Assembly: GCA_016192145.1 (NCBI GenBank)
Contig: JACPUT010000009.1
Coordinates: forward strand, 62,001-126,000
Reading direction: 5' to 3'
DNA from: Acidobacteriota bacterium
Lineage (GTDB): Bacteria; Acidobacteriota; Holophagae; Holophagales; Holophagaceae
DNA length: 64,000 bases
Shown here piece after piece: positions 1 to 64,000 of this stretch; position 1 is the stretch's first letter, and every line of letters starts with the position of its first letter. The position numbers and the translations under genes are program-made. Under the pieces are notes generated by a model that saw only the letters and a list, made by a program, of their open reading frames with translations, was not told where the DNA came from and did not search any database.

Positions 1-1035
1 CGCCAGCCGCAGGCCCACGGCGAGCAGGGCGGTTTCGAAGCCGGTGAAGGTCGGAAGGGGCCCGGTGGACTGCAGCCGGGCCAGGGCGGATTGGAAACGG
101 GCCTCCAGCTCCAGCTGGGCGATCTCCAGCTCCCGGCGGCCGGCCTGGAGGTTCGCTTCCACCTCCCGCCGCAGGGCCGCGCCTTCGCCGGGGCGGCCGA
201 AGCGATAGGCCAGGCCGACCTTCGTGATGCGGTCCTCCCCCTCCCGCCCATGGCTGCCCCGCAGGCTCCAGCGGCTGCCCGCGAGGGCCTCCTGATGCCG
301 GAGGGTCTGCTGGTCCAGTTCCAGCCGGCTCTGGATCGCCTTCCGCAGGGGGCCCCCCTCGAAGCGGGCCTGCAGCCCCTCCGGCGAGGGCAGGGCGGGC
401 ACCCCCGGATCCGCGAGAGGGACGGGCACGCCGGGCACTTCGGAGAGGGCCCGCAGGCCCGCCCAGGTCTGAAGCCGCTGGCGCCGGGCCTCGTCCACTT
501 CCATCTGCGTGCGCAGCAGCTCCCCCTCCACGAGGCTCACCTGGAAGGCGGGGTCCGCGCCGGCTTCCAACCGGGCCCGGGCGGCCTGGAGCCAGGCCTG
601 CACCGTGGCCAGGTCCGCCTCCCGGAGCTGGAGCAGGCGTTCCCCGAGCCAGGCGTCCAGGTAGGCCTGCCGCAGCCGGTACCCCGCCTCGATCCGCGCG
701 GCTTCCCGCAGCCTGGGATCCGCATGGCCCAACGCCGCCTCCAGGCGTCGCTGGGTGCCCGGGGCCAGAAAGAGGGGCAGGTCCACCTCCACGGTCCGAT
801 CCGTGGTGGTGGGGGCCGCGGGGTTGGAGCGGGGCCCGGCGGCGAGGCCCACCGAGGGCCCTTCCCGCAGGAACCCGCGGGTTCCGCTCAGGGCCCGGTG
901 CCGCTCGGCGAGCAGCGCCTCGATGCGGACCTGTTCGGGGCTCGTGCGGGCCCGCTGGAGGATATCGTCAAAGGTGAGCGTCGGCGCCTGGGCCATGAGG
1001 AGGCAGGGCAGGGCTCCGAGCAGGAGGATTCGCAT
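1..1035 (-). CDS. TolC-family outer-membrane efflux protein, 3' end beyond window
   Basis: Reading the minus strand from the ATG at 1035 gives an open frame of 345 codons that runs off the window edge, so the ORF track missed it. It begins with a signal peptide (MRILLLGALPCLLMAQ) and continues with 'LTFDDILQRARTSPEQVRIEALLAERHRA', then long heptad-like helices rich in Leu, Arg, Glu and Ala. This is the layout of TolC/CusC outer-membrane channels, which form the exit duct of tripartite pumps. A GAGG sequence lies about 6 bases before the ATG. The Cys-rich membrane protein just upstream may be its operon partner. The pump it serves lies outside the window; the family is clear, the substrate is not. 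Confidence 0.8.
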   Translation of the reverse strand, partial: MRILLLGALPCLLMAQAPTLTFDDILQRARTSPEQVRIEALLAERHRALSGTRGFLREGPSVGLAAGPRSNPAAPTTTDRTVEVDLPLFLAPGTQRRLEAALGHADPRLREAARIEAGYRLRQAYLDAWLGERLLQLREADLATVQAWLQAARARLEAGADPAFQVSLVEGELLRTQMEVDEARRQRLQTWAGLRALSEVPGVPVPLADPGVPALPSPEGLQARFEGGPLRKAIQSRLELDQQTLRHQEALAGSRWSLRGSHGREGEDRITKVGLAYRFGRPGEGAALRREVEANLQAGRRELEIAQLELEARFQSALARLQSTGPLPTFTGFETALLAVGLRLA

Positions 1036-1102
1036 CGGGACCTCGAGTGGGATGAACGGCGATCCGGCTGGGCCCGGCCCAGCCACCAAAACTCATCTGC
1101 GC

Positions 1103-1453
1103 TCAGGCCCGTGGAGGGTCCGTCTCGGGCTGGATCTCGAGGGTGTGCAGCCGCTCCACTCCCACCGCCTCATAGCGGAGGCGCGGCAGGGGATCCATCG
1201 GGGGCGCGGCCGGGGAGGTGGGCACCGGGGCCGTGGCGCACCCATCGCTGCAGAGGATGTGGCAGACCGGCACCGACTCCGGGCAGGTGTCCTCGCAGCG
1301 ATCCTGGAGCGACGCGCCCACGTAGAAGGCGATCAGCACGAGGAACAGGCCCGCGATCCAGCGCCTCAGCATGCGACCCGCCCCGGCGGGGCCCCTGGGC
1401 CGCCCCAACATGCGCAGGCCCAAGCGCGGGAGATCCATCCGGGAGGGTTCCAT
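1103..1453 (-). CDS. Small Cys-rich single-pass membrane protein, unknown function
   Basis: I do not recognise this gene. The 116-residue product has one strong membrane segment (about residues 30-47, 'WIAGLFLVLIAFYVGASL') followed by a segment with five cysteines (DRCEDTCPESVPVCHILCSDGC) and a Pro-rich tail. The cluster of cysteines just outside the membrane would suit metal binding or a disulfide-bonded knot, but this is inference. It ends 67 bases before the TolC-like gene and is probably cotranscribed with it, so a role in a metal efflux system is possible. The start is uncertain: internal ATGs at residues 6, 15 and 28 are alternatives. Confidence 0.55.
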   Translation of the reverse strand: MEPSRMDLPRLGLRMLGRPRGPAGAGRMLRRWIAGLFLVLIAFYVGASLQDRCEDTCPESVPVCHILCSDGCATAPVPTSPAAPPMDPLPRLRYEAVGVERLHTLEIQPETDPPRA

Positions 1454-1507
1454 CCGACGCTGATGATTACACGGATCCTGGGTCTCAGGAACGCGGGGGC
1501 TCCCCCC

Positions 1508-2215
1508 TCAGATCCGGAGGCGGTATCCCACCCCCTGCTCCGTCTGCAGGAAGCGGGGGCGAGCCGGATCCGCCTCCAGCTTGTGCCTCAGCTGGGCCAT
1601 GTAGACCCGGAGGTAGAGGGGCTGGGCGGCCTTGGCGCGGCCCCAGACCTCCCGGAGGAGCTGGTCGTGGGTGAGCACCTTGCCCGCGTGCTTCACGAGG
1701 GCGATGAGGAGCTTGTACTCCGTGGGGGTGAGGTGCACCTCCTCCCCGTTTTTGAAGACCTGCCGCATGGCCTGGTCCACGCGGATGTCGCCCACCTCAA
1801 AGACCGGAGCCTCCTCCGTGGAGCCCTGGCGATGCCGCAGGGCCACGCGGATGCGGGCCATGAGCTCGCCGGTGCCGAAGGGCTTCGTGAGGTAATCATC
1901 GGCCCCCGAATCCAGGGCGTGGATCTTGTCGTCCTCCCGCCCCCGCGCCGAGAGCACGATGATGGGCGTGCGGGTCCACTCCCGGAGGCGCTTCGCCAAC
2001 ACCAGGCCATCCTCGTCGGGCAGGCCCAGATCCATGAGGATGAGGTCCGGCTGATGGCTGGCGGCCAGCATCGTCCCCTCCCGGGCCGTGCCCGCCTCGA
2101 GGAACCGATACCCGTGGGCCTGCAGCGCCGCCCGTAAAAAGCGCCGCATGGGCAGCTCATCCTCGACGACGAGGACGAGGGGGGCGGTGGCCTCCGGGCC
2201 GGTTCCAGCCGTCAT
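1508..2215 (-). CDS. kdpE: KdpE, response regulator of potassium-transport operon
   Basis: OmpR/PhoB-type response regulator of 235 residues. The receiver domain (about 10-125) carries acidic 'VEDE', the phosphoacceptor in 'ILMDLGLPDEDG', and the conserved Lys in 'LTKPF'. The C-terminal winged helix (about 140-235) ends in 'GVGYRL', standard for this family. The ATG at 2215 overlaps the kdpD stop (ATGA), so translation is coupled with the sensor kinase. Its expected target is the kdp promoter upstream of kdpF; a matching 11-bp-period direct repeat is present at 10780-10796. The ORF track starts this frame far upstream at 3178, which is wrong because it lies inside kdpD. Confidence 0.95.
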   Translation of the reverse strand: MTAGTGPEATAPLVLVVEDELPMRRFLRAALQAHGYRFLEAGTAREGTMLAASHQPDLILMDLGLPDEDGLVLAKRLREWTRTPIIVLSARGREDDKIHALDSGADDYLTKPFGTGELMARIRVALRHRQGSTEEAPVFEVGDIRVDQAMRQVFKNGEEVHLTPTEYKLLIALVKHAGKVLTHDQLLREVWGRAKAAQPLYLRVYMAQLRHKLEADPARPRFLQTEQGVGYRLRI

Positions 2216-4908
2216 TCCGAGGATTCCTCCTTCGGCAAGGGTGGCAGCTCCTCGGGCAGGGGGAGGTTCACGAGGAACTGGGCGCCCCCCTGGTTCCGGT
2301 TCCCGGCCGTGATCCGGCCGCCGTGGGCCTCCACGATGGCCTTGCAGATGGCCAGCCCGAGGCCCGCACCGGCCTCGGCCCCGGGGCGCCTTCCCCGCAC
2401 CATCTTTTCGAAGATGCGCTCCTCCTCCCCCTCCGCCAGGCCCGGCCCGTGGTCGGAGACCACGAGGGTGGCCGTCCGCCCCACGGACCAGGCCTTCACC
2501 TCGATGGGCGTGCCCTGGGGGGAATGCTTCACCGCGTTGTCCAGGAGGTTCACCAGCACCTGCTCCATGAGGAGGCTGTCCACGGGCACGGGGGGGAGGC
2601 TCCGGGGCAGGTCCACGGTGACGGGGTTCCCCTTCAGCTGGTCCTCCATCCGGTTCAGGGCGGAACCGACCAGTTCCTCGATGAGGGTCCACTCCTTGTG
2701 GACTTCCAGGGTGCCGGACTCCAGGCGGGTGATGTCGAGCAGGTTGCTCACGAGCCGATGCATGCGCTTCGCCTCGCCGTGGATGGATTCGAGGAGTTCG
2801 CGCCGGGCCTCCTCCGCCACGGGCGCCTCCCGATCCAGCAGGGCGCTGCTGGCCCCCGTGATCGCCCCCAAGGGGGTGCGGAGGTCGTGGGAGACGGAGC
2901 TCAGGAGGGTGCTGCGCATGGCCTCCTGATCCATGCGCCGGCTGGCCTCCGCGTTTTTCTCGGAAAGGTCGAGGCGCTCCAGGGCGAGGGCGGATTGATC
3001 CGCGAAGGCCTCCAGGAGGCGCCGCTGATCCGGCTCCGTCCACTGGGCCTCCCCCTCGGGCAGGACGCCCAGCACGCCCATGACGCCGCTGGTGGCCCGC
3101 ATGGGCAGGTAGGTGGCCTTGGCGCCGGGAAGGGTGGCGGTGCCCCGCCCGGCCGCCTCCTGATGCTCGAAGACCCACTGGGCCACGCCCACCTCGTTCT
3201 CCGAGTGGAGGAGGGGCAGGTCCTTCCGCAGGGCCTCCAGCTTTCCGTTGGCGCCGGGAAGCAGCACCACGGCCTCCGTGCTGAACTGGGAGGCGACGTT
3301 GCGGAGGATGGATTCCACCAGATCCGCGGAACCGCCGCCCTGGGCGAGATCCTTGCTCAGGCGCAGGAGGCCCGCCGTGCGGTGTTCGCGGCTGCGAGCC
3401 AGGCGCGCCTGCTGGCGGATGCGCTCCGTGAGGGTGCCGATGGTCCAGCCCGTGACCATGAGGATCGCGAAGGTGCCCATGTGGCGGAAGTCGGTGACGG
3501 CGAAGGTCAGGAAGGGGGGAATGAACAGGAAATCGAAGGCCGCCACGCTGAGGGCCGAGGCCAGGAGGGAGGGGCCCCGCCCCGATCGGGCCGCCACGAG
3601 GACGATGGCGAGGACGTACACCATGACGATGTCCGCCAGTTCCGTGCGGCCGAAGGCGAGGCCCGACACAACGGAGGCGGCGATGACCGCCAATAGGGCG
3701 AAGGCGTAGTGGGAGAGGGGACTGTGGGGCTTGGGGCGCAGCGGAGGCCGGGCCGTTTCCTGCCCCTGATCGCCGGTGATGACGAAGATGTCGATGTCCC
3801 CGGAGTCCCGCACGAGCTCATCGACCAGGGAACCCCGGAGGAACTCCCGCCACCGGGGCAGGGAGGGCTTCCCCACGACGATCTTGGTGACGTTGTGGGA
3901 CCGGGCGTAGTCGAGGATGTCGGGCCCGATGGAGACGCCGCCCTCGATGACCTCCGTGCCGCCCCCCAGCTGCTCCGCCAGGCGCAGGTTCGCCTCGATG
4001 CGGGCCTGGTCCGCCTCGCCGTAGCGCAGGTGCCTCGGCGTCTCCACGTAGAGGGCGGTCCAGGGCGCGCCCAGGGTGGCGGCCAGGCGGCGCGTGGCGC
4101 GCACGAGGCGGGTGGAGAGGGCGCTGGGGCCCACGCAGACGAGGAGGCGATCCCCGGCGGCCCAGGTCTTCCGGATGCCCTCGGTGGCCATGTAGCGCCG
4201 CATCTGGGCGTCCACGCTCTGGGCCGTCTGGCGTAGGGCCAGCTCGCGGAGGGCGAGCAGGTTGCCCTTGCGGAAGAAGCGGTCGATGGCGTGGCGGGCC
4301 TGATCGGGCACGTAGACCTTGCCCTCGCGCAGCCGCTGGAGCAGGTCCTCCGGAGGGAGATCCACGAGCTCCACCTCGTCGGCACGCTCCAGCACCGTGT
4401 CGGGCACGTTCTCCCGCACGATGATCCCCGTGATCTGCGCGACCACGTCCCGCAGGCTCTCCATGTGCTGCACGTTGACGGTCGTATAGACGTCGATGCC
4501 CGCGTCCAGCAGCTCCATCACGTCCTGCCACCGCTTCTCGTGGCGGGAGCCCTTCATGTTCGAGTGGGCCAGCTCGTCCATGAGGATGATCTGCGGTTTC
4601 CGCTTGAGGGCCGCTTCCAGATCGAACTCGGGGTAAAAGGTGCCGTGGTAGGGCAGCTCCCGGGGCGGGATGCGCTCGAAACCCTCGGCCTTGGCATTGG
4701 TCTCCGAGCGCCCGTGGGTCTCCACCACGCCGACGACCACGTCGATGCCGATGTCCAGGCGCTCCTTGGCCTCGCTGAGCATGGCGTAGGTCTTCCCCAC
4801 CCCCGGGGCCGCGCCGAAGAACACCTTCAGCTTCGCCCGGGTGGCCAGGGCCTCCTCCTCCTGCACCTTGCGCAGGAGGGCGTCGGGGTCGGGGCGCTCG
4901 GGCGTCAT
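2212..4908 (-). CDS. kdpD: KdpD, osmosensitive K+ channel histidine kinase
   Basis: An 898-residue protein of usual KdpD length. The N-terminal KdpD domain has a Walker A loop (GAAPGVGKTYAML, near residue 35), followed by a universal-stress-protein-like domain, four closely spaced membrane segments (about 400-500, DUF4118), a GAF-like domain, and a kinase core with the phospho-acceptor His674 in 'SSVSHDLRTPLGAITG' and ATP-binding boxes 'NLLDNAVKHS' and 'GLGLAICKAIVEAHGG'. It senses low K+ or turgor and phosphorylates KdpE, which overlaps it by 4 bases. A TorF-like porin gene separates it from kdpC, which is unusual. Confidence 0.95.
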   Translation of the reverse strand: MTPERPDPDALLRKVQEEEALATRAKLKVFFGAAPGVGKTYAMLSEAKERLDIGIDVVVGVVETHGRSETNAKAEGFERIPPRELPYHGTFYPEFDLEAALKRKPQIILMDELAHSNMKGSRHEKRWQDVMELLDAGIDVYTTVNVQHMESLRDVVAQITGIIVRENVPDTVLERADEVELVDLPPEDLLQRLREGKVYVPDQARHAIDRFFRKGNLLALRELALRQTAQSVDAQMRRYMATEGIRKTWAAGDRLLVCVGPSALSTRLVRATRRLAATLGAPWTALYVETPRHLRYGEADQARIEANLRLAEQLGGGTEVIEGGVSIGPDILDYARSHNVTKIVVGKPSLPRWREFLRGSLVDELVRDSGDIDIFVITGDQGQETARPPLRPKPHSPLSHYAFALLAVIAASVVSGLAFGRTELADIVMVYVLAIVLVAARSGRGPSLLASALSVAAFDFLFIPPFLTFAVTDFRHMGTFAILMVTGWTIGTLTERIRQQARLARSREHRTAGLLRLSKDLAQGGGSADLVESILRNVASQFSTEAVVLLPGANGKLEALRKDLPLLHSENEVGVAQWVFEHQEAAGRGTATLPGAKATYLPMRATSGVMGVLGVLPEGEAQWTEPDQRRLLEAFADQSALALERLDLSEKNAEASRRMDQEAMRSTLLSSVSHDLRTPLGAITGASSALLDREAPVAEEARRELLESIHGEAKRMHRLVSNLLDITRLESGTLEVHKEWTLIEELVGSALNRMEDQLKGNPVTVDLPRSLPPVPVDSLLMEQVLVNLLDNAVKHSPQGTPIEVKAWSVGRTATLVVSDHGPGLAEGEEERIFEKMVRGRRPGAEAGAGLGLAICKAIVEAHGGRITAGNRNQGGAQFLVNLPLPEELPPLPKEESSE

Positions 4909-4933
4909 GGTCTCAACCTATCTGCAACGCTCC

Positions 4934-4966
4934 AGGGATGCCTGCTCGGGGAGAGCAGGCATCCCT
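4934..4966 (-). terminator. 14-bp perfect hairpin between porin and kdpD
   Basis: AGGGATGCCTGCTC and its exact reverse complement are separated by 5 bases (GGGGA). The hairpin lies in the 94-base gap downstream of the porin and just before the kdpD start. No T-tract follows on the minus strand, so it is more likely a partial terminator, processing site or mRNA-stabilising stem-loop that lowers kdpDE expression relative to the transporter genes than a full stop. Confidence 0.6.
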
Positions 4967-5002
4967 CCAGCCTGGGGCCGAACTGACGGCCGAAACCCGC
5001 CC

Positions 5003-5761
5003 TCAAAAGGCCTTCGATAGTCCCACCACCAACGCGCCGCGACCAGCCGCCTCGGGGGCGCTGACGCCCGTCGTGAAGTAGTCCTTCTTGCTCGTGCCGA
5101 ACCAGGCGGCGCTGACCACCCAGCCCTTGAGGTCCTTCGTCACGCCGACTTTATAGTCGTCCACGGAGTTGGACTGCAGCCCGAAATCGGTGGCGTTCGG
5201 AATGGTCTGATGGCCGAAGTGCCCGTTCAGGCCCCAGCCGTTGCCCAGGTCGTAAACCGCGCCGAGATCCAGGTAGGAGCCACCCTTGGTGTCCGTGTTC
5301 GTGCCGTCGCCCAGGCCGAAGTAGTTGCTCAGCTGGTGGGAGTACTTGAGGGTGAAGATCTTGTAACTGAGGCCCAGGTAGACTTCATCGTGATGCACCT
5401 CGCCCACGGGGCCGGTGTCGGCGCGGGTGGGGTAGCGGCAGGTGATCGCGCCGAGGTCGAGGCCCACGGGCCCCGCGGTGAACTTGTAACCGCCGTAGAA
5501 GTCCATCTCGAGGCTGGCGCCGCGGTAGAGGGCCTGCTCCACGTTCGCGTTCCAGTTGCCGAAGTAGAAGCCCGAGCGGTGGGCCACGTCGAAGCCCCCC
5601 TGGAAGGAGGGCTTGTAGCCCGTCTGGGTGAAACCTCGGAAGCGATAGTCGGAGAAGAGACCGGCGTTGCCGGTCACCGTCCAGTCGGGCTTAGGGGCTT
5701 CAGCCTGGGCCTGCAGGGAGAGGGCGGACAGGGCCAGGAGGGAGAGGAGGGTCTTGTGCAT
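5003..5761 (-). CDS. TorF-family putative porin inserted in kdp operon
   Basis: The 252-residue product begins with a signal peptide (MHKTLLSLLALSALSLQAQA) and continues with alternating beta-strand sequence: 'NAGLFSDYRFRGFTQTGYKPS', repeated 'GFYFGNWNANV', and a terminal aromatic 'LVVGLSKAF'. This matches the TorF / TIGR02001 family of putative outer-membrane porins. I prefer the ATG at 5761 over the ORF-track start because the signal peptide begins there and GAAGG precedes it. It lies between kdpC and kdpD in the same direction. A role in K+ passage across the outer membrane is an inference from context only. Confidence 0.8.
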   Translation of the reverse strand: MHKTLLSLLALSALSLQAQAEAPKPDWTVTGNAGLFSDYRFRGFTQTGYKPSFQGGFDVAHRSGFYFGNWNANVEQALYRGASLEMDFYGGYKFTAGPVGLDLGAITCRYPTRADTGPVGEVHHDEVYLGLSYKIFTLKYSHQLSNYFGLGDGTNTDTKGGSYLDLGAVYDLGNGWGLNGHFGHQTIPNATDFGLQSNSVDDYKVGVTKDLKGWVVSAAWFGTSKKDYFTTGVSAPEAAGRGALVVGLSKAF

Positions 5762-5845
5762 GGGATGGACCTTCAAGAAAGGTGGAAGGGGTGGGCAAGG
5801 CAGGCCCTGCAAGCCCGGGTCCCGGAATCCGGAGGGGCTACCGGA

Positions 5846-6433
5846 CTACTTCGCTTGATCGAGGGCCAGGTTGAGTTTCAGCACGTTCACGGTGGCGTCC
5901 CCGAGGACCCCGAACTGGGGGCCTTCGGTGTGCTGACGGACCAGATCCCGGACTTGGGCCTCGGGCAGGTTCCGGGCCTTGGCGACGCGGTGGACCTGGT
6001 ACTCGGCGGCGGCGGGGCTGATGTGGGGGTCCAGGCCGCTCGCGGAGGCCGTGACGAGGTCCACGGGGATGGGGCCCTGCTGCTCGGGGTCAGCCGCGCG
6101 GAGGGCCGCGATGCGTTCTTCCACGGCCTGCTTCAGGGCCGGGTTGCTGGGGGCCTGGTTGCTGCCGCCACTGTTCGCGCCGTTGTAGGGAAGGGGCTTG
6201 CCATCCGGGCCCACCGTCACCGAGGGGCGGCCCCAGAAGTGGGCGGCATCGGTGAAGGATTGGCCAATGAGCTCGGAGCCGAGGACGTTCCCCTCCTTCC
6301 GGATGAGGCTGCCTTCCGCCTGGCGGGGGAAGATCACCTTCGAGAGGCCCGTGATGAGGGCGGGGTAGGCGAGACCCGTGATCACGGTGAGGCCGAGGAA
6401 GGCGACGAGGGCGGGGCGGAGTTGAAGGTTCAT
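5846..6433 (-). CDS. kdpC: KdpC, small subunit of K+-transporting ATPase
   Basis: A 195-residue protein with one N-terminal membrane segment ('[20 protein letters not shown]') and a periplasmic domain with hallmark motifs '[20 protein letters not shown]', '[10 protein letters not shown]' and '[15 protein letters not shown]'. KdpC stabilises the KdpFABC complex and raises affinity for ATP and K+. Length and motif order are normal. A good ribosome site (CAGGAGAGA) precedes the ATG. It follows kdpB after a 198-base gap that holds a palindromic repeat, whereas kdpB and kdpA are tightly packed. Confidence 0.95.
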
Positions 6434-6475
6434 GGGATCTCTCCTGCTGAACGGGATGAATCGGAGGGAAATGCA

Positions 6476-6587
6476 TAACGCAGAGGCGCGGAGGCGCGGA
6501 GACGCAGAGGAGAATGGGGGCTTCCCTTCGCGGGCTTCGACCCTCGAGCTCTTCTCTGCGCCTCTGCTTCTCTGCGCCTCTGCGTTA
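6476..6587. repeat. Long imperfect inverted repeat of CGCAGAGG type between kdpB and kdpC
   Basis: The left arm (about 6476-6514, TAACGCAGAGGCGCGGAG...) and right arm (6552-6587, ...CTGCGCCTCTGCGTTA) are near-complementary over about 36 bases and would fold into a long hairpin. Each arm is built from short units related to CGCAGAGG. It fills most of the kdpB-kdpC gap. This looks like a dispersed repetitive palindrome rather than a gene; the two short ORFs listed over it are its six-frame shadows. Confidence 0.75.
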
Positions 6588-6631
6588 GGTCGTTCATTGC
6601 AAGCACTCCAGTCATGAAGGTGGGAGTGGCG

Positions 6632-8719
<2,088 letters not shown>

Positions 8720-8726
8720 GGGATCC

Positions 8727-10424
8727 TCAGCGGAGGGTCAGGTGCTCGGCGAGGGGGCCGAGGGCCAGGGCGGGCAGGTAGGTGAGGGCGCCGATGAGGA
8801 GCACGACCCCCACGAGCACGCCCACGAAGAGGGGGGTGTGCGTGGGCAGGGTGCCGACGCTTTCGGGGGTGTACTTCTTCCGGGCCAGGGAGCCGGCGAT
8901 GGCGAGCACGGGGAGGATCACCCCGAAGCGGCCCACGAGCATGCAAAGGGCCAGCCCGTAGTTGTAGAAGGGCGTGTTGACGCTGAGGCCGCCGAAGGCG
9001 CTGCCGTTGTTCTGGGTGGCGCTGCTGAAGGCGTAGAGGACCTGGGTGAACCCGTGGGGGCCGGGGTTGGAGATGGAGGCCACCGCAGGCGCGTGGAGCA
9101 CGGCCACGGCCGTGCCGATGAGAATGGCCGCCGAGGGGAGGAGGATGGCGATGGAGGCCATCTTCATTTCAAAGGCCTCGATCTTCTTGCCCAGGTACTC
9201 CGGAGTGCGGCCCACCATGAGGCCGCCGATGAACACGCCCACGAGGGCGAAGAGCAGCATGCCGTAGAGGCCGGAGCCCACGCCGCCGAAGACCACCTCG
9301 CCCAGCTGCATGAGCCAGAGGGGGACGAGGCCGCCCAGGGGCGTGAAGGAGTCGTGCCAGGCGATGACGGCGCCACAGGAGGCCGACGTCGTGATGGTGG
9401 CGAAGAGGCTGGCGTTGGCGGCTCCGAAGCGGACCTCCTTGCCCTCCATGTTGCCGCCGCCCTGCTCGGTGGAGACCATCTGGTTCACGGGCAGGCCCTT
9501 CAGGCCGGGGTTGCCCTTGGCCTCCGCCCAGGTGGTCACGGAGAGGGCGGCCACGAAGATCACGGCCATGGCGGCCATCACGGCCCAGCCCTGGCGGCGG
9601 TCCTTGGCCATCGTGCCGAAGGCGAGGCAGAGGGCCGCGGGGATCGAGAAGATCGCCACCATGTGGATCAGGTTGCTGAGGCCCGTGGGATTCTCGAAGG
9701 GGTGCGCGGAGTTGGCGTTGAAGAAGCCGCCGCCGTTGGTGCCGAGCATCTTGATGGCCACCTGGGAGGCCGCGGGGCCCATGGCCAGCACCTGGCCGGA
9801 CGTCGTCTTCACGGAGGCGGCGAAGGTCTGGAGGGTGCCCTGGGAGACGAGCAGGAGGGCGATGATGGCGCTGAGGGGCAGCAGCACGTAGAGGGTGGTG
9901 CGGACCAGATCGGCCCACGCGTTGCCGATGCCAAGGGCGCTTCGGCGCATGAGGCCGCGGATCAGCGCCACCACCACGACGATGCCCGTGGCCGCGGAGA
10001 GGAAGTTCTGCACCGTGAGGCCCAGCATCTGCGTGAGATAGCTCAGGGTGGACTCGCCCCCATAGGCCTGCCAGTTGGTGTTGGTGGTGAAGCTCACGGC
10101 CGTGTTGAACGAGAGGTCCGTGGCCACCTTGCCCATGCCCTCGGGATTCAGAGGCAGGGCGCCCTGGGCCTTCTGGAGGAGGAACACGGCGGCGATCCCG
10201 AGGAGGTTGAAGGCGGCGATGGCCCAGGCATAGGCCTTCCAGCCCATGTCCTCGTCGCCCCGGATGCCCATCAGGCGGTAGAGGCCCCGCTCCACGGGGC
10301 CGAGGACGGGGTGGAGGAAGGTGCGTTCACCCGCCAGCACCTTGGCGATGAAGGGGCCGAGGGGCACGGCGATGGCCAGCACCAGGCCGAGGAAGATGAA
10401 ACTCTGGATCCAGGCGTGGGTCAT
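8727..10424 (-). CDS. kdpA: KdpA, K+-translocating subunit
   Basis: A 565-residue polytopic protein with about ten membrane segments and K+ selectivity-loop signatures, including '[19 protein letters not shown]', '[19 protein letters not shown]' and '[12 protein letters not shown]'. KdpA binds and passes K+ within the KdpFABC complex. The start ATG (10424) overlaps the kdpF stop (ATGA). The family is certain from motif order and gene context. Confidence 0.97.
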
Positions 10425-10513
10425 TGGAACTTCTCCGGCTTCAGCAGGGCGAAGACGAGGTACGCGAGCAGGCCGATGGCGAGCAGCGTGGCGATGAGGA
10501 GGGTGGGGGTCAT
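10421..10513 (-). CDS. kdpF: KdpF, small stabilising subunit
   Basis: A 30-residue single-span peptide, too short for the ORF track: [20 protein letters not shown] followed by [10 protein letters not shown]. This matches KdpF, which binds the KdpA/KdpB interface in the membrane; the 'ALLKPEKF' ending is typical. A GAGGTGACC ribosome site precedes the ATG and its stop overlaps the kdpA start codon. Confidence 0.93.
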
Positions 10514-10515
10514 GG

Positions 10516-10692
10516 TCACCTCGGGGAATCAGGGATGAATTGGGCGAGGCACCCCATGAGGACGGGATACCGACCGAGGCCCCGCATCAGGAGGGCTTGC
10601 CATGGTTTCCGGCCCTCCCCCCGGTTAATCCGGATCGCCACGCGGGTGAATCCGTAGGCCACGGGCGCCGCCAGCACGAAGAACCAGGGCAT
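10516..10692 (-). CDS. 58-aa membrane-associated ORF upstream of kdpF
   Basis: This frame was read from sequence and is not in the ORF track. It encodes [20 protein letters not shown] followed by a basic stretch and ends two bases before the kdpF ATG, with its stop inside the kdpF ribosome site. The N-terminus is a short hydrophobic segment. I do not recognise a family. Tight coupling to kdpF supports translation, but the ribosome site before its own ATG is weak, so it could be leader RNA rather than a gene. Confidence 0.45.
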
Positions 10693-10724
10693 GGGGAAAC
10701 GCGGGAACAGGTGAACCTCCGGAC

Positions 10725-10740
10725 AGTCGAAGTGTCGACT
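10725..10740. promoter_or_regulatory. Small palindrome in kdp upstream region
   Basis: AGTCGA-AGTG-TCGACT is a perfect 6-4-6 inverted repeat, 33 bases upstream of the 58-aa ORF start. It sits between the candidate KdpE site and the first gene, so it may be a hairpin in the leader or a repressor site. No further support is visible. Confidence 0.3.
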
Positions 10741-10779
10741 TCCGGGCCGTTAGGAAGGGGTTGGGATGGGGCCCCCGGT

Positions 10780-10796
10780 GTTAAGACGGCGTTAAG
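10780..10796 (-). promoter_or_regulatory. Candidate KdpE-binding direct repeat
   Basis: GTTAAG-N5-GTTAAG (11-base period; CTTAAC on the coding strand of kdp). OmpR/PhoB-type regulators usually bind two such half-sites one helical turn apart. It is 88 bases upstream of the first kdp-region ORF. The rest of the 310-base gap to 11003 contains no gene I can support; the 60-aa ORF at 10781-10963 looks spurious. Confidence 0.5.
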
Positions 10797-11002
10797 GCCC
10801 GCGCCCCGGATGAGAGGCAACCCCGGCTCCGGCCTGGGCCACGACCGGATCGGAGGGCCATGGAATCTCCTGCTCGGGACGGATCGTTCACCCTCGATCC
10901 CACGAGGGGTCTGGGAATCGGTGGGCACCTCGAAGGGCCCACCCCTCTGAAATCCATTCCCAAACCTACCGGTGGTCCCTCTCGGCCGCTCCGGGGTGAG
11001 GG

Positions 11003-11359
11003 TTATGCCCACCCGCCATATACCGCATTCAAGTAGTCCAATGTCGGTTGAAGTTTTTCGGCCGGGTCCGCGAGGAGTACCAACAACGGGGCGCGCCCTC
11101 CAAAGAGCGGTGCGTGGTTCGGGCTCTTCAGCCAACCCACTGGATCACCGGTCAATCGGCCGCTGATTTCGTAAATTCCGATGAAGCAACCAAGCCAATC
11201 GCACCTCTGGGAAGTTCCCGCGCTGAGCTTGCAAGCGAGTTCTTCGGGGTCGATCTCGAGGCGGCTGGCAATGTGATTGTATACCCGGAGAACCACTCCT
11301 CCATAAGGGAGAGGCAGCGGGTCGCTATGAGGCATAGCCTCTCCCTTCGGGGTTACCAC
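11003..11359 (-). CDS. Orphan Xre/MbcA/ParS-type antitoxin-like protein
   Basis: A 118-residue protein whose last 55 residues fit the toxin-binding domain of the MbcA/ParS/Xre antitoxin family (formerly DUF2384): 'GDPVGWLKSPNHAPLFGGRAPL' style sequence, then 'LLADPAEKLQPTLDYLNAVYGGW'. The N-terminal half could hold the helix-turn-helix but is not obvious. Normally such genes precede a RES-domain toxin; no RES gene is present here. The neighbour 12 bases upstream is the AhpD-like gene of the ars operon. Start may be at residue 9 (MPHSDPL). Family assignment rests on the C-terminal pattern read by eye. Confidence 0.6.
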   Translation of the reverse strand: MVTPKGEAMPHSDPLPLPYGGVVLRVYNHIASRLEIDPEELACKLSAGTSQRCDWLGCFIGIYEISGRLTGDPVGWLKSPNHAPLFGGRAPLLVLLADPAEKLQPTLDYLNAVYGGWA

Positions 11360-11371
11360 CCGTCTTAGGCC

Positions 11372-11689
11372 CTATTTCTTCTTGTCGTGAATCCAGGTGT
11401 GGACGGCGACTGTTGATGGCATCCCGAGGGTACCTGCTGCGAGGGCCACGACCTGTTCAATCTCCTCCAAGGTTATTCCCTGGGCCAGCCCCTTCCGGAC
11501 GCCGGCGTGAATCGCCCCTTGCTTCATGGCGCCAATGGCGATGGCCAGTTTGATGAGGCGTTGAGTGCGCTCATCAAGGGGCCCCGTGGCGCCAGCTTCA
11601 TGGATGACCTCCCAGGCTTCGCCGAGCTTCGGGAATCGCGCGATGAAGTCGGTGTAAGCACCCGGAGGAGGAGGGAGTTTGGGGGCCAT
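11372..11689 (-). CDS. AhpD/carboxymuconolactone decarboxylase-like protein of ars operon
   Basis: A 105-residue all-helical protein with the CMD-domain pattern: 'DERTQRLIKLAIAIGAMKQGAIHAGVRKGLAQGITLEEIEQVVALA'. The His before the helix is kept, but the redox-active CxxC of AhpD is absent (AMKQGAIH in its place), so peroxidase-type chemistry is unlikely. It follows arsA by 12 bases and resembles the domain fused to ArsD in the same operon. Members of this family recur beside ars genes, but their role is not settled. Confidence 0.75.
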   Translation of the reverse strand: MAPKLPPPPGAYTDFIARFPKLGEAWEVIHEAGATGPLDERTQRLIKLAIAIGAMKQGAIHAGVRKGLAQGITLEEIEQVVALAAGTLGMPSTVAVHTWIHDKKK

Positions 11690-11701
11690 GGTTGCCTCTG
11701 G

Positions 11702-13468
11702 CTAGGGATGGATTGACGATTCGACTTCGGGGGCCGCTTCCATGAGGTCTGCGGAGGGGTTTTCCATCCATGGCAAGACGGTCCAGGGAAAACCGAAGGA
11801 TGCGACTTCCTGGAGATAGGTGCGCTCGGCTTGCGCGCGGGCTTGGAGGATTGGGTCGGTGAGCCGAAGGGGAGAAAGCGATTGGTTGAGAATCCAGGCG
11901 AAGGGCTGGATGCCCGCGCGGCGGAGGTCTTGTTCGAGGCCCTTGGCCTCATGGACGGGGGTCGCCTCAGGCAGGGCCACAAGGATCACTTTGGTGAACC
12001 GTGGGTCTCGCAAGCGAGGAAGCAGGGTGCGAACCTCCTCGGGGAGCTCTTGCGCGGTTCGGGATACCTCCCGATGGTAGGCCTCGGCCGCATCCAGCAG
12101 CAGCAACGTGTGGCCCGTGGGGGCGGTGTCGATGACGACGAAGCCCTCCAAGCCCCGCGCGACTTCCTTGGCGAAGGCTCGGAAGACAGCGATCTCAGCC
12201 GTGCACGGGGAACGAAGGTCCTCCTCGAGGAGGGCACGTCCCGCCGGATCGAGATCCCTCCCGGCCTGGTCAATCACCTCTTCCGTGTACGCCGCCGTTT
12301 CAGCCTCGGGATCGATCCGGCTGATGGTGAGCCTTGAGGTGGTATCCCCGGCATGTGGCAGGTCGTTCCCTCCGGCAGGGTCGGTCGTCGTGAGGTGGAC
12401 CCTTCTTCCCGCAGCCGAAAGGTCGCGTGCCAAGCGCCGTGCGACGGAAGTCTTCCCGACGCCCCCCTTCCCCATGGTGAGGAGAACGCCTCCAGGGGCC
12501 TCCAGAAGGGAATGGATGAGGCTCTGCCAGGAGGATTGAGAGGATGGGATTCCCAGGTCCTCCGTGACCGGGAGCTGGGGTTGTGGGGCGGGTTCTTGGA
12601 ACAAGGCGCGAAGCCGGTCGGGCCCCAGCAAGTTCATCGACTTCAGCGACACCTCGGTACGCGGGAGCGTTTCGAGGGCGGCTGGCATTCCTGCAAGGGC
12701 CAGCTTTCCCCTAGCTTCAAGGGCGAGGGCGATCTCGTCGTGAGGGTCGGTCGCCTTGAAGACCCCGTTGACCACCAAGTGGTGGTTTCCGATGCCAAGC
12801 TGGCCCAGTTCGAATCGGGTGCGCTCGGCTTCCTGGAGGGCCGCAGGTTCCGGTCGAGTCACGAGGACGACGAGGGTGCGAGCGGGATCACCGAGGGCCG
12901 CCCGAGCCTCCGCGTAGAGCCGCTGCTGGTTCTTCAGGCCGGAGAGTGGCCCCAGACAGCTCGTTCCTCCCTGGTTATCGGCCAAAAAGTCACTCCACGC
13001 GGCCGGAAGCTCCATGAGGCGCAGGGTATGGCCCGTGGGCGCCGTGTCGAACACGAGGTGATCGAATACCCAGTCTCCGGAAGGTGTGCCGAGTAGCTTG
13101 GAGAACTCATCGAAGGCGGCGATTTCGAGGGTGCAAGCTCCGGAGAGCTGTTCCTCGATGCTGGTCACGGCCGCAGGGGGGAGGAGTTCCCGATAGGGCC
13201 CGACGACGCGTTCGCGGTAGGCCGCGGCCGCCGCTTCGGGATCGATGTTCATGGCCCAAAGGCCGGGGATGCCCGCCAGGGCCGTGGGCTCTCCGTTGAG
13301 CCGGGCACCCAGCACCTCATCCAGGTTGGATGCGGGGTCGGTGCTGACCAGGAGGACCTTCCGCCCCGCGTCCGCGAGCTGGATCGCCGTGGCGCAGGCG
13401 GTCGAGGTCTTCCCCACGCCGCCCTTTCCTGTGAATAGGAGGTTGCGGGTATGGACGGGAATGCTCAT
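11702..13468 (-). CDS. arsA: ArsA, arsenite/antimonite-stimulated ATPase
   Basis: The 588-residue protein contains two homologous P-loop halves, each with a deviant Walker A (GKGGVGKTS at about residues 15 and 330), plus signature 'DTAPTGHTLRLMELP' and 'IDTAPTGHTLLLLDAAEA' segments. This is the classic duplicated ArsA, which takes As(III) or Sb(III) from the chaperone ArsD and powers the ArsB pump. It lies 9 bases after the arsD-like gene. No arsB or acr3 lies in the window, so its membrane partner is unknown. Confidence 0.92.
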   Translation of the reverse strand: MSIPVHTRNLLFTGKGGVGKTSTACATAIQLADAGRKVLLVSTDPASNLDEVLGARLNGEPTALAGIPGLWAMNIDPEAAAAAYRERVVGPYRELLPPAAVTSIEEQLSGACTLEIAAFDEFSKLLGTPSGDWVFDHLVFDTAPTGHTLRLMELPAAWSDFLADNQGGTSCLGPLSGLKNQQRLYAEARAALGDPARTLVVLVTRPEPAALQEAERTRFELGQLGIGNHHLVVNGVFKATDPHDEIALALEARGKLALAGMPAALETLPRTEVSLKSMNLLGPDRLRALFQEPAPQPQLPVTEDLGIPSSQSSWQSLIHSLLEAPGGVLLTMGKGGVGKTSVARRLARDLSAAGRRVHLTTTDPAGGNDLPHAGDTTSRLTISRIDPEAETAAYTEEVIDQAGRDLDPAGRALLEEDLRSPCTAEIAVFRAFAKEVARGLEGFVVIDTAPTGHTLLLLDAAEAYHREVSRTAQELPEEVRTLLPRLRDPRFTKVILVALPEATPVHEAKGLEQDLRRAGIQPFAWILNQSLSPLRLTDPILQARAQAERTYLQEVASFGFPWTVLPWMENPSADLMEAAPEVESSIHP

Positions 13469-13477
13469 GGGGTCAGC

Positions 13478-14050
13478 TCAGCAGCAGCCAGAACCCGGGG
13501 CGCAGGCCGAGGCTTCCTGGATGCCCAGGTACTTCCGCGCCTGCAGGAGCATGGTCCGACTGGAGCCGTCCTGGACCGTCAGGGCGATATCTACGGCCTT
13601 GATCATGTCTTCCTTGGGCACACCCAGCTTACGGGCCTGATCGTAGTGGAACCGAAAGGCCTGATCGCTGTTGGTGGACATGGCCACTGCCAGGGCGAGG
13701 AGTTCCTGCACGGCCGGGGTGATGAGGGCCTCGCCGGCCTTCACGCCATTGAGACCCACCAAGGCCAGCAGGGTGGGCCGGTCAGGGTAGGCACCTTCGC
13801 TGATCACCTTCCCATCCAATACGAGGAGGGGGAGACAGTCATTGCCCTTAGTCTGGAGCAACTCCTTCACCAGGGGTTCAGCCGCAAAGGCACCTGGTTC
13901 CTGGGCCAGGTTGTAGCGGGTGACCTGGATGCCCATGGAAGCAAGATGGTCCAGATCGCTCGCAAACCGGGGCAGGGCGGGATCGACCTGGGGGCCGCAG
14001 ACACCGGTGGGGCAACACATGGCGGGATCGAAGACGTGGAGAGTGGTCAT
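13478..14050 (-). CDS. arsD: ArsD metallochaperone with embedded AhpD-like domain
   Basis: The ATG at 14050 is preceded by AGGAG, so the ORF-track start at 14125 is too long. Residues 1-102 are ArsD: 'MTTLHVFDPAMCCPTGVCG' holds the As(III)-binding Cys12-Cys13-Cys18 triad, followed by the thioredoxin-like fold ('LPLLVLDGKVISEGAYP'). Residues about 103-178 are a CMD/AhpD-like helical domain without CxxC. The last residues 'ACAPGSGCC' resemble the cysteine tail of plasmid R773 ArsD. The helical domain therefore appears inserted between ArsD core and tail. Function: passes As(III)/Sb(III) to ArsA encoded next to it. Confidence 0.88.
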   Translation of the reverse strand: MTTLHVFDPAMCCPTGVCGPQVDPALPRFASDLDHLASMGIQVTRYNLAQEPGAFAAEPLVKELLQTKGNDCLPLLVLDGKVISEGAYPDRPTLLALVGLNGVKAGEALITPAVQELLALAVAMSTNSDQAFRFHYDQARKLGVPKEDMIKAVDIALTVQDGSSRTMLLQARKYLGIQEASACAPGSGCC

Positions 14051-14064
14051 GTTGGCTCCTGGAA

Positions 14065-14400
14065 TCAAAGATCTGAGACGAGCACACGGAGGGCGCGGAG
14101 CGTCTGGGGGTGGATGCAGTAGCACACGCGTGGGCCCTCGGGAGTCGCCTGGACGAGCCCTGAGTCCTTCAAGACTTTGAGATGCTGGGAAATGGTGGAG
14201 GGGGCCAGATGAAAGACCTCCGCCAAATCGCCATGCAAGCAGACCTGCTTCTGCGCCAGGATGCGAAGAATGCGGACCCGGATCGGATGCGCCAGCGCCT
14301 TGGCCAGGGTGGCCAGTGATTCGTCCGGATCGTCCATGCGCAGCAGGGATTCCTGGAATTCTGGATCACACCCGCATTCCCTGAAAGCCGCGTGGCCCAT
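14065..14400 (-). CDS. arsR: ArsR-family metalloregulator
   Basis: A 111-residue winged-helix repressor with 'ALAHPIRVRILRILAQ' and recognition helix 'APSTISQHLKVLKDSGLVQ'. Candidate As(III) ligands are Cys9 and Cys11 (ECGCD) with Cys54 (QVCLHGDL); this spacing resembles the ArsR type that joins N-terminal cysteines to one in helix 3, rather than the E. coli CxCxxC form. It is the first gene of arsR-arsD-arsA-CMD, and an inverted-repeat cluster lies directly before its start. Confidence 0.88.
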   Translation of the reverse strand: MGHAAFRECGCDPEFQESLLRMDDPDESLATLAKALAHPIRVRILRILAQKQVCLHGDLAEVFHLAPSTISQHLKVLKDSGLVQATPEGPRVCYCIHPQTLRALRVLVSDL

Positions 14401-14409
14401 CTCGCCTCC

Positions 14410-14444
14410 TCAATCGTCGATCAACGAATGATTGAACCTCAATC
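14410..14444 (-). promoter_or_regulatory. Candidate ArsR operator
   Basis: Three copies of the hexamer TCAATC/GATTGA lie in 35 bases immediately before arsR: 14410-14415, 14430-14435 (inverted) and 14439-14444. The last two form a perfect 6-3-6 palindrome, and ATCAA-N7-TTGA lies in between. Such AT-rich interrupted palindromes are the usual ArsR sites and would allow self-repression. The remainder of the gap up to 14547 shows nothing else clear. Confidence 0.5.
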
Positions 14445-14546
14445 CAAGTTGGACAAGCCTGCAGGGGCCGATTCCCGCCAACTGTGATGTCCCTCAATTC
14501 ATCGAACCGCTCCAGGCACCGCCGCACGCGGTCGTTGGGGGCGGCC

Positions 14547-14966
14547 TTAGGGGCTCCCCTGGAATTCCTGGAGGGTTTTCCCGGCAAGGAGCGCCTGAAG
14601 CAACGCGGAGGCTTCCTCGGAGACTATCAGGGACGGGCAGGGGCTTCCCACGAGGCAGCAATCGGGTGTTCGAGGGGAACGGCCGGGCGGCCCGGCGATT
14701 CGCACCGCCATGTAGATTTCGAGAAGGCTGATTCGATCTGGGGCACGGCTGAGGCGGTATCCCCCTCGCGTACCTGCGGAGCTCTCGATGATTCCCGCCT
14801 GGCTCAACAACCGGAGAAGCTTGGCCAGGGAAGCCTCGGGGAGCCGGTGCCGAAGAGCCAAAACCCGGCCTTGAAGGTAGGATCCCCCGGGCTTAAGGCA
14901 TGCCAAGGCGCGAATGGCGTAGTGAAAGCTCGGAGGGAATGGATCCGGCATGGATGGCTTGTTCAC
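14547..14966 (-). CDS. Rrf2-family transcriptional regulator
   Basis: A 139-residue protein with Rrf2 layout: 'FHYAIRALACL', the winged helix 'LPEASLAKLLRLLSQAGIIESSAGTRGGYRLSR', then 'ISLLEIYMAVRI' and a cysteine loop 'DCCLVGSPC' (C-x5-C plus a neighbour), which could hold an Fe-S cluster as in IscR or NsrR. The GTG start is supported by AGGAGG seven bases upstream. It lies downstream of the reductase-porin-tatA unit and upstream of arsR, all in one direction, so it probably links redox or oxygen state to this island. Ligand and targets are unknown. Confidence 0.82.
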   Translation of the reverse strand: MNKPSMPDPFPPSFHYAIRALACLKPGGSYLQGRVLALRHRLPEASLAKLLRLLSQAGIIESSAGTRGGYRLSRAPDRISLLEIYMAVRIAGPPGRSPRTPDCCLVGSPCPSLIVSEEASALLQALLAGKTLQEFQGSP

Positions 14967-14987
14967 AGGCCCTCCTGGGCATGGAAA

Positions 14988-15036
14988 CGGCGGGTAAGAC
15001 TCTCCGGGCCCGAGGCGCCAAGAGTCTCACCCGCCG
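14988..15036 (-). terminator. Hairpin terminator after tatA
   Basis: A 16-base stem (CGGCGGGTAAGACTCT against AGAGTCTCACCCGCCG, one G-U pair) with a 17-base loop begins 14 bases after the tatA stop. A short T run follows on the minus strand. It would end the reductase transcript or attenuate read-through into the Rrf2 gene. Confidence 0.65.
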
Positions 15037-15049
15037 TGATGCGGGAGGT

Positions 15050-15226
15050 CTACTTCCCGCTTGCAATCTCGTCGGCCGCAGCGGAGGAGATCTCCTTCGC
15101 GGCCTTCTTGAATTCATTGATCCCCTGACCGAGGGATTTGCCCAACTGCGGCAACTTGGAGGGTCCGAAGAAGAGCAGCAGGGCTGCGCCGATCAGAAGG
15201 ATTTCGGTCATGCCGAGGTTGCCCAT
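15050..15226 (-). CDS. tatA: TatA/E-type twin-arginine translocase subunit
   Basis: This 58-residue gene is absent from the ORF track. It reads [20 protein letters not shown], then the hinge '[21 protein letters not shown]' and a short amphipathic helix; the 'FGPxKLPxLG' motif is diagnostic for TatA/TatE. It lacks the long charged tail of housekeeping TatA. The ribosome site AGGAG overlaps the end of the porin gene. The upstream molybdoenzyme carries a Tat signal (SRRDFLK), so this is probably a dedicated or boosting translocase component for the reductase. Confidence 0.93.
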
Positions 15227-15235
15227 GGGGTGCTC

Positions 15236-16456
15236 CTAGTAGGCGATCTGGAAGGACAGGACGAGGGTGTCCCCGCCCTGTTCTCCCGTCTGGCCGGGGC
15301 GAGGGGAAAGGAAGTTCTTGCTGCGGTTGATGTAGTTCAAGCGGATGTTGGCGGCCTTGTACTTGGCCGGATTGAAGGCGTAGGCGTAGCCCGCGGTGAT
15401 TTCCGTGAACTTCGGCGTGAAGTCGCCGCTGACCGTCTTGTAGGGATTCGTGGTGCCGTACCAGTCGTCGCCCGAGTTCCAGTTCATCAGGTCGTAGCGC
15501 CCGCCAAAGGTGTGCTTGCCCGTGGTGTAGCTGGCGGAGAGCACCGTGGACGTGAACTTCTGATCGAGATGCTGCCGCTTGGCGGTGCCCGCGGCGGTGC
15601 CCAGGGAGGGGAAGAGGCGCCCCACGAGTCCCGTGATGTATTCCGCTTCCAGGCGCCAACCGTGGTTCCGATAGGCGTAGAAGGCGCCCAGGTCGCTGGT
15701 CTTGTCCTTGTTTTCCTTCACCGCCGCCGCGGTGGCGCCGCTGGCGCCGAAGCTCAGGGACACGGCGGAGGAATCCTTCAGATCGGTGCTCCCCTGCAGG
15801 GTGTAGAGGCCGAAGTTGTGAGCGCTCCCCTGGAAGAACTCCAGGCGCAGCACCAGATCCTTCATGGCGTTCAAGTCGTTGGACTTGCCGGCGGAGAACT
15901 GGGTGTTGCCGTTGAAGAAGCCCGCGGACAGCTTGCTCCGGAAGCCCTTGGGGTCGCCGAAGGAATAAGTTCCGATGATGCCGCGATCCCGCTTGTCGCC
16001 GAAGCGGACGCCCATCATGGAGCGCTCGGCGAACATCAGATCCGCGCTGGAGGTCATGCCTTCCAGGGTCTGGTAGCCCTTGAACTGGCCCACCTTCACC
16101 TCCAGGCCCGCCGCGGGTTTGTAGACGATGGCCATGTCCTGGAGGATGGACGGGTTCGAGGCGGAGGTGGAGATGCTGGGATCGATCATCGCCTCCCAGG
16201 ACACGTTGGGGAGGATGTCCCCGGAGAGCTTGATCTCGGCGCGGCGGATCGCGAAGGTGTTTTCCTTGAAGTTCGAGGAGACGTTGGAATAGGTGCTGCC
16301 CGTGGAATTCAGGCGGAGGTTGCTGTCCAGCATCTGGGTGTACCAGGCCTGGAGGAGGCCGCTGAACTTGATCGTGGGGGTGAAAACCTTCTCCTGGGCG
16401 GCCAGGGATCCGGCGGCCAGGCAGACGAGGGACAGGCGCGTGAGGACGCGATTCAT
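15236..16456 (-). CDS. Outer-membrane porin (phosphate-selective porin O/P-like)
   Basis: The 406-residue product has a signal peptide (MNRVLTRLSLVCLAAGSLAAQ) and the start pattern of OprO/OprP-type porins: 'IKFSGLLQAWYTQMLDS', then 'FAIRRAEIKLSGDILPNVSWEAMIDPS'. It continues as beta-strand repeats to a C-terminal 'LVLSFQIAY' with terminal aromatic residue. It lies 24 bases after the molybdoenzyme and 9 before tatA. By context it may admit the oxyanion substrate or release its product; substrate selectivity cannot be read from sequence. Confidence 0.85.
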   Translation of the reverse strand: MNRVLTRLSLVCLAAGSLAAQEKVFTPTIKFSGLLQAWYTQMLDSNLRLNSTGSTYSNVSSNFKENTFAIRRAEIKLSGDILPNVSWEAMIDPSISTSASNPSILQDMAIVYKPAAGLEVKVGQFKGYQTLEGMTSSADLMFAERSMMGVRFGDKRDRGIIGTYSFGDPKGFRSKLSAGFFNGNTQFSAGKSNDLNAMKDLVLRLEFFQGSAHNFGLYTLQGSTDLKDSSAVSLSFGASGATAAAVKENKDKTSDLGAFYAYRNHGWRLEAEYITGLVGRLFPSLGTAAGTAKRQHLDQKFTSTVLSASYTTGKHTFGGRYDLMNWNSGDDWYGTTNPYKTVSGDFTPKFTEITAGYAYAFNPAKYKAANIRLNYINRSKNFLSPRPGQTGEQGGDTLVLSFQIAY

Positions 16457-16480
16457 GCGGAACTCCGGGATGAGGGGGGG

Positions 16481-19400
16481 TTAGCGGACCGGAACGAGCC
16501 GGACCTTGGTGTCGTAGAAGGAAACGCTGCCGCCGACCTTGTCGATCATGCAGGTGTTTTTGAGGTGGGGATCCACCCACATGGCCGCATTGGCGTGGAT
16601 GCCACCCTGGCGATGGGGATCGGCCTTGATGACCTCACCATCGACCACGAGATCCATGGCACCCGTCGCCCAATGGCCGTGGCCGAGGGTGAAGGTGATG
16701 ACGCCCGGACGAATCGTTTCGGTGATCTCCACCTTGCCGATCATGTCCTTCTTTCGGCCATTGCCCAGGTTCCAGGTGCCCTCGGGGTTCGTGGCGGAGA
16801 CCACCCGGACCTGTTGCCCCTTCTTGAAGCCGAGGCGCTTGGCGTCGCTCGTGTGGACGAGGATCGCGTTCTCGGGATACAGGGCCGTGAGGTAGCTGTT
16901 GGTGATGGTCCGGGACTTGGTCATCCGCACGTCGCGCTGGGTGACCAGGTGGAGGTCATGCCCCTTGGCCAAGGCATCCGGGGCGTTGCCCAAGGTGTCG
17001 GCGATGGGCACGAAGGTGGCCATTCCCAGGAAATGCTTGCCCGTGAAGGCGTCCTTCACCTTGTAGGTCTTCTCCTGGTAGATGTTGATCTGCTTGGCGT
17101 ACTTGTTGGCGACGTGGTCGCCCTTGTAGCTGTTTTCCTGGGAATCGAAGCGGCCACCACGGGTGAGCACATACGCCACCTTCTTCCAGGAATCTCCACA
17201 GATGGCAGCCCAGCGCACGGGATCGAAGACATTGCGGGGCAGGTGGCGGCGCGACTTCTGGAAGATCTGCATCTCCTCCGAGGAGGCATCGGGCACGCTC
17301 TCCTTGCCGTCGTGGGCGAGGTTCGCGACCATGCGGAGGTAGAAATCATCCGGGCGATTGAGATCCTTCCCAGGCCCGAAGGCGTCCTTCCCGAAACCAG
17401 GCATGCCCAGCTTTTCCGCCAGGGCGAGCCAAACGGTCTCGATGGAGATGGGCTGATCTTCGCCAAAGACCTTCACCACCTCGTTGGGGGAGGCGATCAC
17501 AGGCTGGCGCACGGGTTGGATCTTCACCGGCATGTTGGGGTGACTGCCCTGGAACTCCCAGCGCTCAAGGTAATGGAGGTCCGGGAAGATGTAATCCGCG
17601 TAAAGGCTGGTGGTGCCGACGGTGATGTCGCTGGCGAAGTAGAGGGGGATCTTCTCCAGGTCCAGGAGGGCCGCGATCTGGGTGTGACCGGCGGGCAACG
17701 CGTAGCCTGGAGTGCCCATGTAGCTGAAGAGCACTTTCGTCGCGTAGGGGTACGCATCCGCCATGGAGGGGATGATTTCCTCATAGACATCGGAGGCCAG
17801 AGGCCACCAATTCCGTTTCGCGGGGTAATTCGCGAAGACCGTGGACTCTTCGTACTTGGCGTCATGGCGGATGATCGACACGCCAAAGGGCTTCCCGCTC
17901 TTGGGGGTGATCTTGGGCAGGGGGAAGGGCTGACGATCGGTCTTGGTGCCGTCCACGTTGAACGTGGAAGCGGCGATCATGCCCCCGGTCCAGTCGAAAT
18001 TCCCGATGAGTAGGTTCAAATTCATCAAGGCGCTGATGTTGTAGAACCCATTCGTGTGCTGGGCCGGTCCGCGGTGCATGTCCACGCCCGCCTTCTTGCC
18101 ATGGCTGGTGAACTCCTTGGCGACTTCGGTGATCACCTTGGCGGTGGTGCCACATTCCTTGGCCCACTCCACCAGGCTCTTCGCCTGGGCCGCTTCAAGC
18201 ATGATCTGGAGGCTGGACTTGGCCTTGATGACCGTGCCCTTCTCGTCCTTGAACTCGGTGGTGACGAAGAGGTCACCCTCCACCGGGTCCTTGTCGTCGT
18301 TGGGGTCGACGGCGATGGCCTTCCCATCTTTCATCACGACCAGGAACTCGAATTCGGATTCCTTCCCGTCGGCTGCCTTCCGGATCTCCTTGGCCTTGAT
18401 CCCGACCTCATGGGCCCGGAGGAGCGTGGTGGGTTCGCCTTCCTTGCCAAGTTTCACCAGGCAGGGGCCGTTGGACCAGGTGGTCTCCTTGTCCGCGGTC
18501 GCGGCGGCCTTGTTGGCGTTTCCCAGGTACCTGGCGTCATAGCGTTTGTTTTCCAGGATCCACCGGGTCATGCCCATGGCGAAGGCCGCGTCGGTTCCCG
18601 GTTTCACCGGAACCCACCGCGCGCCCTTGGAGGCGAGCTTCGTGTATCTGGGATCGATCACGGTGAACTTGAGCTTTCCTTCCACCATCCGATCGGTCAT
18701 GCGGGACGTTCGGTTCGTGGGGCCATAGTTGGCGTCGAAGAGGTTGGCACCCACGAATAGGATGTATTCGGCGTTCTCCTGATCCACCTGCCAGTAGAAT
18801 TTCTGGCCTCCGGAAAAACCGGCGCCGTCGTACTGCTCGCTCATGGCCTTGGAGGCGAAGTAGAGGGAGCCTTGGCAAACGGTCGTGTGGCCGTGGGTGT
18901 TGTTGGTGCCGAAGGCATCGGTGAATCGCTTGTCGAAATCAGCCCGGCCACCCTTCTTGCGGCCCCACATGTAGACGAATTGGTTGTTCTTGGGGCCGAA
19001 GTCCGGGTGGTCTGGATCGATGAGGGCGTCCAGGTGAGCGGCATGCTTCGTCTTGAAGTCGGCCACGGTCATCTTCTTCTTTCGGATGAGCGCCACATCG
19101 CCAGCCATGGCCGCCATGACCTTGGGGTCTTTCATCACCCAGAGGTCCTTGAGGCCAGTGATGCTGCGACCCTCTTCGCCGGAGACGTGGGCGAAGAGTT
19201 TGCCGCCGTTGACGATCTCGTCGATGGCCTGATCGAAGGGGACACTGACCCACTTCCCCTCCCCCCGCTTGCCGGCGCGCTTGAGCACCTTCCGGATGCG
19301 ATAGGGATCGTAGGCGCCCGTGTGGCCGGCCTGGCCCTTGGGGCAGAGGCAGCCATCGATGGTCGCCGCAGCTCCCAAATCCAGGCTCATGGGAAGGTGG

Positions 19401-19696
19401 GGGTGCAGGGTAAAGGGATTGTAGGGGCTGCCATCGATCTTCACGGCCACGCCATCCATCACCTTGACCTTGAGTCCGCAGCCCGTGTTGCAGTTGAGGC
19501 AGGTGGTGTAGAGGGTGTTCTCGGGCTTCATGAGCTCGTAGGTCGCGGCCGCGCTCAGCTCTCCCTTTTCCGCCTGCTCCACGAGACCCCTGGCCCAGGT
19601 CGTCTGACTGGCGGCCATGGCACCGCCGCCCACAGCGGCCGTCACCTTGAGGAAGTCCCGGCGGGAGGAGCCGCCTTGGTTCGGCTTCTCAGCCAT
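16481..19696 (-). CDS. Tat-exported molybdopterin oxidoreductase, TtrA/ArrA-like
   Basis: A 1071-residue DMSO-reductase-superfamily catalytic subunit. Tat motif SRRDFLK at residues 11-17; N-terminal Fe-S motif Cys66-x2-Cys69-x3-Cys73 with the fourth Cys at 116 or 118 (GCLCPKGQAG); candidate Mo ligand Cys274 in 'HTTVCQGSLYF'; late motifs 'YVLTRGGRF' and 'ITFTLGHGHWATGA'. Length is close to tetrathionate reductase TtrA (about 1020) and longer than typical ArrA (about 850). Relatives reduce tetrathionate, arsenate, selenate or antimonate. The surrounding ars genes favour a group 15 oxyanion, but that is inference. It overlaps the Fe-S subunit gene by 8 bases. The 1037-aa plus-strand ORF over this locus is an antisense shadow. 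Confidence 0.9.
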   Translation of the reverse strand: MAEKPNQGGSSRRDFLKVTAAVGGGAMAASQTTWARGLVEQAEKGELSAAATYELMKPENTLYTTCLNCNTGCGLKVKVMDGVAVKIDGSPYNPFTLHPHLPMSLDLGAAATIDGCLCPKGQAGHTGAYDPYRIRKVLKRAGKRGEGKWVSVPFDQAIDEIVNGGKLFAHVSGEEGRSITGLKDLWVMKDPKVMAAMAGDVALIRKKKMTVADFKTKHAAHLDALIDPDHPDFGPKNNQFVYMWGRKKGGRADFDKRFTDAFGTNNTHGHTTVCQGSLYFASKAMSEQYDGAGFSGGQKFYWQVDQENAEYILFVGANLFDANYGPTNRTSRMTDRMVEGKLKFTVIDPRYTKLASKGARWVPVKPGTDAAFAMGMTRWILENKRYDARYLGNANKAAATADKETTWSNGPCLVKLGKEGEPTTLLRAHEVGIKAKEIRKAADGKESEFEFLVVMKDGKAIAVDPNDDKDPVEGDLFVTTEFKDEKGTVIKAKSSLQIMLEAAQAKSLVEWAKECGTTAKVITEVAKEFTSHGKKAGVDMHRGPAQHTNGFYNISALMNLNLLIGNFDWTGGMIAASTFNVDGTKTDRQPFPLPKITPKSGKPFGVSIIRHDAKYEESTVFANYPAKRNWWPLASDVYEEIIPSMADAYPYATKVLFSYMGTPGYALPAGHTQIAALLDLEKIPLYFASDITVGTTSLYADYIFPDLHYLERWEFQGSHPNMPVKIQPVRQPVIASPNEVVKVFGEDQPISIETVWLALAEKLGMPGFGKDAFGPGKDLNRPDDFYLRMVANLAHDGKESVPDASSEEMQIFQKSRRHLPRNVFDPVRWAAICGDSWKKVAYVLTRGGRFDSQENSYKGDHVANKYAKQINIYQEKTYKVKDAFTGKHFLGMATFVPIADTLGNAPDALAKGHDLHLVTQRDVRMTKSRTITNSYLTALYPENAILVHTSDAKRLGFKKGQQVRVVSATNPEGTWNLGNGRKKDMIGKVEITETIRPGVITFTLGHGHWATGAMDLVVDGEVIKADPHRQGGIHANAAMWVDPHLKNTCMIDKVGGSVSFYDTKVRLVPVR

Positions 19697-20444
19697 AAAT
19701 CACCTCCAGATTCTCGTCCGAGATGTAATAGACCCTGGGCTTGGTGCCCTTCTTGGGCTTCAGGAACTGCACCTTGTTCGCTTTGATGACCTTGTAAATC
19801 TCGCTCTCGGGGTCATTCACATCGCCGAAGTAAGTCGCACGCCCCACGCAGGTGGTCACGCACTCGGGAAGCATCCCGTTCTCCAAGCGATGGAGGCAGA
19901 AGTGGCATTTCCGGGCCTTCTCCATGGGCGGCGTGTCTTTCGCCCGCTTGGCCGCGATTCCGTATTCGAAGGAGGGCATCGACTCGTATTTCTGCCGCTC
20001 GGGGGTGCCGTCGGTATGGAACAACCCCTCGTCCAGGTCCCTGGCGCCATAGGGGCAGGCGGAAACACATGAGCCGCAGCCGATGCACTCCTGGTAGTTG
20101 ATGAGCACGAGGCCCGCGCCCACGCCCTCTGATTCCTTCCAGGTGGCGCCTCCCTTTCCGGGCTTTGGACATTCGGCCACGCAGGGCGGATGGTCGCAAT
20201 GCATGCACGGCCGGGGCAGGAATACCCTCTTGGGGTTGGGATATGTGCCGCGCTGGAACTCCAACACGGGGCGGTACACGATTCCCGGGGGGAGCTTGTT
20301 CTCGGACATGCACGCCACGGTGCAGCCGTGGCAGCCCACGCATTTACGCAGATCGATGAGCATGGCCCACCTACGCCCTTTGGCGGACCTCCCAAGGGCG
20401 CGCTTGGCGTCCTCCTGCATGGTGACCAAAACGTCCTTCGACAT
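19689..20444 (-). CDS. Four-cluster ferredoxin subunit of the molybdoenzyme (TtrB/ArrB-like)
   Basis: The ATG at 20444 has GGAGAGG in front; the track start at 20570 is too long. The 251-residue protein holds four cysteine groups of the DMSO-reductase B-subunit family: 'CVGCHGCTVACMSE', 'CMHCDHPPCVAECP', 'CIGCGSCVSACPYGA' and 'CHFCLHRLENGMLPECVTTC'. It carries electrons to the catalytic subunit and is probably co-exported with it through the partner's Tat signal. No NrfD/TtrC-type membrane subunit follows, so the electron donor must be another protein such as a periplasmic or membrane cytochrome, as in two-subunit ArrAB. Confidence 0.92.
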   Translation of the reverse strand: MSKDVLVTMQEDAKRALGRSAKGRRWAMLIDLRKCVGCHGCTVACMSENKLPPGIVYRPVLEFQRGTYPNPKRVFLPRPCMHCDHPPCVAECPKPGKGGATWKESEGVGAGLVLINYQECIGCGSCVSACPYGARDLDEGLFHTDGTPERQKYESMPSFEYGIAAKRAKDTPPMEKARKCHFCLHRLENGMLPECVTTCVGRATYFGDVNDPESEIYKVIKANKVQFLKPKKGTKPRVYYISDENLEVIYG

Positions 20445-20693
20445 GGCCTCTCCTTGCCCGGGAATGGGCACGCGACGCACCGTGCCCCGAGCAGGGGGCA
20501 GGGCTGGTTCAGGGTGGGTAATGGGTATTCGGGGCTGCGGGTGCTTTCCTAGGCGGAGCGGAGCATCCACCGTCGTTCATCGCCATCCCCCGAAATCAGG
20601 GAACGGTTGGGGCAGCTGAACGAGAGGGTGGATGGCAAGGCGATCACCGTAGGGTTGCGATTGCTCCTCATCAGGATCGCGCTGTCCTAAAAA

Positions 20694-20719
20694 AGGTCAA
20701 ACGGCCTGTGACCTAGGTC
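20694..20719. promoter_or_regulatory. AGGTCA inverted-repeat cluster in divergent region
   Basis: AGGTCA-N9-TGACCT is directly followed by the 10-base palindrome GACCTAGGTC, giving three half-sites of the same sequence. It lies in the 453-base divergent gap between the Fe-S subunit and the arsC-like fragment. This gap is strikingly AT-richer near 20690-20770 than the surrounding genes and probably holds both promoters. The 61-aa ORF at 20756-20941 in it has no support. Confidence 0.45.
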
Positions 20720-20897
20720 TAATATCCTTTTTAAATACAGTAATCAAAGAGCTAAATGTTTCAAATGAAGTGCCAAGACCTTCAATTCACCTATGACAAA
20801 GATCACGCGACCAGGGCTACACTAATCGTGGTTTTACGAATAAGTTCCTCGGGTTGGTTGCTTCTGAGTCGCCCGAAGTCCTTCATGGAGAGACGAT

Positions 20898-21173
20898 ATG
20901 AGAGGCCATCGATACAACGTGCTCTTCCTTTGCACCGGTAATTCCGCGCGTAGCATTTTGGCGGAGGCGTTGCTCAATCGCCTGGGTGGGGAGCACTTTC
21001 AGGCCTTTAGCGCCGGAAGCCAGGGGGACGGTCATTTGGCCTTTCATGAGGCCTTTCGCCGCCTCCAAAGCCGAATCAGCCTCTTTTTGGCGCTCCCCGT
21101 TGAGAAGCTGGATCGCTTGAGTCTTCAACGCGAACTGAATGCCATCGCCTCTCCCGATGGAGGGAATGCGTGA
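20898..21173 (+). pseudogene. Internally deleted ArsC-like protein
   Basis: The 91-residue frame starts like a low-molecular-weight-phosphatase-type arsenate reductase ('[25 protein letters not shown]', P-loop CTGNSAR) and after '[10 protein letters not shown]' jumps to what is normally the C-terminal part of the family ('[29 protein letters not shown]'). About 70-75 residues of the middle, including the second and third redox cysteines, are missing without a frameshift. It should not reduce arsenate. It still has a ribosome site (GAGACGAT) and its stop overlaps the next start (GTGA), so it may survive for translational coupling. Confidence 0.65.
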
Positions 21174-21901
21174 ACACGATCTCGTTCCCAAACCTCGCTC
21201 GCCGCACCATCGCTGAATTCCTCGGGACCGCGTTCCTGCTCGCCACGGTGGTCGGGTCCGGGATCATGGGTGAACGCTTGGCTGGCGGAAACGTGTCCAT
21301 GGCCCTTCTCGCCAACACGATCGCCACGGGGGCTGCACTGGTCGCGTTGATCCTTTCCTTCGGCCCCGTCTCAGGTGCCCACTTCAACCCTGTGGTGACC
21401 CTCGCCGATGCAAGCCAGGGCGGCTTGATATGGAAGGCGGTCCCCTGCTATCTCGCGGCCCAGGTTTTCGGAGCCTTCTCGGGTGTAGGCATGGCCCACC
21501 TGATGTTCGAGCTCCCGATCTACGAACTCTCCCAACACGTCCGCTCTGGCGGGGCCCAGGTGTTCAGTGAAGGCGTCGCCACGTTCGGGCTGCTGGCCGT
21601 GATCTGGGGATGCTCACGCCGGCGAGCCGAATCCACTCCCTTCGCCGTAGGGGGATACATCACGGCGGCTTATTGGTTCACGGCTTCCACGTCCTTCGCT
21701 AACCCCGCGGTGACGATCGCCCGGGCCGCAACCAACACCTTCGCCGGCATCCGGCCGAAGGATGTGCTTCCCTTCATCCTTGCCCAAGCCTTGGGTGCTC
21801 TCATGGCCACCCTGCTTTTCCGCTGGCTCGTGCCGGGCGAGATGGCCGTCCATGAAGTCCCCGAAGATCCCCTCAGTCTCGATTCCAAGGAGCCCAAGTG
21901 A
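21170..21901 (+). CDS. MIP-family aquaglyceroporin, AqpS-like
   Basis: A 243-residue channel with six membrane segments and two pore half-helices: '[13 protein letters not shown]' (NPV) and '[11 protein letters not shown]' (NPA). Length and relation fit bacterial MIP channels found in ars operons, such as Sinorhizobium AqpS, which let As(III) made by ArsC leave the cell. GTG start at 21170 overlaps the preceding stop, and its own stop overlaps the arsC start, making a coupled trio. As(III) export is inferred from context; water or glycerol transport is the alternative. Confidence 0.85.
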
Positions 21902-22296
21902 AGACCGTGATTTTCGCCTGCGTGCATAACGCAGGTCGCTCCCAGATGGCTGCGGCTTACTTCAACGCTCTGGTGAAGGATGGACGGGTGCGTGCCATCT
22001 CCGCTGGGACGGAGCCTGGCACCCAGGTCCACCCGGAAGTTCTCGAGGCGATGAAGGAGATCGGAATCGATCTCTCGAACGCCAAGCCCCAGCTCCTGAC
22101 CCAAGAACTGGCCGAAGGCGCCGAAACCCTCATCACTATGGGCTGCGGGGACAAATGCCCCGTGGTGCCGGGTTTGAAGCGGGGTGATTGGCCACTGGAA
22201 GACCCCAAAGGCAAGCCGGTGGAGCGTGTCCGGGAGATCCGCAACGAAGTGAGAGACCGCGTCCAGGCGCTCCTTCAGGACCGAGGTTGGGTCTGA
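21898..22296 (+). CDS. arsC: ArsC, LMW-phosphatase-type arsenate reductase
   Basis: The 132-residue protein starts with a phosphatase-like loop 'FACVHNAGRSQMAAAYFNAL' (Cys8) and keeps a downstream pair in 'TMGCGDKCPVVPG', the second and third redox cysteines, followed by 'WPLEDPKGKPVERVREIRNEV'. It reduces cytosolic arsenate to arsenite with electrons from thioredoxin or a similar donor. GTG start overlaps the aquaporin stop. It is complete, unlike the copy two genes upstream, so the trio can both make and release As(III). Confidence 0.9.
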   Translation: MKTVIFACVHNAGRSQMAAAYFNALVKDGRVRAISAGTEPGTQVHPEVLEAMKEIGIDLSNAKPQLLTQELAEGAETLITMGCGDKCPVVPGLKRGDWPLEDPKGKPVERVREIRNEVRDRVQALLQDRGWV

Positions 22297-22328
22297 GGTT
22301 TTGATGGCGCCCACGTCCAGGAGACGAT

Positions 22329-22586
22329 GTGCCCGTCAAGCCCTTCCACAACTGGCTGCGGCCTCACGAGCATGAGGTCTACGACTTGATGGATCAAGCT
22401 GGTCGGGACCTCCTGGCGGGAAGCGAGGAACTCCTGGAGGCCATTCGATCCGGAGCGAAGTCCGATCTCATGGGGCTTCAGGAAGGAAGGCTCCGTTTCA
22501 GCCGTGCGCACTGCATCAGCACTCATCCGAAGCCTCCCTGGCGACTGGACACCCCTGTCGCTCCAAGACCACATGGAAGAACTTGA
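22329..22586 (+). pseudogene. Short ORF, possible truncated PhoU-like (DUF47) fragment
   Basis: An 85-residue frame with GTG start and AGGAG five bases before it. The first 40 residues ('HEHEVYDLMDQAGRDLLAGSEELLEAI') resemble the beginning of DUF47/PhoU-like helical proteins, but after residue 50 the sequence turns into Arg/Pro-rich nonsense-like coding. It follows arsC by 32 bases. I read it as the start of a gene whose remainder was lost; the DUF47 resemblance is weak. Confidence 0.35.
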
Positions 22587-22741
22587 TCTGAGGATTCATC
22601 CGGCTGGAGGGATGGGGAGGGAGCCATGGGATAGGCCGAGCGCATCCAGGCCACCAGTCCCCACAGCCAGAAATGCCTCCGTGAAGGCGGTCGGAACCGC
22701 TGCCTGAGGTTCGGTATCTAATCGTTATAAAAATTTGAGAT

Positions 22742-22755
22742 GCAATTCAAATTGC
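22742..22755. promoter_or_regulatory. GCAATT palindrome upstream of blaI-like gene
   Basis: GCAATT-CA-AATTGC is a perfect 14-base palindrome within an AT-rich stretch (22715-22800) of the 312-base gap before the blaI-like gene. A further TTGCAA lies 5 bases on. It could be a regulator site or part of the promoter region; nothing else coding is supported in this gap. Confidence 0.3.
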
Positions 22756-22828
22756 GCTCATTGCAATTCGAACTGGCGATTCTCAGTTCAATCGGGTCCC
22801 GACACTGCCCCTGGACAAAACCCGATCT

Positions 22829-22879
22829 ACGAACTATTTCGTTGAAACCTACGATAAACATCGTACACATTGTTTCGTA
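22829..22879 (+). promoter_or_regulatory. Candidate BlaI operator array
   Basis: Three dyads lie just before the blaI-like gene: ACGAA-CTAT-TTCGT (22829-22842), TACGAT-AAAC-ATCGTA (22850-22865), and the imperfect TACACA-TTGT-TTCGTA (22864-22879). The first two centres are 22 bases apart, two helical turns. TAC...GTA ends are typical of BlaI/MecI sites. The last ends 20 bases before the start codon, so binding would block transcription. Confidence 0.55.
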
Positions 22880-22898
22880 CCCCCTCTGGAGACTCCCC

Positions 22899-23312
22899 AT
22901 GACCGCATCCCTGCCCAAGCCCACCGATGGTGAACTGGCCATCCTGCGGGTCCTTTGGGACAAGGGGCCCAGCACCGTCCGCGAAGTGCTGGAGGTGATG
23001 ACCGAGGCGCGCGACCTCGGTTACACCACGGTGCTGAAGATGCTCCAGATCATGACGGACAAGGGGCTCGTCTCCCGCGAGGAGCAGGGCCGCAGCCACG
23101 TCTACAAGGCGGTGGCCAGCATGGAGCAGACCCAGGGGCACCTGGTCTCCGACCTGCTGGACAAGGCCTTCGCGGGATCCGCCCTCCAACTGGTGATGCG
23201 GGCCCTGCAGGACCGCCGCACCAGCGAGGGGGAGCGGGAGGCCATCCGCAAGCTGTTGAACGAGGCATCCCAAGATCAGGCGGCCAAGGTCGCGAGCGGG
23301 GGGGAACGATGA
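22899..23312 (+). CDS. BlaI/MecI-family transcriptional repressor
   Basis: The ATG at 22899 follows CTGGAGACT; the earlier track start lies inside the operator region. The 137-residue product has the BlaI fold: 'PTDGELAILRVLWDKGPSTVREVLEVM', winged helix 'YTTVLKMLQIMTDKGLVSREEQGRSHVYKA', and a helical dimerisation tail. Such repressors are cleaved or released when the partner M56 sensor is activated. The next gene encodes that partner and overlaps by 4 bases (ATGA). Regulation of its own operon through the dyads upstream is likely. Confidence 0.9.
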   Translation: MTASLPKPTDGELAILRVLWDKGPSTVREVLEVMTEARDLGYTTVLKMLQIMTDKGLVSREEQGRSHVYKAVASMEQTQGHLVSDLLDKAFAGSALQLVMRALQDRRTSEGEREAIRKLLNEASQDQAAKVASGGER

Positions 23313-25423
23313 GCGCCTTCCATCATCCGGCGGTCCTGGCCCTGGCTTGGACGCTGCTCCACTTCCTTTGGCAGGGCGCGCTCCTGGGCTTCGTGGCCTG
23401 GGTGGGCCTCGCGCTGCTGGCCCGGCGCAGCCCCCAGGCGCGCTATGCCTGGGCCTGCGGGATCCTCGCCCTCATGGCCCTGGCGCCCCTGCTCACCTTC
23501 CTGATGCTGAGGAAGGGCCTGGGCGCCCCGGCCGGCCCCGCACCCGCCGAGCTGCTGGCGGCGCTTCCGGCCCTCCAGGTCTCCGCCTGGGAGCGGATCC
23601 AAGCCACGTTGCAGCCGTGGCTGCCGGCCCTCTCCCTGGGCTGGATGGCGGGGGTGGGGCTCTTCGCCCTGCGCCTGGCGGGGGGCCTCGTCATGATCCA
23701 GCGCTTGAAGGAAGTGGGCACCTCGCCCGTGCCCAGCCAGTGGCATTTGGTGCTCGCCCGGCTCAGCCGCGAACTGAAACTGCAGCGCGCGGTGCGCCTG
23801 CTGGGCTCCACCCGGGTGGACGTGCCCACGGTGGCGGGCTGGCTGCGCCCCGTGATCCTCCTACCGGCATCGGCCCTCACCCAGCTCACGCCCCACCAGC
23901 TCGAAGCGATCCTCGCCCACGAACTGGCCCACGTGCGGCGCCATGACTTCGCCGTGAACCTGCTGCAGGCCTGCGTGGAGGCCCTGCTGTTCTACCACCC
24001 CGCCGTATGGTGGCTGTCTTCCAAGGTGCGGGAGGAGCGCGAGCTCGCCTGCGACGACGTGGCCGTCACCACCTGCGGGGATGCCCTCGCCTACGCCCAG
24101 GCCCTCGCCGTGCTCGACGACCTGCGCGCCCCCCTTCCGACCCTCGCCCTGGCATCCCATGGAGGATCCCTCATGAAACGCATCAGCCGCCTCATCCAGC
24201 CCCAGCTCCTGCCCAACCCCACCCTCCGTTCGGCCCTGATCACGGCCCTCGCCGCCACCGCCCTGGGGGCCGCCGGCCTCGCCCTCCAGGAGGGCAAGAA
24301 GGAGGAGAAGAAGCGCACCGTCACCGTGCAGACCCTCGACGACGGCCGCCAGCTCTCCATCAAGGGTGAGGGCGAGTTCCAGGTGAAGCCCGATGAGAAG
24401 GAACCCCTCGTCCTCGCCCCCGGCGCCCGCATGCGCATCGCCGAGCGGAAGGAGGGCAAGTCCCGGCGCCTGGACGTCACCCCCGAAAAGAAGGTCTACA
24501 CCGTGGACGGCCAAGAGAAGCCCTTCGACGCGGAGGCCGAAGCCTGGCTGCGCGACGCCCTCAAGGCCAGCGCGAAGGCCAAGGCCGAGCACCCCGGCAA
24601 GGAACGGCGGATCGAGGTGGAGGTGAAGGAGGTGGATGGCAAGCGCCACGTCATCCGCAAGCGGGATGGCGAAACCGTGGGCGATGTCATCGTCGAGATC
24701 CCCGAGGTGAAGGTCACCGAGGAGGGCCCGCACCAGCAGCGCATCATCGTCACCAAGGGCGGCAAGGTGGTGAAGGACGAGCTCATCGAGCACCCCGAGG
24801 TGCAGGTGACCGAGGAGAAGGACGGCCGCAAGCGCATCGTCGTGAAGAAGGGCGGCAAGGTCGTCTCCGAGGACATCATCGACCAGCCCGACGTCCAGGT
24901 GACCGACGGCAAAGGCGGCACCAAGCACATCGTCGTGAAGAAGGGTGGCAAGGTCGTCGAGGATCGCATCATCGCGATCCCCGAAGTGAAGGTCGAGGAG
25001 GAGAAGGACGGCACCCAGCGCATCATCGTGATGAAGGAGGGCAAGGTGGTGGAGACGCACAAGCTCCCCAGCCACGAAGCCCGCGCCTTCCACATGGTGC
25101 CCCGGAAGGGCAGCCCCGACCTGTTCTGGGAATCCGACGACTTCAAGGGCCCCGAGGCCTTCACCTGGAAGATGGAACACCCCGGCGGCGAAGGCTTCGC
25201 CTGGAAGATGGACGATGCGGGTGCCAAGGGCCTCCCGCGGCTCCGCATGAACACCGACGAAGTCCGCAAGCTGCGCACCCAGGTGGAGGAGCTCCAGAAG
25301 CAGGTGGACGAACTGAAGCGGCAGCTCGGCCAGGGAAACCCCGCTCCCAAGGCCGCCAAGACGCCGAAGGCTCCCACCACGCCGGGGGTGCCGGCGCCCG
25401 CACCGGCTCCCAAGGGGAACTGA
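23309..25423 (+). CDS. BlaR1-type M56 peptidase with repetitive sensor tail
   Basis: A 704-residue protein starting at the ATGA overlap. The N-terminal 300 residues form membrane segments around an M56 metalloprotease core with zinc motif 'LAHELAHVRRHD' and 'ERELACDDVAV'. After a last membrane span ('SALITALAATALGAAGLAL') comes a charged extracytoplasmic region with four exact-length 31-residue repeats (about residues 466-589), then a coiled coil ('LRTQVEELQKQVDELKRQL') and an Ala/Pro/Lys tail. It has no penicillin-binding domain of true BlaR1, so the signal is not obviously a beta-lactam. It should inactivate the adjacent BlaI-like repressor. Confidence 0.88.
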   Translation: MSAFHHPAVLALAWTLLHFLWQGALLGFVAWVGLALLARRSPQARYAWACGILALMALAPLLTFLMLRKGLGAPAGPAPAELLAALPALQVSAWERIQATLQPWLPALSLGWMAGVGLFALRLAGGLVMIQRLKEVGTSPVPSQWHLVLARLSRELKLQRAVRLLGSTRVDVPTVAGWLRPVILLPASALTQLTPHQLEAILAHELAHVRRHDFAVNLLQACVEALLFYHPAVWWLSSKVREERELACDDVAVTTCGDALAYAQALAVLDDLRAPLPTLALASHGGSLMKRISRLIQPQLLPNPTLRSALITALAATALGAAGLALQEGKKEEKKRTVTVQTLDDGRQLSIKGEGEFQVKPDEKEPLVLAPGARMRIAERKEGKSRRLDVTPEKKVYTVDGQEKPFDAEAEAWLRDALKASAKAKAEHPGKERRIEVEVKEVDGKRHVIRKRDGETVGDVIVEIPEVKVTEEGPHQQRIIVTKGGKVVKDELIEHPEVQVTEEKDGRKRIVVKKGGKVVSEDIIDQPDVQVTDGKGGTKHIVVKKGGKVVEDRIIAIPEVKVEEEKDGTQRIIVMKEGKVVETHKLPSHEARAFHMVPRKGSPDLFWESDDFKGPEAFTWKMEHPGGEGFAWKMDDAGAKGLPRLRMNTDEVRKLRTQVEELQKQVDELKRQLGQGNPAPKAAKTPKAPTTPGVPAPAPAPKGN
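24704..25075 (+). repeat. Four tandem 93-bp repeats in M56 sensor gene
   Basis: Units start at 24704, 24797, 24890 and 24983, each exactly 93 bases and in frame. Each encodes 'EV(K/Q)V-(T/E)(E/D)-...-(R/H)IIV-K-GGKVV-...-P' of 31 residues. The units have diverged in bases but not in length, suggesting an old duplication kept under structural selection, perhaps a beta-hairpin ladder. Confidence 0.9.
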
Positions 25424-25442
25424 TCCCAGCGCCTCCACCGCA

Positions 25443-25463
25443 GCGGCGGGCCCAGCCCGCTGC
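25443..25463 (+). terminator. GC-rich hairpin after M56 gene
   Basis: GCGGCGGGC and GCCCGCTGC pair with one G-U over a 3-base loop, 19 bases after the stop codon. No T-tract follows. The position between convergent genes suits a terminator. Confidence 0.4.
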
Positions 25464-25509
25464 CGCGGTGCCGCTGGATCCAGGGGCGGGGGGCCTTCCT
25501 ACGGGGGGT

Positions 25510-25944
25510 TCACAGCGAGGCGGTGAGCCGCTCCACGGCCTCGTCGGAATAGGGCCCCGCGTGGTGGTAGAGCACCTCGCCATCGCCATCCACGAGGAGC
25601 ACCTTCGCGAAGGCATCCGGCACCCAGCCCGTGGCCATGAGCAGGGCCGTGCCTCCCTCGTGCACCAGGATGGTGTGGGCCCAGTCCCGCTCCGCCGAGT
25701 GCTGCTTCATGGCGAGGGCGATGCGCTCCAGGGCCTCCGGGGGCGTGCCCTCCTGGGCCACGGGCAGGCTCATCCAGGGAATGCCCGCCGCATCCAGGGC
25801 CCGCTTCCATAGCCCGAGATCCTGCCGGGCCTCGTGCTGATAGCCGAAGAGCAGCACAGTCGCCATGGGGGGCAGGTCGCGCGGAAAGACGAGGGCCGTG
25901 CCGTCGAGGGCGGTGCCGTGGAGGTCGGGGAGGAGGGAGGCCAT
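25510..25944 (-). CDS. Thioredoxin-fold-like protein, unknown function
   Basis: I choose the ATG at 25944 because the upstream part of the track ORF lies in a repeat. The 144-residue protein starts 'LLPDLHGTALDGTALVFPRDLPPMATVLLFGYQ', a beta-alpha-beta pattern like YtfJ/ATP10 thioredoxin-fold proteins, and later has 'TILVHEGGTALLMATGWVPDAFAKVLLVDGDGEVLYHHAGPYS'. It has no cysteine pair, so disulfide chemistry is unlikely. It is read opposite the M56 gene and may be a free-standing gene. Family placement is tentative. Confidence 0.6.
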   Translation of the reverse strand: MASLLPDLHGTALDGTALVFPRDLPPMATVLLFGYQHEARQDLGLWKRALDAAGIPWMSLPVAQEGTPPEALERIALAMKQHSAERDWAHTILVHEGGTALLMATGWVPDAFAKVLLVDGDGEVLYHHAGPYSDEAVERLTASL

Positions 25945-25995
25945 GGCTCCAGGGTCCATGGAAATGGCCGGAGGGCAAGGGCAGGAAAAGCTGGG

Positions 25996-26058
25996 CCGGA
26001 GATGAACAGAGATGAAAACCCGCAAAGGCCATCTCCGTTCATCTCGGTTCATTTCCGG
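25996..26058. repeat. Inverted repeat of GAGATGAAC type
   Basis: The left arm CCGGAGATGAACAGAGATGA and right arm (26035-26058, ending TTCATTTCCGG) are near-complementary over about 21 bases around a 15-base loop. Its unit (GAGATGAAC / GTTCATCTC) is repeated within each arm, as in the CGCAGAGG element at 6476. It lies between the thioredoxin-like gene and the icmF stop. Confidence 0.7.
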
Positions 26059-26089
26059 TTGGCTTTTGGGGCTTCCCCGGAATCTCCGG

Positions 26090-29000
26090 CTACATGTTCC
26101 GCCGGTACTGCCCGCCCACCTCGTAGAGGGCGGCGCTGATCTGGCCCAGGCTGCAGACCTTCACGGCCTCGATGAGTTCCTCGAAGAGGTTGCCGCGATC
26201 CCGGGCGACGGCCTTGAGCCGGGCCAGGGCGGCGGGGGCGTGGGCGGCGTTGCGGGCGTGGAAGGCGGCGAGGTTGTCGATCTGCTGCTGCTTCTCGGCC
26301 TCGGTGCTGCGGATGAGTTCGGGAGTCTTCGGTTCAGGCGGGTGAGGGTTCAGGAAGGTGTTCACGCCGATGATGGGCAGGCGGCCATCGTGCTTCAGGT
26401 GCTCGTAGTGCATGGACTCTTCCTGGATCTTGCCGCGCTGGTACATGGTCTCCATGGCGCCCAGCACGCCGCCGCGATCCGTGAGGCGGCGGAACTCCAG
26501 CAGCACGGCCTCCTCCACCAGCTCCGTGAGCTGCTCGATGACGAAGGCGCCCTGGAGGGGGTTCTCGTTCTTGGCCAGGCCCAGCTCGCGGTTGATGATG
26601 AGCTGGATGGCGATGGCCCGCCGCACGCTCTCTTCCGTGGGCGTGGTGATGGCCTCGTCGTAGGCGTTGGTGTGCAGGCTGTTGCAGTTGTCGTAGATGG
26701 CGTAGAGGGCCTGCAGCGTGGTGCGGATGTCGTTGAAGTCGATCTCCTGGGCGTGCAGGGAGCGGCCCGAGGTCTGGATGTGGTACTTCAGCTTCTGGCT
26801 GCGGTCGTTGGCGCCGTACTTCTCCTGCATGGCCACGGCCCAGATGCGGCGGGCCACGCGGCCGATGACGCTGTACTCGGGATCCACGCCGTTGCTGAAG
26901 AAGAAGCTGAGGTTCGGGGCGAAGTCGTCGATGTCCATGCCCCGGGAGAGGTAGTACTCCACGTAGGTGAAGCCGTTGGCCAGGGTGAAGGCCAGCTGCG
27001 TGATCGGGTTCGCCCCGGCCTCGGCGATGTGGTAGCCCGAGATGGACACGGAGTAGAAGTTCCGCACCTTGCGATCGATGAAGGCTTGCTGGATGTCGCC
27101 CATGACCTTCAGGGAGAACTCGGCGCTGAAGATGCACGTGTTTTGGGCCTGGTCCTCCTTCAGGATGTCCGCCTGCACGGTGCCGCGCACGGAGGCCAGG
27201 GCCTCGGCCTTGAGCTTGGCATACACGTCCTCGGGCAGCACCTCGTCGGCGGTGGCGCCGAGCAGAGCGAGGCCGAGGCCGTGGTTGCCCTCGGGCAAGC
27301 CGCCCGCATAAGAGGGTAGGGGCTGCCCCAGGGCCACGAACTTGGCCTTGAGGTGGGCCTGGGCCGCCTCCATCTGGCCGTTCTCCAGCAGCCACTTCTC
27401 CGCGCGCTGGTCGATGGCGGCGTTGAGGAAGAAGGCGAGCATCGTGGGCGCGGGGCCGTTGATGGTCATGCTCACGGAGGTGCTGGGGGCCAGCAGGTCG
27501 AAGCCGCTGTAGAGCTTCTTGGCGTCGTCCACGGTGCAGATGCTCACGCCGCTGTTGCCGATCTTGCCGTAGATGTCGGGGCGGACGTGGGGGTCTTCGC
27601 CGTAGAGGGTGACGCTGTCGAAGGCGGTGCTGAGGCGCACGGCGGGCTGCCCCTTGCTCACGTAGTGGAAGCGCTTGTTGGTGCGCTCCGGCGTGCCTTC
27701 ACCGGCGAACATGCGGGTGGGGTCCTCCCCCACGCGCTTGTACTCGAAGACCCCCGCCGTGAAGGGGAAGCGGCCCGGCAGGTTCTCCAGCAGCTGCCAG
27801 CGGAGCAGATCGCCCCAGCTGGTGCCCTGGGGCAGGCTCACCTTGGGGAGGGCCGTGCCGCTGAGGCTCGTGGTGTAGTTCTGGGTGCGGATCTCCTTGC
27901 CGCGGACGACGTAGACGTTCTCCGGCACCTCGTAGCCGCGCTTCACCTCGGGCCACTCGGCGATCTGCTTGCGGGCCTCGTGGTGCAACTCGCCCAGGTG
28001 CTCCTGGTAGCGCTGACGGAGGGTGAGGATGGCGGGATCGGCGCCTTCCACCAGGTGGGTCGCATCGTAGAAGGCCCCCTGGGGCGGCACCTTGTCGCCC
28101 AGCGTCTTCAGGGAGGTCCACAGGGCGTAGGCGATCTCGGCGCTCTCCGACTGTCGGCGGGCCCAGGCCTTGTAGCCCTGCACGTTGTCGGCGATCTCGG
28201 CGAGGTAGCGGGTGCGGTCGCTGGGGATGATGGCGGCGCGCTTGGGTTCGCTGGGCTCGGCCTCCAGCACGGGCACCCAGTCCAGGCCCGTCTTGGCGGC
28301 CAGGGCCTTCACGAGGTTCACGTAGAGCCAGTTGGTGGCGGGGTCGTTGAACTGGGAAGCGCAGGTGGCGAAGACGGGCATGTCCTCGGGGGCCTGGCTG
28401 AAGGCCTTGCGGGCCCGCTGCACCTGCTTGCGCACATCGCGCAGGGCGTCCTCGGCGCCCCGCTTGTCGGCCTTGTTGAGGACGACGAGGTCGGCGAAGT
28501 CCAGCATGTCGATCTTCTCCAGCTGGCTCTGGGCGCCGAACTCGGGGGTCATGACGTAGACGCTGAGGTCCACCAGATCCACGATCTCGCTATCGCTCTG
28601 ACCGATGCCCGCCGTCTCCACCACCACGAGGTCGAAGCCCTCGCCCTTCGCCGCGGCGATGGCGGCCTTCAGGGACTCGGAGGTGGCGCGATGGGCGGCG
28701 GTGCGGGTGGCGAGGCTGCGCATGAAGGCGCGGCGGCCCAGCTCGGGATGGTAGAGGGCGTTCATGCGGATGCGGTCGCCCAGGAGGGCGCCGCCCGTTT
28801 TGCGCTTGGTCGGATCCACGCTGAGAACCGCCACGCGTTTCTCAGGGAAGTCGACGAGAAACCTGCGAAGCAGCTCGTCCGTGAGCGAGGATTTGCCGGC
28901 GCCGCCGGTGCCGGTGAGACCCAGGACGGGGATCTTGGAAGGCTGGAGGCTGGAGGCTGGAGGCTGGAGGTCCCCCAGCTCGATCTCCGTGATGCGCCGG

Positions 29001-29503
29001 GCCAGGGGCATCGCTACGTTTTTCGTGCGGGGGTCGTAGTCGCAACGGCCCACCATGTCGTTGATCATGCCCTGCAGGCCCATCGTTCGGCCGTCCTCGG
29101 GGCTGTAGATGCAGGCCACGCCGTGGGCCTCCAGCTCCCGGATCTCCTCGGGCACGATGACGCCGCCGCCGCCGCCGAAGACCTGGATGTGGCCGGCGCC
29201 CCGCTCGCGGAGCAGATCGACCATGTACTTGAAGAACTCCACGTGGCCGCCCTGGTAGCTGCTCACGGCGATGCCCTGGGCGTCCTCCTGGATGGCGGTG
29301 TCCACGATGTCCTGCACGGCGCGGTTGTGGCCCAGGTGGATCACCTCGCAGCCGGTGGCCTGGAGGATGCGGCGCATGATGTTGATGCTGGCGTCGTGGC
29401 CGTCGAAGAGGCTCGCGGCGGTGACGAAGCGGATCTTGTGCACGGGCTGGTACACGCCCTCCGCGTCGAGGGTTCCGGGGAAAGCTTTGGTGACAACGGC
29501 CAT
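26090..29503 (-). CDS. icmF: IcmF, fused isobutyryl-CoA mutase with G-protein chaperone
   Basis: The 1137-residue protein joins three parts: an N-terminal B12-binding domain (about 1-150, '[27 protein letters not shown]'), a MeaB-like GTPase (about 190-500; P-loop '[13 protein letters not shown]', '[14 protein letters not shown]'), and a C-terminal acyl-CoA mutase barrel ('[20 protein letters not shown]'-like region and '[22 protein letters not shown]'). IcmF interconverts isobutyryl- and n-butyryl-CoA and repairs its own cofactor. The ATG at 29503 has GGAG upstream, 18 bases inside the track ORF. A TetR-like dyad lies 22 bases upstream. The linker between the first two domains is encoded by a 7-base tandem repeat. 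Confidence 0.92.
28941..28968 (+). repeat. Heptanucleotide tandem repeat (GGCTGGA)4 inside icmF
   Basis: Four copies of GGCTGGA run through the linker between the B12 and GTPase domains and encode '[11 protein letters not shown]' on the minus strand. Since 7 is not a multiple of 3, gain or loss of one unit would shift the reading frame of the large downstream portion. Confidence 0.9.
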
Positions 29504-29524
29504 GGCTTCACTCCAACGCACCAG

Positions 29525-29540
29525 TTTAACGGTCGTTAAA
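29525..29540 (-). promoter_or_regulatory. TTTAACG-GT-CGTTAAA operator before icmF
   Basis: A perfect 7-2-7 palindrome lies 22 bases upstream of the icmF ATG. The form TTAACG..CGTTAA is typical of TetR- or FadR-like regulators of fatty-acyl and amino-acid degradation genes. No such regulator gene is adjacent. Confidence 0.55.
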
Positions 29541-29554
29541 GGTGCCTTCTTTCC

Positions 29555-30961
29555 TTATTTTCCGAACCGGTCTGCGGGAAAGCGGGCCTCCATGCGCTCC
29601 TGCCGCTCCCGCATGGCCACCAGGAGGCCCTTGTAGGCGGGGCGTTCCTGGAGGCGGAGGAGGAAGGGGGCCCGCTCGTACCAGTCCGTGCAGGCGAAGC
29701 CCTGGCCGAAGGCCCGCTGGGCGAGGTCGAAGGCCTCGGCATCCCGGCCCAGGTAGCCGTAGGCCTCGGCCAACTTGAAGGTGAACTCGCCATCGGGGAC
29801 GAGGGTGCGGACCCGATCCTCGTCAATGGCGCGGAGCTTCTCGAGGGCCTGCTCCCGGCGCCCCTGGAGGGCATCGTGGTAGACCTCGGCGAGGCGCTGG
29901 AAGATCTTCAGCCCGGTCGACATGCGAACGGCGTTTCCGAAGGCATCCTCGGCCCCGGGTTGGTTCCGGAGGAGGCGGATGTAGCCGAGGTAGAAGGCCT
30001 GCACGGGCTCCTTGGCCGGCGTGGCCTCGAGGCCCCGCTGGAACTCGGGCCAGCGCCCCTGGTAGAGCAGGGTGTTCTCCACGAGGAAGTAGTCCTGGCC
30101 CACGGTGCCTCCCAGCTCGTTCCGGCGCCGGGCGGCCCGGATGGCGCCCTCCAGGAGCCCCGAGGTGCGCGCCGCATAGGCTGCCGAATCGTGGAGGGAG
30201 GCGACCTTGGGAAGGTCCTTCAGGGCCCGGAAGGTGAGATCCAGGGCTCCCTTCTGATCCCCCACGTCGGTCCGGAATCGCGCGTAGAGGTTTACGAGCC
30301 GGGGATAGGAGGGTAGGAGGCGCAGGGCCTCGGAGAAGGCGCGGTCGCAGGAGGCGTGCGCTTCCACGTCGGCATCGGCCGAGGCCACGAGCAGGCGGAA
30401 CTTGAGGTGGCTCCGCGCCAGGCCGACGCTGGCGGAGGCATCTTCGGCCAGCAGCTTGTCCGCCTCCCGCACCGCCGTCAGCATCTCCCGCTCCTGAAGC
30501 AGGTAGGGGCCCGAGAGGAGGCGCATGAGGGGCCAGAAGGAGGCCTCATGCCGGACATCCAGCGGATCGTCGCGCCGGACCCCGAGGAGGCCCACCAGGG
30601 CTTCGTGCACCGCGGCCTCGGGGTGCCCGGAGCGGGACTCCACCGCGCGCTCGCCCCGGAGCGTCCGGAGGGTGCCGACCAGGCTCAGCTCATCCCCCCG
30701 GCGCTCGGCCCGGAGGCGGAGGCAGGGGAACTCGTCCTTCGGATCCTGGGTGGTCTCGATGACGGTGAGCCCCCCGAAGGCTTCCAGGTGATCCGAGAGG
30801 TGCAACTTCAAGCCCCGGAGCTCGGCTTCGGTCAAGCCGCCGCCTTCCAGGATGAGGGCGGTCCGCGCCGGGTGGATCCGCTCCCGGTGGCGCACCACCA
30901 GGGGCCAGGCCACCACCCCTGCCACGGCCGCCCCCAAGAGAATCCAGCCCAGGGATTTCAT
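29555..30961 (-). CDS. Membrane-anchored TPR protein A
   Basis: The 468-residue protein has an N-terminal membrane anchor ('LGWILLGAAVAGVVAWPLVV') and a helical-repeat body. The C-terminal part ('DGEFTFKLAEAYGYLGRDAEAFDLAQRAFGQGFACTDWYERAPFL') resembles TPR tails of acidobacterial serine/threonine kinases, but no kinase domain is present. It overlaps the following-in-frame paralog at 30958-30961 (ATGA), so both are coupled. The function is unknown; scaffold or adaptor is the default guess for TPRs. Confidence 0.7.
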   Translation of the reverse strand: MKSLGWILLGAAVAGVVAWPLVVRHRERIHPARTALILEGGGLTEAELRGLKLHLSDHLEAFGGLTVIETTQDPKDEFPCLRLRAERRGDELSLVGTLRTLRGERAVESRSGHPEAAVHEALVGLLGVRRDDPLDVRHEASFWPLMRLLSGPYLLQEREMLTAVREADKLLAEDASASVGLARSHLKFRLLVASADADVEAHASCDRAFSEALRLLPSYPRLVNLYARFRTDVGDQKGALDLTFRALKDLPKVASLHDSAAYAARTSGLLEGAIRAARRRNELGGTVGQDYFLVENTLLYQGRWPEFQRGLEATPAKEPVQAFYLGYIRLLRNQPGAEDAFGNAVRMSTGLKIFQRLAEVYHDALQGRREQALEKLRAIDEDRVRTLVPDGEFTFKLAEAYGYLGRDAEAFDLAQRAFGQGFACTDWYERAPFLLRLQERPAYKGLLVAMRERQERMEARFPADRFGK

Positions 30962-32457
30962 GACGGGAAGTCTGACACGGGAAACTGGCCTTCAAGTCGG
31001 ACCTGCCGCTCCCGGAGGGTCTGGAGCAGGGCCTCCCACCGGGGAGATCCCTTCATGGGAGCCATGAGGGGGCTCTCCTCATACCAACGGGTGCAGGCGA
31101 ATCCCTGGGCCAGGGCCCGGCCGGCGAGGTCGAAGGCCCCTTCCCGATCCCCCAGGAGCGCATAGGCCTCCGCGAGGTTGAACGTGAACTCCCCATCCGC
31201 CCCCCGGAGGCCCTCCAGCTCCCGATCCAGCTCGTTCAGGCGCTTCAGGGCCTGCCGGGCATCGCCTTCCAGGCTGAGGCGGAAGACCTCTCCGAGCTTC
31301 AGGTACCGGGGATAGGCGCGGCCTTCGCCGCGAAGGCGGCGGAAGTGGGCGAGGGCCTGATCCCGGCGCCCCCTCAGGAGCTCCAGGTAACCTCGATGAA
31401 AGAGGATCACGGCCTCGTAGGGCTCGCCGGGCTTGGGCCAGAGGCTCGCCTCAAACTCATCCCACCGCCCCAAATAGAGCAGGCCGATCTGGAGGCGGGC
31501 CGGGTACCTCGAATCCAGGAGGATGTCCCGGGAGCCGGTGGACCCCGCTTCCACCAGCTTGAGCAGCCCCGCGTTCCGCCCCACATAGGCCAGCGTCTGG
31601 TAGCTGGGCTGGGTGTGGGGATGGGCCCGGCTGAGTCGCCTGGCCAGGATCAGCGCCTCCTTCATCCGGCCCGTGTCCGCCAGGAGGCGGGCGAGGAGGT
31701 GGCTGGCGCGGGGATGATCCGGCGCCCGTCGGAGGGCCTCCTCATAGGCCTGCCGGGCCCGGTCCAGGGCTTCAAAGGAGGGAAGGATGCGCTCCACCGC
31801 GCGGAAGGCCTCGATCTGCCCCCGGAGGATGGCCGGCGTGGCGCAGCCAGGGGCCCTCGCCTCGCTCTCAACCACCCGGGCGAGGGCCTCGTCGCCGCGC
31901 GCCGATTCCCCGAACACCGCCATGGCTTCGAGCAGCGGCCAGAATGCCTCGGGGCTCCGGGGCACGAGGATGCCCAGGCGATCCCCTTTCAGGGCCACGG
32001 AGGATACGCGGGACAGCAACTCCCCCACCGCCTGGGCGGGCGGGGCCGGGGTGGATCTCGCCAGCTCCGGGGAGGCGGGCAGTTCCGCGAGGGGCCCCGT
32101 CCAGGCCCGGAGCTCCAGGTCGGTCCCCCTCCTGGAGCCGGTGAAGGCCAGCACCCACCCTTCCCGCCCCGGCATGCGATCTCCGGGCGCCGGGAGCGTG
32201 GGCGTTTGAGTCACGGCGATACCGCCATTCGCCTCCAGCACGTCCTTCACGAGGAGGGCGAGCGCCTGTAGCTGGCCCGGCTCCAGGGCTCCGGCCTCCG
32301 TCCCGGGGAGCACCACCATCAGCACCCGGCGCGGGGCCTGGTGCCTGGGATCCGCACGCCGGGCGGCCCAGGCCAGGAGGAGGGCGATGAGGAGGGCCGG
32401 GAGGGCCAGGAACCACCCGGGGTTCCGGTACGCAGGGGTGGATCGGAGGGACGGCAT
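30958..32457 (-). CDS. Membrane-anchored TPR protein B, paralog of A
   Basis: The 499-residue protein has the same plan as its neighbour: an anchor near residues 13-32 ('WFLALPALLIALLLAWAARR'), a middle alpha-helical region, and a matching tail 'DGEFTFNLAEAYALLGDREGAFDLAGRALAQGFACTRWYEESPLM'. The shared tail and head indicate tandem duplication with divergence. It is the first gene of the pair, divergent from the HtrA gene across a 77-base gap. No enzymatic motif is visible. Confidence 0.7.
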   Translation of the reverse strand: MPSLRSTPAYRNPGWFLALPALLIALLLAWAARRADPRHQAPRRVLMVVLPGTEAGALEPGQLQALALLVKDVLEANGGIAVTQTPTLPAPGDRMPGREGWVLAFTGSRRGTDLELRAWTGPLAELPASPELARSTPAPPAQAVGELLSRVSSVALKGDRLGILVPRSPEAFWPLLEAMAVFGESARGDEALARVVESEARAPGCATPAILRGQIEAFRAVERILPSFEALDRARQAYEEALRRAPDHPRASHLLARLLADTGRMKEALILARRLSRAHPHTQPSYQTLAYVGRNAGLLKLVEAGSTGSRDILLDSRYPARLQIGLLYLGRWDEFEASLWPKPGEPYEAVILFHRGYLELLRGRRDQALAHFRRLRGEGRAYPRYLKLGEVFRLSLEGDARQALKRLNELDRELEGLRGADGEFTFNLAEAYALLGDREGAFDLAGRALAQGFACTRWYEESPLMAPMKGSPRWEALLQTLRERQVRLEGQFPVSDFPS

Positions 32458-32534
32458 GCCCCTCCATCATCGGTGGGACTCCAGCCCGTGGCCAGGGGAG
32501 AGCACCTGGCGGGGCAGGGTGCGATAGTTGAGGG

Positions 32535-33698
32535 ATGCGCCGCTGGCTGATCCTCCCCCTGCTCCTCGCGCCCGGGCTCCGGGCCCAGGGCAAGCCCTCC
32601 GAAGCCGAGGTCATCGCCCAGAGCCGGAAGGCCGCCAAACCCAGGGCCATCGCACCCCGGGGCGCGTTGTTCCCCGCGGAGCAGAACCTCGTGAAGCTGT
32701 TCAAGACCTCCAAGGGCTCCGTCGTCCACGTGAACGCCCTGGTGGAGAACGTCGATCGCTACACGGGCCAGACGGGGCTCGTGCCCGCGGGCCTGGGCAC
32801 CGGTTTCGTGTGGGACGACCAGGGGCACGTGGTCACGAACAACCACGTGGTCACCGTGCGGCTCGATCAGGATCGGGAAGCGCCCATCGCCATCACCGCC
32901 GACGAGGTGCGGGTGAGCCTCGCCGACGGGAAGACCTACAAGGCCCGCATCATCGGCCGCAGCCTGGCCCACGACATCGCCGTGCTCCAGGTCTTCGCCC
33001 CCCTCGATCAGCTGCGGCCCCTTCCCGTGGGGCGCTCAGCGGATCTGCAGGTGGGCCAAAGCGTATTCGCCATCGGCAACCCCTTCGGCTTGGACCACAG
33101 CCTCACCACCGGCATCGTCTCCGCGCTGGACCGCACCATCGGCACCGACTTCGGCAGCGCGATTAAGGGGGCCATCCAGACCGACGCGGCCATCAATCCC
33201 GGCAACAGCGGCGGGCCCCTGCTCGACAGCGCGGGGCGCCTCGTGGGCATGAACACCGCGATCACCAGCACCAGCGGCAGCTCCGCCGGCATCGGCTTCG
33301 CCATCCCCGTGGACACCCTCAACCGCATCGTCCCCATGCTCATCCGCAAGGGGGCCGAGGAGCTGCCCCTGCTCGGCTTCCAGACCTTCTCCAGCGATCG
33401 CACCCGCAGCTTCGGCATCCCGAAGGGCGTCCTCGTGGACGCCGTGGAGCGGGATGGCCCCGCCCACAAGGCCGGCCTGCGGGGAACCCTCCGCAACGCC
33501 TTCAATCAGCCCGTGGTGTTGGGCGATGTGATCGTCGCCTACAACGGCCAGCCCGTGGACACGGAAGTGGAACTGGCCGATCTCCTCGCCTTCCATCCCC
33601 AGGGCCAGCCCGTGGTGCTGGATATCCTCCGCGACCGCCAGCCCCTGAAGATCTCCATCACACCCGGCAGCCGCACGGCGCCCAAGCAGGTGATCTGA
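32535..33698 (+). CDS. HtrA/DegP-family periplasmic serine protease
   Basis: The 387-residue product has a signal peptide (MRRWLILPLLLAPGLRAQG), a trypsin-like domain with the full triad His104 ('VVTNNHVV'), Asp147 ('AHDIAVLQV') and Ser225 ('GNSGGPL'), and one C-terminal PDZ domain (about 275-375: 'GVLVDAVERDGPAHKAGLRGTL', 'LGDVIVAYNGQPV'). The single PDZ makes it DegS/HhoA-like rather than two-PDZ DegP. It degrades or senses misfolded envelope proteins. It stands alone between a divergent TPR pair and a palindromic repeat. Confidence 0.92.
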   Translation: MRRWLILPLLLAPGLRAQGKPSEAEVIAQSRKAAKPRAIAPRGALFPAEQNLVKLFKTSKGSVVHVNALVENVDRYTGQTGLVPAGLGTGFVWDDQGHVVTNNHVVTVRLDQDREAPIAITADEVRVSLADGKTYKARIIGRSLAHDIAVLQVFAPLDQLRPLPVGRSADLQVGQSVFAIGNPFGLDHSLTTGIVSALDRTIGTDFGSAIKGAIQTDAAINPGNSGGPLLDSAGRLVGMNTAITSTSGSSAGIGFAIPVDTLNRIVPMLIRKGAEELPLLGFQTFSSDRTRSFGIPKGVLVDAVERDGPAHKAGLRGTLRNAFNQPVVLGDVIVAYNGQPVDTEVELADLLAFHPQGQPVVLDILRDRQPLKISITPGSRTAPKQVI

Positions 33699-33720
33699 GC
33701 CGGATCGTGCGATGGGCTCT

Positions 33721-33829
33721 GGGCTATCGGCTCTAGGCTCTAGGCTCTAGCTGGGCACGGCAATTCCGGTCGATTCACCATTGAACGGACGGAAGGCCGG
33801 AATCGGCAAGAGCCTAGAGCCGATAGCCC
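33721..33829. repeat. Palindromic repeat copy 1 (GGGCTATCGGCTCT family)
   Basis: Two perfectly complementary 21-base arms (33721-33741 and 33809-33829) begin GGGCTATCGGCTCT. The left arm is followed by extra heptads GGCTCTA. An inner pair ATTCCGG/CCGGAAT adds a second stem. It lies between the htrA and FKBP stops. The right half is shared at base level with the copy at 41354. Confidence 0.9.
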
Positions 33830-33874
33830 AAAGCCCACTCCATGCAAACCCAACTGCATGATTCGGGCTGAGCC

Positions 33875-34285
33875 CTACCGGAGGCCCACCAGCTCCACCT
33901 CGAAGCAGAGGGTGGCGTTCGGGGGGATCGCCCCATCGGGCGTGCCCGCGCTCCCGTAGGCCAGGGCGGCGGGGACGAGGAGCCGACGCCTGCCCCCCAC
34001 CTTCATGGTGCCGATGCCCTCGTCCCAACCCGGGATCACCTGGCCTTTGCCGATCCTGAACTCGAGTGGATCCCCCCCTTGGGAGGTGTCGAACACGAGC
34101 CCCTTGCGCCCCCGCTCCCAGAGCCAGCCGGTGTAGTGCACGACGCACCGCTGCCCCTGGGCGGGCGTGGCGCCCGTGCCCACCTTGAGGTCGGTGTAGC
34201 GCAGGCCGGTGGCGGTGGTCGTGAGGTCTGCGGAAGGCTGGGACAGCAGCAGGGCCGCCACCAGGAGGGCGGGAGTCGCCATCAT
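33875..34285 (-). CDS. FKBP-type peptidyl-prolyl isomerase, exported
   Basis: The 136-residue protein has a short signal peptide ('MATPALLVAALLLSQPS') and one FKBP domain: 'CVVHYTGWLWERGRKGLVFDTS', 'FRIGKGQVIPGWDEGIGTMKVGGRRRLLVPAALAYG', 'IPPNATLCFEVELVG'. These are the standard active-site residues. It catalyses proline isomerisation in periplasmic folding. Double ATG at the start (34285 or 34282); GGAG precedes. It is 20 bases downstream of the prohibitin-like gene, likely in one operon. Confidence 0.9.
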   Translation of the reverse strand: MMATPALLVAALLLSQPSADLTTTATGLRYTDLKVGTGATPAQGQRCVVHYTGWLWERGRKGLVFDTSQGGDPLEFRIGKGQVIPGWDEGIGTMKVGGRRRLLVPAALAYGSAGTPDGAIPPNATLCFEVELVGLR

Positions 34286-34305
34286 CACTCCAAGGAAAGG
34301 TGGCC

Positions 34306-35217
34306 TCAGTGGGCGCGGGCGGGCACCTGGATCATGGGCTGGGCCTTGCCGTCCGTGATGATCAGGTTGCCCTTGGCGCCGATCTCTTTCAGGGCCTGGA
34401 TGCGCTGCCACTCCAGGATCTGGGGGGTGAGGCTGGCGCTGACGATGCCCTGGGCCCTGGCCTGGCCCTCGGCCTCGATGCGCTTGCGCTCGGCCTCCTG
34501 CTTCTCCTTCTGGAGCACGAAGGTCATCTTCTGGGCCTCCTGATCCGCGGCGATCTTCTCGTTGATGGCCTTGGTGATCTGGTCGGGCAGCTTCACGTCG
34601 CGCAGGAGCACCTGCTCCAGCGTGATGCCCCGCTGGCCCAGGGTCTGCGAAAGGGACTTGGAGATGGAATCCGTGAAGAGCTGGCGCTTGGCGGCGTAGA
34701 GATCCGTGGCGATCTGGTTGGCGGCGGAATCGCGGATGGCGCTGCGGATGGCGCCGCGGATGAGGCGCTCCTCCACGTCCTCGCCCAGGGTGAGGTAGAT
34801 CTCGGGCAGGCGCTCCTGCTGCAGGCTGTAGAGCACGGAGACATCGAGCTTCACGGTGAGCCCGTCCGCCGTGATGACGGCGATGCTGTCGTCCCCCCGG
34901 CGCATGCCTTCATCGGCCACGGTGCTCATGGTGTAGTTGCGGGTGCGCACCTCCATCTCCACCACCCGGCTGAGGGGGTTGATGAGGTGGAGGCCCGCGG
35001 GCAGGGCCTCCTTGCGCACGCTGCCGAAGAAGACGACGACGCCGGCCTGGCCCGGGGGCACCACCACGGCCATGGAGAAGAGGAAGATGAGCGCCCCGAG
35101 GCCCCAAGCCCCCCATTGGACGAAGTTCAACTGCTTCGAGAGGGGGAACTCCGTCTTGGCCTTGAGGCGCCAGGCGACGAGTCCCACGAGGAGGAGGAGG
35201 ATTGCCAGCAGGGCCAT
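34306..35217 (-). CDS. Prohibitin/SPFH-domain membrane protein
   Basis: The 303-residue protein has an N-terminal membrane segment, a second hydrophobic stretch (about 32-52), then an SPFH domain 'VPPGQAGVVVFFGSVRKEALPAGLHLINPLSRVVEMEVRTRNYT' and a long coiled coil with 'QKEKQEAERKRIEAEGQARAQGI'. This is the prohibitin/HflK type, forming ring-shaped membrane scaffolds that often hold proteases such as FtsH. No NfeD or protease partner is adjacent; FKBP and the ASH-like gene flank it. Confidence 0.88.
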   Translation of the reverse strand: MALLAILLLLVGLVAWRLKAKTEFPLSKQLNFVQWGAWGLGALIFLFSMAVVVPPGQAGVVVFFGSVRKEALPAGLHLINPLSRVVEMEVRTRNYTMSTVADEGMRRGDDSIAVITADGLTVKLDVSVLYSLQQERLPEIYLTLGEDVEERLIRGAIRSAIRDSAANQIATDLYAAKRQLFTDSISKSLSQTLGQRGITLEQVLLRDVKLPDQITKAINEKIAADQEAQKMTFVLQKEKQEAERKRIEAEGQARAQGIVSASLTPQILEWQRIQALKEIGAKGNLIITDGKAQPMIQVPARAH

Positions 35218-35264
35218 GGGGGTTCCTTGGGTGGGGGCTCAGTGTACCCCTTCCCCGTGAAGCC

Positions 35265-36332
35265 TCAGTGCCGGTGCCCCGCGTGCTCCGCTTCCGGTTC
35301 CGGCTTCATCTCCACCTTCCCCTTGGGGCCCCTCACCCGCGGATCCTTGAACAGGATGGGGATCACCAGGGGGTCGGCCACGCCGCTGAGGCGCAGGGTG
35401 AGGGGGCTCTCCGCCTTGGGAATGCCCTTGCGGAAGAGGGTGATGCGATGCTCCTGGGCCTCGCCGTGGGTCCGCCCGGCCAGCTCGTAGGCCTGGTGAT
35501 CGAACTCGATGGATTCGATCCGGAAGGGCTTCGCCCCACGCAAGGTGAGGGAGGCGTGGCGCTCCTTGAGGGAGTCGAAGGCGAGGCGCGCGGGCTCCAG
35601 CTCCACGGGCAGCTTGAGGCGCCAGCTGACGTAGAGGAGGAACTCCCGCTGGTGGGGCGAGTTGGTGGCCACCTTCAGGATCTCCAGGCCCGAGGCCTGG
35701 CCGCCCTTGAGGAGGTTGGGGCGCAGCGTCAGGCGCAGCTCGCCGGTGGCGGCCTGGGTGGACAGCTCCGCATCCAGGTAGGGCGAGGGGGTGGTGAGGA
35801 GCTTGAGTTCCAGCGGATCGCCCGTCTCACGCTTGAAGGCGAAGGCGGTCTCCACGCTCTCGTGGGGGGCCACGGCGCCCAGTTCCTTGCGGGTGGCATC
35901 CACCGTGAGGTCGGGGCGCACGGTCATGTCCGTCTTCAGGACGAAGCGGGGCTCCGCCGGATCATCCGGCTCCAGGCGGGCGGCCCGGCGCTGGTAGCCC
36001 ACGAACCCATCGGGGTTGATGGTCATGCTGATCCGCCGGCGGTCCCCCGGAGCCAGGGGCGTGGCCAGGGCCGAGGCATCCACCGTGGTGCCCACGGCGA
36101 GATCCCCCAGCTTGAAGGCGAGGGGCTTGTCGCTCTGGTTGATCACGTCATAGGTGAGGGTGCGGACCTCCCGCGGGCCCACCTCCCCCAGGTGCTGGAT
36201 GGTGTCGGGCTCCACGCGGAACCGGAACCTGCGCGGAGGCGCGGGGGCGGGCGCGGCCACGGGCGGGGCCGCCTGGGGAGGCGTCGCCACGGGGGCTTGG
36301 AGCAGGGCCAGGGAGAGGAGCAGCAGGCACAT
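35265..36332 (-). CDS. Secreted ASH/DUF1573-like protein
   Basis: The 355-residue product begins with a signal peptide ('MCLLLLSLALLQAPVAT') and a Pro/Ala linker, followed by 'HLGEVGPREVRTLTYDVINQSDKPLAFKLG' and later 'ELGAVAPHESVETAFAFKRE', both matching the 'x-G-x-V-x-x-G-E-x-x-x-x-x-F-x-x-x-N' pattern of DUF1573/ASH immunoglobulin-like domains. It ends in a His-rich tail (EHAGHRH) that could bind metal. Known relatives are periplasmic structural or binding modules; the actual role is not known. Confidence 0.65.
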   Translation of the reverse strand: MCLLLLSLALLQAPVATPPQAAPPVAAPAPAPPRRFRFRVEPDTIQHLGEVGPREVRTLTYDVINQSDKPLAFKLGDLAVGTTVDASALATPLAPGDRRRISMTINPDGFVGYQRRAARLEPDDPAEPRFVLKTDMTVRPDLTVDATRKELGAVAPHESVETAFAFKRETGDPLELKLLTTPSPYLDAELSTQAATGELRLTLRPNLLKGGQASGLEILKVATNSPHQREFLLYVSWRLKLPVELEPARLAFDSLKERHASLTLRGAKPFRIESIEFDHQAYELAGRTHGEAQEHRITLFRKGIPKAESPLTLRLSGVADPLVIPILFKDPRVRGPKGKVEMKPEPEAEHAGHRH

Positions 36333-36413
36333 GGTTCACTCGGGGGGTTGGCCCTCCAGTGTGCCTTCAACCCATCGCGGTTCCTCGTTAATTGACGTTA
36401 AGACAGGGGCCCG

Positions 36414-37073
36414 TCAGAAGGTCACGCCCACCCCGAAGGTCCACAGGCGCTCGAACTCCTGGCCATTGCCCTGGGCGTTGTAATAGGCCTGCAAATCGTT
36501 GGCGGAGCTGAGCTTCACGGGGCGGTCCTGGGTGATGGGCTGCTGGTAGGAGGCCGCCAGGTAGGGATGGATGACGGGGATGGGCAGGCGCCAGCGGGTG
36601 CCCACCCGGAGCCAGGGCCGGGCGAGGTTGCTGGTCTTCTCCACCCCGGGGCCCGTGGACTTGTAGTGCTGGAGCCGCTCCACCACGCCGATCTCGCCCC
36701 CCAGGCCCGTGAAGGGGATCCAGAGCTGGAGGTTGAGACCGAGGCCGATGCCCTGCTGGGTGAGGCGGGTGGTGCTCGTCGTCTGCACGTTCGAGCTATC
36801 CGTCTGCACCAGGACGCCCTCGGTGGCGAAGCGGCTGTACTCCACGTTCCACTCGAGGCGCGCGATGGGCCCGAAGGAGAAGAGGCGCTTGCTCACGGTG
36901 GCGATGTAGCCCTTGCCCGTATCGAAGTCCCCCTGCACCAGGGAGGAGCTGCCGCTGAGCAACGTGGAGGGCAGGTTCTGGCCCGAGGGCCGGGGCAGCT
37001 CCATGCGGAAATCCCACTGGGCGGCCAGGGGCAGGGTGAGGAACAGGGGCAGGCATCGAAGGGTGGTTCGCAT
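36414..37073 (-). CDS. Outer-membrane beta-barrel protein, unknown
   Basis: The ATG at 37073 is preceded by GGAG; the track starts at an earlier GTG. The 219-residue protein has a signal peptide ('MRTTLRCLPLFLTLPLAAQ') and alternating hydrophobic strands such as 'GLGLNLQLWIPFTGLGGEIGVV' and 'LRVGTRWRLPIPVIHPYLAASYQ', ending 'LWTFGVGVTF' with the C-terminal Phe used for barrel assembly. I do not recognise a closer family. Confidence 0.65.
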   Translation of the reverse strand: MRTTLRCLPLFLTLPLAAQWDFRMELPRPSGQNLPSTLLSGSSSLVQGDFDTGKGYIATVSKRLFSFGPIARLEWNVEYSRFATEGVLVQTDSSNVQTTSTTRLTQQGIGLGLNLQLWIPFTGLGGEIGVVERLQHYKSTGPGVEKTSNLARPWLRVGTRWRLPIPVIHPYLAASYQQPITQDRPVKLSSANDLQAYYNAQGNGQEFERLWTFGVGVTF

Positions 37074-37112
37074 GGACACTCCACCCTCAAGCGTACTTGA
37101 GGAGCCCCGCCC

Positions 37113-37697
37113 CTACTTCTTCTTCCACTTGATCGAGCAGCCCATGGAGGCCCGGGGCTCTCCGACGATGGGCCGGCCCGCCAGCACGGCCTCCAGGGCC
37201 TCCTTCAATTCCTGGCGCTTCACATCGGCCTCCCTTCCTCCGCCATCATCCAAGCGGCCGTGGTAGGCCAGCCGCCCCGCGGCGTCGAAGAGGAAGAAGT
37301 CGGGCGTGCAGAGGGCGCCGAAGGCCTTCACCACGGTTTGGGCCTCGTCCTTCACGTAGGGGAAGGCGTAGCCCGCGGACGCGGCCCGGGCCTTCATCCC
37401 CTCCAGGGTCTCCACCCGGAGGTGGGCGCTCTCGCTCTCGTTGGCGTTGATGCCCACGAAGGCGACCCGACCCTGATACGCCTTCGCCAGCACGTTGATG
37501 CGCCCTTCCGTGGCCTTCACGTAGGGGCATTGGACGCTGAGGAAGGTGACGAGGACGGGGCCCTTGAGGGCCTTGGAATCCAGCACTTTTCCATCCACGC
37601 CCACCAGGGCGAAGGACGGCATGGCATCCCCGGGCTTGAGGGGCGGTTCTCCGGCCAAGCAGGCGGTGGCCATCAGGAGGGGAAGGAGGAGACGCAT
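37113..37697 (-). CDS. Exported redoxin-domain protein with single Cys active site
   Basis: The 194-residue protein has a signal peptide ending at 'CLAGEPP' and an AhpC/TSA-like thioredoxin fold ('PSFALVGVDGKVLDSKALKGPVLVTFLSVQCPYVKA'). The usual CxxC is reduced to one Cys in 'QCPYVKA'. The tail 'SMGCSIKWKKK' holds a second Cys also found in the next paralog, which may act as a resolving residue. The 33-base gap to the beta-barrel gene upstream in transcription order is not conserved evidence of operon; likely a separate unit. Confidence 0.78.
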   Translation of the reverse strand: MRLLLPLLMATACLAGEPPLKPGDAMPSFALVGVDGKVLDSKALKGPVLVTFLSVQCPYVKATEGRINVLAKAYQGRVAFVGINANESESAHLRVETLEGMKARAASAGYAFPYVKDEAQTVVKAFGALCTPDFFLFDAAGRLAYHGRLDDGGGREADVKRQELKEALEAVLAGRPIVGEPRASMGCSIKWKKK

Positions 37698-37786
37698 GGG
37701 AGCTCCCGGAAGCGGAACCTAGCATGGACCCCTGAAGAACCGCCTACCAGTCCCACATCCCGGCATTCACCCCAGGGTGGGGCCCA

Positions 37787-38332
37787 TCAGGACTTCCACT
37801 TGATGCTGCACCCCATGCTGGGGCGCTGGTCTCCCACAGGCTCCGCGCCCTCCAACAAGGCCTCGATGGCCTGGGCGAGGTCCCGGTGCTTCACGGCCGC
37901 CGCATCCTTCCAGCTGTCATCCAGGCGCCCCCGGTAGCGCAGGCTGCGCGCGGCGTCGTAGAGGAAGAAGTCCGGCGTGCATACGGCCCCGAAGGCCCGG
38001 GCCACGGATTGATCCTCGTCGCGGAGGTAGGGAAAGGCATAGCCCTTGAGCGCGGCCCGGGTCCGCATCGCGGCGAAATCATCGTCCGGATAGGCCACGG
38101 CGTCATTGGGGTTGATGCCCACCACGGCGCAGCGGCCCGCGTAGGCCTTCGCGAGATCGTTCAGCCGATCATCGATGGCCTGCACGTAAGGGCAGTGGTT
38201 GCACATCACCGCGACGAGGAGCAGGGGCTCCCGGAAGTCCGCCCGGGCCCACGTGCGCCCATCCACACCCGGGAGGGCGAAATCGGGGCAGGGGCTTCCC
38301 AGCGGGGTCATGGTGGATTCGAGCAGGGCCAT
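37787..38332 (-). CDS. Cytosolic redoxin-domain protein, paralog of the exported one
   Basis: The 181-residue protein lacks a signal peptide and starts 'PLGSPCPDFALPGVDGRTWARADFREPLLLVAVMCNHCPYVQAI', with a full CxxC (CNHC) at the thioredoxin position, then 'FPYLRDEDQSVARAFGAVCTPDFFLYD' and the shared tail 'SMGCSIKWK'. The close match to its neighbour shows duplication with one copy gaining export. It probably reduces or senses peroxide or disulfides; substrate unknown. Divergent from the sigma-54 activator gene. Confidence 0.82.
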   Translation of the reverse strand: MALLESTMTPLGSPCPDFALPGVDGRTWARADFREPLLLVAVMCNHCPYVQAIDDRLNDLAKAYAGRCAVVGINPNDAVAYPDDDFAAMRTRAALKGYAFPYLRDEDQSVARAFGAVCTPDFFLYDAARSLRYRGRLDDSWKDAAAVKHRDLAQAIEALLEGAEPVGDQRPSMGCSIKWKS

Positions 38333-38416
38333 GGGGGCTCCCCTGAAAAATAAATCGGCTGTCGGTATTTTGACTTGATCGGGACGAGGGATCCCCTAGT
38401 CTTTTCCCAAGCACCC

Positions 38417-39859
38417 ATGGCAACCCTCCCCCGCCTCCACTGGTCCACCCTGGGCACCAACTCCCAGGGCCTCGAGCATCGGTGGTCCCACGTGTGGGAT
38501 GTGAGCGTCGACCGCGGATCCGCGCCGGCGCTGCCTCCGCGCGATACGGATCTCTGGGTGGTCAGCGTGCAGGGCGAGTGGCCGCCACCGGAACTCCTCC
38601 GCATGATGGGCGAGGTGGGCGCCCTGCCCATCCTCCTGGCCCTGGAACCCGAGGCCGCGCCCCTCAGCCCCAAGGTGCTGGCGGAGTGGGGCACGCTGGG
38701 CAGCGTGCGCTGGGGCCTGCTGGGCGCCGAGCCCCCCATGCCGGGGCTCCGCCCCCGCAGCGGCGTCACCACCCAGCTCAGCGCCGGCCAGGCCCTGCAG
38801 TACGGCATGGTGGGCGTCTCCCTGCGCATGCAGGAAGTCCTCACCCGCGCCAAGGCCGCGGCGGCCGTGCGCGCCACGGTGCTCCTGCTCGGCGAGAGCG
38901 GCACGGGCAAGGAGGTGGTGGCCCGCGCCGTGCACACCATGAGCCCCGAGAAGGCCGAGGCCTTCGTGCCCGTCCACTGCGGCGCCATCCCCGAGAACCT
39001 CATCGAGAGCGAGCTCTTCGGCTACACGAAGGGTGCCTTCACGGACGCCCGCAAGGACACCCCCGGCAAGTTCCGCGAGGCCCACGGCGGCACCATCTTC
39101 CTGGACGAGGTGGGCACCATGCCCCTCAGCGCCCAGGTGCGCCTCCTGCGCGTGCTCCAGGAGAAGGAAGTGCAGCCCCTGGGCGGCGGCAGCCCCGTGA
39201 AGGTGGACGTGCGCGTCATCGCCGCCACCAACCAGGACCTCTGGAAGATGGTGCAGGAGGGCAAGTTCCGGGAGGACCTCTTCTACCGCCTCGAAGTGGT
39301 GCCCATCCAGCTGCCGCCCCTGCGGGAGCGCCGCGAGGAGGTGCCCTTCCTCGCCCAGCACTTCCTCACGCGCAAGGCCCGCGAGCACGGGCTCTACCCC
39401 AAGGCCATCCACCCCAGCGTGGACGCGCTGCTCATGAGCCTGCCCTGGCCCGGCAACGTGCGCCAGCTGGAGAACGCCATCGAACGCGCCATCATCCTCA
39501 CGGCCACGCGGCCCGTGCTCACCCGCGAGGACTTCGCCTTCCTCATGGATCGCACGACCACGGATCAGCTGCTGCCCGCGCCCAGCCCCATCCCCTCCAA
39601 CGTCGTGCCCCTCTCCACGTCGCAATCGGAACTGCCCTCCTTGGCCGCCACGATGACGGAGCTGCCCCCCGAGGGCATGGATCTGAACCAGGTGGTGAGC
39701 GATCTGGAGAAGAAACTCATGCTCCAGAGCCTCGCCGTCACCCGCGGCAACAAGAAGCGGGCCGCCGAGCTGCTGGGCCTCAAGCGCACCACCTTCCTGG
39801 AGAAGATGAAGCGCCTGGAGCTGGAGGAAGACGAGGCGGCCGGAGCCGAGGAGGGCTGA
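38417..39859 (+). CDS. Sigma-54-dependent transcriptional activator with atypical GAFTDA loop
   Basis: Start chosen at the ATG at 38417. The N-terminal 125 residues form a degenerate sensory domain without receiver residues. The AAA+ core has Walker A 'GESGTGKEVVARAV', 'ELFGYTKGAFTDA' (the canonical loop is GAFTGA), Walker B 'GGTIFLDEVGTM' and 'DVRVIAATNQDLW'. The C-terminal Fis-type helix-turn-helix is 'NKKRAAELLGLKRTTFLEKMKRL'. It should activate RpoN promoters; the Gly-to-Asp change occurs in some natural family members but can weaken sigma-54 contact. The target is unknown. Confidence 0.88.
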   Translation: MATLPRLHWSTLGTNSQGLEHRWSHVWDVSVDRGSAPALPPRDTDLWVVSVQGEWPPPELLRMMGEVGALPILLALEPEAAPLSPKVLAEWGTLGSVRWGLLGAEPPMPGLRPRSGVTTQLSAGQALQYGMVGVSLRMQEVLTRAKAAAAVRATVLLLGESGTGKEVVARAVHTMSPEKAEAFVPVHCGAIPENLIESELFGYTKGAFTDARKDTPGKFREAHGGTIFLDEVGTMPLSAQVRLLRVLQEKEVQPLGGGSPVKVDVRVIAATNQDLWKMVQEGKFREDLFYRLEVVPIQLPPLRERREEVPFLAQHFLTRKAREHGLYPKAIHPSVDALLMSLPWPGNVRQLENAIERAIILTATRPVLTREDFAFLMDRTTTDQLLPAPSPIPSNVVPLSTSQSELPSLAATMTELPPEGMDLNQVVSDLEKKLMLQSLAVTRGNKKRAAELLGLKRTTFLEKMKRLELEEDEAAGAEEG

Positions 39860-39861
39860 AC

Positions 39862-39972
39862 GGCTGGGGGCTGGGGGCTCTGGGCTCTGGGCTTTAGCTG
39901 ATCCCGACCCAGCGTAGGAGCCCGGATGGGTCGGCGGCAGCCCGAGCCCAAAGCCTACAGCCCGGAGCCCCC
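39862..39972. repeat. Palindromic repeat copy 2 (GGGCTCTGGGCTCT variant)
   Basis: Arms around 39872-39912 (GGGGGCTCTGGGCTCTGGGC...) and 39927-39972 (…GAGCCCAAAGCC…GGAGCCCCC) form an imperfect long hairpin; an internal GACCCA/TGGGTC pair closes the loop. It sits two bases after the activator stop and before prmA, and the track start of prmA falls inside it. Confidence 0.75.
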
Positions 39973-40000
39973 TGATAATCTGGGGGATCCGAGGTTCCAC

Positions 40001-40867
40001 TTGAGCGAAGCCCTGCACACCCGTTGGCGTCTGTCCGTGCCCGAAGCGGCCGAGGAGGCCCTCTGCGAATGGCTCGACGCGCAGGGCGCTTCCGCCTACT
40101 ACCGCGAGGCCGATCCCCCGAAGGCCTTCTGGGCCTACTTCCCCCCGGAGCAGGCCCTCCCCGACGCCGCGGGCCTCGCCGCCATTCCCGGCGTGACCCT
40201 CGAAGTCACGGAGACCTTCGCGGATGAGGATTGGCTGGCCAAGAGCCGCGAGGGCTTCGGCAGCTTCCCCGTGGGCCGCGGCTTCTGGGTGAAACCCCTC
40301 TGGGAGGCCGAAGCCGCCCCCGAAGGCCGCATCCCCGTCGTCGTGAATCCCGGCCTCGCCTTCGGCACCGGCGGCCACGAGACGACGCGCCTTTGCATGA
40401 CGCTGCTGGAGGAGCTGAAGGATGCGGGCCGCCTGAGGGGCCCCCTCCTCGACATCGGCGCGGGCACGGGCATCCTCGCCCTCACGGCCCACCTGCTGGG
40501 CTGCCCAGGGCCCATCCAGGCCTTCGACATCGATCCCGACTGCGGGCCCGCCATGGAGGAGCTGGTGGAGATGAACGCCGGCGTGCTCCAGGGGGCGCAG
40601 CCCTTCCACGGCTTCGTCGGCACCCTGGAGAGCCCCGAGGTGGAGGGCCCCTACCAGGGTCTCCTCGCCAACATCCTCCTCATCACCATCCAGGAGCTGC
40701 TGCCCCGCATGGCGGAGCTCACGGCCCCGGGCGGGTTCCTCGTGGCCAGCGGCATCCTCGCGACCCAGGAGGATGAGGCCCTCATCAGCCTCGTGGGCGC
40801 CGGCTTCAAGCCTGAGAAGGTGCTCCACGAGGGCGATTGGATTGCCGTCCTGGCGGTCAAGGCGTAG
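40001..40867 (+). CDS. prmA: PrmA, ribosomal protein L11 methyltransferase
   Basis: I choose the TTG at 40001 (CCGAGGTTCCAC precedes) because the 25 upstream codons of the track ORF overlap a dispersed repeat. The 288-residue protein matches PrmA: N-terminal substrate-recognition part ('WLAKSREGFGSFPVGRGFWVKPLWE'), then 'NPGLAFGTGGHETTRLCMTLLEEL', SAM motif 'LLDIGAGTGILALTA' and catalytic-loop 'LLANILLITIQELLPRMAEL'. In canonical PrmA the Asn-Ile-Leu segment is the same. It trimethylates L11. Confidence 0.9.
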   Translation: MSEALHTRWRLSVPEAAEEALCEWLDAQGASAYYREADPPKAFWAYFPPEQALPDAAGLAAIPGVTLEVTETFADEDWLAKSREGFGSFPVGRGFWVKPLWEAEAAPEGRIPVVVNPGLAFGTGGHETTRLCMTLLEELKDAGRLRGPLLDIGAGTGILALTAHLLGCPGPIQAFDIDPDCGPAMEELVEMNAGVLQGAQPFHGFVGTLESPEVEGPYQGLLANILLITIQELLPRMAELTAPGGFLVASGILATQEDEALISLVGAGFKPEKVLHEGDWIAVLAVKA

Positions 40868-40893
40868 GCTTCCTCCAACTTCCCGGAGGAACC

Positions 40894-41343
40894 ATGCGTT
40901 TCAAGCTCATCATCCTGGGCGGGCTCGCCTTCTACGCGGCCACCTGGCTCGTCTCCATGGCCACGGGCCCCCTCATCCACGAGGGCCTGCTCAAGGCCAC
41001 CTACCAGGCCCACGCCCACCTGTGGCGACCCGAGCTCAACCAGGTCCCCCCCGACATGGCCGCCCTCCTGCCCCGCTGGATCCTCACGGGCCTCGTGGCC
41101 GCCTTCATCCAGGCGGGGCTCTACGGCGCGCTCGAACCGGCCTTCGAGGGGCCCGGCTGGAAGAAGGGCCTGAAGTACGGCGGCGTCCTCTGCCTCTTCG
41201 GGGCCTGTTGGGGCCTGCTGGGATACTCGGGCATCTTCAACGCGCCCGACAAGGTCTGGATCGTGTGGACCGTGGAATCCCCCGCCTACTACCTCCCCGC
41301 CGGCGCCCTCGTGGGCTGGCTCACGGAGCGCTTCCGCTGGTGA
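40894..41343 (+). CDS. Small integral membrane protein, unknown
   Basis: The 149-residue protein starts at an ATG with CGGAGGAACC in front (27 bases after prmA). Four likely membrane segments occur near residues 5-25, 60-82, 93-112 and 123-143; 'YPLIHEG' and 'APDKVWIVWTVESPAYYLPAGALVGWL' loops lie between. I recognise no family. Probably cotranscribed with prmA. Confidence 0.6.
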   Translation: MRFKLIILGGLAFYAATWLVSMATGPLIHEGLLKATYQAHAHLWRPELNQVPPDMAALLPRWILTGLVAAFIQAGLYGALEPAFEGPGWKKGLKYGGVLCLFGACWGLLGYSGIFNAPDKVWIVWTVESPAYYLPAGALVGWLTERFRW

Positions 41344-41353
41344 AGGGGACTTC

Positions 41354-41460
41354 GGGCTATCGGCTCTGGGCTCTTGCCGATTCCGGCCTCGCACCGATCC
41401 GCCCACTGGCACCCCGCCCGGAAATGCGTACCCAGCCAGAGCCGAGAGCCTGAAGCCCGC
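41354..41460. repeat. Palindromic repeat copy 3 (GGGCTATCGGCTCT family)
   Basis: The left part from GGGCTATCGGCTCT through TTGCCGATTCCGGCC matches the reverse complement of the right half of copy 1 (33801-33829 region) for over 30 bases, with one substitution in the first stretch. The right arm (about 41433-41460) is degenerate. It lies between the membrane protein stop and the TonB receptor stop. Confidence 0.85.
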
Positions 41461-41470
41461 AGCCAATCCC

Positions 41471-43696
41471 CTAATCCGCCCAGCTCCACCGCAGGCCCAG
41501 CGCGATCCGGCGCGTATCCTGCGGCACGCCGAAAAACTCGGGGCTCGCGCCCAGGCTCGCCCCTTCATTGAGGTTGCGGTAGCGGGCATCGAACGCGTTG
41601 CGAACCTCCAGCCGGAAGGCGAGCTGGCCGGTCCCGACCTCCAGGCCGCGCTCCAACACCAGATTCACGGCACGGTATCCGGGGATCCGGAGCCGCCTGC
41701 CCGTGGCGGGATCCACGCCTGAGAAACGCTGGGTACCCACCCAGAGCAGGCGGGGGGCGCAGGTCCAGGCGCCCCAGGTCAGATCCGCGCCCACCTGGCC
41801 GATCCAGGGGGCGGTCTGGCCCAGCTCCGTGCGGGCCGTGGTTCCAGGGCGCTCCACGTATCCGCGCACGTGGCTCACGGTGGCATGGAGGCGGCCCTTG
41901 AGCTCGCCGGGGCCCCACCAGGGATAGCGGAAGCTCAGGTGCCCCCCTTCGTTCACCTGCTCGCCCTGGTTCTCCACCACGAGGATCGTCGCCACGGGCC
42001 AACCCAGGTACTGCCCCTGGTAGCGGTTGGTGACGGTTCCATCGGGCACCACGTCGAAGAGCTGCTCCGTCTCGATCTGGAAGAGGCTCAGCTCCATTTC
42101 CATTCCCACATCGAATAGGTGCTGGCCGCTCACTTCGAGGGTGCGGATGCGCTGGGGCTTCAGTTCGGGATTGGGCAGGCGCCAGAACCCGGATTGATAG
42201 CCCCCCCCGGCCGCGGCCTCGAAGGCCCCGTAATGCAGGTAGGCCTGGTAGGGCGAGGGCGCCAGGAAGGCCGAGCCGTAGAGGAACTTCAAGGTGGTGG
42301 TGGGGGCCGGGCTCCAGGTGAGGCCCAGGCGGGGATTGAAGCTGTCGCCGTAGCGCGAGTTCCGGTCCCCCCGCGCGCCGAGGGTGAGCGTCCAACGGGG
42401 GTTGGGTCGCCACTGGGTTTGGGCGAAGAGGCCATCATTGCGATAGGCGAGGTCGTAGAACTGCGCTGGAATGGGCGCGCCCAGGAGCATGCCGGAGATG
42501 TCGCCGCCGGGATTCACGGGCGCCGCCAGATCCGCGCTCCAGGGCAAGGCGGTCAGGGCCTCGTGGTTGAAGCCCGCGGTCACTTTCCAATGGGATCCGG
42601 CCTCCCAATCCGCCTGGGCATCCAGGCGGAGGCTGCTGCTCCGGGCGTACTTATAGGCGCGCTCGAAGTAGCCGAACATGTCCCGGTAGTTGGAGCCGGG
42701 GTCGACCTCGTACCGCGCGTGGGAGAGGCGGGTACCCACGTCCACGGAACCGATGGCGGCGCCATGCTGCACCCCCACCACTTCCAGGGTGTGGCCGATG
42801 AAGGCGTCGGCGTTGTAGATGGCGTTGTCCGGCGTGTTCTTCACGAAGGAGGGGAACCGGGCCTTGTTCCTGACGTAGGTGAAGGCCAAGGGCCCCAGAT
42901 CCAGGCCCATCTGCAGGGCCCCGGCCCGCAAGGGGTGGCTGGGCCGGGCATTCCAAGGCAGGGATGGAGTGCGCGTCCCCAGGTAGGCGGTGGGGAAGAG
43001 GCCCGTGCGCTGAGCCTCGAAGTTCCGGTAGTCCGGGAAGGCCTTCTGCAGATCCGGCTGATCATCCGAGAAGGCCTGGCCTCCCATGCGGTAGCCCCCG
43101 CCGGTGAAGCGGCCTGACCAGGCCATCTGCACCAACCGCTGATCGAAGTCCCCGCCCTGGATCGTGGCCTCTCGGATCTCCTCCTCGCCCTTCGTGATGA
43201 GGTTCACCACGGCGGCCACCGCGTCGGCCCCATACAGGGCGGACGCGGGGCCGTAGACGACCTCCACCCGCTGGACCAGGACGAGCGAGGTGTTCTCCAG
43301 GAGGGGCAGGGGCTCGTTGGTGGGGCCCGAGATGCGGTGGCCATCCATCAGCACGAGCACCTTGTCCGGGCCCGGCAGGCCCCGGACGCTCAGCTGGTTG
43401 TAGTAGTGCTCCTGGACGCCCCGTTCCACCTTGAAACCCGGCAGGTCCTGGAAGAGATCCAGCAGGGAGCGGTAGCCCCTGGCCCGGATCTCCTCCCGCG
43501 TGATGATCCTCACCGTGGCCGGAGCCTCCTGCAGGGGCTCCGATAGCCTGGAGGCGGTGATCACCTTGGTGCTCCGGAGGCGCATCAGCTCCTGGAAGGC
43601 GGCATCGCCCCCGACGGCCTGGGCCAGCACTTGAATCACGGAGGCCCCCCAACCCAGGACCCCGCCCCTCGCTGCCCCCGAAACCCACCGATTCAC
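41471..43696 (-). CDS. TonB-dependent outer-membrane receptor
   Basis: The 741-residue protein has an N-terminal hydrophobic lead, a plug domain ('VITASRLSEPLQEAPATVRIITREEIRARGYRSLLDLFQDLPGF', 'LSVRGLPGPDKVLVLMDGHRISG', 'VEVVYGPASALYGADAVAAVVNLITK') and a barrel ending 'RRIALGLRWSWAD'. It resembles BtuB/colicin-I-receptor-type receptors for siderophores or cobalamin; the ligand is undefined. The kinase gene 75 bases upstream reads in the same direction, suggesting a shared transcript. Confidence 0.92.
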   Translation of the reverse strand: MNRWVSGAARGGVLGWGASVIQVLAQAVGGDAAFQELMRLRSTKVITASRLSEPLQEAPATVRIITREEIRARGYRSLLDLFQDLPGFKVERGVQEHYYNQLSVRGLPGPDKVLVLMDGHRISGPTNEPLPLLENTSLVLVQRVEVVYGPASALYGADAVAAVVNLITKGEEEIREATIQGGDFDQRLVQMAWSGRFTGGGYRMGGQAFSDDQPDLQKAFPDYRNFEAQRTGLFPTAYLGTRTPSLPWNARPSHPLRAGALQMGLDLGPLAFTYVRNKARFPSFVKNTPDNAIYNADAFIGHTLEVVGVQHGAAIGSVDVGTRLSHARYEVDPGSNYRDMFGYFERAYKYARSSSLRLDAQADWEAGSHWKVTAGFNHEALTALPWSADLAAPVNPGGDISGMLLGAPIPAQFYDLAYRNDGLFAQTQWRPNPRWTLTLGARGDRNSRYGDSFNPRLGLTWSPAPTTTLKFLYGSAFLAPSPYQAYLHYGAFEAAAGGGYQSGFWRLPNPELKPQRIRTLEVSGQHLFDVGMEMELSLFQIETEQLFDVVPDGTVTNRYQGQYLGWPVATILVVENQGEQVNEGGHLSFRYPWWGPGELKGRLHATVSHVRGYVERPGTTARTELGQTAPWIGQVGADLTWGAWTCAPRLLWVGTQRFSGVDPATGRRLRIPGYRAVNLVLERGLEVGTGQLAFRLEVRNAFDARYRNLNEGASLGASPEFFGVPQDTRRIALGLRWSWAD

Positions 43697-43771
43697 GAGT
43701 TTGTCCTCTCGCGCCCTATCGGCCGGAGCCCAGCCCTACTTTCATCCGAACCAAGCCCTCGTGTGGGGAGG

Positions 43772-45325
43772 TCAGGCCGCCGGCAGCGTGAACACCATCA
43801 CCGTGCCCACGCCCACCTTGCTCTCGGCGCGGATCTCCCCGCCGTGGCCGCGCACCACGTCCCGGCAGATGGGCAGGCCCAGCCCCGTTCCCTTCCCCTC
43901 GGGCTTGGTGGTGAGCATGGGGCGGAAGATGTGGGGCAGCACCTCGGGGGGGATGCCCGTGCCGGTGTCCTCGAACCGGAAGCGCCAGCGGCCCTTGGGT
44001 TCCCGCTCGGCCTGGATCCGGATGAGGCCCCCCTCCGGCATGGCATCCAGGGCGTTGTTCATGAGGTTGAGGAAGAGCTGCTCCATCTGCTTCCGATCCG
44101 CCTTGGTCACGCAATCGGACGGGACCTCCACCTCGATGCGGGCGTGGTGCTTGGCCAGGGTCGGGTTCCAGAGCTGCTGAAGCTCCTGAATGAAGGCGGG
44201 CATGGAGATTTCCACCTCCGCCTGCTGGGGACGGCGGGTCATGTCCAGCAGACGACGCACGATATCGCCCACCCGCTGGATCTGCGCCTGGATGATGCCG
44301 ATGCGCTCCTGGGCCCTCTCCGGGAGATCCTCCTGGCCCTGGAGCAGCTGGAGGTGGCCCGTGACGAGGTTCAGGGGCGTGCCCACCTCGTGGGCGAAGG
44401 CCGCCGTGAGCTGCCCCGCGATGGCCAGGCGCTCCTGCTGGGCCAGCTCCTCGTTCTTGTCTTGCAGTTCCTGGAGGGCCTCGTCCACCCGATCCTGCAG
44501 CCCCGTGTTCAGGGATTGGATCTCCTGGATGAGCTGTTCCCGCTCCTTGCTGGCGCGCTGGAGCCGCTGCGCCATGGCGTTGAAGCGGGCGGCGATGACG
44601 CCCAGCTCGTCCCGGCGCTGCACCTCGGCCCGGGCCCCCGCCTCGCCCCGCTCCAAGCGGCCCATGGCGTCCACCATGGCATCCAGCGGGTCGCTGATGA
44701 GCCACCGGAGGATGAGCCAGAGGAGGATGAACTCACCGGCGAGCACGCCCGGGAGCATGTTGAGGGTGCGGTTCCGGTTCGCATCCCAGACCGCATCCCA
44801 GCGTTCCAGATCGATGTAGGCCCGGATGAGGCCGATGCTGGGGCGCCCCTGCTTCGGATTGGGGATGGCCAGGTAGGCCTTCCAGCCCCGCCCGGCGGGC
44901 TTGCCATCCTCCTCGAGCTCCACCAGCTGGGTCTGCGCCTCCTTGAGGTCGAGGTAGCTGGACAGATCCTTGCCTGCGTTGATGTTCGATTCCTCGCCGG
45001 AGGATTTCACCAGCTCCAGGCTGTTGCCCTCCCCGCGCTTGAACACATCCACCTGGAAGACCGAGCGGCCCTTTCCCGCGATGCTCTCCAGCATCTCCTC
45101 CAGCTTGCGGGGATTGTCGAATTTGGGATCCCGCTCCACCACCTCCGTCTGCACCGTTTCCGAGGCCTCCACGAGAAGCCGGCGGCTGTAGTCCTCCAGC
45201 TCCTTGCGGGAGTTCTTCGTGATGGAGAAGGCCACGGCCACCGTGAGGAAGCTCGTCACCGCCGCCGTGAGCAGGAAGAGCTTCGCGTGCAGGCTGCGGA
45301 ACCAGGCCAGAACCCGGGGGTTCAT
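43772..45325 (-). CDS. Membrane sensor histidine kinase
   Basis: The 517-residue kinase has two membrane spans (about 13-35 and 193-213) flanking a periplasmic sensor of about 155 residues, a HAMP domain ('WLISDPLDAMVDAMGRLERGE'), a long coiled coil, phospho-acceptor His312 ('AAFAHEVGTPLNLVTGHL'), and ATP-binding boxes 'LMNNALDAMPEGG' and 'GTGLGLPICRDVVRGHGG'. No response regulator is adjacent; the neighbour is a TonB receptor. It is divergent from uvrA. Confidence 0.9.
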   Translation of the reverse strand: MNPRVLAWFRSLHAKLFLLTAAVTSFLTVAVAFSITKNSRKELEDYSRRLLVEASETVQTEVVERDPKFDNPRKLEEMLESIAGKGRSVFQVDVFKRGEGNSLELVKSSGEESNINAGKDLSSYLDLKEAQTQLVELEEDGKPAGRGWKAYLAIPNPKQGRPSIGLIRAYIDLERWDAVWDANRNRTLNMLPGVLAGEFILLWLILRWLISDPLDAMVDAMGRLERGEAGARAEVQRRDELGVIAARFNAMAQRLQRASKEREQLIQEIQSLNTGLQDRVDEALQELQDKNEELAQQERLAIAGQLTAAFAHEVGTPLNLVTGHLQLLQGQEDLPERAQERIGIIQAQIQRVGDIVRRLLDMTRRPQQAEVEISMPAFIQELQQLWNPTLAKHHARIEVEVPSDCVTKADRKQMEQLFLNLMNNALDAMPEGGLIRIQAEREPKGRWRFRFEDTGTGIPPEVLPHIFRPMLTTKPEGKGTGLGLPICRDVVRGHGGEIRAESKVGVGTVMVFTLPAA

Positions 45326-45423
45326 CGGGGGTAGTCCGGGAGGGCGGGGGTGGGCATGCCGAGATTGTAAGCGAGGGGAGCCGAGGCGAACTTTTGGCGT
45401 AAACTATCCAGCCCGGAGCGGCC

Positions 45424-48255
45424 ATGGAACAGATCCACATCAAGGGTGCCCGCGAGCACAACCTCAAGAACCTGGATCTCGTCCTGCCCCGGAACCAGTT
45501 CATCGTCATCACCGGGCTCAGCGGCAGCGGCAAGTCCAGCCTCGCCTTCGACACCCTCTACGCCGAGGGCCAGCGCCGCTACGTGGAGAGCCTCAGCGCC
45601 TACGCCCGCCAGTTCCTCGACCAGATGGAGAAGCCCGACGTGGACTCCATCGAGGGCCTCAGCCCCGCCATTTCCATCGAACAGAAGACGACGAGCCGCA
45701 ACCCCCGCTCCACCGTGGCCACGGTGACGGAGATCTACGACTACCTCCGCCTGCTCTACGCCCGCACCGGCAAGCCCCACTGCATGGCCTGCGAGAAGCC
45801 CATCGCCAGCCAGACCATCCAGGAGATGGCCGACCACATCCTCTCGCTGCCCGAGGGCACGAAGCTGCAGATCCTGGCCCCCGTGGTGCGCGGCCGCAAG
45901 GGCGAGTACAAGAAACTGCTGCTGGACCTGATGAAGCGGGGTTACATCCGCGCCCGCGTCAACGGCCAGATGCTCGACCTCACCGAGGGCGTCCCCGATC
46001 TGGACAAGCAGAAGAAGCACAGCATCGAAGTGGTCATCGACCGCCTCAAAGTGACGGCCTCCCTGAGCACGCGGCTGGCCGACTCCCTCGAGATCGCCTG
46101 CAACCTCGCAGAGGGCTCCGCCCTCTGCGACATCGACGGCGCGGAGCGCCTATTTTCGAGCAAGCTAGCTTGCTCGAACGTGAGGTGCGAGCGCTTTGGA
46201 TTGGGCCTCCCTGAACTGGAGCCCCGCAGCTTCTCCTTCAATAGCCCCTATGGCGCGTGCGCCACCTGCGACGGCCTGGGCTTCAAGCGCCAGTTCGCGG
46301 AGGAGCTGGTAATCCCGAACCCCGCCCTCTCCATCAACGATGGCGCCATCCAGGCCTCGGGCTGGAAGAGCGTGAACGAGGATGGCTGGCGCAGCCAGAT
46401 GCTGGAGCAGCTCTCCAAGAAGCTGAAGTTCAGCCTGGACACGCCCTGGAGGAAGCTGGGGGCCGACATCCGCAAGGTGCTGCTCCACGGCCTCACCAAG
46501 GAGATGCGCTTCACCTACGAGAGCAAGCGCAACCGCTACGATTTCTTCCACAGCTTCGAGGGCATCATCGGCAACCTGGAGCGCCGCTACCGGGAGACCA
46601 GCAACGAAGACACCCGGGAGGAATTGGAGCAGGCCATGCGGGTGATCCCCTGCGAGGCCTGCCAGGGCCAGCGGCTGAAGCCCGAGGTCCTCGCCGTCAC
46701 GGTGGGGAAGCTGCACATCGCCTCCGTGGTGGGCCAGAGCGTGCGCGAAGCCCGCGGCTGGTTCGACAAGCTCGCCCTGCAGGGCAAGGACGCCGTCGTC
46801 GCCGAGAAGGTGCTCAAGGAGATCCGCGAGCGGCTGGGCTTCCTGGATGACGTGGGCCTGGGCTACCTCACCCTGGATCGCTCCGCCGCCACGCTCAGCG
46901 GCGGCGAGGGCCAGCGCATCCGCCTCGCCACCCAGATCGGCTCCAAGCTCCAGGGGGTGCTCTACGTGCTGGACGAGCCCAGCATCGGCCTGCACCAGCG
47001 GGACAACCACAAGCTGCTGAACACACTCAAGGAGATGCGCGATCTGGGCAACACGGTGCTCGTGGTGGAGCACGATCTGGAGACCATCCTGGAGGCGGAC
47101 CACGTCATCGACATGGGCCCCGGCGCCGGGGAGCACGGCGGCTACGTGGTGGCCGAGGGCACGCCCGACGTGGTGGGAAGGAATCCCGCTTCCGTGACGG
47201 GCGCCTTCCTCTCCGGGCGCGATTCCATCGCCGTTCCCCGCACGCGCCGCAAGGCGGTTCGCGGCGAAATCGTCGTGACCGGGGCCCAGGAGAACAACCT
47301 CAAGAACGTGGACGCCGCCTTCCCCATCGGCCTCTTCACCTGCGTCACGGGCGTCTCCGGCAGCGGCAAGAGCACCCTCGTGAACGAGATCCTGTACAAA
47401 TCCCTGGCCAACCAGCTGCACCAGGGCGCCCACGTGGTGGGCAAGCATAAGAAGGTGGAGGGCCTGGAGCTCATCGATAAGGTCATCGACATCGACCAGG
47501 CGCCCATCGGCCGCACCCCCCGCTCCAATCCCGCCACCTACACGGGGCTCTTCACGCCGTTGCGGGAGCTCTTCGCCCAGTTGCCCGAGAGCAAGGCGCG
47601 GGGCTACACGCCGGGCCGCTTCAGCTTCAACGTGAAGGGCGGCCGCTGCGAGAAGTGCGAGGGGGACGGCGTCCTCAAGATCGAGATGCACTTCCTCCCG
47701 GACGTCTACGTCACCTGCGAGCAGTGCAAGGGCAAGCGCTACAACCGCGAGACGCTCGAGGTGCACTACAAGGGCAAGTCCATCTCCGAGGTGCTCGCCA
47801 TGACCGTGGAGGAGGCCCTGGAGGTCTTCGGCCCCATCCCCGTGCTGGCCAACAAGCTGCAGACGCTCATGGACGTGGGCCTGGGTTACATCCGCCTCGG
47901 CCAAGCGGCGACGACGCTCTCGGGCGGCGAGGCCCAGCGCGTGAAGCTGGGCAAGGAGCTGAGCAAGCGGGCCACGGGGCGGACGCTCTACATCCTGGAC
48001 GAACCCACCACGGGCCTGCACCTCAAGGACATCCAGAAGCTGCTGGAAGTGGTGAATCGGCTCGTGGACCAGGGCAACACGGTGGTGGTGATCGAGCACA
48101 ACCTGGACGTGATCAAGACCGCCGACTGGATCCTGGACCTGGGCCCCGAGGGCGGTGGCGAAGGCGGCAAGGTGATCGCCGTGGGCACCCCCGAGAAGGT
48201 GGCCAAGGCGAAGGCGAGCATCACGGGGAAGTACCTGGCCCCGTACCTCAAATAG
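45424..48255 (+). CDS. uvrA: UvrA, excinuclease ABC subunit A
   Basis: The 943-residue protein has both ABC ATPase modules: Walker A '[14 protein letters not shown]' and '[15 protein letters not shown]', signatures '[17 protein letters not shown]' and '[17 protein letters not shown]', and the C-terminal zinc module ('[32 protein letters not shown]'). It finds DNA damage and loads UvrB. The first zinc module is unusual: instead of CxxC it reads Cys250-SNVR-Cys255 and has five extra residues before '[19 protein letters not shown]'. This altered stretch is encoded by a 24-base perfect palindrome and the bases after it. Confidence 0.96.
46155..46178. repeat. 24-bp perfect palindrome inside uvrA zinc-module codons
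   Basis: TTCGAGCAAGCT is followed directly by its reverse complement AGCTTGCTCGAA. It encodes 'SSKLACS' at residues 245-251 of UvrA, including the first zinc-ligand cysteine. Together with the next 24 bases it adds about five residues compared with normal UvrA. Confidence 0.9.
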
Positions 48256-48509
48256 GCAGTGCTCCTGTGCCGGGACGCCCATGGCCTCGTGGCCTCCCCC
48301 CGACCCCCTGCATCAATGCGGTGCAACACCCACTGACTCCCAGCTTGCGAACTCGTGAATTAATGTGAATTTTACGCGCAGGGCCTCGCGCGTTTCCCAA
48401 AACGGGTCATCCTGACCAAGCCGTTCACATTTCGCACGTTCTTTTGGTCTCTTCGTCCCGCGACTCCCCTCCGCCCGGGAGTGGCGTTCCATTGCTTGGA
48501 GGGTGGTTG

Positions 48510-48689
48510 ATGGGTCCCCGTCCCAACATTCCCAGTGGCTTCGTGCTGGTGCGCCTCGAGGGCGCCCCGGACCGCTTCACCATCTTCCCCTGGCGCTTCA
48601 ACCAGCCCGAGGAGGCCGAAGGCAAGCTCGCCGAACTCCGCCGGGTGGATCCGGCCGGAAACTATTGCCTGCAAATGGTCGGCTTCTGA
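48510..48689 (+). CDS. 59-aa conserved-looking small protein, unknown
   Basis: The ATG at 48510 follows TTGGAGGGTGGTTG; the longer track start has no support. The product 'MGPRPNIPSGFVLVRLEGAP' plus 'FTIFPWRFNQPEEAEGKLAELRRVDPAGNYCLQMVGF' looks like a compact beta-alpha-beta unit. No family is recognised. A very strong hairpin terminator follows 8 bases after the stop, which supports it being a real gene. The 254-base stretch between uvrA and this gene shows nothing I can name. Confidence 0.6.
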   Translation: MGPRPNIPSGFVLVRLEGAPDRFTIFPWRFNQPEEAEGKLAELRRVDPAGNYCLQMVGF

Positions 48690-48697
48690 TCCCATCA

Positions 48698-48741
48698 CCC
48701 CCATGAGAAGACCCCGCATCGGCGGGGTCTTCTCATGGGGG
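48698..48741. terminator. 20-bp-stem bidirectional terminator
   Basis: CCCCCATGAGAAGACCCCGC and its exact complement enclose a 4-base loop (ATCG). It lies between convergent genes (59-aa gene and yjfB-like gene) and could stop transcription from both sides. No T-tract, but the stem is perfect. Confidence 0.85.
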
Positions 48742-48752
48742 CGATTCGGCTT

Positions 48753-48926
48753 TCAGGCCTGGGTATCCACGTTCTGACCCACCCCTCCGGCGGAGGCCAC
48801 GAGTTTCGCCAGCTGGGCACCCTGCTGGGCCCCCTGATCCAGCATCTTCTTCAGGACGGCCGTGGCGAATTCACCTTGGGTTTGGGCGAGGCGATCCACA
48901 TAGACGGCCGCAGGCGAAATATCCAT
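48753..48926 (-). CDS. YjfB-like putative motility protein
   Basis: Not in the ORF track. The 57-residue protein 'MDISPAAVYVDRLAQTQGEF' continues 'ATAVLKKMLDQGAQQGAQLAKLVASAGG'. Starting 'MDI' with a Gln/Ala-rich helix and 'VLKKxLDxxxQQGAxL' is the pattern of the YjfB family, small proteins found with motility genes. AGGAGG lies 5 bases before the ATG. It follows csrA by 20 bases and so is last in the fliW-csrA-yjfB row. Confidence 0.8.
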   Translation of the reverse strand: MDISPAAVYVDRLAQTQGEFATAVLKKMLDQGAQQGAQLAKLVASAGGVGQNVDTQA

Positions 48927-48946
48927 GGAACCCTCCTAGGAAGGAC

Positions 48947-49204
48947 CTATCGGCCTTCAGACCCGCCCCCTTGAGGGAGCTTTTTCCGGAGCAGGGCGGC
49001 GGCATCCTGGAGGGGCACCTTGGCCTGGGCGGCGGCCCGGTTCTGCTCGGCGATGGCTTCGAAGACCTCCAACCGATGCACCTGCACGGATTTGGGAGCC
49101 TTGATCCCCAGCCGCACCCCATCCTTGGTGATCCCCAGGACCACCACTTCGACATCCGAGCCGATCATGATCGACTGGTCGGCCTTCCGTGTGATGACGA
49201 GCAT
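48947..49204 (-). CDS. csrA: CsrA, post-transcriptional regulator
   Basis: The 85-residue protein shows the complete CsrA core: 'MLVITRKADQSIMIGSDVEVVVLGITKDGVRLGIKAPKSVQVHRLEVFEAIAEQN'. The C-terminal extension ('AAAQAKVPLQDAAALLRKKLPQGG') is longer than in E. coli (61 residues), as often in FliW-containing bacteria. CsrA blocks translation of flagellin and other mRNAs and is held inactive by FliW, encoded 22 bases upstream. Confidence 0.95.
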   Translation of the reverse strand: MLVITRKADQSIMIGSDVEVVVLGITKDGVRLGIKAPKSVQVHRLEVFEAIAEQNRAAAQAKVPLQDAAALLRKKLPQGGGSEGR

Positions 49205-49226
49205 GGAGTCAGCGTACCCGTGCCCG

Positions 49227-49622
49227 CTACCGTTCGCCCAGCACGGGGAACTGGAGCGGGTACAGATCGGCGTTCATGACCACTTGGAGCCCCAGCCGCG
49301 TCTTCACGTTCACCACGAGGGGGCCGGCGAGGTTCGTCGTCATTTTGCGGGGATCCTCGGGGATCACCACGAGGGTGAGCACCATGGCATCCTCCGGGGC
49401 CGCGATGGCCAGGAGATCCGCGTCTTCGTCCCCCAGTTGGACGTTGTAGTCCGGCCGCACGCCGGCGGGATCCATGCAGACGAAGCTGACCTCGGGCCGG
49501 GACTCGGCCTGGAGGAATTTCAGCGGGTACCCGTCGCTGGGCTCGAATAGGCGGAAGCTCCTCAGCTCCGGGAAGCCCAGCAGACCTTTGGGGAAGGACA
49601 GGAGGATCCCTTCTTCACTCAT
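49227..49622 (-). CDS. fliW: FliW, flagellar assembly factor and CsrA antagonist
   Basis: The 131-residue protein has FliW hallmarks: 'LLSFPKGLLGFPELRSFRLFEPSDGYPLKFLQAESRPEVSFVCMDP' and 'VVIPEDPRKMTTNLAGPLVVNVKTRLGLQVVM'. FliW binds flagellin and CsrA in a partner switch. Start overlaps the RNase D stop (ATGA). Its presence shows a flagellated or formerly flagellated organism. Confidence 0.94.
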   Translation of the reverse strand: MSEEGILLSFPKGLLGFPELRSFRLFEPSDGYPLKFLQAESRPEVSFVCMDPAGVRPDYNVQLGDEDADLLAIAAPEDAMVLTLVVIPEDPRKMTTNLAGPLVVNVKTRLGLQVVMNADLYPLQFPVLGER

Positions 49623-50569
49623 GAATTGCTCCAGAGGACCCCATCGGAGCCCTCCGGCGAATCCTGAGTTTCAGCCCGGTGTTCGGACTCCCCCCGGAAC
49701 ACCTCCCAGAGCGCCGCGGCCCGCTTCCGGCGGAAGCGGGGGTTGGGGATGGTGCGCTCCAGGGCCTCCAGGCTCACGGGGGGATGCTCCACCCGGGCCA
49801 TCATCCAGCGGTTGCCCAGCTCCATGACGGCGCCCACATCCCCCTCGTTGCCCCAGATCCGGCGCAACTCGCAGATCCTCCGGGCCTGTTCGGCGGCGGT
49901 CTCGCCCAGCTGCTTCTTCACCTTGTGGACGATGGGATCGTCTCCCGGCGCCTTGTAGGCGTGGATGCGCCGGCGGAGGCCGCGGAGTTCCTTCGGCAGC
50001 TGGGCCAGGCGGGGGCCCACGGTGGGGTCGTCTTTCAGGGCCTCCGCCTCATCGGAGAGGCGGCGCAGGAGGGGCAGCAGCAGGGCCGCGTCCCGGGCCG
50101 CGTAGGAGAGCTGCGCGTCCCGCAGGGGGCGAAGCATCCAGTTGCTGTCCTGCTCCTCCTTGGGGATGTCGATGCCCAGCTTCAGCTTGGCCATGGTCTT
50201 GAGGCCGGGCTGGGGGTAGCCCAGGGTCCGGGCCAGTAGCATGGTGTCCATGATGGAGCTGGGCTCCACGTCGTAGAGGCGCTTGAACACGATGCCGTCG
50301 CCGCTCCAGTCGTGGGCGATCCAGGGCAGGGTGGCCATCTTCTCCAGCCAGGGCTTCAGCTCCGGGCCGAAGGGCAGGGGATCCACGATCCAGGCCTGAT
50401 CGTGGGTGGCCACCTGGATGAGGGCCATGACGCAGTGATGCGTGCCCGTGAGGCTGCATTCGATATCCACGGCCAGGAGGCCCGCGGCCTCCCAGGCAGG
50501 CCAGGCCTCGGCCAGTTGGGCTTCGGTGGTCACGTAGGTGACGGGCAGGTCAAAGGATTCGGTCGACAT
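49619..50569 (-). CDS. rnd: Ribonuclease D-like 3'-5' exonuclease
   Basis: Start chosen at the ATG at 50569 with AAGGGG before it. The 316-residue protein has a DEDD exonuclease domain: 'LLAVDIECSLTGTHHCVMALIQVAT', 'WIAHDWSGDGIVFKRLYDV', 'IMDTMLLARTLGYPQPGLKTMAKLKLGI' and the late Tyr/Asp motif 'LSYAARDAALLLPLLRRL'; an HRDC-like helical region follows. It trims stable RNA 3' ends. Normally Asp-Thr-Glu starts the motif; here 'DIE' is kept. It is translationally coupled to fliW, an odd pairing. Confidence 0.88.
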   Translation of the reverse strand: MSTESFDLPVTYVTTEAQLAEAWPAWEAAGLLAVDIECSLTGTHHCVMALIQVATHDQAWIVDPLPFGPELKPWLEKMATLPWIAHDWSGDGIVFKRLYDVEPSSIMDTMLLARTLGYPQPGLKTMAKLKLGIDIPKEEQDSNWMLRPLRDAQLSYAARDAALLLPLLRRLSDEAEALKDDPTVGPRLAQLPKELRGLRRRIHAYKAPGDDPIVHKVKKQLGETAAEQARRICELRRIWGNEGDVGAVMELGNRWMMARVEHPPVSLEALERTIPNPRFRRKRAAALWEVFRGESEHRAETQDSPEGSDGVLWSNS

Positions 50570-50620
50570 CCCCTTCAGTTTGAAGGTTGTAGGCTTGAGT
50601 TGATAGCGATAGGTGTGGCG

Positions 50621-50890
50621 ATGACCCGTTCCCTCTTCTGGACGACCTTCCTGACCGTGTTCCTGGCGGAAGTGGGGGACAAGACCCAGCTCGCCGCCAT
50701 GACCGCCACCGCCCGCAGCGGCGCCATTTGGACGGTGTTCTTCGCCGCCAGCCTGGCCCTCGTCGCCGCCACGGCCATCGGGGTGGCCCTGGGCGGGGCC
50801 CTGTTCAAGGTGGTGCCCGAGCACCTCATCAAGTACGTGGCGGGCACCGCCTTCATCTGCGTCGGCCTCTGGGTGCTGGTGAAGGGCTGA
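50621..50890 (+). CDS. Half-length UPF0016/GDT1-type cation transporter
   Basis: The 89-residue protein has three membrane segments and the family signature 'FLAEVGDKTQLAAMTAT' once. Full UPF0016 (TMEM165/MneA-like) proteins carry two such repeats in about 190 residues; single-repeat forms are thought to pair up. Relatives move Mn2+ or Ca2+ against H+. No second half-gene is next to it. Its stop overlaps the next ATG (TGATG). Confidence 0.85.
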   Translation: MTRSLFWTTFLTVFLAEVGDKTQLAAMTATARSGAIWTVFFAASLALVAATAIGVALGGALFKVVPEHLIKYVAGTAFICVGLWVLVKG

Positions 50891-51291
50891 TGGACCTCAT
50901 CTATTACGACGGGGAATGCGGGCTCTGCCATTGGGCGGTCGCTTTCCTGGCCCACCGGGATCGCACGGGAGATCGCTTCCGCTTCGCACCCCTCCGCGGG
51001 CCCACCTTCCGCCAGCGGGTGCCTGAGGGTCTGGCCGCCGCCCTCCCCGACAGCCTCGCCCTCCAGACCCCCGAGGGCCGCCTCCTCATCCGGAGCGGGG
51101 CCGTGGTCCATGCCCTCAAGCAGCTCGGCGGAGGCTGGTGCGCGGTGGGCACCGTGCTGGGCTGGATCCCCCGGCCCCTCTCGGATTGGGGCTACGACGG
51201 CGTGGCCCGCGTCCGGCACCGCCTCTTCCGCAAACCGGACGGAACCTGCCCAACCCTTCCCCGTGACCTTCGGGATCGCTTCCTAGCCTAG
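50890..51291 (+). CDS. DCC-family (DUF393) thiol-disulfide oxidoreductase-like protein
   Basis: The 133-residue protein starts 'MDLIYYDGECGLCHWAVAFL', holding the DxxCxxC motif that defines the DCC family, and has 'RFAPLRGPTFR' and 'LIRSGAVVHALKQLGG' as usual. These small proteins are presumed redox-active; substrates are not defined. Its start overlaps the transporter gene. Confidence 0.87.
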   Translation: MDLIYYDGECGLCHWAVAFLAHRDRTGDRFRFAPLRGPTFRQRVPEGLAAALPDSLALQTPEGRLLIRSGAVVHALKQLGGGWCAVGTVLGWIPRPLSDWGYDGVARVRHRLFRKPDGTCPTLPRDLRDRFLA

Positions 51292-51300
51292 GGTGGAGCC

Positions 51301-51690
51301 ATGTCCAAGACCCGCGACCACTCCCGCTCCATCCTCAGCGTCACCGTGCTCCCCGAGGACTTGAACCAGTACGGCTCCCTGTTCGGCGGGCGCCTGCTCT
51401 CCTGGATCGACCGCCTGGCCTCCATCTGCGCCACCCGCCACTGCCGGGGCAACGCCGTCACCGTGGCCCTCGAGGCCATGAGCTTTGACGTGGCCGTGAA
51501 GCAGGCGGACATCCTCATCCTCACGGCGGAGCTGGAGAAGGTGGGGCGCAGTTCCATGCAGATCCGGGTCACCGCCCTGCGGGAGGATCCCAACACGGGT
51601 GACGCCAAGCGCGTCTGCGCACCCCTGCTCACCTTCGTGGCCCTGGATCGGGACGGGCGTTCAACCCCCGTACCTCCCCTCGAGGACTAG
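51301..51690 (+). CDS. YciA-like acyl-CoA thioesterase
   Basis: The 129-residue hotdog-fold protein has 'VLPEDLNQYGSLFGGRLLSWIDRLASICATRHC', the dimer-forming helix with catalytic Asp, followed by 'VTVALEAMSFDVAVKQADIL' and 'VGRSSMQIRVTAL'. It hydrolyses acyl-CoAs. The gene is convergent with rsmE and overlaps it by 4 bases at the stops. Confidence 0.87.
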   Translation: MSKTRDHSRSILSVTVLPEDLNQYGSLFGGRLLSWIDRLASICATRHCRGNAVTVALEAMSFDVAVKQADILILTAELEKVGRSSMQIRVTALREDPNTGDAKRVCAPLLTFVALDRDGRSTPVPPLED

Positions 51691-52406
51691 CGGCTCAATT
51701 GGAACTGCACCGCTCCCAGCAGCGCCGCGGGGGTGGTGACCGCCCGCAGGATGCTGCGGCCCAGGCTCACGGGGGCCCAGCCCGCCTTGCGCAGGGCCAC
51801 GAACTCCTCGTCGGAGATACCGCCTTCGGGGCCGCTGGTGAAGGCCAGGGTCTCTTTCCGTAGGGCTGGGTTCACCTCGCCGGTCTGCAGCTCGTAGGCC
51901 ACCCACTTCTGCGGCGCCTCCACCTTGCGCAGCGCCTCGAAGGGCACGGGCTCTTCCAGCACCGGCAACCGGCTGCGGTGGCTCTGCTCGCAGGCGGCGA
52001 GGATGAGCCGCTCCCAGCGCTCCCGCTTGGCGGCGGTCTTGCGGACGTCATATTCGCTGCGCCCATAAATCACGGGAATGATGCGGGTGATGCCGAGTTC
52101 CACTAGGGGCGGCAGCCAGTCATCCCAGAGGCTCAACTGGGCTGTGAGGGGCAGCCAGCCCTCCAGGGCGATGGCCGGCTCGCGCACTTCATCCAGGGGC
52201 GCCACGAGGCGTGCCTCGGCCACGTCCCGATCCAGCACCGCCAGGTCGCAGCGCCATTCGCCGTGGGGCAGCACCAGCTCCAGGGCGTTGCCCGGGCGGA
52301 GTCGCAGGGCCTTGAGGTGGCGGGTGGCCTCGGCGTTGAGGCGCACCACGGAGCCCTCCGCCACGGGGCCGGTGTGATCGAGAAGGAAGAAGCGGGGCAG
52401 GCTCAC
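51687..52406 (-). CDS. rsmE: RsmE, 16S rRNA m3U1498 methyltransferase
   Basis: The 239-residue SPOUT enzyme has an N-terminal PUA-like part ('VVRLNAEATRHLKALRLRPGNALELV') and the knotted SAM site 'LAFTSGPEGGISDEEFVALRKAGWAPVSLGRSILRAVTTPAALLGAV', standard for RsmE, plus 'RLILAACEQSHRSRLP'. It methylates U1498 in small-subunit rRNA. Single gene on the minus strand between plus-strand genes. Confidence 0.94.
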   Translation of the reverse strand: MSLPRFFLLDHTGPVAEGSVVRLNAEATRHLKALRLRPGNALELVLPHGEWRCDLAVLDRDVAEARLVAPLDEVREPAIALEGWLPLTAQLSLWDDWLPPLVELGITRIIPVIYGRSEYDVRKTAAKRERWERLILAACEQSHRSRLPVLEEPVPFEALRKVEAPQKWVAYELQTGEVNPALRKETLAFTSGPEGGISDEEFVALRKAGWAPVSLGRSILRAVTTPAALLGAVQFQLSR

Positions 52407-52471
52407 CCTCCAACTATCTCATCCCCATGGCTGGCTTGCAGGCCTCCGTACACTGGATGATTGGAGGTCTG

Positions 52472-53437
52472 ATGATCCACGCTTTGCTAGCCGCCGCCCC
52501 CTGGTGGGCCTGGGCGGGCTTCCACGTGTTGGTCTTTCTCATGCTCGCCCTGGATCTCGGGGTCCTGAACCGCAAGGCCCACGCACCCTCCATCCGGGAA
52601 GCCGCCACCTGGAGCGTGGTCTGGATCACCCTGGCCCTCATTTTCAACGCCGTGGTCTGGAAGACCCTCGGACGGCAGAAGGGCCTCGAGTTCCTCACGG
52701 GCTACGTGCTGGAAAAGAGTCTCAGCGTCGACAACCTCTTCGTTTTCGTCCTCCTCTTCACGAGCTTCCAGGTGGACTTGCGCCACCAGCACCGGGTGCT
52801 CTTCTGGGGCGTGTTCGGCGCCCTGATCATGCGCGCCGCCATGATCCTGGCCGGCACGGCCCTGCTGAACCGCTTCGAGTGGATGATGTACGTCTTCGGC
52901 GGCTTCCTCGTCCTCACGGGCGTGAAGATGCTCATGGCCGAGGACACCGCGCCGGACCCCACCCAGTACCCCGTGGTGCGCCTCTTCCGGAAGCTCGTGC
53001 CCTATGACCCCCACGGCGGCCATGAACACTTCTGGTCCCTGAAGGATGGGAAGCACTTCGCCACCCCCATGCTCCTGGTGCTCGTCTGCGTGGAGGTGAC
53101 GGATCTCGTCTTCGCCGTGGACAGCATCCCCGCCGTGCTCGCCATCACGCGGGATCCCTTCGTCGTCTATACGAGCAACGTCTTCGCCATCCTCGGCCTG
53201 CGGAGCCTCTACTTCCTCCTGGCCAAGATGATCGACCGCTTCCACCACCTGAAGACGGGCCTCGCCATCGTGCTGGCCTTCGTGGGCATCAAGATGTGCA
53301 GCGCCCACTGGCTCAAGAGCCACCTGGGCCTGGATGACCAGACGCTGATCATCGGCAGCCTCACCTTCATCGCCGTGGTGCTCACCGGCAGCGTCATCGT
53401 CAGTCTCGCCTGGCCCCAGGAACACCCGGGGGAATGA
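52472..53437 (+). CDS. TerC-family integral membrane protein
   Basis: The ATG at 52472 has TTGGAGG eight bases before it. The 321-residue protein has about eight membrane segments and the TerC motifs 'EKSLSVDNLFVFVLLF' and 'VEVTDLVFAVDSIPAVLAIT', with acidic residues within membranes. Family members export Mn2+ or load it on exported proteins (Alx/MeeF types); tellurium resistance is historical. The stop region overlaps the ribF start. No obvious yybP-ykoY riboswitch was seen in the short leader. Confidence 0.9.
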   Translation: MIHALLAAAPWWAWAGFHVLVFLMLALDLGVLNRKAHAPSIREAATWSVVWITLALIFNAVVWKTLGRQKGLEFLTGYVLEKSLSVDNLFVFVLLFTSFQVDLRHQHRVLFWGVFGALIMRAAMILAGTALLNRFEWMMYVFGGFLVLTGVKMLMAEDTAPDPTQYPVVRLFRKLVPYDPHGGHEHFWSLKDGKHFATPMLLVLVCVEVTDLVFAVDSIPAVLAITRDPFVVYTSNVFAILGLRSLYFLLAKMIDRFHHLKTGLAIVLAFVGIKMCSAHWLKSHLGLDDQTLIIGSLTFIAVVLTGSVIVSLAWPQEHPGE

Positions 53438-54372
53438 TGGACGTCTGGCATCACCCCCTGGCGGAAGCCCCCCAGGACGGCCCCTGTGTCGTCACCCTCG
53501 GCAACTTCGACGGAGTCCACGCGGGGCACAAAGCCGTGCTGCAGGAGGCCGCCCGGCGGGCCCGCTCCAGGGGGGTGCGCGCCGCCGTCGTCACCTTCGA
53601 TCCCCACCCCCTCGTGGTGGTGGGCCCAGAGCGCAAGCCGCGCCTCCTCATGACCCTCGCCCAGCGCCTCGCCGCCTTCGAGGCCTGCGGCATGGACCTC
53701 GCCTGGGTGATCCCCTTCAGCCGGGCCTTCTCCGAGCTGGAACCCGCCGAGTTCCTGGCCCCCTTCGGGCGGGCGCTGCGCCCCTTGGAGCTGCACGTGG
53801 GCACGGCCTTCTGTTTCGGCCGGGATCGCCATGGGGATCTCGGCGCCCTGCAGACCTGGGGGCAGGCCCTGGGCTGCGAAGTGTTCGGGCACGCCCTGCG
53901 GGCCTCGGATGGCGGCCACCTCAGCAGCACCCGCATCCGCAACGCCCTGAGCGAGGGCTTCGTGGATGAGGCCGCCACCCTGCTGGGCCACCCCTTCGAG
54001 CTCACGGGACTGGTGGTGGAGGGGGATCGCCGCGGCCGCCACCTGGGATTTCCCACCGCCAACCTGCAGTGGGAGCAGGAGCAGCTGCCCGCGGGCGGCG
54101 TGTATGTCACCGAGGCCCACAGCACCCATTGGGAGGGCCCCCGCCTGGGGCTCACCAACGTTGGGGAGAAGCCCACCTTCGAGGGGCGGCGCCTCACGGT
54201 GGAGACGCACTTGCCCGGCTTCGAGGGCGATCTCTATGGCTCGCGCCTCTCCATCGCCTTCCTCCATCGGATTCGAGGCGAAGCCAGGTTCCCCAGCGTG
54301 GAGGCCCTCCGGGATCAGATCGCGAAGGATGTGGCCACGGGCCAGGCCTGGTGGGAATCCAAAGGAGCCTGA
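53434..54372 (+). CDS. ribF: RibF, bifunctional riboflavin kinase/FAD synthetase
   Basis: The 312-residue protein has an N-terminal nucleotidyl-transferase domain ('VVTLGNFDGVHAGHKAVLQEA', 'FCFGRDRHGDL', 'LSSTRIRNAL') and a C-terminal flavokinase domain ('GRRGRHLGFPTANLQ', 'TNVGEKPTFEGRRLTVETHLP'). It makes FMN and FAD from riboflavin. It starts inside the end of the terC-like gene (ATGATGG), so is coupled to it. Confidence 0.95.
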   Translation: MMDVWHHPLAEAPQDGPCVVTLGNFDGVHAGHKAVLQEAARRARSRGVRAAVVTFDPHPLVVVGPERKPRLLMTLAQRLAAFEACGMDLAWVIPFSRAFSELEPAEFLAPFGRALRPLELHVGTAFCFGRDRHGDLGALQTWGQALGCEVFGHALRASDGGHLSSTRIRNALSEGFVDEAATLLGHPFELTGLVVEGDRRGRHLGFPTANLQWEQEQLPAGGVYVTEAHSTHWEGPRLGLTNVGEKPTFEGRRLTVETHLPGFEGDLYGSRLSIAFLHRIRGEARFPSVEALRDQIAKDVATGQAWWESKGA

Positions 54373-54406
54373 CCCCGCTATCCTGGGCCTTCCCCCAGGA
54401 GCTCCC

Positions 54407-54529
54407 GTGCGCCGCGCCTTCCTCCTCGCCCTCGCCTTTTCCTGCCTCAACCCCCTGACCGCCCAGACCCAACCCGCGGTCGCGGGCAAGGACGCGGCCA
54501 GCGCCAAGCAGGCCGAGGGCAAGCTGTGA
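54407..54529 (+). CDS. 40-aa secreted peptide ORF between ribF and MOSC
   Basis: GTG start with CCAGGAG six bases before. The peptide 'MRRAFLLALAFSCLNPLTAQ' is a complete signal peptide with an expected cleavage after 'TAQ', leaving about 20 residues (TQPAVAGKDAASAKQAEGKL). Its stop overlaps the GTG start of the MOSC gene. No family recognised; could be a leader for coupling or the remnant of a longer exported protein. Confidence 0.5.
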   Translation: MRRAFLLALAFSCLNPLTAQTQPAVAGKDAASAKQAEGKL

Positions 54530-55155
54530 TTCAGCTCCTGGAGGTGCGCATGGGCCGGGTGCAGGAGCGCCCCGATGCCCATGGCCAGCCCCTGCGCTCC
54601 GCCATCCGCAAGGAGGCCGTGGGGGGCCCCATCCTCCTGGGCCCCGAGGGGCTGCTGGGGGATGAGGTCGGCGACCGCAAGCACCACGGCGGGCCCGATC
54701 AGGCCCTGCTGGCCTACGCGCGGGAGGCCTACGACCTCTGGGGCTCGGAGGGGCGCCCCCTTCCCCTGGGTGCCTTCGGCGAGAACCTCCTCCTGGCCGG
54801 CCTGGACGATCAGGGCGCCTGCATCGGCGATCGCCTCAGGATCGGCGAGGCGATCCTCCAGGTGAGCCAGCCCCGGGTGCCCTGCGGCACCCTGCAGCGC
54901 CACCTGGGCTGGCCCGATACGGTGGCCCGGGTCTATGCGACGGCTAGGGGTGGCTTCTACCTGCGCGTGCTCACGGCCGCGCCCCTCGAAGCCGGGGCTC
55001 CCGTGACCCTCCTGGACCGCCCCCAGCCCGCCTGGAGCGTGGCCCGGGCCCTCCACGCCCGGTGGAAGGCGGCGGAGAATCCCGCCGAATGCCTCGCCAT
55101 GGGATCCCTCCCCGAGCTCAGCGCCGATTGGCGGGCGCGATTCGGACCGGCCTGA
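54526..55155 (+). CDS. MOSC-domain protein (YiiM-like)
   Basis: The 209-residue protein has the MOSC pattern: 'GPEGLLGDEVGDRKHHGGPDQALLAYAREAYDLW', 'GAFGENLLLAGL', 'CIGDRLRIGEAILQVSQPRVPCGTLQ' with the conserved Cys. YiiM-type proteins reduce N-hydroxylated bases using molybdenum cofactor; here this is a family expectation. GTG start at 54526 overlaps the upstream small ORF. Confidence 0.87.
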   Translation: MIQLLEVRMGRVQERPDAHGQPLRSAIRKEAVGGPILLGPEGLLGDEVGDRKHHGGPDQALLAYAREAYDLWGSEGRPLPLGAFGENLLLAGLDDQGACIGDRLRIGEAILQVSQPRVPCGTLQRHLGWPDTVARVYATARGGFYLRVLTAAPLEAGAPVTLLDRPQPAWSVARALHARWKAAENPAECLAMGSLPELSADWRARFGPA

Positions 55156-55183
55156 TCCAAGTCGGCCACACCCTCAAAGCCCC

Positions 55184-55711
55184 ATGCGCCTCTTCTTCTC
55201 CCTTCCACTGCCGCCCGATGCCGAAGACCGCATCTCACGTTGGATGGGTGGTCAGGGGCTGATCCACCCAGGCCATCCCCCCAAGCTCCACCTCACGGTG
55301 GCCTTCCTGGGGGAGGTGGCACCCGAGTTGGCCCAGCTCGCTTCGGCCTGTGGCGCGGCCGTCGCCTCCCGGCATGGGTGCTTCGATTTGGCCACCGCCA
55401 GCCTGGGCACCTTCCCCCGGAGTCACGGTTCCCAGGTGGTCTTCCTGGCGGTGGACCCCAGCCTCGCGCTCCACGCCCTCGTCTCGGACCTCCGGCAGAC
55501 CCTGGCCCTCGCGGGGGTCCCGATGGATCCCAAGCCCTTCCATCCCCACCTCACCCTGGCCCGGCCGAGGGTGCGGTTCCCGCTGCCCCAGGAGCCTCCC
55601 AGCGAGGCGTGGACCGTGGATCGCCTCCACCTGGTGGAGAGCATCCCGGGGGCGGAGGGGGTGCGGCATGAGACCCGGTTCCATTGGCCCCTGGGCGGAG
55701 CCAGGGCCTAA
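55184..55711 (+). CDS. thpR: ThpR, RNA 2',3'-cyclic phosphodiesterase
   Basis: The 175-residue 2H phosphoesterase has both HxTx motifs: 'LHLTVAFLGEV' and 'FHPHLTLARPRV', and the start 'MRLFFSLPLPPDAEDRI'. It opens 2',3'-cyclic phosphates at RNA ends or ligates tRNA halves in vitro. Located 28 bases after the MOSC gene, in one likely operon from terC onwards. Confidence 0.92.
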   Translation: MRLFFSLPLPPDAEDRISRWMGGQGLIHPGHPPKLHLTVAFLGEVAPELAQLASACGAAVASRHGCFDLATASLGTFPRSHGSQVVFLAVDPSLALHALVSDLRQTLALAGVPMDPKPFHPHLTLARPRVRFPLPQEPPSEAWTVDRLHLVESIPGAEGVRHETRFHWPLGGARA

Positions 55712-55788
55712 ACCCACTAATCCAGGGGTGGATGCCACCCTCGCCTCGCGCGCCCCGGCGGTAGCATGGCCCATCCCCCGGAGCCTCC

Positions 55789-57654
55789 ATGCGTCGCCTG
55801 CCCCTGCTGCTCGCCGCGTCCACCCTGCTCAGCGCCCAAGGCCTGGAGGCCGTGAAGGCGAAGTACGAGAAGCGCGAAGTCATGGTGCCCATGCGCGATG
55901 GGGTGAAGCTCTTCACGGCCATCTACGTGCCCAAGGACGCCTCCCCCGAACAGCCCTACCCCGTCGTCATGCAGCGCACGCCCTACAGCGTGGCCCCCTA
56001 CGGCGGGGATCGGTTCAAGGCCGACCTGGGGCCCTCGCCCCTCTTCGGCGCCGAGGGCTTCATCTTCGTGTACCAGGATGTGCGCGGCCGGCTCATGAGC
56101 GAGGGCACCTTCGTGAACATGACGCCCCACCAGGTGGTGAAGGCGGGGCCGAAGGATGTCGACGAGAGCACCGACACCTACGACACCGTGGACTGGGTGC
56201 TGAAGCACCTCCCCACCAACGGCCGCGTGGGCCAGTGGGGCATCAGCTATCCCGGCTTCTACACGGCCGCGGGCATGATCGACGCCCATCCGGCCCTGAA
56301 GGCCGTGAGCCCCCAGGCCCCCATCGTGGACTGGTTCACGGGCGATGACTTCCACCGCAACGGCGCGCTGTGGCTGCCCCACGCCTTCAACTTCATGGTG
56401 AACTTCGGCCGGCCGAGGCCCGTGCCCACCACGGACTGGGGCAAGCCCTTCGAGCACGGCATGGCCGATGGCTACGCCTACTTCCTCCGCATGGGCAGCC
56501 TGCTCCACAGCCGGGACGTGGCGAAGGACATCCCCTTCTGGCTCGAGATGCTGGAACACCCCAACTACGATGCCTTCTGGCAAGCGCGGAACCTCCGCCC
56601 CCACCTCAAGGACATCCGGCCCGCCGTGCTCACCGTGGGCGGCTTTTTCGACGCCGAGAACCTCTACGGCGCCCTGCAGGTGTACCAGGCCGCCAACGGC
56701 AACAGCCCCAGGGGCGATGTGAAGCTCGTCATGGGCCCCTGGTCCCATGGCGGCTGGTCCCGCGGCGAGGGCGAGTTCCTGGGCAAGGCCCACTTCGGTT
56801 CCAAGACCTCCCTCCACTTCCGGGAGAAGGTGGAGTTCCCCTTCTTCATGCACCACCTCAAGGGCGCGCCGGATCCGAAGCTCCCCGAGGCCACGATGTT
56901 CAACACCGGCGCCAACCAGTGGCGCAGCTTCGAGGCCTGGCCCCCGAAGACGGCACCGAAGAAGCTCTACTTCCTGCCCGGCGGGAAGCTCGCGTTCGAG
57001 GCGCCCAAGGCCGGTGCCCGGATCAGCTTCATCAGCGACCCGGCCAAGCCCGTGCCCTTCATCGAGAACGTGGCCATCGGCATGACCAAGGAATACATGA
57101 CGGATGACCAGCGCTTCGCCGCCACGCGCCCCGACGTGCTCGTGTTCCAGACGGAACCGCTGGCGGAGGATCTGACCTTCGCCGGGCCTTTGCTCCCGGA
57201 GCTGCGCGTCGCCACCACGGGCCGGGACGCGGATTGGGTGGTGAAGCTCATCGACGTCCACCCCGACGACTACCGCGACCCCTTGGAGCCCGTGGTCGAA
57301 GGCGAGCGGGGCGGCCCCACCTACCCCAGGAGCGGCGGCTACCAGATGCTCGTGCGCGGCGAGGTCATGCGCGGCCGCTTCCGCGATAGCTTCAGCAAGC
57401 CCGAGCCCTTCACCCCCGGCCAGCCCACCCGCGTCGCCTACCGCATGAACGACGTGCTCCACACCTTCAAGAAGGGGCACCGCATCATGATCCAGGTGCA
57501 GAGCAGCTGGTTCCCCCTCATGGACCGCAACCCCCAGACCTGGGTGGCCAACATCAACGGGGCCAAGGACACCGATTTCCAGGCTCAGACGCACACACTG
57601 TTCCTCGGCGGGCCCCAGCCTTCGAGCCTCGAGGTCCACCTCCTGCAGCCGTAG
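55789..57654 (+). CDS. CocE/NonD-family exported alpha/beta hydrolase
   Basis: The 621-residue protein has a signal peptide ('MRRLPLLLAASTLLSAQG'), an alpha/beta-hydrolase core ('VPMRDGVKLFTAIYVPKDA', nucleophile Ser153 in 'GQWGISYPGFY', 'VLTVGGFFDAENLYGAL') and a C-terminal jelly-roll domain of the X-Pro dipeptidyl-peptidase type ('YRMNDVLHTFKKGHRIMIQVQSSWFPLMDRNPQTW'). Relatives are glutaryl-7-ACA acylases and cocaine-esterase-like enzymes; the natural substrate here is unknown, perhaps peptides or acylated compounds. Confidence 0.9.
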   Translation: MRRLPLLLAASTLLSAQGLEAVKAKYEKREVMVPMRDGVKLFTAIYVPKDASPEQPYPVVMQRTPYSVAPYGGDRFKADLGPSPLFGAEGFIFVYQDVRGRLMSEGTFVNMTPHQVVKAGPKDVDESTDTYDTVDWVLKHLPTNGRVGQWGISYPGFYTAAGMIDAHPALKAVSPQAPIVDWFTGDDFHRNGALWLPHAFNFMVNFGRPRPVPTTDWGKPFEHGMADGYAYFLRMGSLLHSRDVAKDIPFWLEMLEHPNYDAFWQARNLRPHLKDIRPAVLTVGGFFDAENLYGALQVYQAANGNSPRGDVKLVMGPWSHGGWSRGEGEFLGKAHFGSKTSLHFREKVEFPFFMHHLKGAPDPKLPEATMFNTGANQWRSFEAWPPKTAPKKLYFLPGGKLAFEAPKAGARISFISDPAKPVPFIENVAIGMTKEYMTDDQRFAATRPDVLVFQTEPLAEDLTFAGPLLPELRVATTGRDADWVVKLIDVHPDDYRDPLEPVVEGERGGPTYPRSGGYQMLVRGEVMRGRFRDSFSKPEPFTPGQPTRVAYRMNDVLHTFKKGHRIMIQVQSSWFPLMDRNPQTWVANINGAKDTDFQAQTHTLFLGGPQPSSLEVHLLQP

Positions 57655-57737
57655 CCCACCGCTGCCAGCACCTCCCATTCCGCGACTTTGGCGCTCTCAC
57701 GCTGCCTTGGCGATCCTTCAATCGCGGGCGGCTCCGC

Positions 57738-62546
<4,809 letters not shown>

Positions 62547-64000
62547 TTAGACCGACACGCGGTTGCGCCCACCCTGCTTGGCGCGGTAGAGCGCCTGGTC
62601 GGCCGCCTTCAGGAGGGTCAACGGATCACCTCCCATGGCCCCCTGCCAGGTGGCCACACCGAGGCTCAGGGTCAGGCGGCCGCCGGTGCCGGAGTGCGCG
62701 TGGGGGATGGCCAGGGCCTCCACGGAGGCGCGCATGGCCTCCGCGACCAGCCCCGCGCCCTCGGCATCCGTATCCGGGAGGACGGCGACGAATTCCTCCC
62801 CGCCATAGCGGGCCACGAGGTCCGTCGTCCGCCGCTTGGTCAGCACCAGGGCCCGGGCGACGCGCCGCAGCACCTCATCCCCGGCGGGATGGCCGTAGTG
62901 GTCGTTGTAGGCCTTGAACTGATCCACGTCCAGGAGGATCACGGAGAGGGGGGCGCCCTGGCGCACGGCCAGGCCACCCACGTAGTCGAGGAATTCCTGG
63001 AAGCGCCGCCGATTGGGGATCCCTGTGAGCCCGTCCAGCAACGCCTGCCGCTCCAGCTGGTCGCGGTAGCGCTTCAGCTCGAGCTGGGTGCGGATCCGCT
63101 GCTGGACGAGGGGCAGGCTGAAGGGCTTGGTGATGTAGTCGACCGCCCCCAGCTCGAAGCCCCGGATCTCGTCCACCTCCTCCCGCTTCCCCGTGATGAA
63201 GATGACGGGGATGCCCCGCGTGCGGGGATGGGCCTTCAGGCGCCGGCAGGTCTCGTGGCCATCCATGCCCTCCATCACCACGTCGAGCAGGATCAGGTCC
63301 GGTTGCTCCCGCTCCGCGAGTTCGAGGGCCACCTCGCCCCGATTCGCCACGAGCAGTTTGCACTCATGACGGAGGCCTTGGGTGAGCGTGCGTAGGTTGG
63401 ACACGGAGTCATCCACGAGAAGCACCCTGGGCAGCCAGGCCTCTTCCCCCTCCTGGGAAGATCCGGTGAAGGCCTCCGGCCGTTGGGGCGGCACCTCCGC
63501 CATGTCCGCGAAGAAGGTGGGAATGCACTCCGGGCAGAGGCCATGGCTGAACTGGGCCTCGCTCCGGCGGGAGATGTATTCCTCCACCTGCTGCCAGAAC
63601 CCCTCGTCATTCCGGATCTTCTTGCAGTGGGCGCAGATGGGGATGAGGCCCGACAACTGCTTCACATCCGCCAACGCGCCCCGGAGCTGGGCGATGAGGG
63701 CCCGCTCGGAATCCCGGCTCCGCTTGAAGGCCAGCTGGGTGCGCACCCGGGCCAGCAGCTCCTCGGAATGGAAGGGCTTGGACACATAGTCCGCGGCCCC
63801 CGCCTCCAACCCGGACACCGTATCACCCACCCCCGTGCGGGCCGTGAGGAGGATCACGGGGATGTCCCGGGTCTCGGGGTCGGCCTTCAGCTTCCCGAGC
63901 ACTTCCATCCCATCCATCCCCTCCATCATCACGTCCAGGAGGATGAGATCCGGGAGCTCCCGGGCCGCCGCGGCCAGCGCGGCGGGGCCCGAACTCGAGG
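62547..64000 (-). CDS. Dual-receiver diguanylate cyclase response regulator, 5' end outside window
   Basis: The frame continues upstream of the track start without a stop to the window edge ('ELPDLILLDVMMEGMDG', the phosphoacceptor of a first receiver). Then a cysteine segment 'PICAHCKKIRNDEGFWQQVEEY...FSHGLCPEC', a second receiver ('VLLVDDSVSNLRTLTQGL', 'LILLDVVMEGMDGHE', 'ITKPF') and a C-terminal GGDEF domain with signature 'YGGEEF'. It should make cyclic-di-GMP when phosphorylated. The stop directly precedes the hybrid kinase start, so the kinase is its likely partner. Confidence 0.92.
   Translation of the reverse strand, partial: SSSGPAALAAAARELPDLILLDVMMEGMDGMEVLGKLKADPETRDIPVILLTARTGVGDTVSGLEAGAADYVSKPFHSEELLARVRTQLAFKRSRDSERALIAQLRGALADVKQLSGLIPICAHCKKIRNDEGFWQQVEEYISRRSEAQFSHGLCPECIPTFFADMAEVPPQRPEAFTGSSQEGEEAWLPRVLLVDDSVSNLRTLTQGLRHECKLLVANRGEVALELAEREQPDLILLDVVMEGMDGHETCRRLKAHPRTRGIPVIFITGKREEVDEIRGFELGAVDYITKPFSLPLVQQRIRTQLELKRYRDQLERQALLDGLTGIPNRRRFQEFLDYVGGLAVRQGAPLSVILLDVDQFKAYNDHYGHPAGDEVLRRVARALVLTKRRTTDLVARYGGEEFVAVLPDTDAEGAGLVAEAMRASVEALAIPHAHSGTGGRLTLSLGVATWQGAMGGDPLTLLKAADQALYRAKQGGRNRVSV

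Follow-up and report, generated by a model that had tools for sequence, protein, structure and literature searches.

The window, a stretch of 64,000 nucleotides from an Acidobacteriota genome, encodes an ArsD metallochaperone in which a CMD/AhpD-type domain lies between the thioredoxin-fold core and the cysteine tail. The fusion gene occupies positions 13478..14050 on the minus strand and encodes 190 amino acids, comprising an ArsD core (residues 1-104, 13739..14050), a CMD/AhpD-type helical domain (residues 105-178, 13517..13738) and the C-terminal cysteine tail CAPGSGCC (residues 183-190, 13481..13504), all on that strand. The frame opens with an ATG, and a Shine-Dalgarno-like AGGAG lies 5 nt upstream (14056-14060, read on the minus strand). 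Besides the translation and this AGGAG, the gene is supported by Pfam matches to both families, an AlphaFold2 model and 15 further ArsD-CMD proteins.

Residues 1-104 matched Pfam ArsD (PF06953) with E 2.9e-38 and 131 bits against a cut-off of 27, and the NCBIfam ArsD model NF033727 scored 115.6, above its cut-off of 90. The PDB entries 3mwh, 3kgk and 3ktb aligned by sequence over residues 1-105, and the same three ArsD structures were the top Foldseek matches (E down to 2e-9). Cys12, Cys13 and Cys18 (13997..14017, minus strand) are found at exactly the positions given in the sequence-only reading, and they are invariant in the nine fusions of alignment A1. In ArsD these cysteines are essential and form the As(III) site (Lin, Yang & Rosen 2007, as far as cited in PMC4562236), and the bound As(III) is then passed to ArsA (PMC2963123, PMC6205960).

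The same reading had proposed an embedded CMD-type domain, and this was borne out by three methods. Pfam CMD matched residues 104-161 (E 1.4e-6, 28.6 bits, cut-off 23), and when the C-terminal 88 amino acids were searched alone the match was again CMD (E 7.3e-7; 28.6-29.5 bits in these searches). The CMD protein 7y4r aligned by sequence to residues 90-171 with E 0.0013. An AlphaFold2 monomer model, built from a 40-sequence alignment (A2), had a mean pLDDT of 88.6 and a pTM of 0.66; it shows a thioredoxin-like ArsD core, a loose linker at residues 101-110 (pLDDT about 61) and a CMD-type bundle with helices 112-125, 129-141 and 146-175. Foldseek matched the model, more weakly than to ArsD, to the CMD/AhpD structures 7y4r, 3bey, 2ouw, 1vke and 2cwq (E 0.003-0.05). 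Because Pfam, AlphaFold2 and Foldseek agree on both parts, an ordinary ArsD extension is excluded, and so is a sequencing fusion. That two genes were joined by sequencing, or that this is just a longer ArsD C-terminus, is exceedingly improbable: the same fusion recurs in 15 other proteins whose genomes were assembled independently, the stretch 105-178 adopts a CMD-type bundle, and in these phyla most ordinary ArsDs stop about 20-30 residues past the core.

C-terminal vicinal cysteines are present in R773 ArsD and missing from some ArsDs. The window protein ends in ACAPGSGCC, with one CC pair and a single cysteine. Unfused ArsDs of the same phylum (L012, L013, L015, L016, L018 and L020) close with the octapeptide pattern C[AKT]PGSGCC as well, and it is seen in the unfused ArsD L131. 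Since same-phylum unfused ArsDs end in this way, the proposal that the domain was inserted before an ArsD-like tail is supported. Free-standing CMDs bear cysteine tails too (for example CLPGGTCC), so the window tail may, judging by sequence, have come with the CMD rather than with the ArsD.

Searches with either the window protein or alignment A1 as query, in four sampled phyla, recovered the 15 further ArsD-CMD proteins in two of them, the phylum of the window and the Myxococcota. The family of the window contributed seven fusions (G260, G384, G124, G158, G228, G418 and G431) plus two in G430; other families of its phylum contributed three (G199, G330 and G282), and three came from the phylum of L032, a record classed as Myxococcota (G396, which is L032, G550 and G637). 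Within the family, ArsD was fused in all nine genomes with an ArsD match and unfused in none. Among the stretches fetched for the 15 fusions, 13 contain arsA; those of L148 and L153 do not. No ArsD-CMD fusion was detected in 399 genomes of the Pseudomonadota (the phylum of a Methylotenera) or in 289 genomes of the phylum of G719. Among plasmids, 1984 records had an ArsD match and none covered 80% of the fused query; in viral contigs the matches were limited to the ArsD core.

Several of these loci have features of their own. In G330 (contig C307; L038:1767-3200, minus strand) a single open frame encodes an ArsM-ArsD-CMD triple fusion, and arsA comes straight after it. The G282 operon (L041:1195-7136) reads acr3-arsM-arsD/CMD-thioredoxin-thioredoxin-DsbD/CcdA-arsA, which places thiol-redox genes within an ars operon. 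In G072, arsD, a CxxC-bearing CMD and arsA are separate adjoining genes. Two ArsDs (L142:883-1821, minus strand; L146:1501-2442, plus strand) carry C-terminal extensions of about 190 residues that start out rich in Cys, with a probable membrane helix; the L142 extension had no Pfam match.

A glutamate ahead of a CxxCxxxH motif is typical of AhpD. Fourteen of the 15 fused relatives carry this site as NC(E/Q)xCFxxH, and a Glu precedes the first Cys by 12 residues. In the window protein it reads NSDQAFRFH: alignment and conservation counts place Ser-Asp-Gln-Ala at the CxxC position (residues 128-131; 13658..13669, minus strand), with Ser128 and Ala131 in place of the cysteines, while Glu116 and His135 are kept. 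The CxxCxxxH of AhpD-type thiol peroxidases and disulfide reductases is thus absent, as the sequence-only reading had noted. What could not be seen from the window alone is that the usual fused domain carries this site, which makes the window protein a variant, lacking the redox site, of an architecture that recurs. On the aligned sequences, the absence of CxxC is a trait of the window copy and an exception within the ArsD-CMD architecture, since 14 of the 15 relatives keep CxxCxxxH. The only other protein without it is L148 (7865-8476, minus strand; G430, contig C149), whose site reads VGSERAFQVHH; L148 also lacks Cys13 and Cys18, has a long Cys-rich tail and has no ars genes nearby.

Two histories were weighed for the cysteine-free site. 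In the first, a single ancestral CxxC-bearing fusion gave rise to all copies, and the window copy lost its cysteines while its domain drifted towards having no function. Of 39 positions conserved at 90% or more in the CxxC fusions, the window differs at 16, both cysteines among them, a point in favour of such decay. The other 23 are kept, however, including Glu116, Phe132 and His135; the frame is open, the AlphaFold2 model is confident, and the CMD-domain tree does not favour this history. We consider it unlikely. In the second, a free-standing, CxxC-less and Cys-tailed CMD relative of the family joined an ArsD independently, so that the domain would never have been redox-active in this lineage; we estimate the chance of this at about one half. 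The CMD tree puts the window together with the family's CxxC-less free-standing proteins (support 96/92, and 94/85 without six site columns), and keeping it with the CxxC fusions was rejected at p-AU 0.027, a value that rose to 0.074 without the site columns. Residues L120, I155 and L157 are common to the window and the CxxC-less free-standing CMDs. The second CxxC-less fusion, L148, is placed by the tree among the free-standing CxxC-less proteins. On the ArsD-core tree a single clade of all fused proteins gave p-AU 0.046, also suggesting that their cores are not one clade, but the window together with the main fused group gave 0.165. Both trees are small (74 and 102 columns) and the window branch is long, which tempers these values. 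The window domain also keeps Y136, A139 and R140, typical of the CxxC fusions, and its tail is short and ArsD-like, whereas free-standing CMDs have a long Cys-rich one. Taken together, the trees weakly suggest more than one fusion event.

Neighbouring genes were assigned with simple rules on open reading frames and similarity. On the minus strand of the window the order is arsR, arsD/CMD, arsA, cmd2 (a 105-residue CMD protein) and a 118-residue open reading frame, with gaps of 9-14 nt. The arsR gene (14065..14400), 14 nt upstream of arsD/CMD, encodes an ArsR/SmtB metalloregulator (NCBIfam NF033788, 7.8e-22, above cut-off). The arsA gene (11702..13468, 588 amino acids) starts 9 nt downstream of arsD/CMD; its product scored 713 bits with TIGR04291 and was aligned with the solved ArsA 9nbl (1f48 also matches), which showed both halves and the Cys-bearing motifs GACT, SCLGP and SPCT, indicating an intact ArsA. 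The last gene (11003..11359) gave a borderline match to an Xre/MbcA/ParS C-terminal domain (Pfam PF09722, 2.5e-5, 24.6 bits against 24.5). No pump gene lies within this run. One acr3 was detected in the genome, on another contig, and the genome gave no ArsB match. The genome contains a second ars operon (L058; G000:C1:88000-105000) with the order arsR-arsI-arsM-SaoE-like permease-arsC-acr3. Immediately upstream of the ars genes of the window (15078-20570, minus strand) lie a TAT-type molybdopterin oxidoreductase, an Fe-S subunit, a phosphate-type porin and, by eye, a TatA-like open reading frame; the best match of the oxidoreductase was tetrathionate reductase TtrA, below cut-off, and ArrA was weaker.

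The gene after arsA (cmd2; 11372..11689, minus strand) had been read as a second, free-standing copy of the ArsD-borne domain type. Its CMD nature stands (Pfam CMD 3.2e-8), as does its lack of CxxC, the protein having no cysteine at all. As a duplicate of the ArsD-borne domain it was rejected: it belongs to a different, common CMD subfamily, has a paralogue with 71% identity elsewhere in the genome (contig C7) and gave no BLASTP alignment with the ArsD-borne domain at E<=100. None of the cmd2 relatives inspected was linked to arsA or arsD. By these comparisons cmd2 is probably a separate matter from the ArsD-borne module.

Free-standing CMDs of another kind do occur in arsenic operons. Among the loci fetched from the family, roughly a dozen have a Cys-tailed CMD next to arsR and acr3, and arsN, arsC and arsM are frequently present too; other members of the group have no ars genes nearby. 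An example is L161:4905-5435 (minus strand), where a CxxC-less CMD with a long Cys-rich tail lies between arsR and acr3, as also in L162, L166, L177, L178 and others, from many genomes of the family. The tailed CMD in this position is apparently an undescribed ars operon gene.

We propose that As(III) is delivered to ArsA by the ArsD core, with the fused domain assisting in thiol-redox chemistry in most relatives and serving as a structural, redox-dead module in the window protein, a reading to which we give even chances. By analogy with ArsD biochemistry, the core would bind As(III) via Cys12, Cys13 and Cys18 and hand it to ArsA. The run being pump-less, ArsA is assumed to pair with the Acr3 from the other contig. 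The domain of most relatives would be a dithiol module built into the protein, which would either keep the vicinal thiols in the reduced state or help As(III) move between core and tail, and it could be fed by thioredoxin or CcdA-type partners. The window domain, incapable of dithiol chemistry, would most likely serve for oligomerisation or docking, grouping several ArsD cores and tails near ArsA. An oligomeric role is suggested because CMD-fold proteins form trimers or hexamers. The profile and fold matches of both domains, the recurrence of the architecture with CxxCxxxH usually kept, the thioredoxin/CcdA genes of the G282 operon, the tailed CMDs beside arsR, acr3, arsC and arsM, the intact ArsA and the Acr3 of the genome count in favour of this proposal. 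Against it, the three elements core, CxxC and tail are not always combined, since among the CxxC fusions the tails of L149 and L150 have no cysteine and those of three others only one; two fusions (L148 and L153) have no arsA nearby, and the window operon has no pump.

The domain could instead be a direct ligand or sensor of As(III), with the CxxC and the tail cysteines forming a second arsenic site and no redox or structural role. In most ars-linked forms, fused or free-standing, the CMD is indeed followed by a Cys-rich tail, but the domain of the window protein is itself free of cysteine, leaving binding to the tail alone, and the conserved AhpD-relay Glu and His of the fusions suggest thiol chemistry over plain binding. 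We regard this as unlikely.

ArsD serves as the reference among arsenic metallochaperones, and the helper-or-scaffold proposal bears on the role of its C-terminal cysteines and on how its thiols stay reduced in the cell. The repeated joining of ArsD, and once of ArsM-ArsD, to an AhpD-type domain, and the tailed CMDs of ars operons, suggest that the pathway includes a partner with a thiol-redox or scaffold role. Since variants with and without CxxC occur in nature, the contribution of each part of the domain can be put to the test. The open literature searched, which leaves most subscription papers aside, yielded no description of ArsD-CMD, and the recurrent architecture suggests that bacterial arsenic resistance has an accessory module not yet described. 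More broadly, and with a little less than even confidence, we suggest that arsenic resistance in these bacteria regularly includes a Cys-tailed AhpD/CMD protein that has gone undescribed, one that stands alone in arsR-cmd-acr3-arsN-arsC-arsM operons and has been fused more than once to ArsD and once to ArsM-ArsD. It would form an arm of As(III) trafficking with thiol-redox and scaffold functions, and the window protein would be its redox-free version.

Compared with known systems, the window protein shares with ArsD (PF06953, NF033727; 3MWH, 3KGK, 3KTB) the core fold, Cys12/13/18, a C-terminal Cys tail and the position between arsR and arsA; it differs in the 74-residue CMD domain between core and tail and in a run without a pump gene. 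With the AhpD/CMD superfamily (PF02627; 7Y4R RclX, 3BEY, 2OUW) it has in common the helical fold and the active-site Glu and His, whereas its domain is fused to ArsD and lacks the CxxC that 14 of 15 fused relatives have. The ars fusions described in PMC6205960 (ArsD or ArsC with ArsN, ArsR-ArsC and AqpS-ArsC) likewise join ars proteins, but no AhpD/CMD domain is among those described there. A precedent for a link between AhpD and arsenic exists in the known selenoproteins that join an AhpD-type domain to ArsM (NF041537; PMC13188914). This family and the arsenosugar-associated peroxidase-like TIGR04169 also tie an AhpD-type domain to an arsenic protein, and they were the best NCBIfam matches of the window domain, although weak (E about 0.01-0.04) and far below their cut-offs. 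The window protein has no methyltransferase domain and reached 12.6 bits against the 510 of NF041537. In NF041537 and TIGR04169 the partner is a methyltransferase with selenocysteine; in the window protein the partner is ArsD, and the site holds neither Cys nor Sec.
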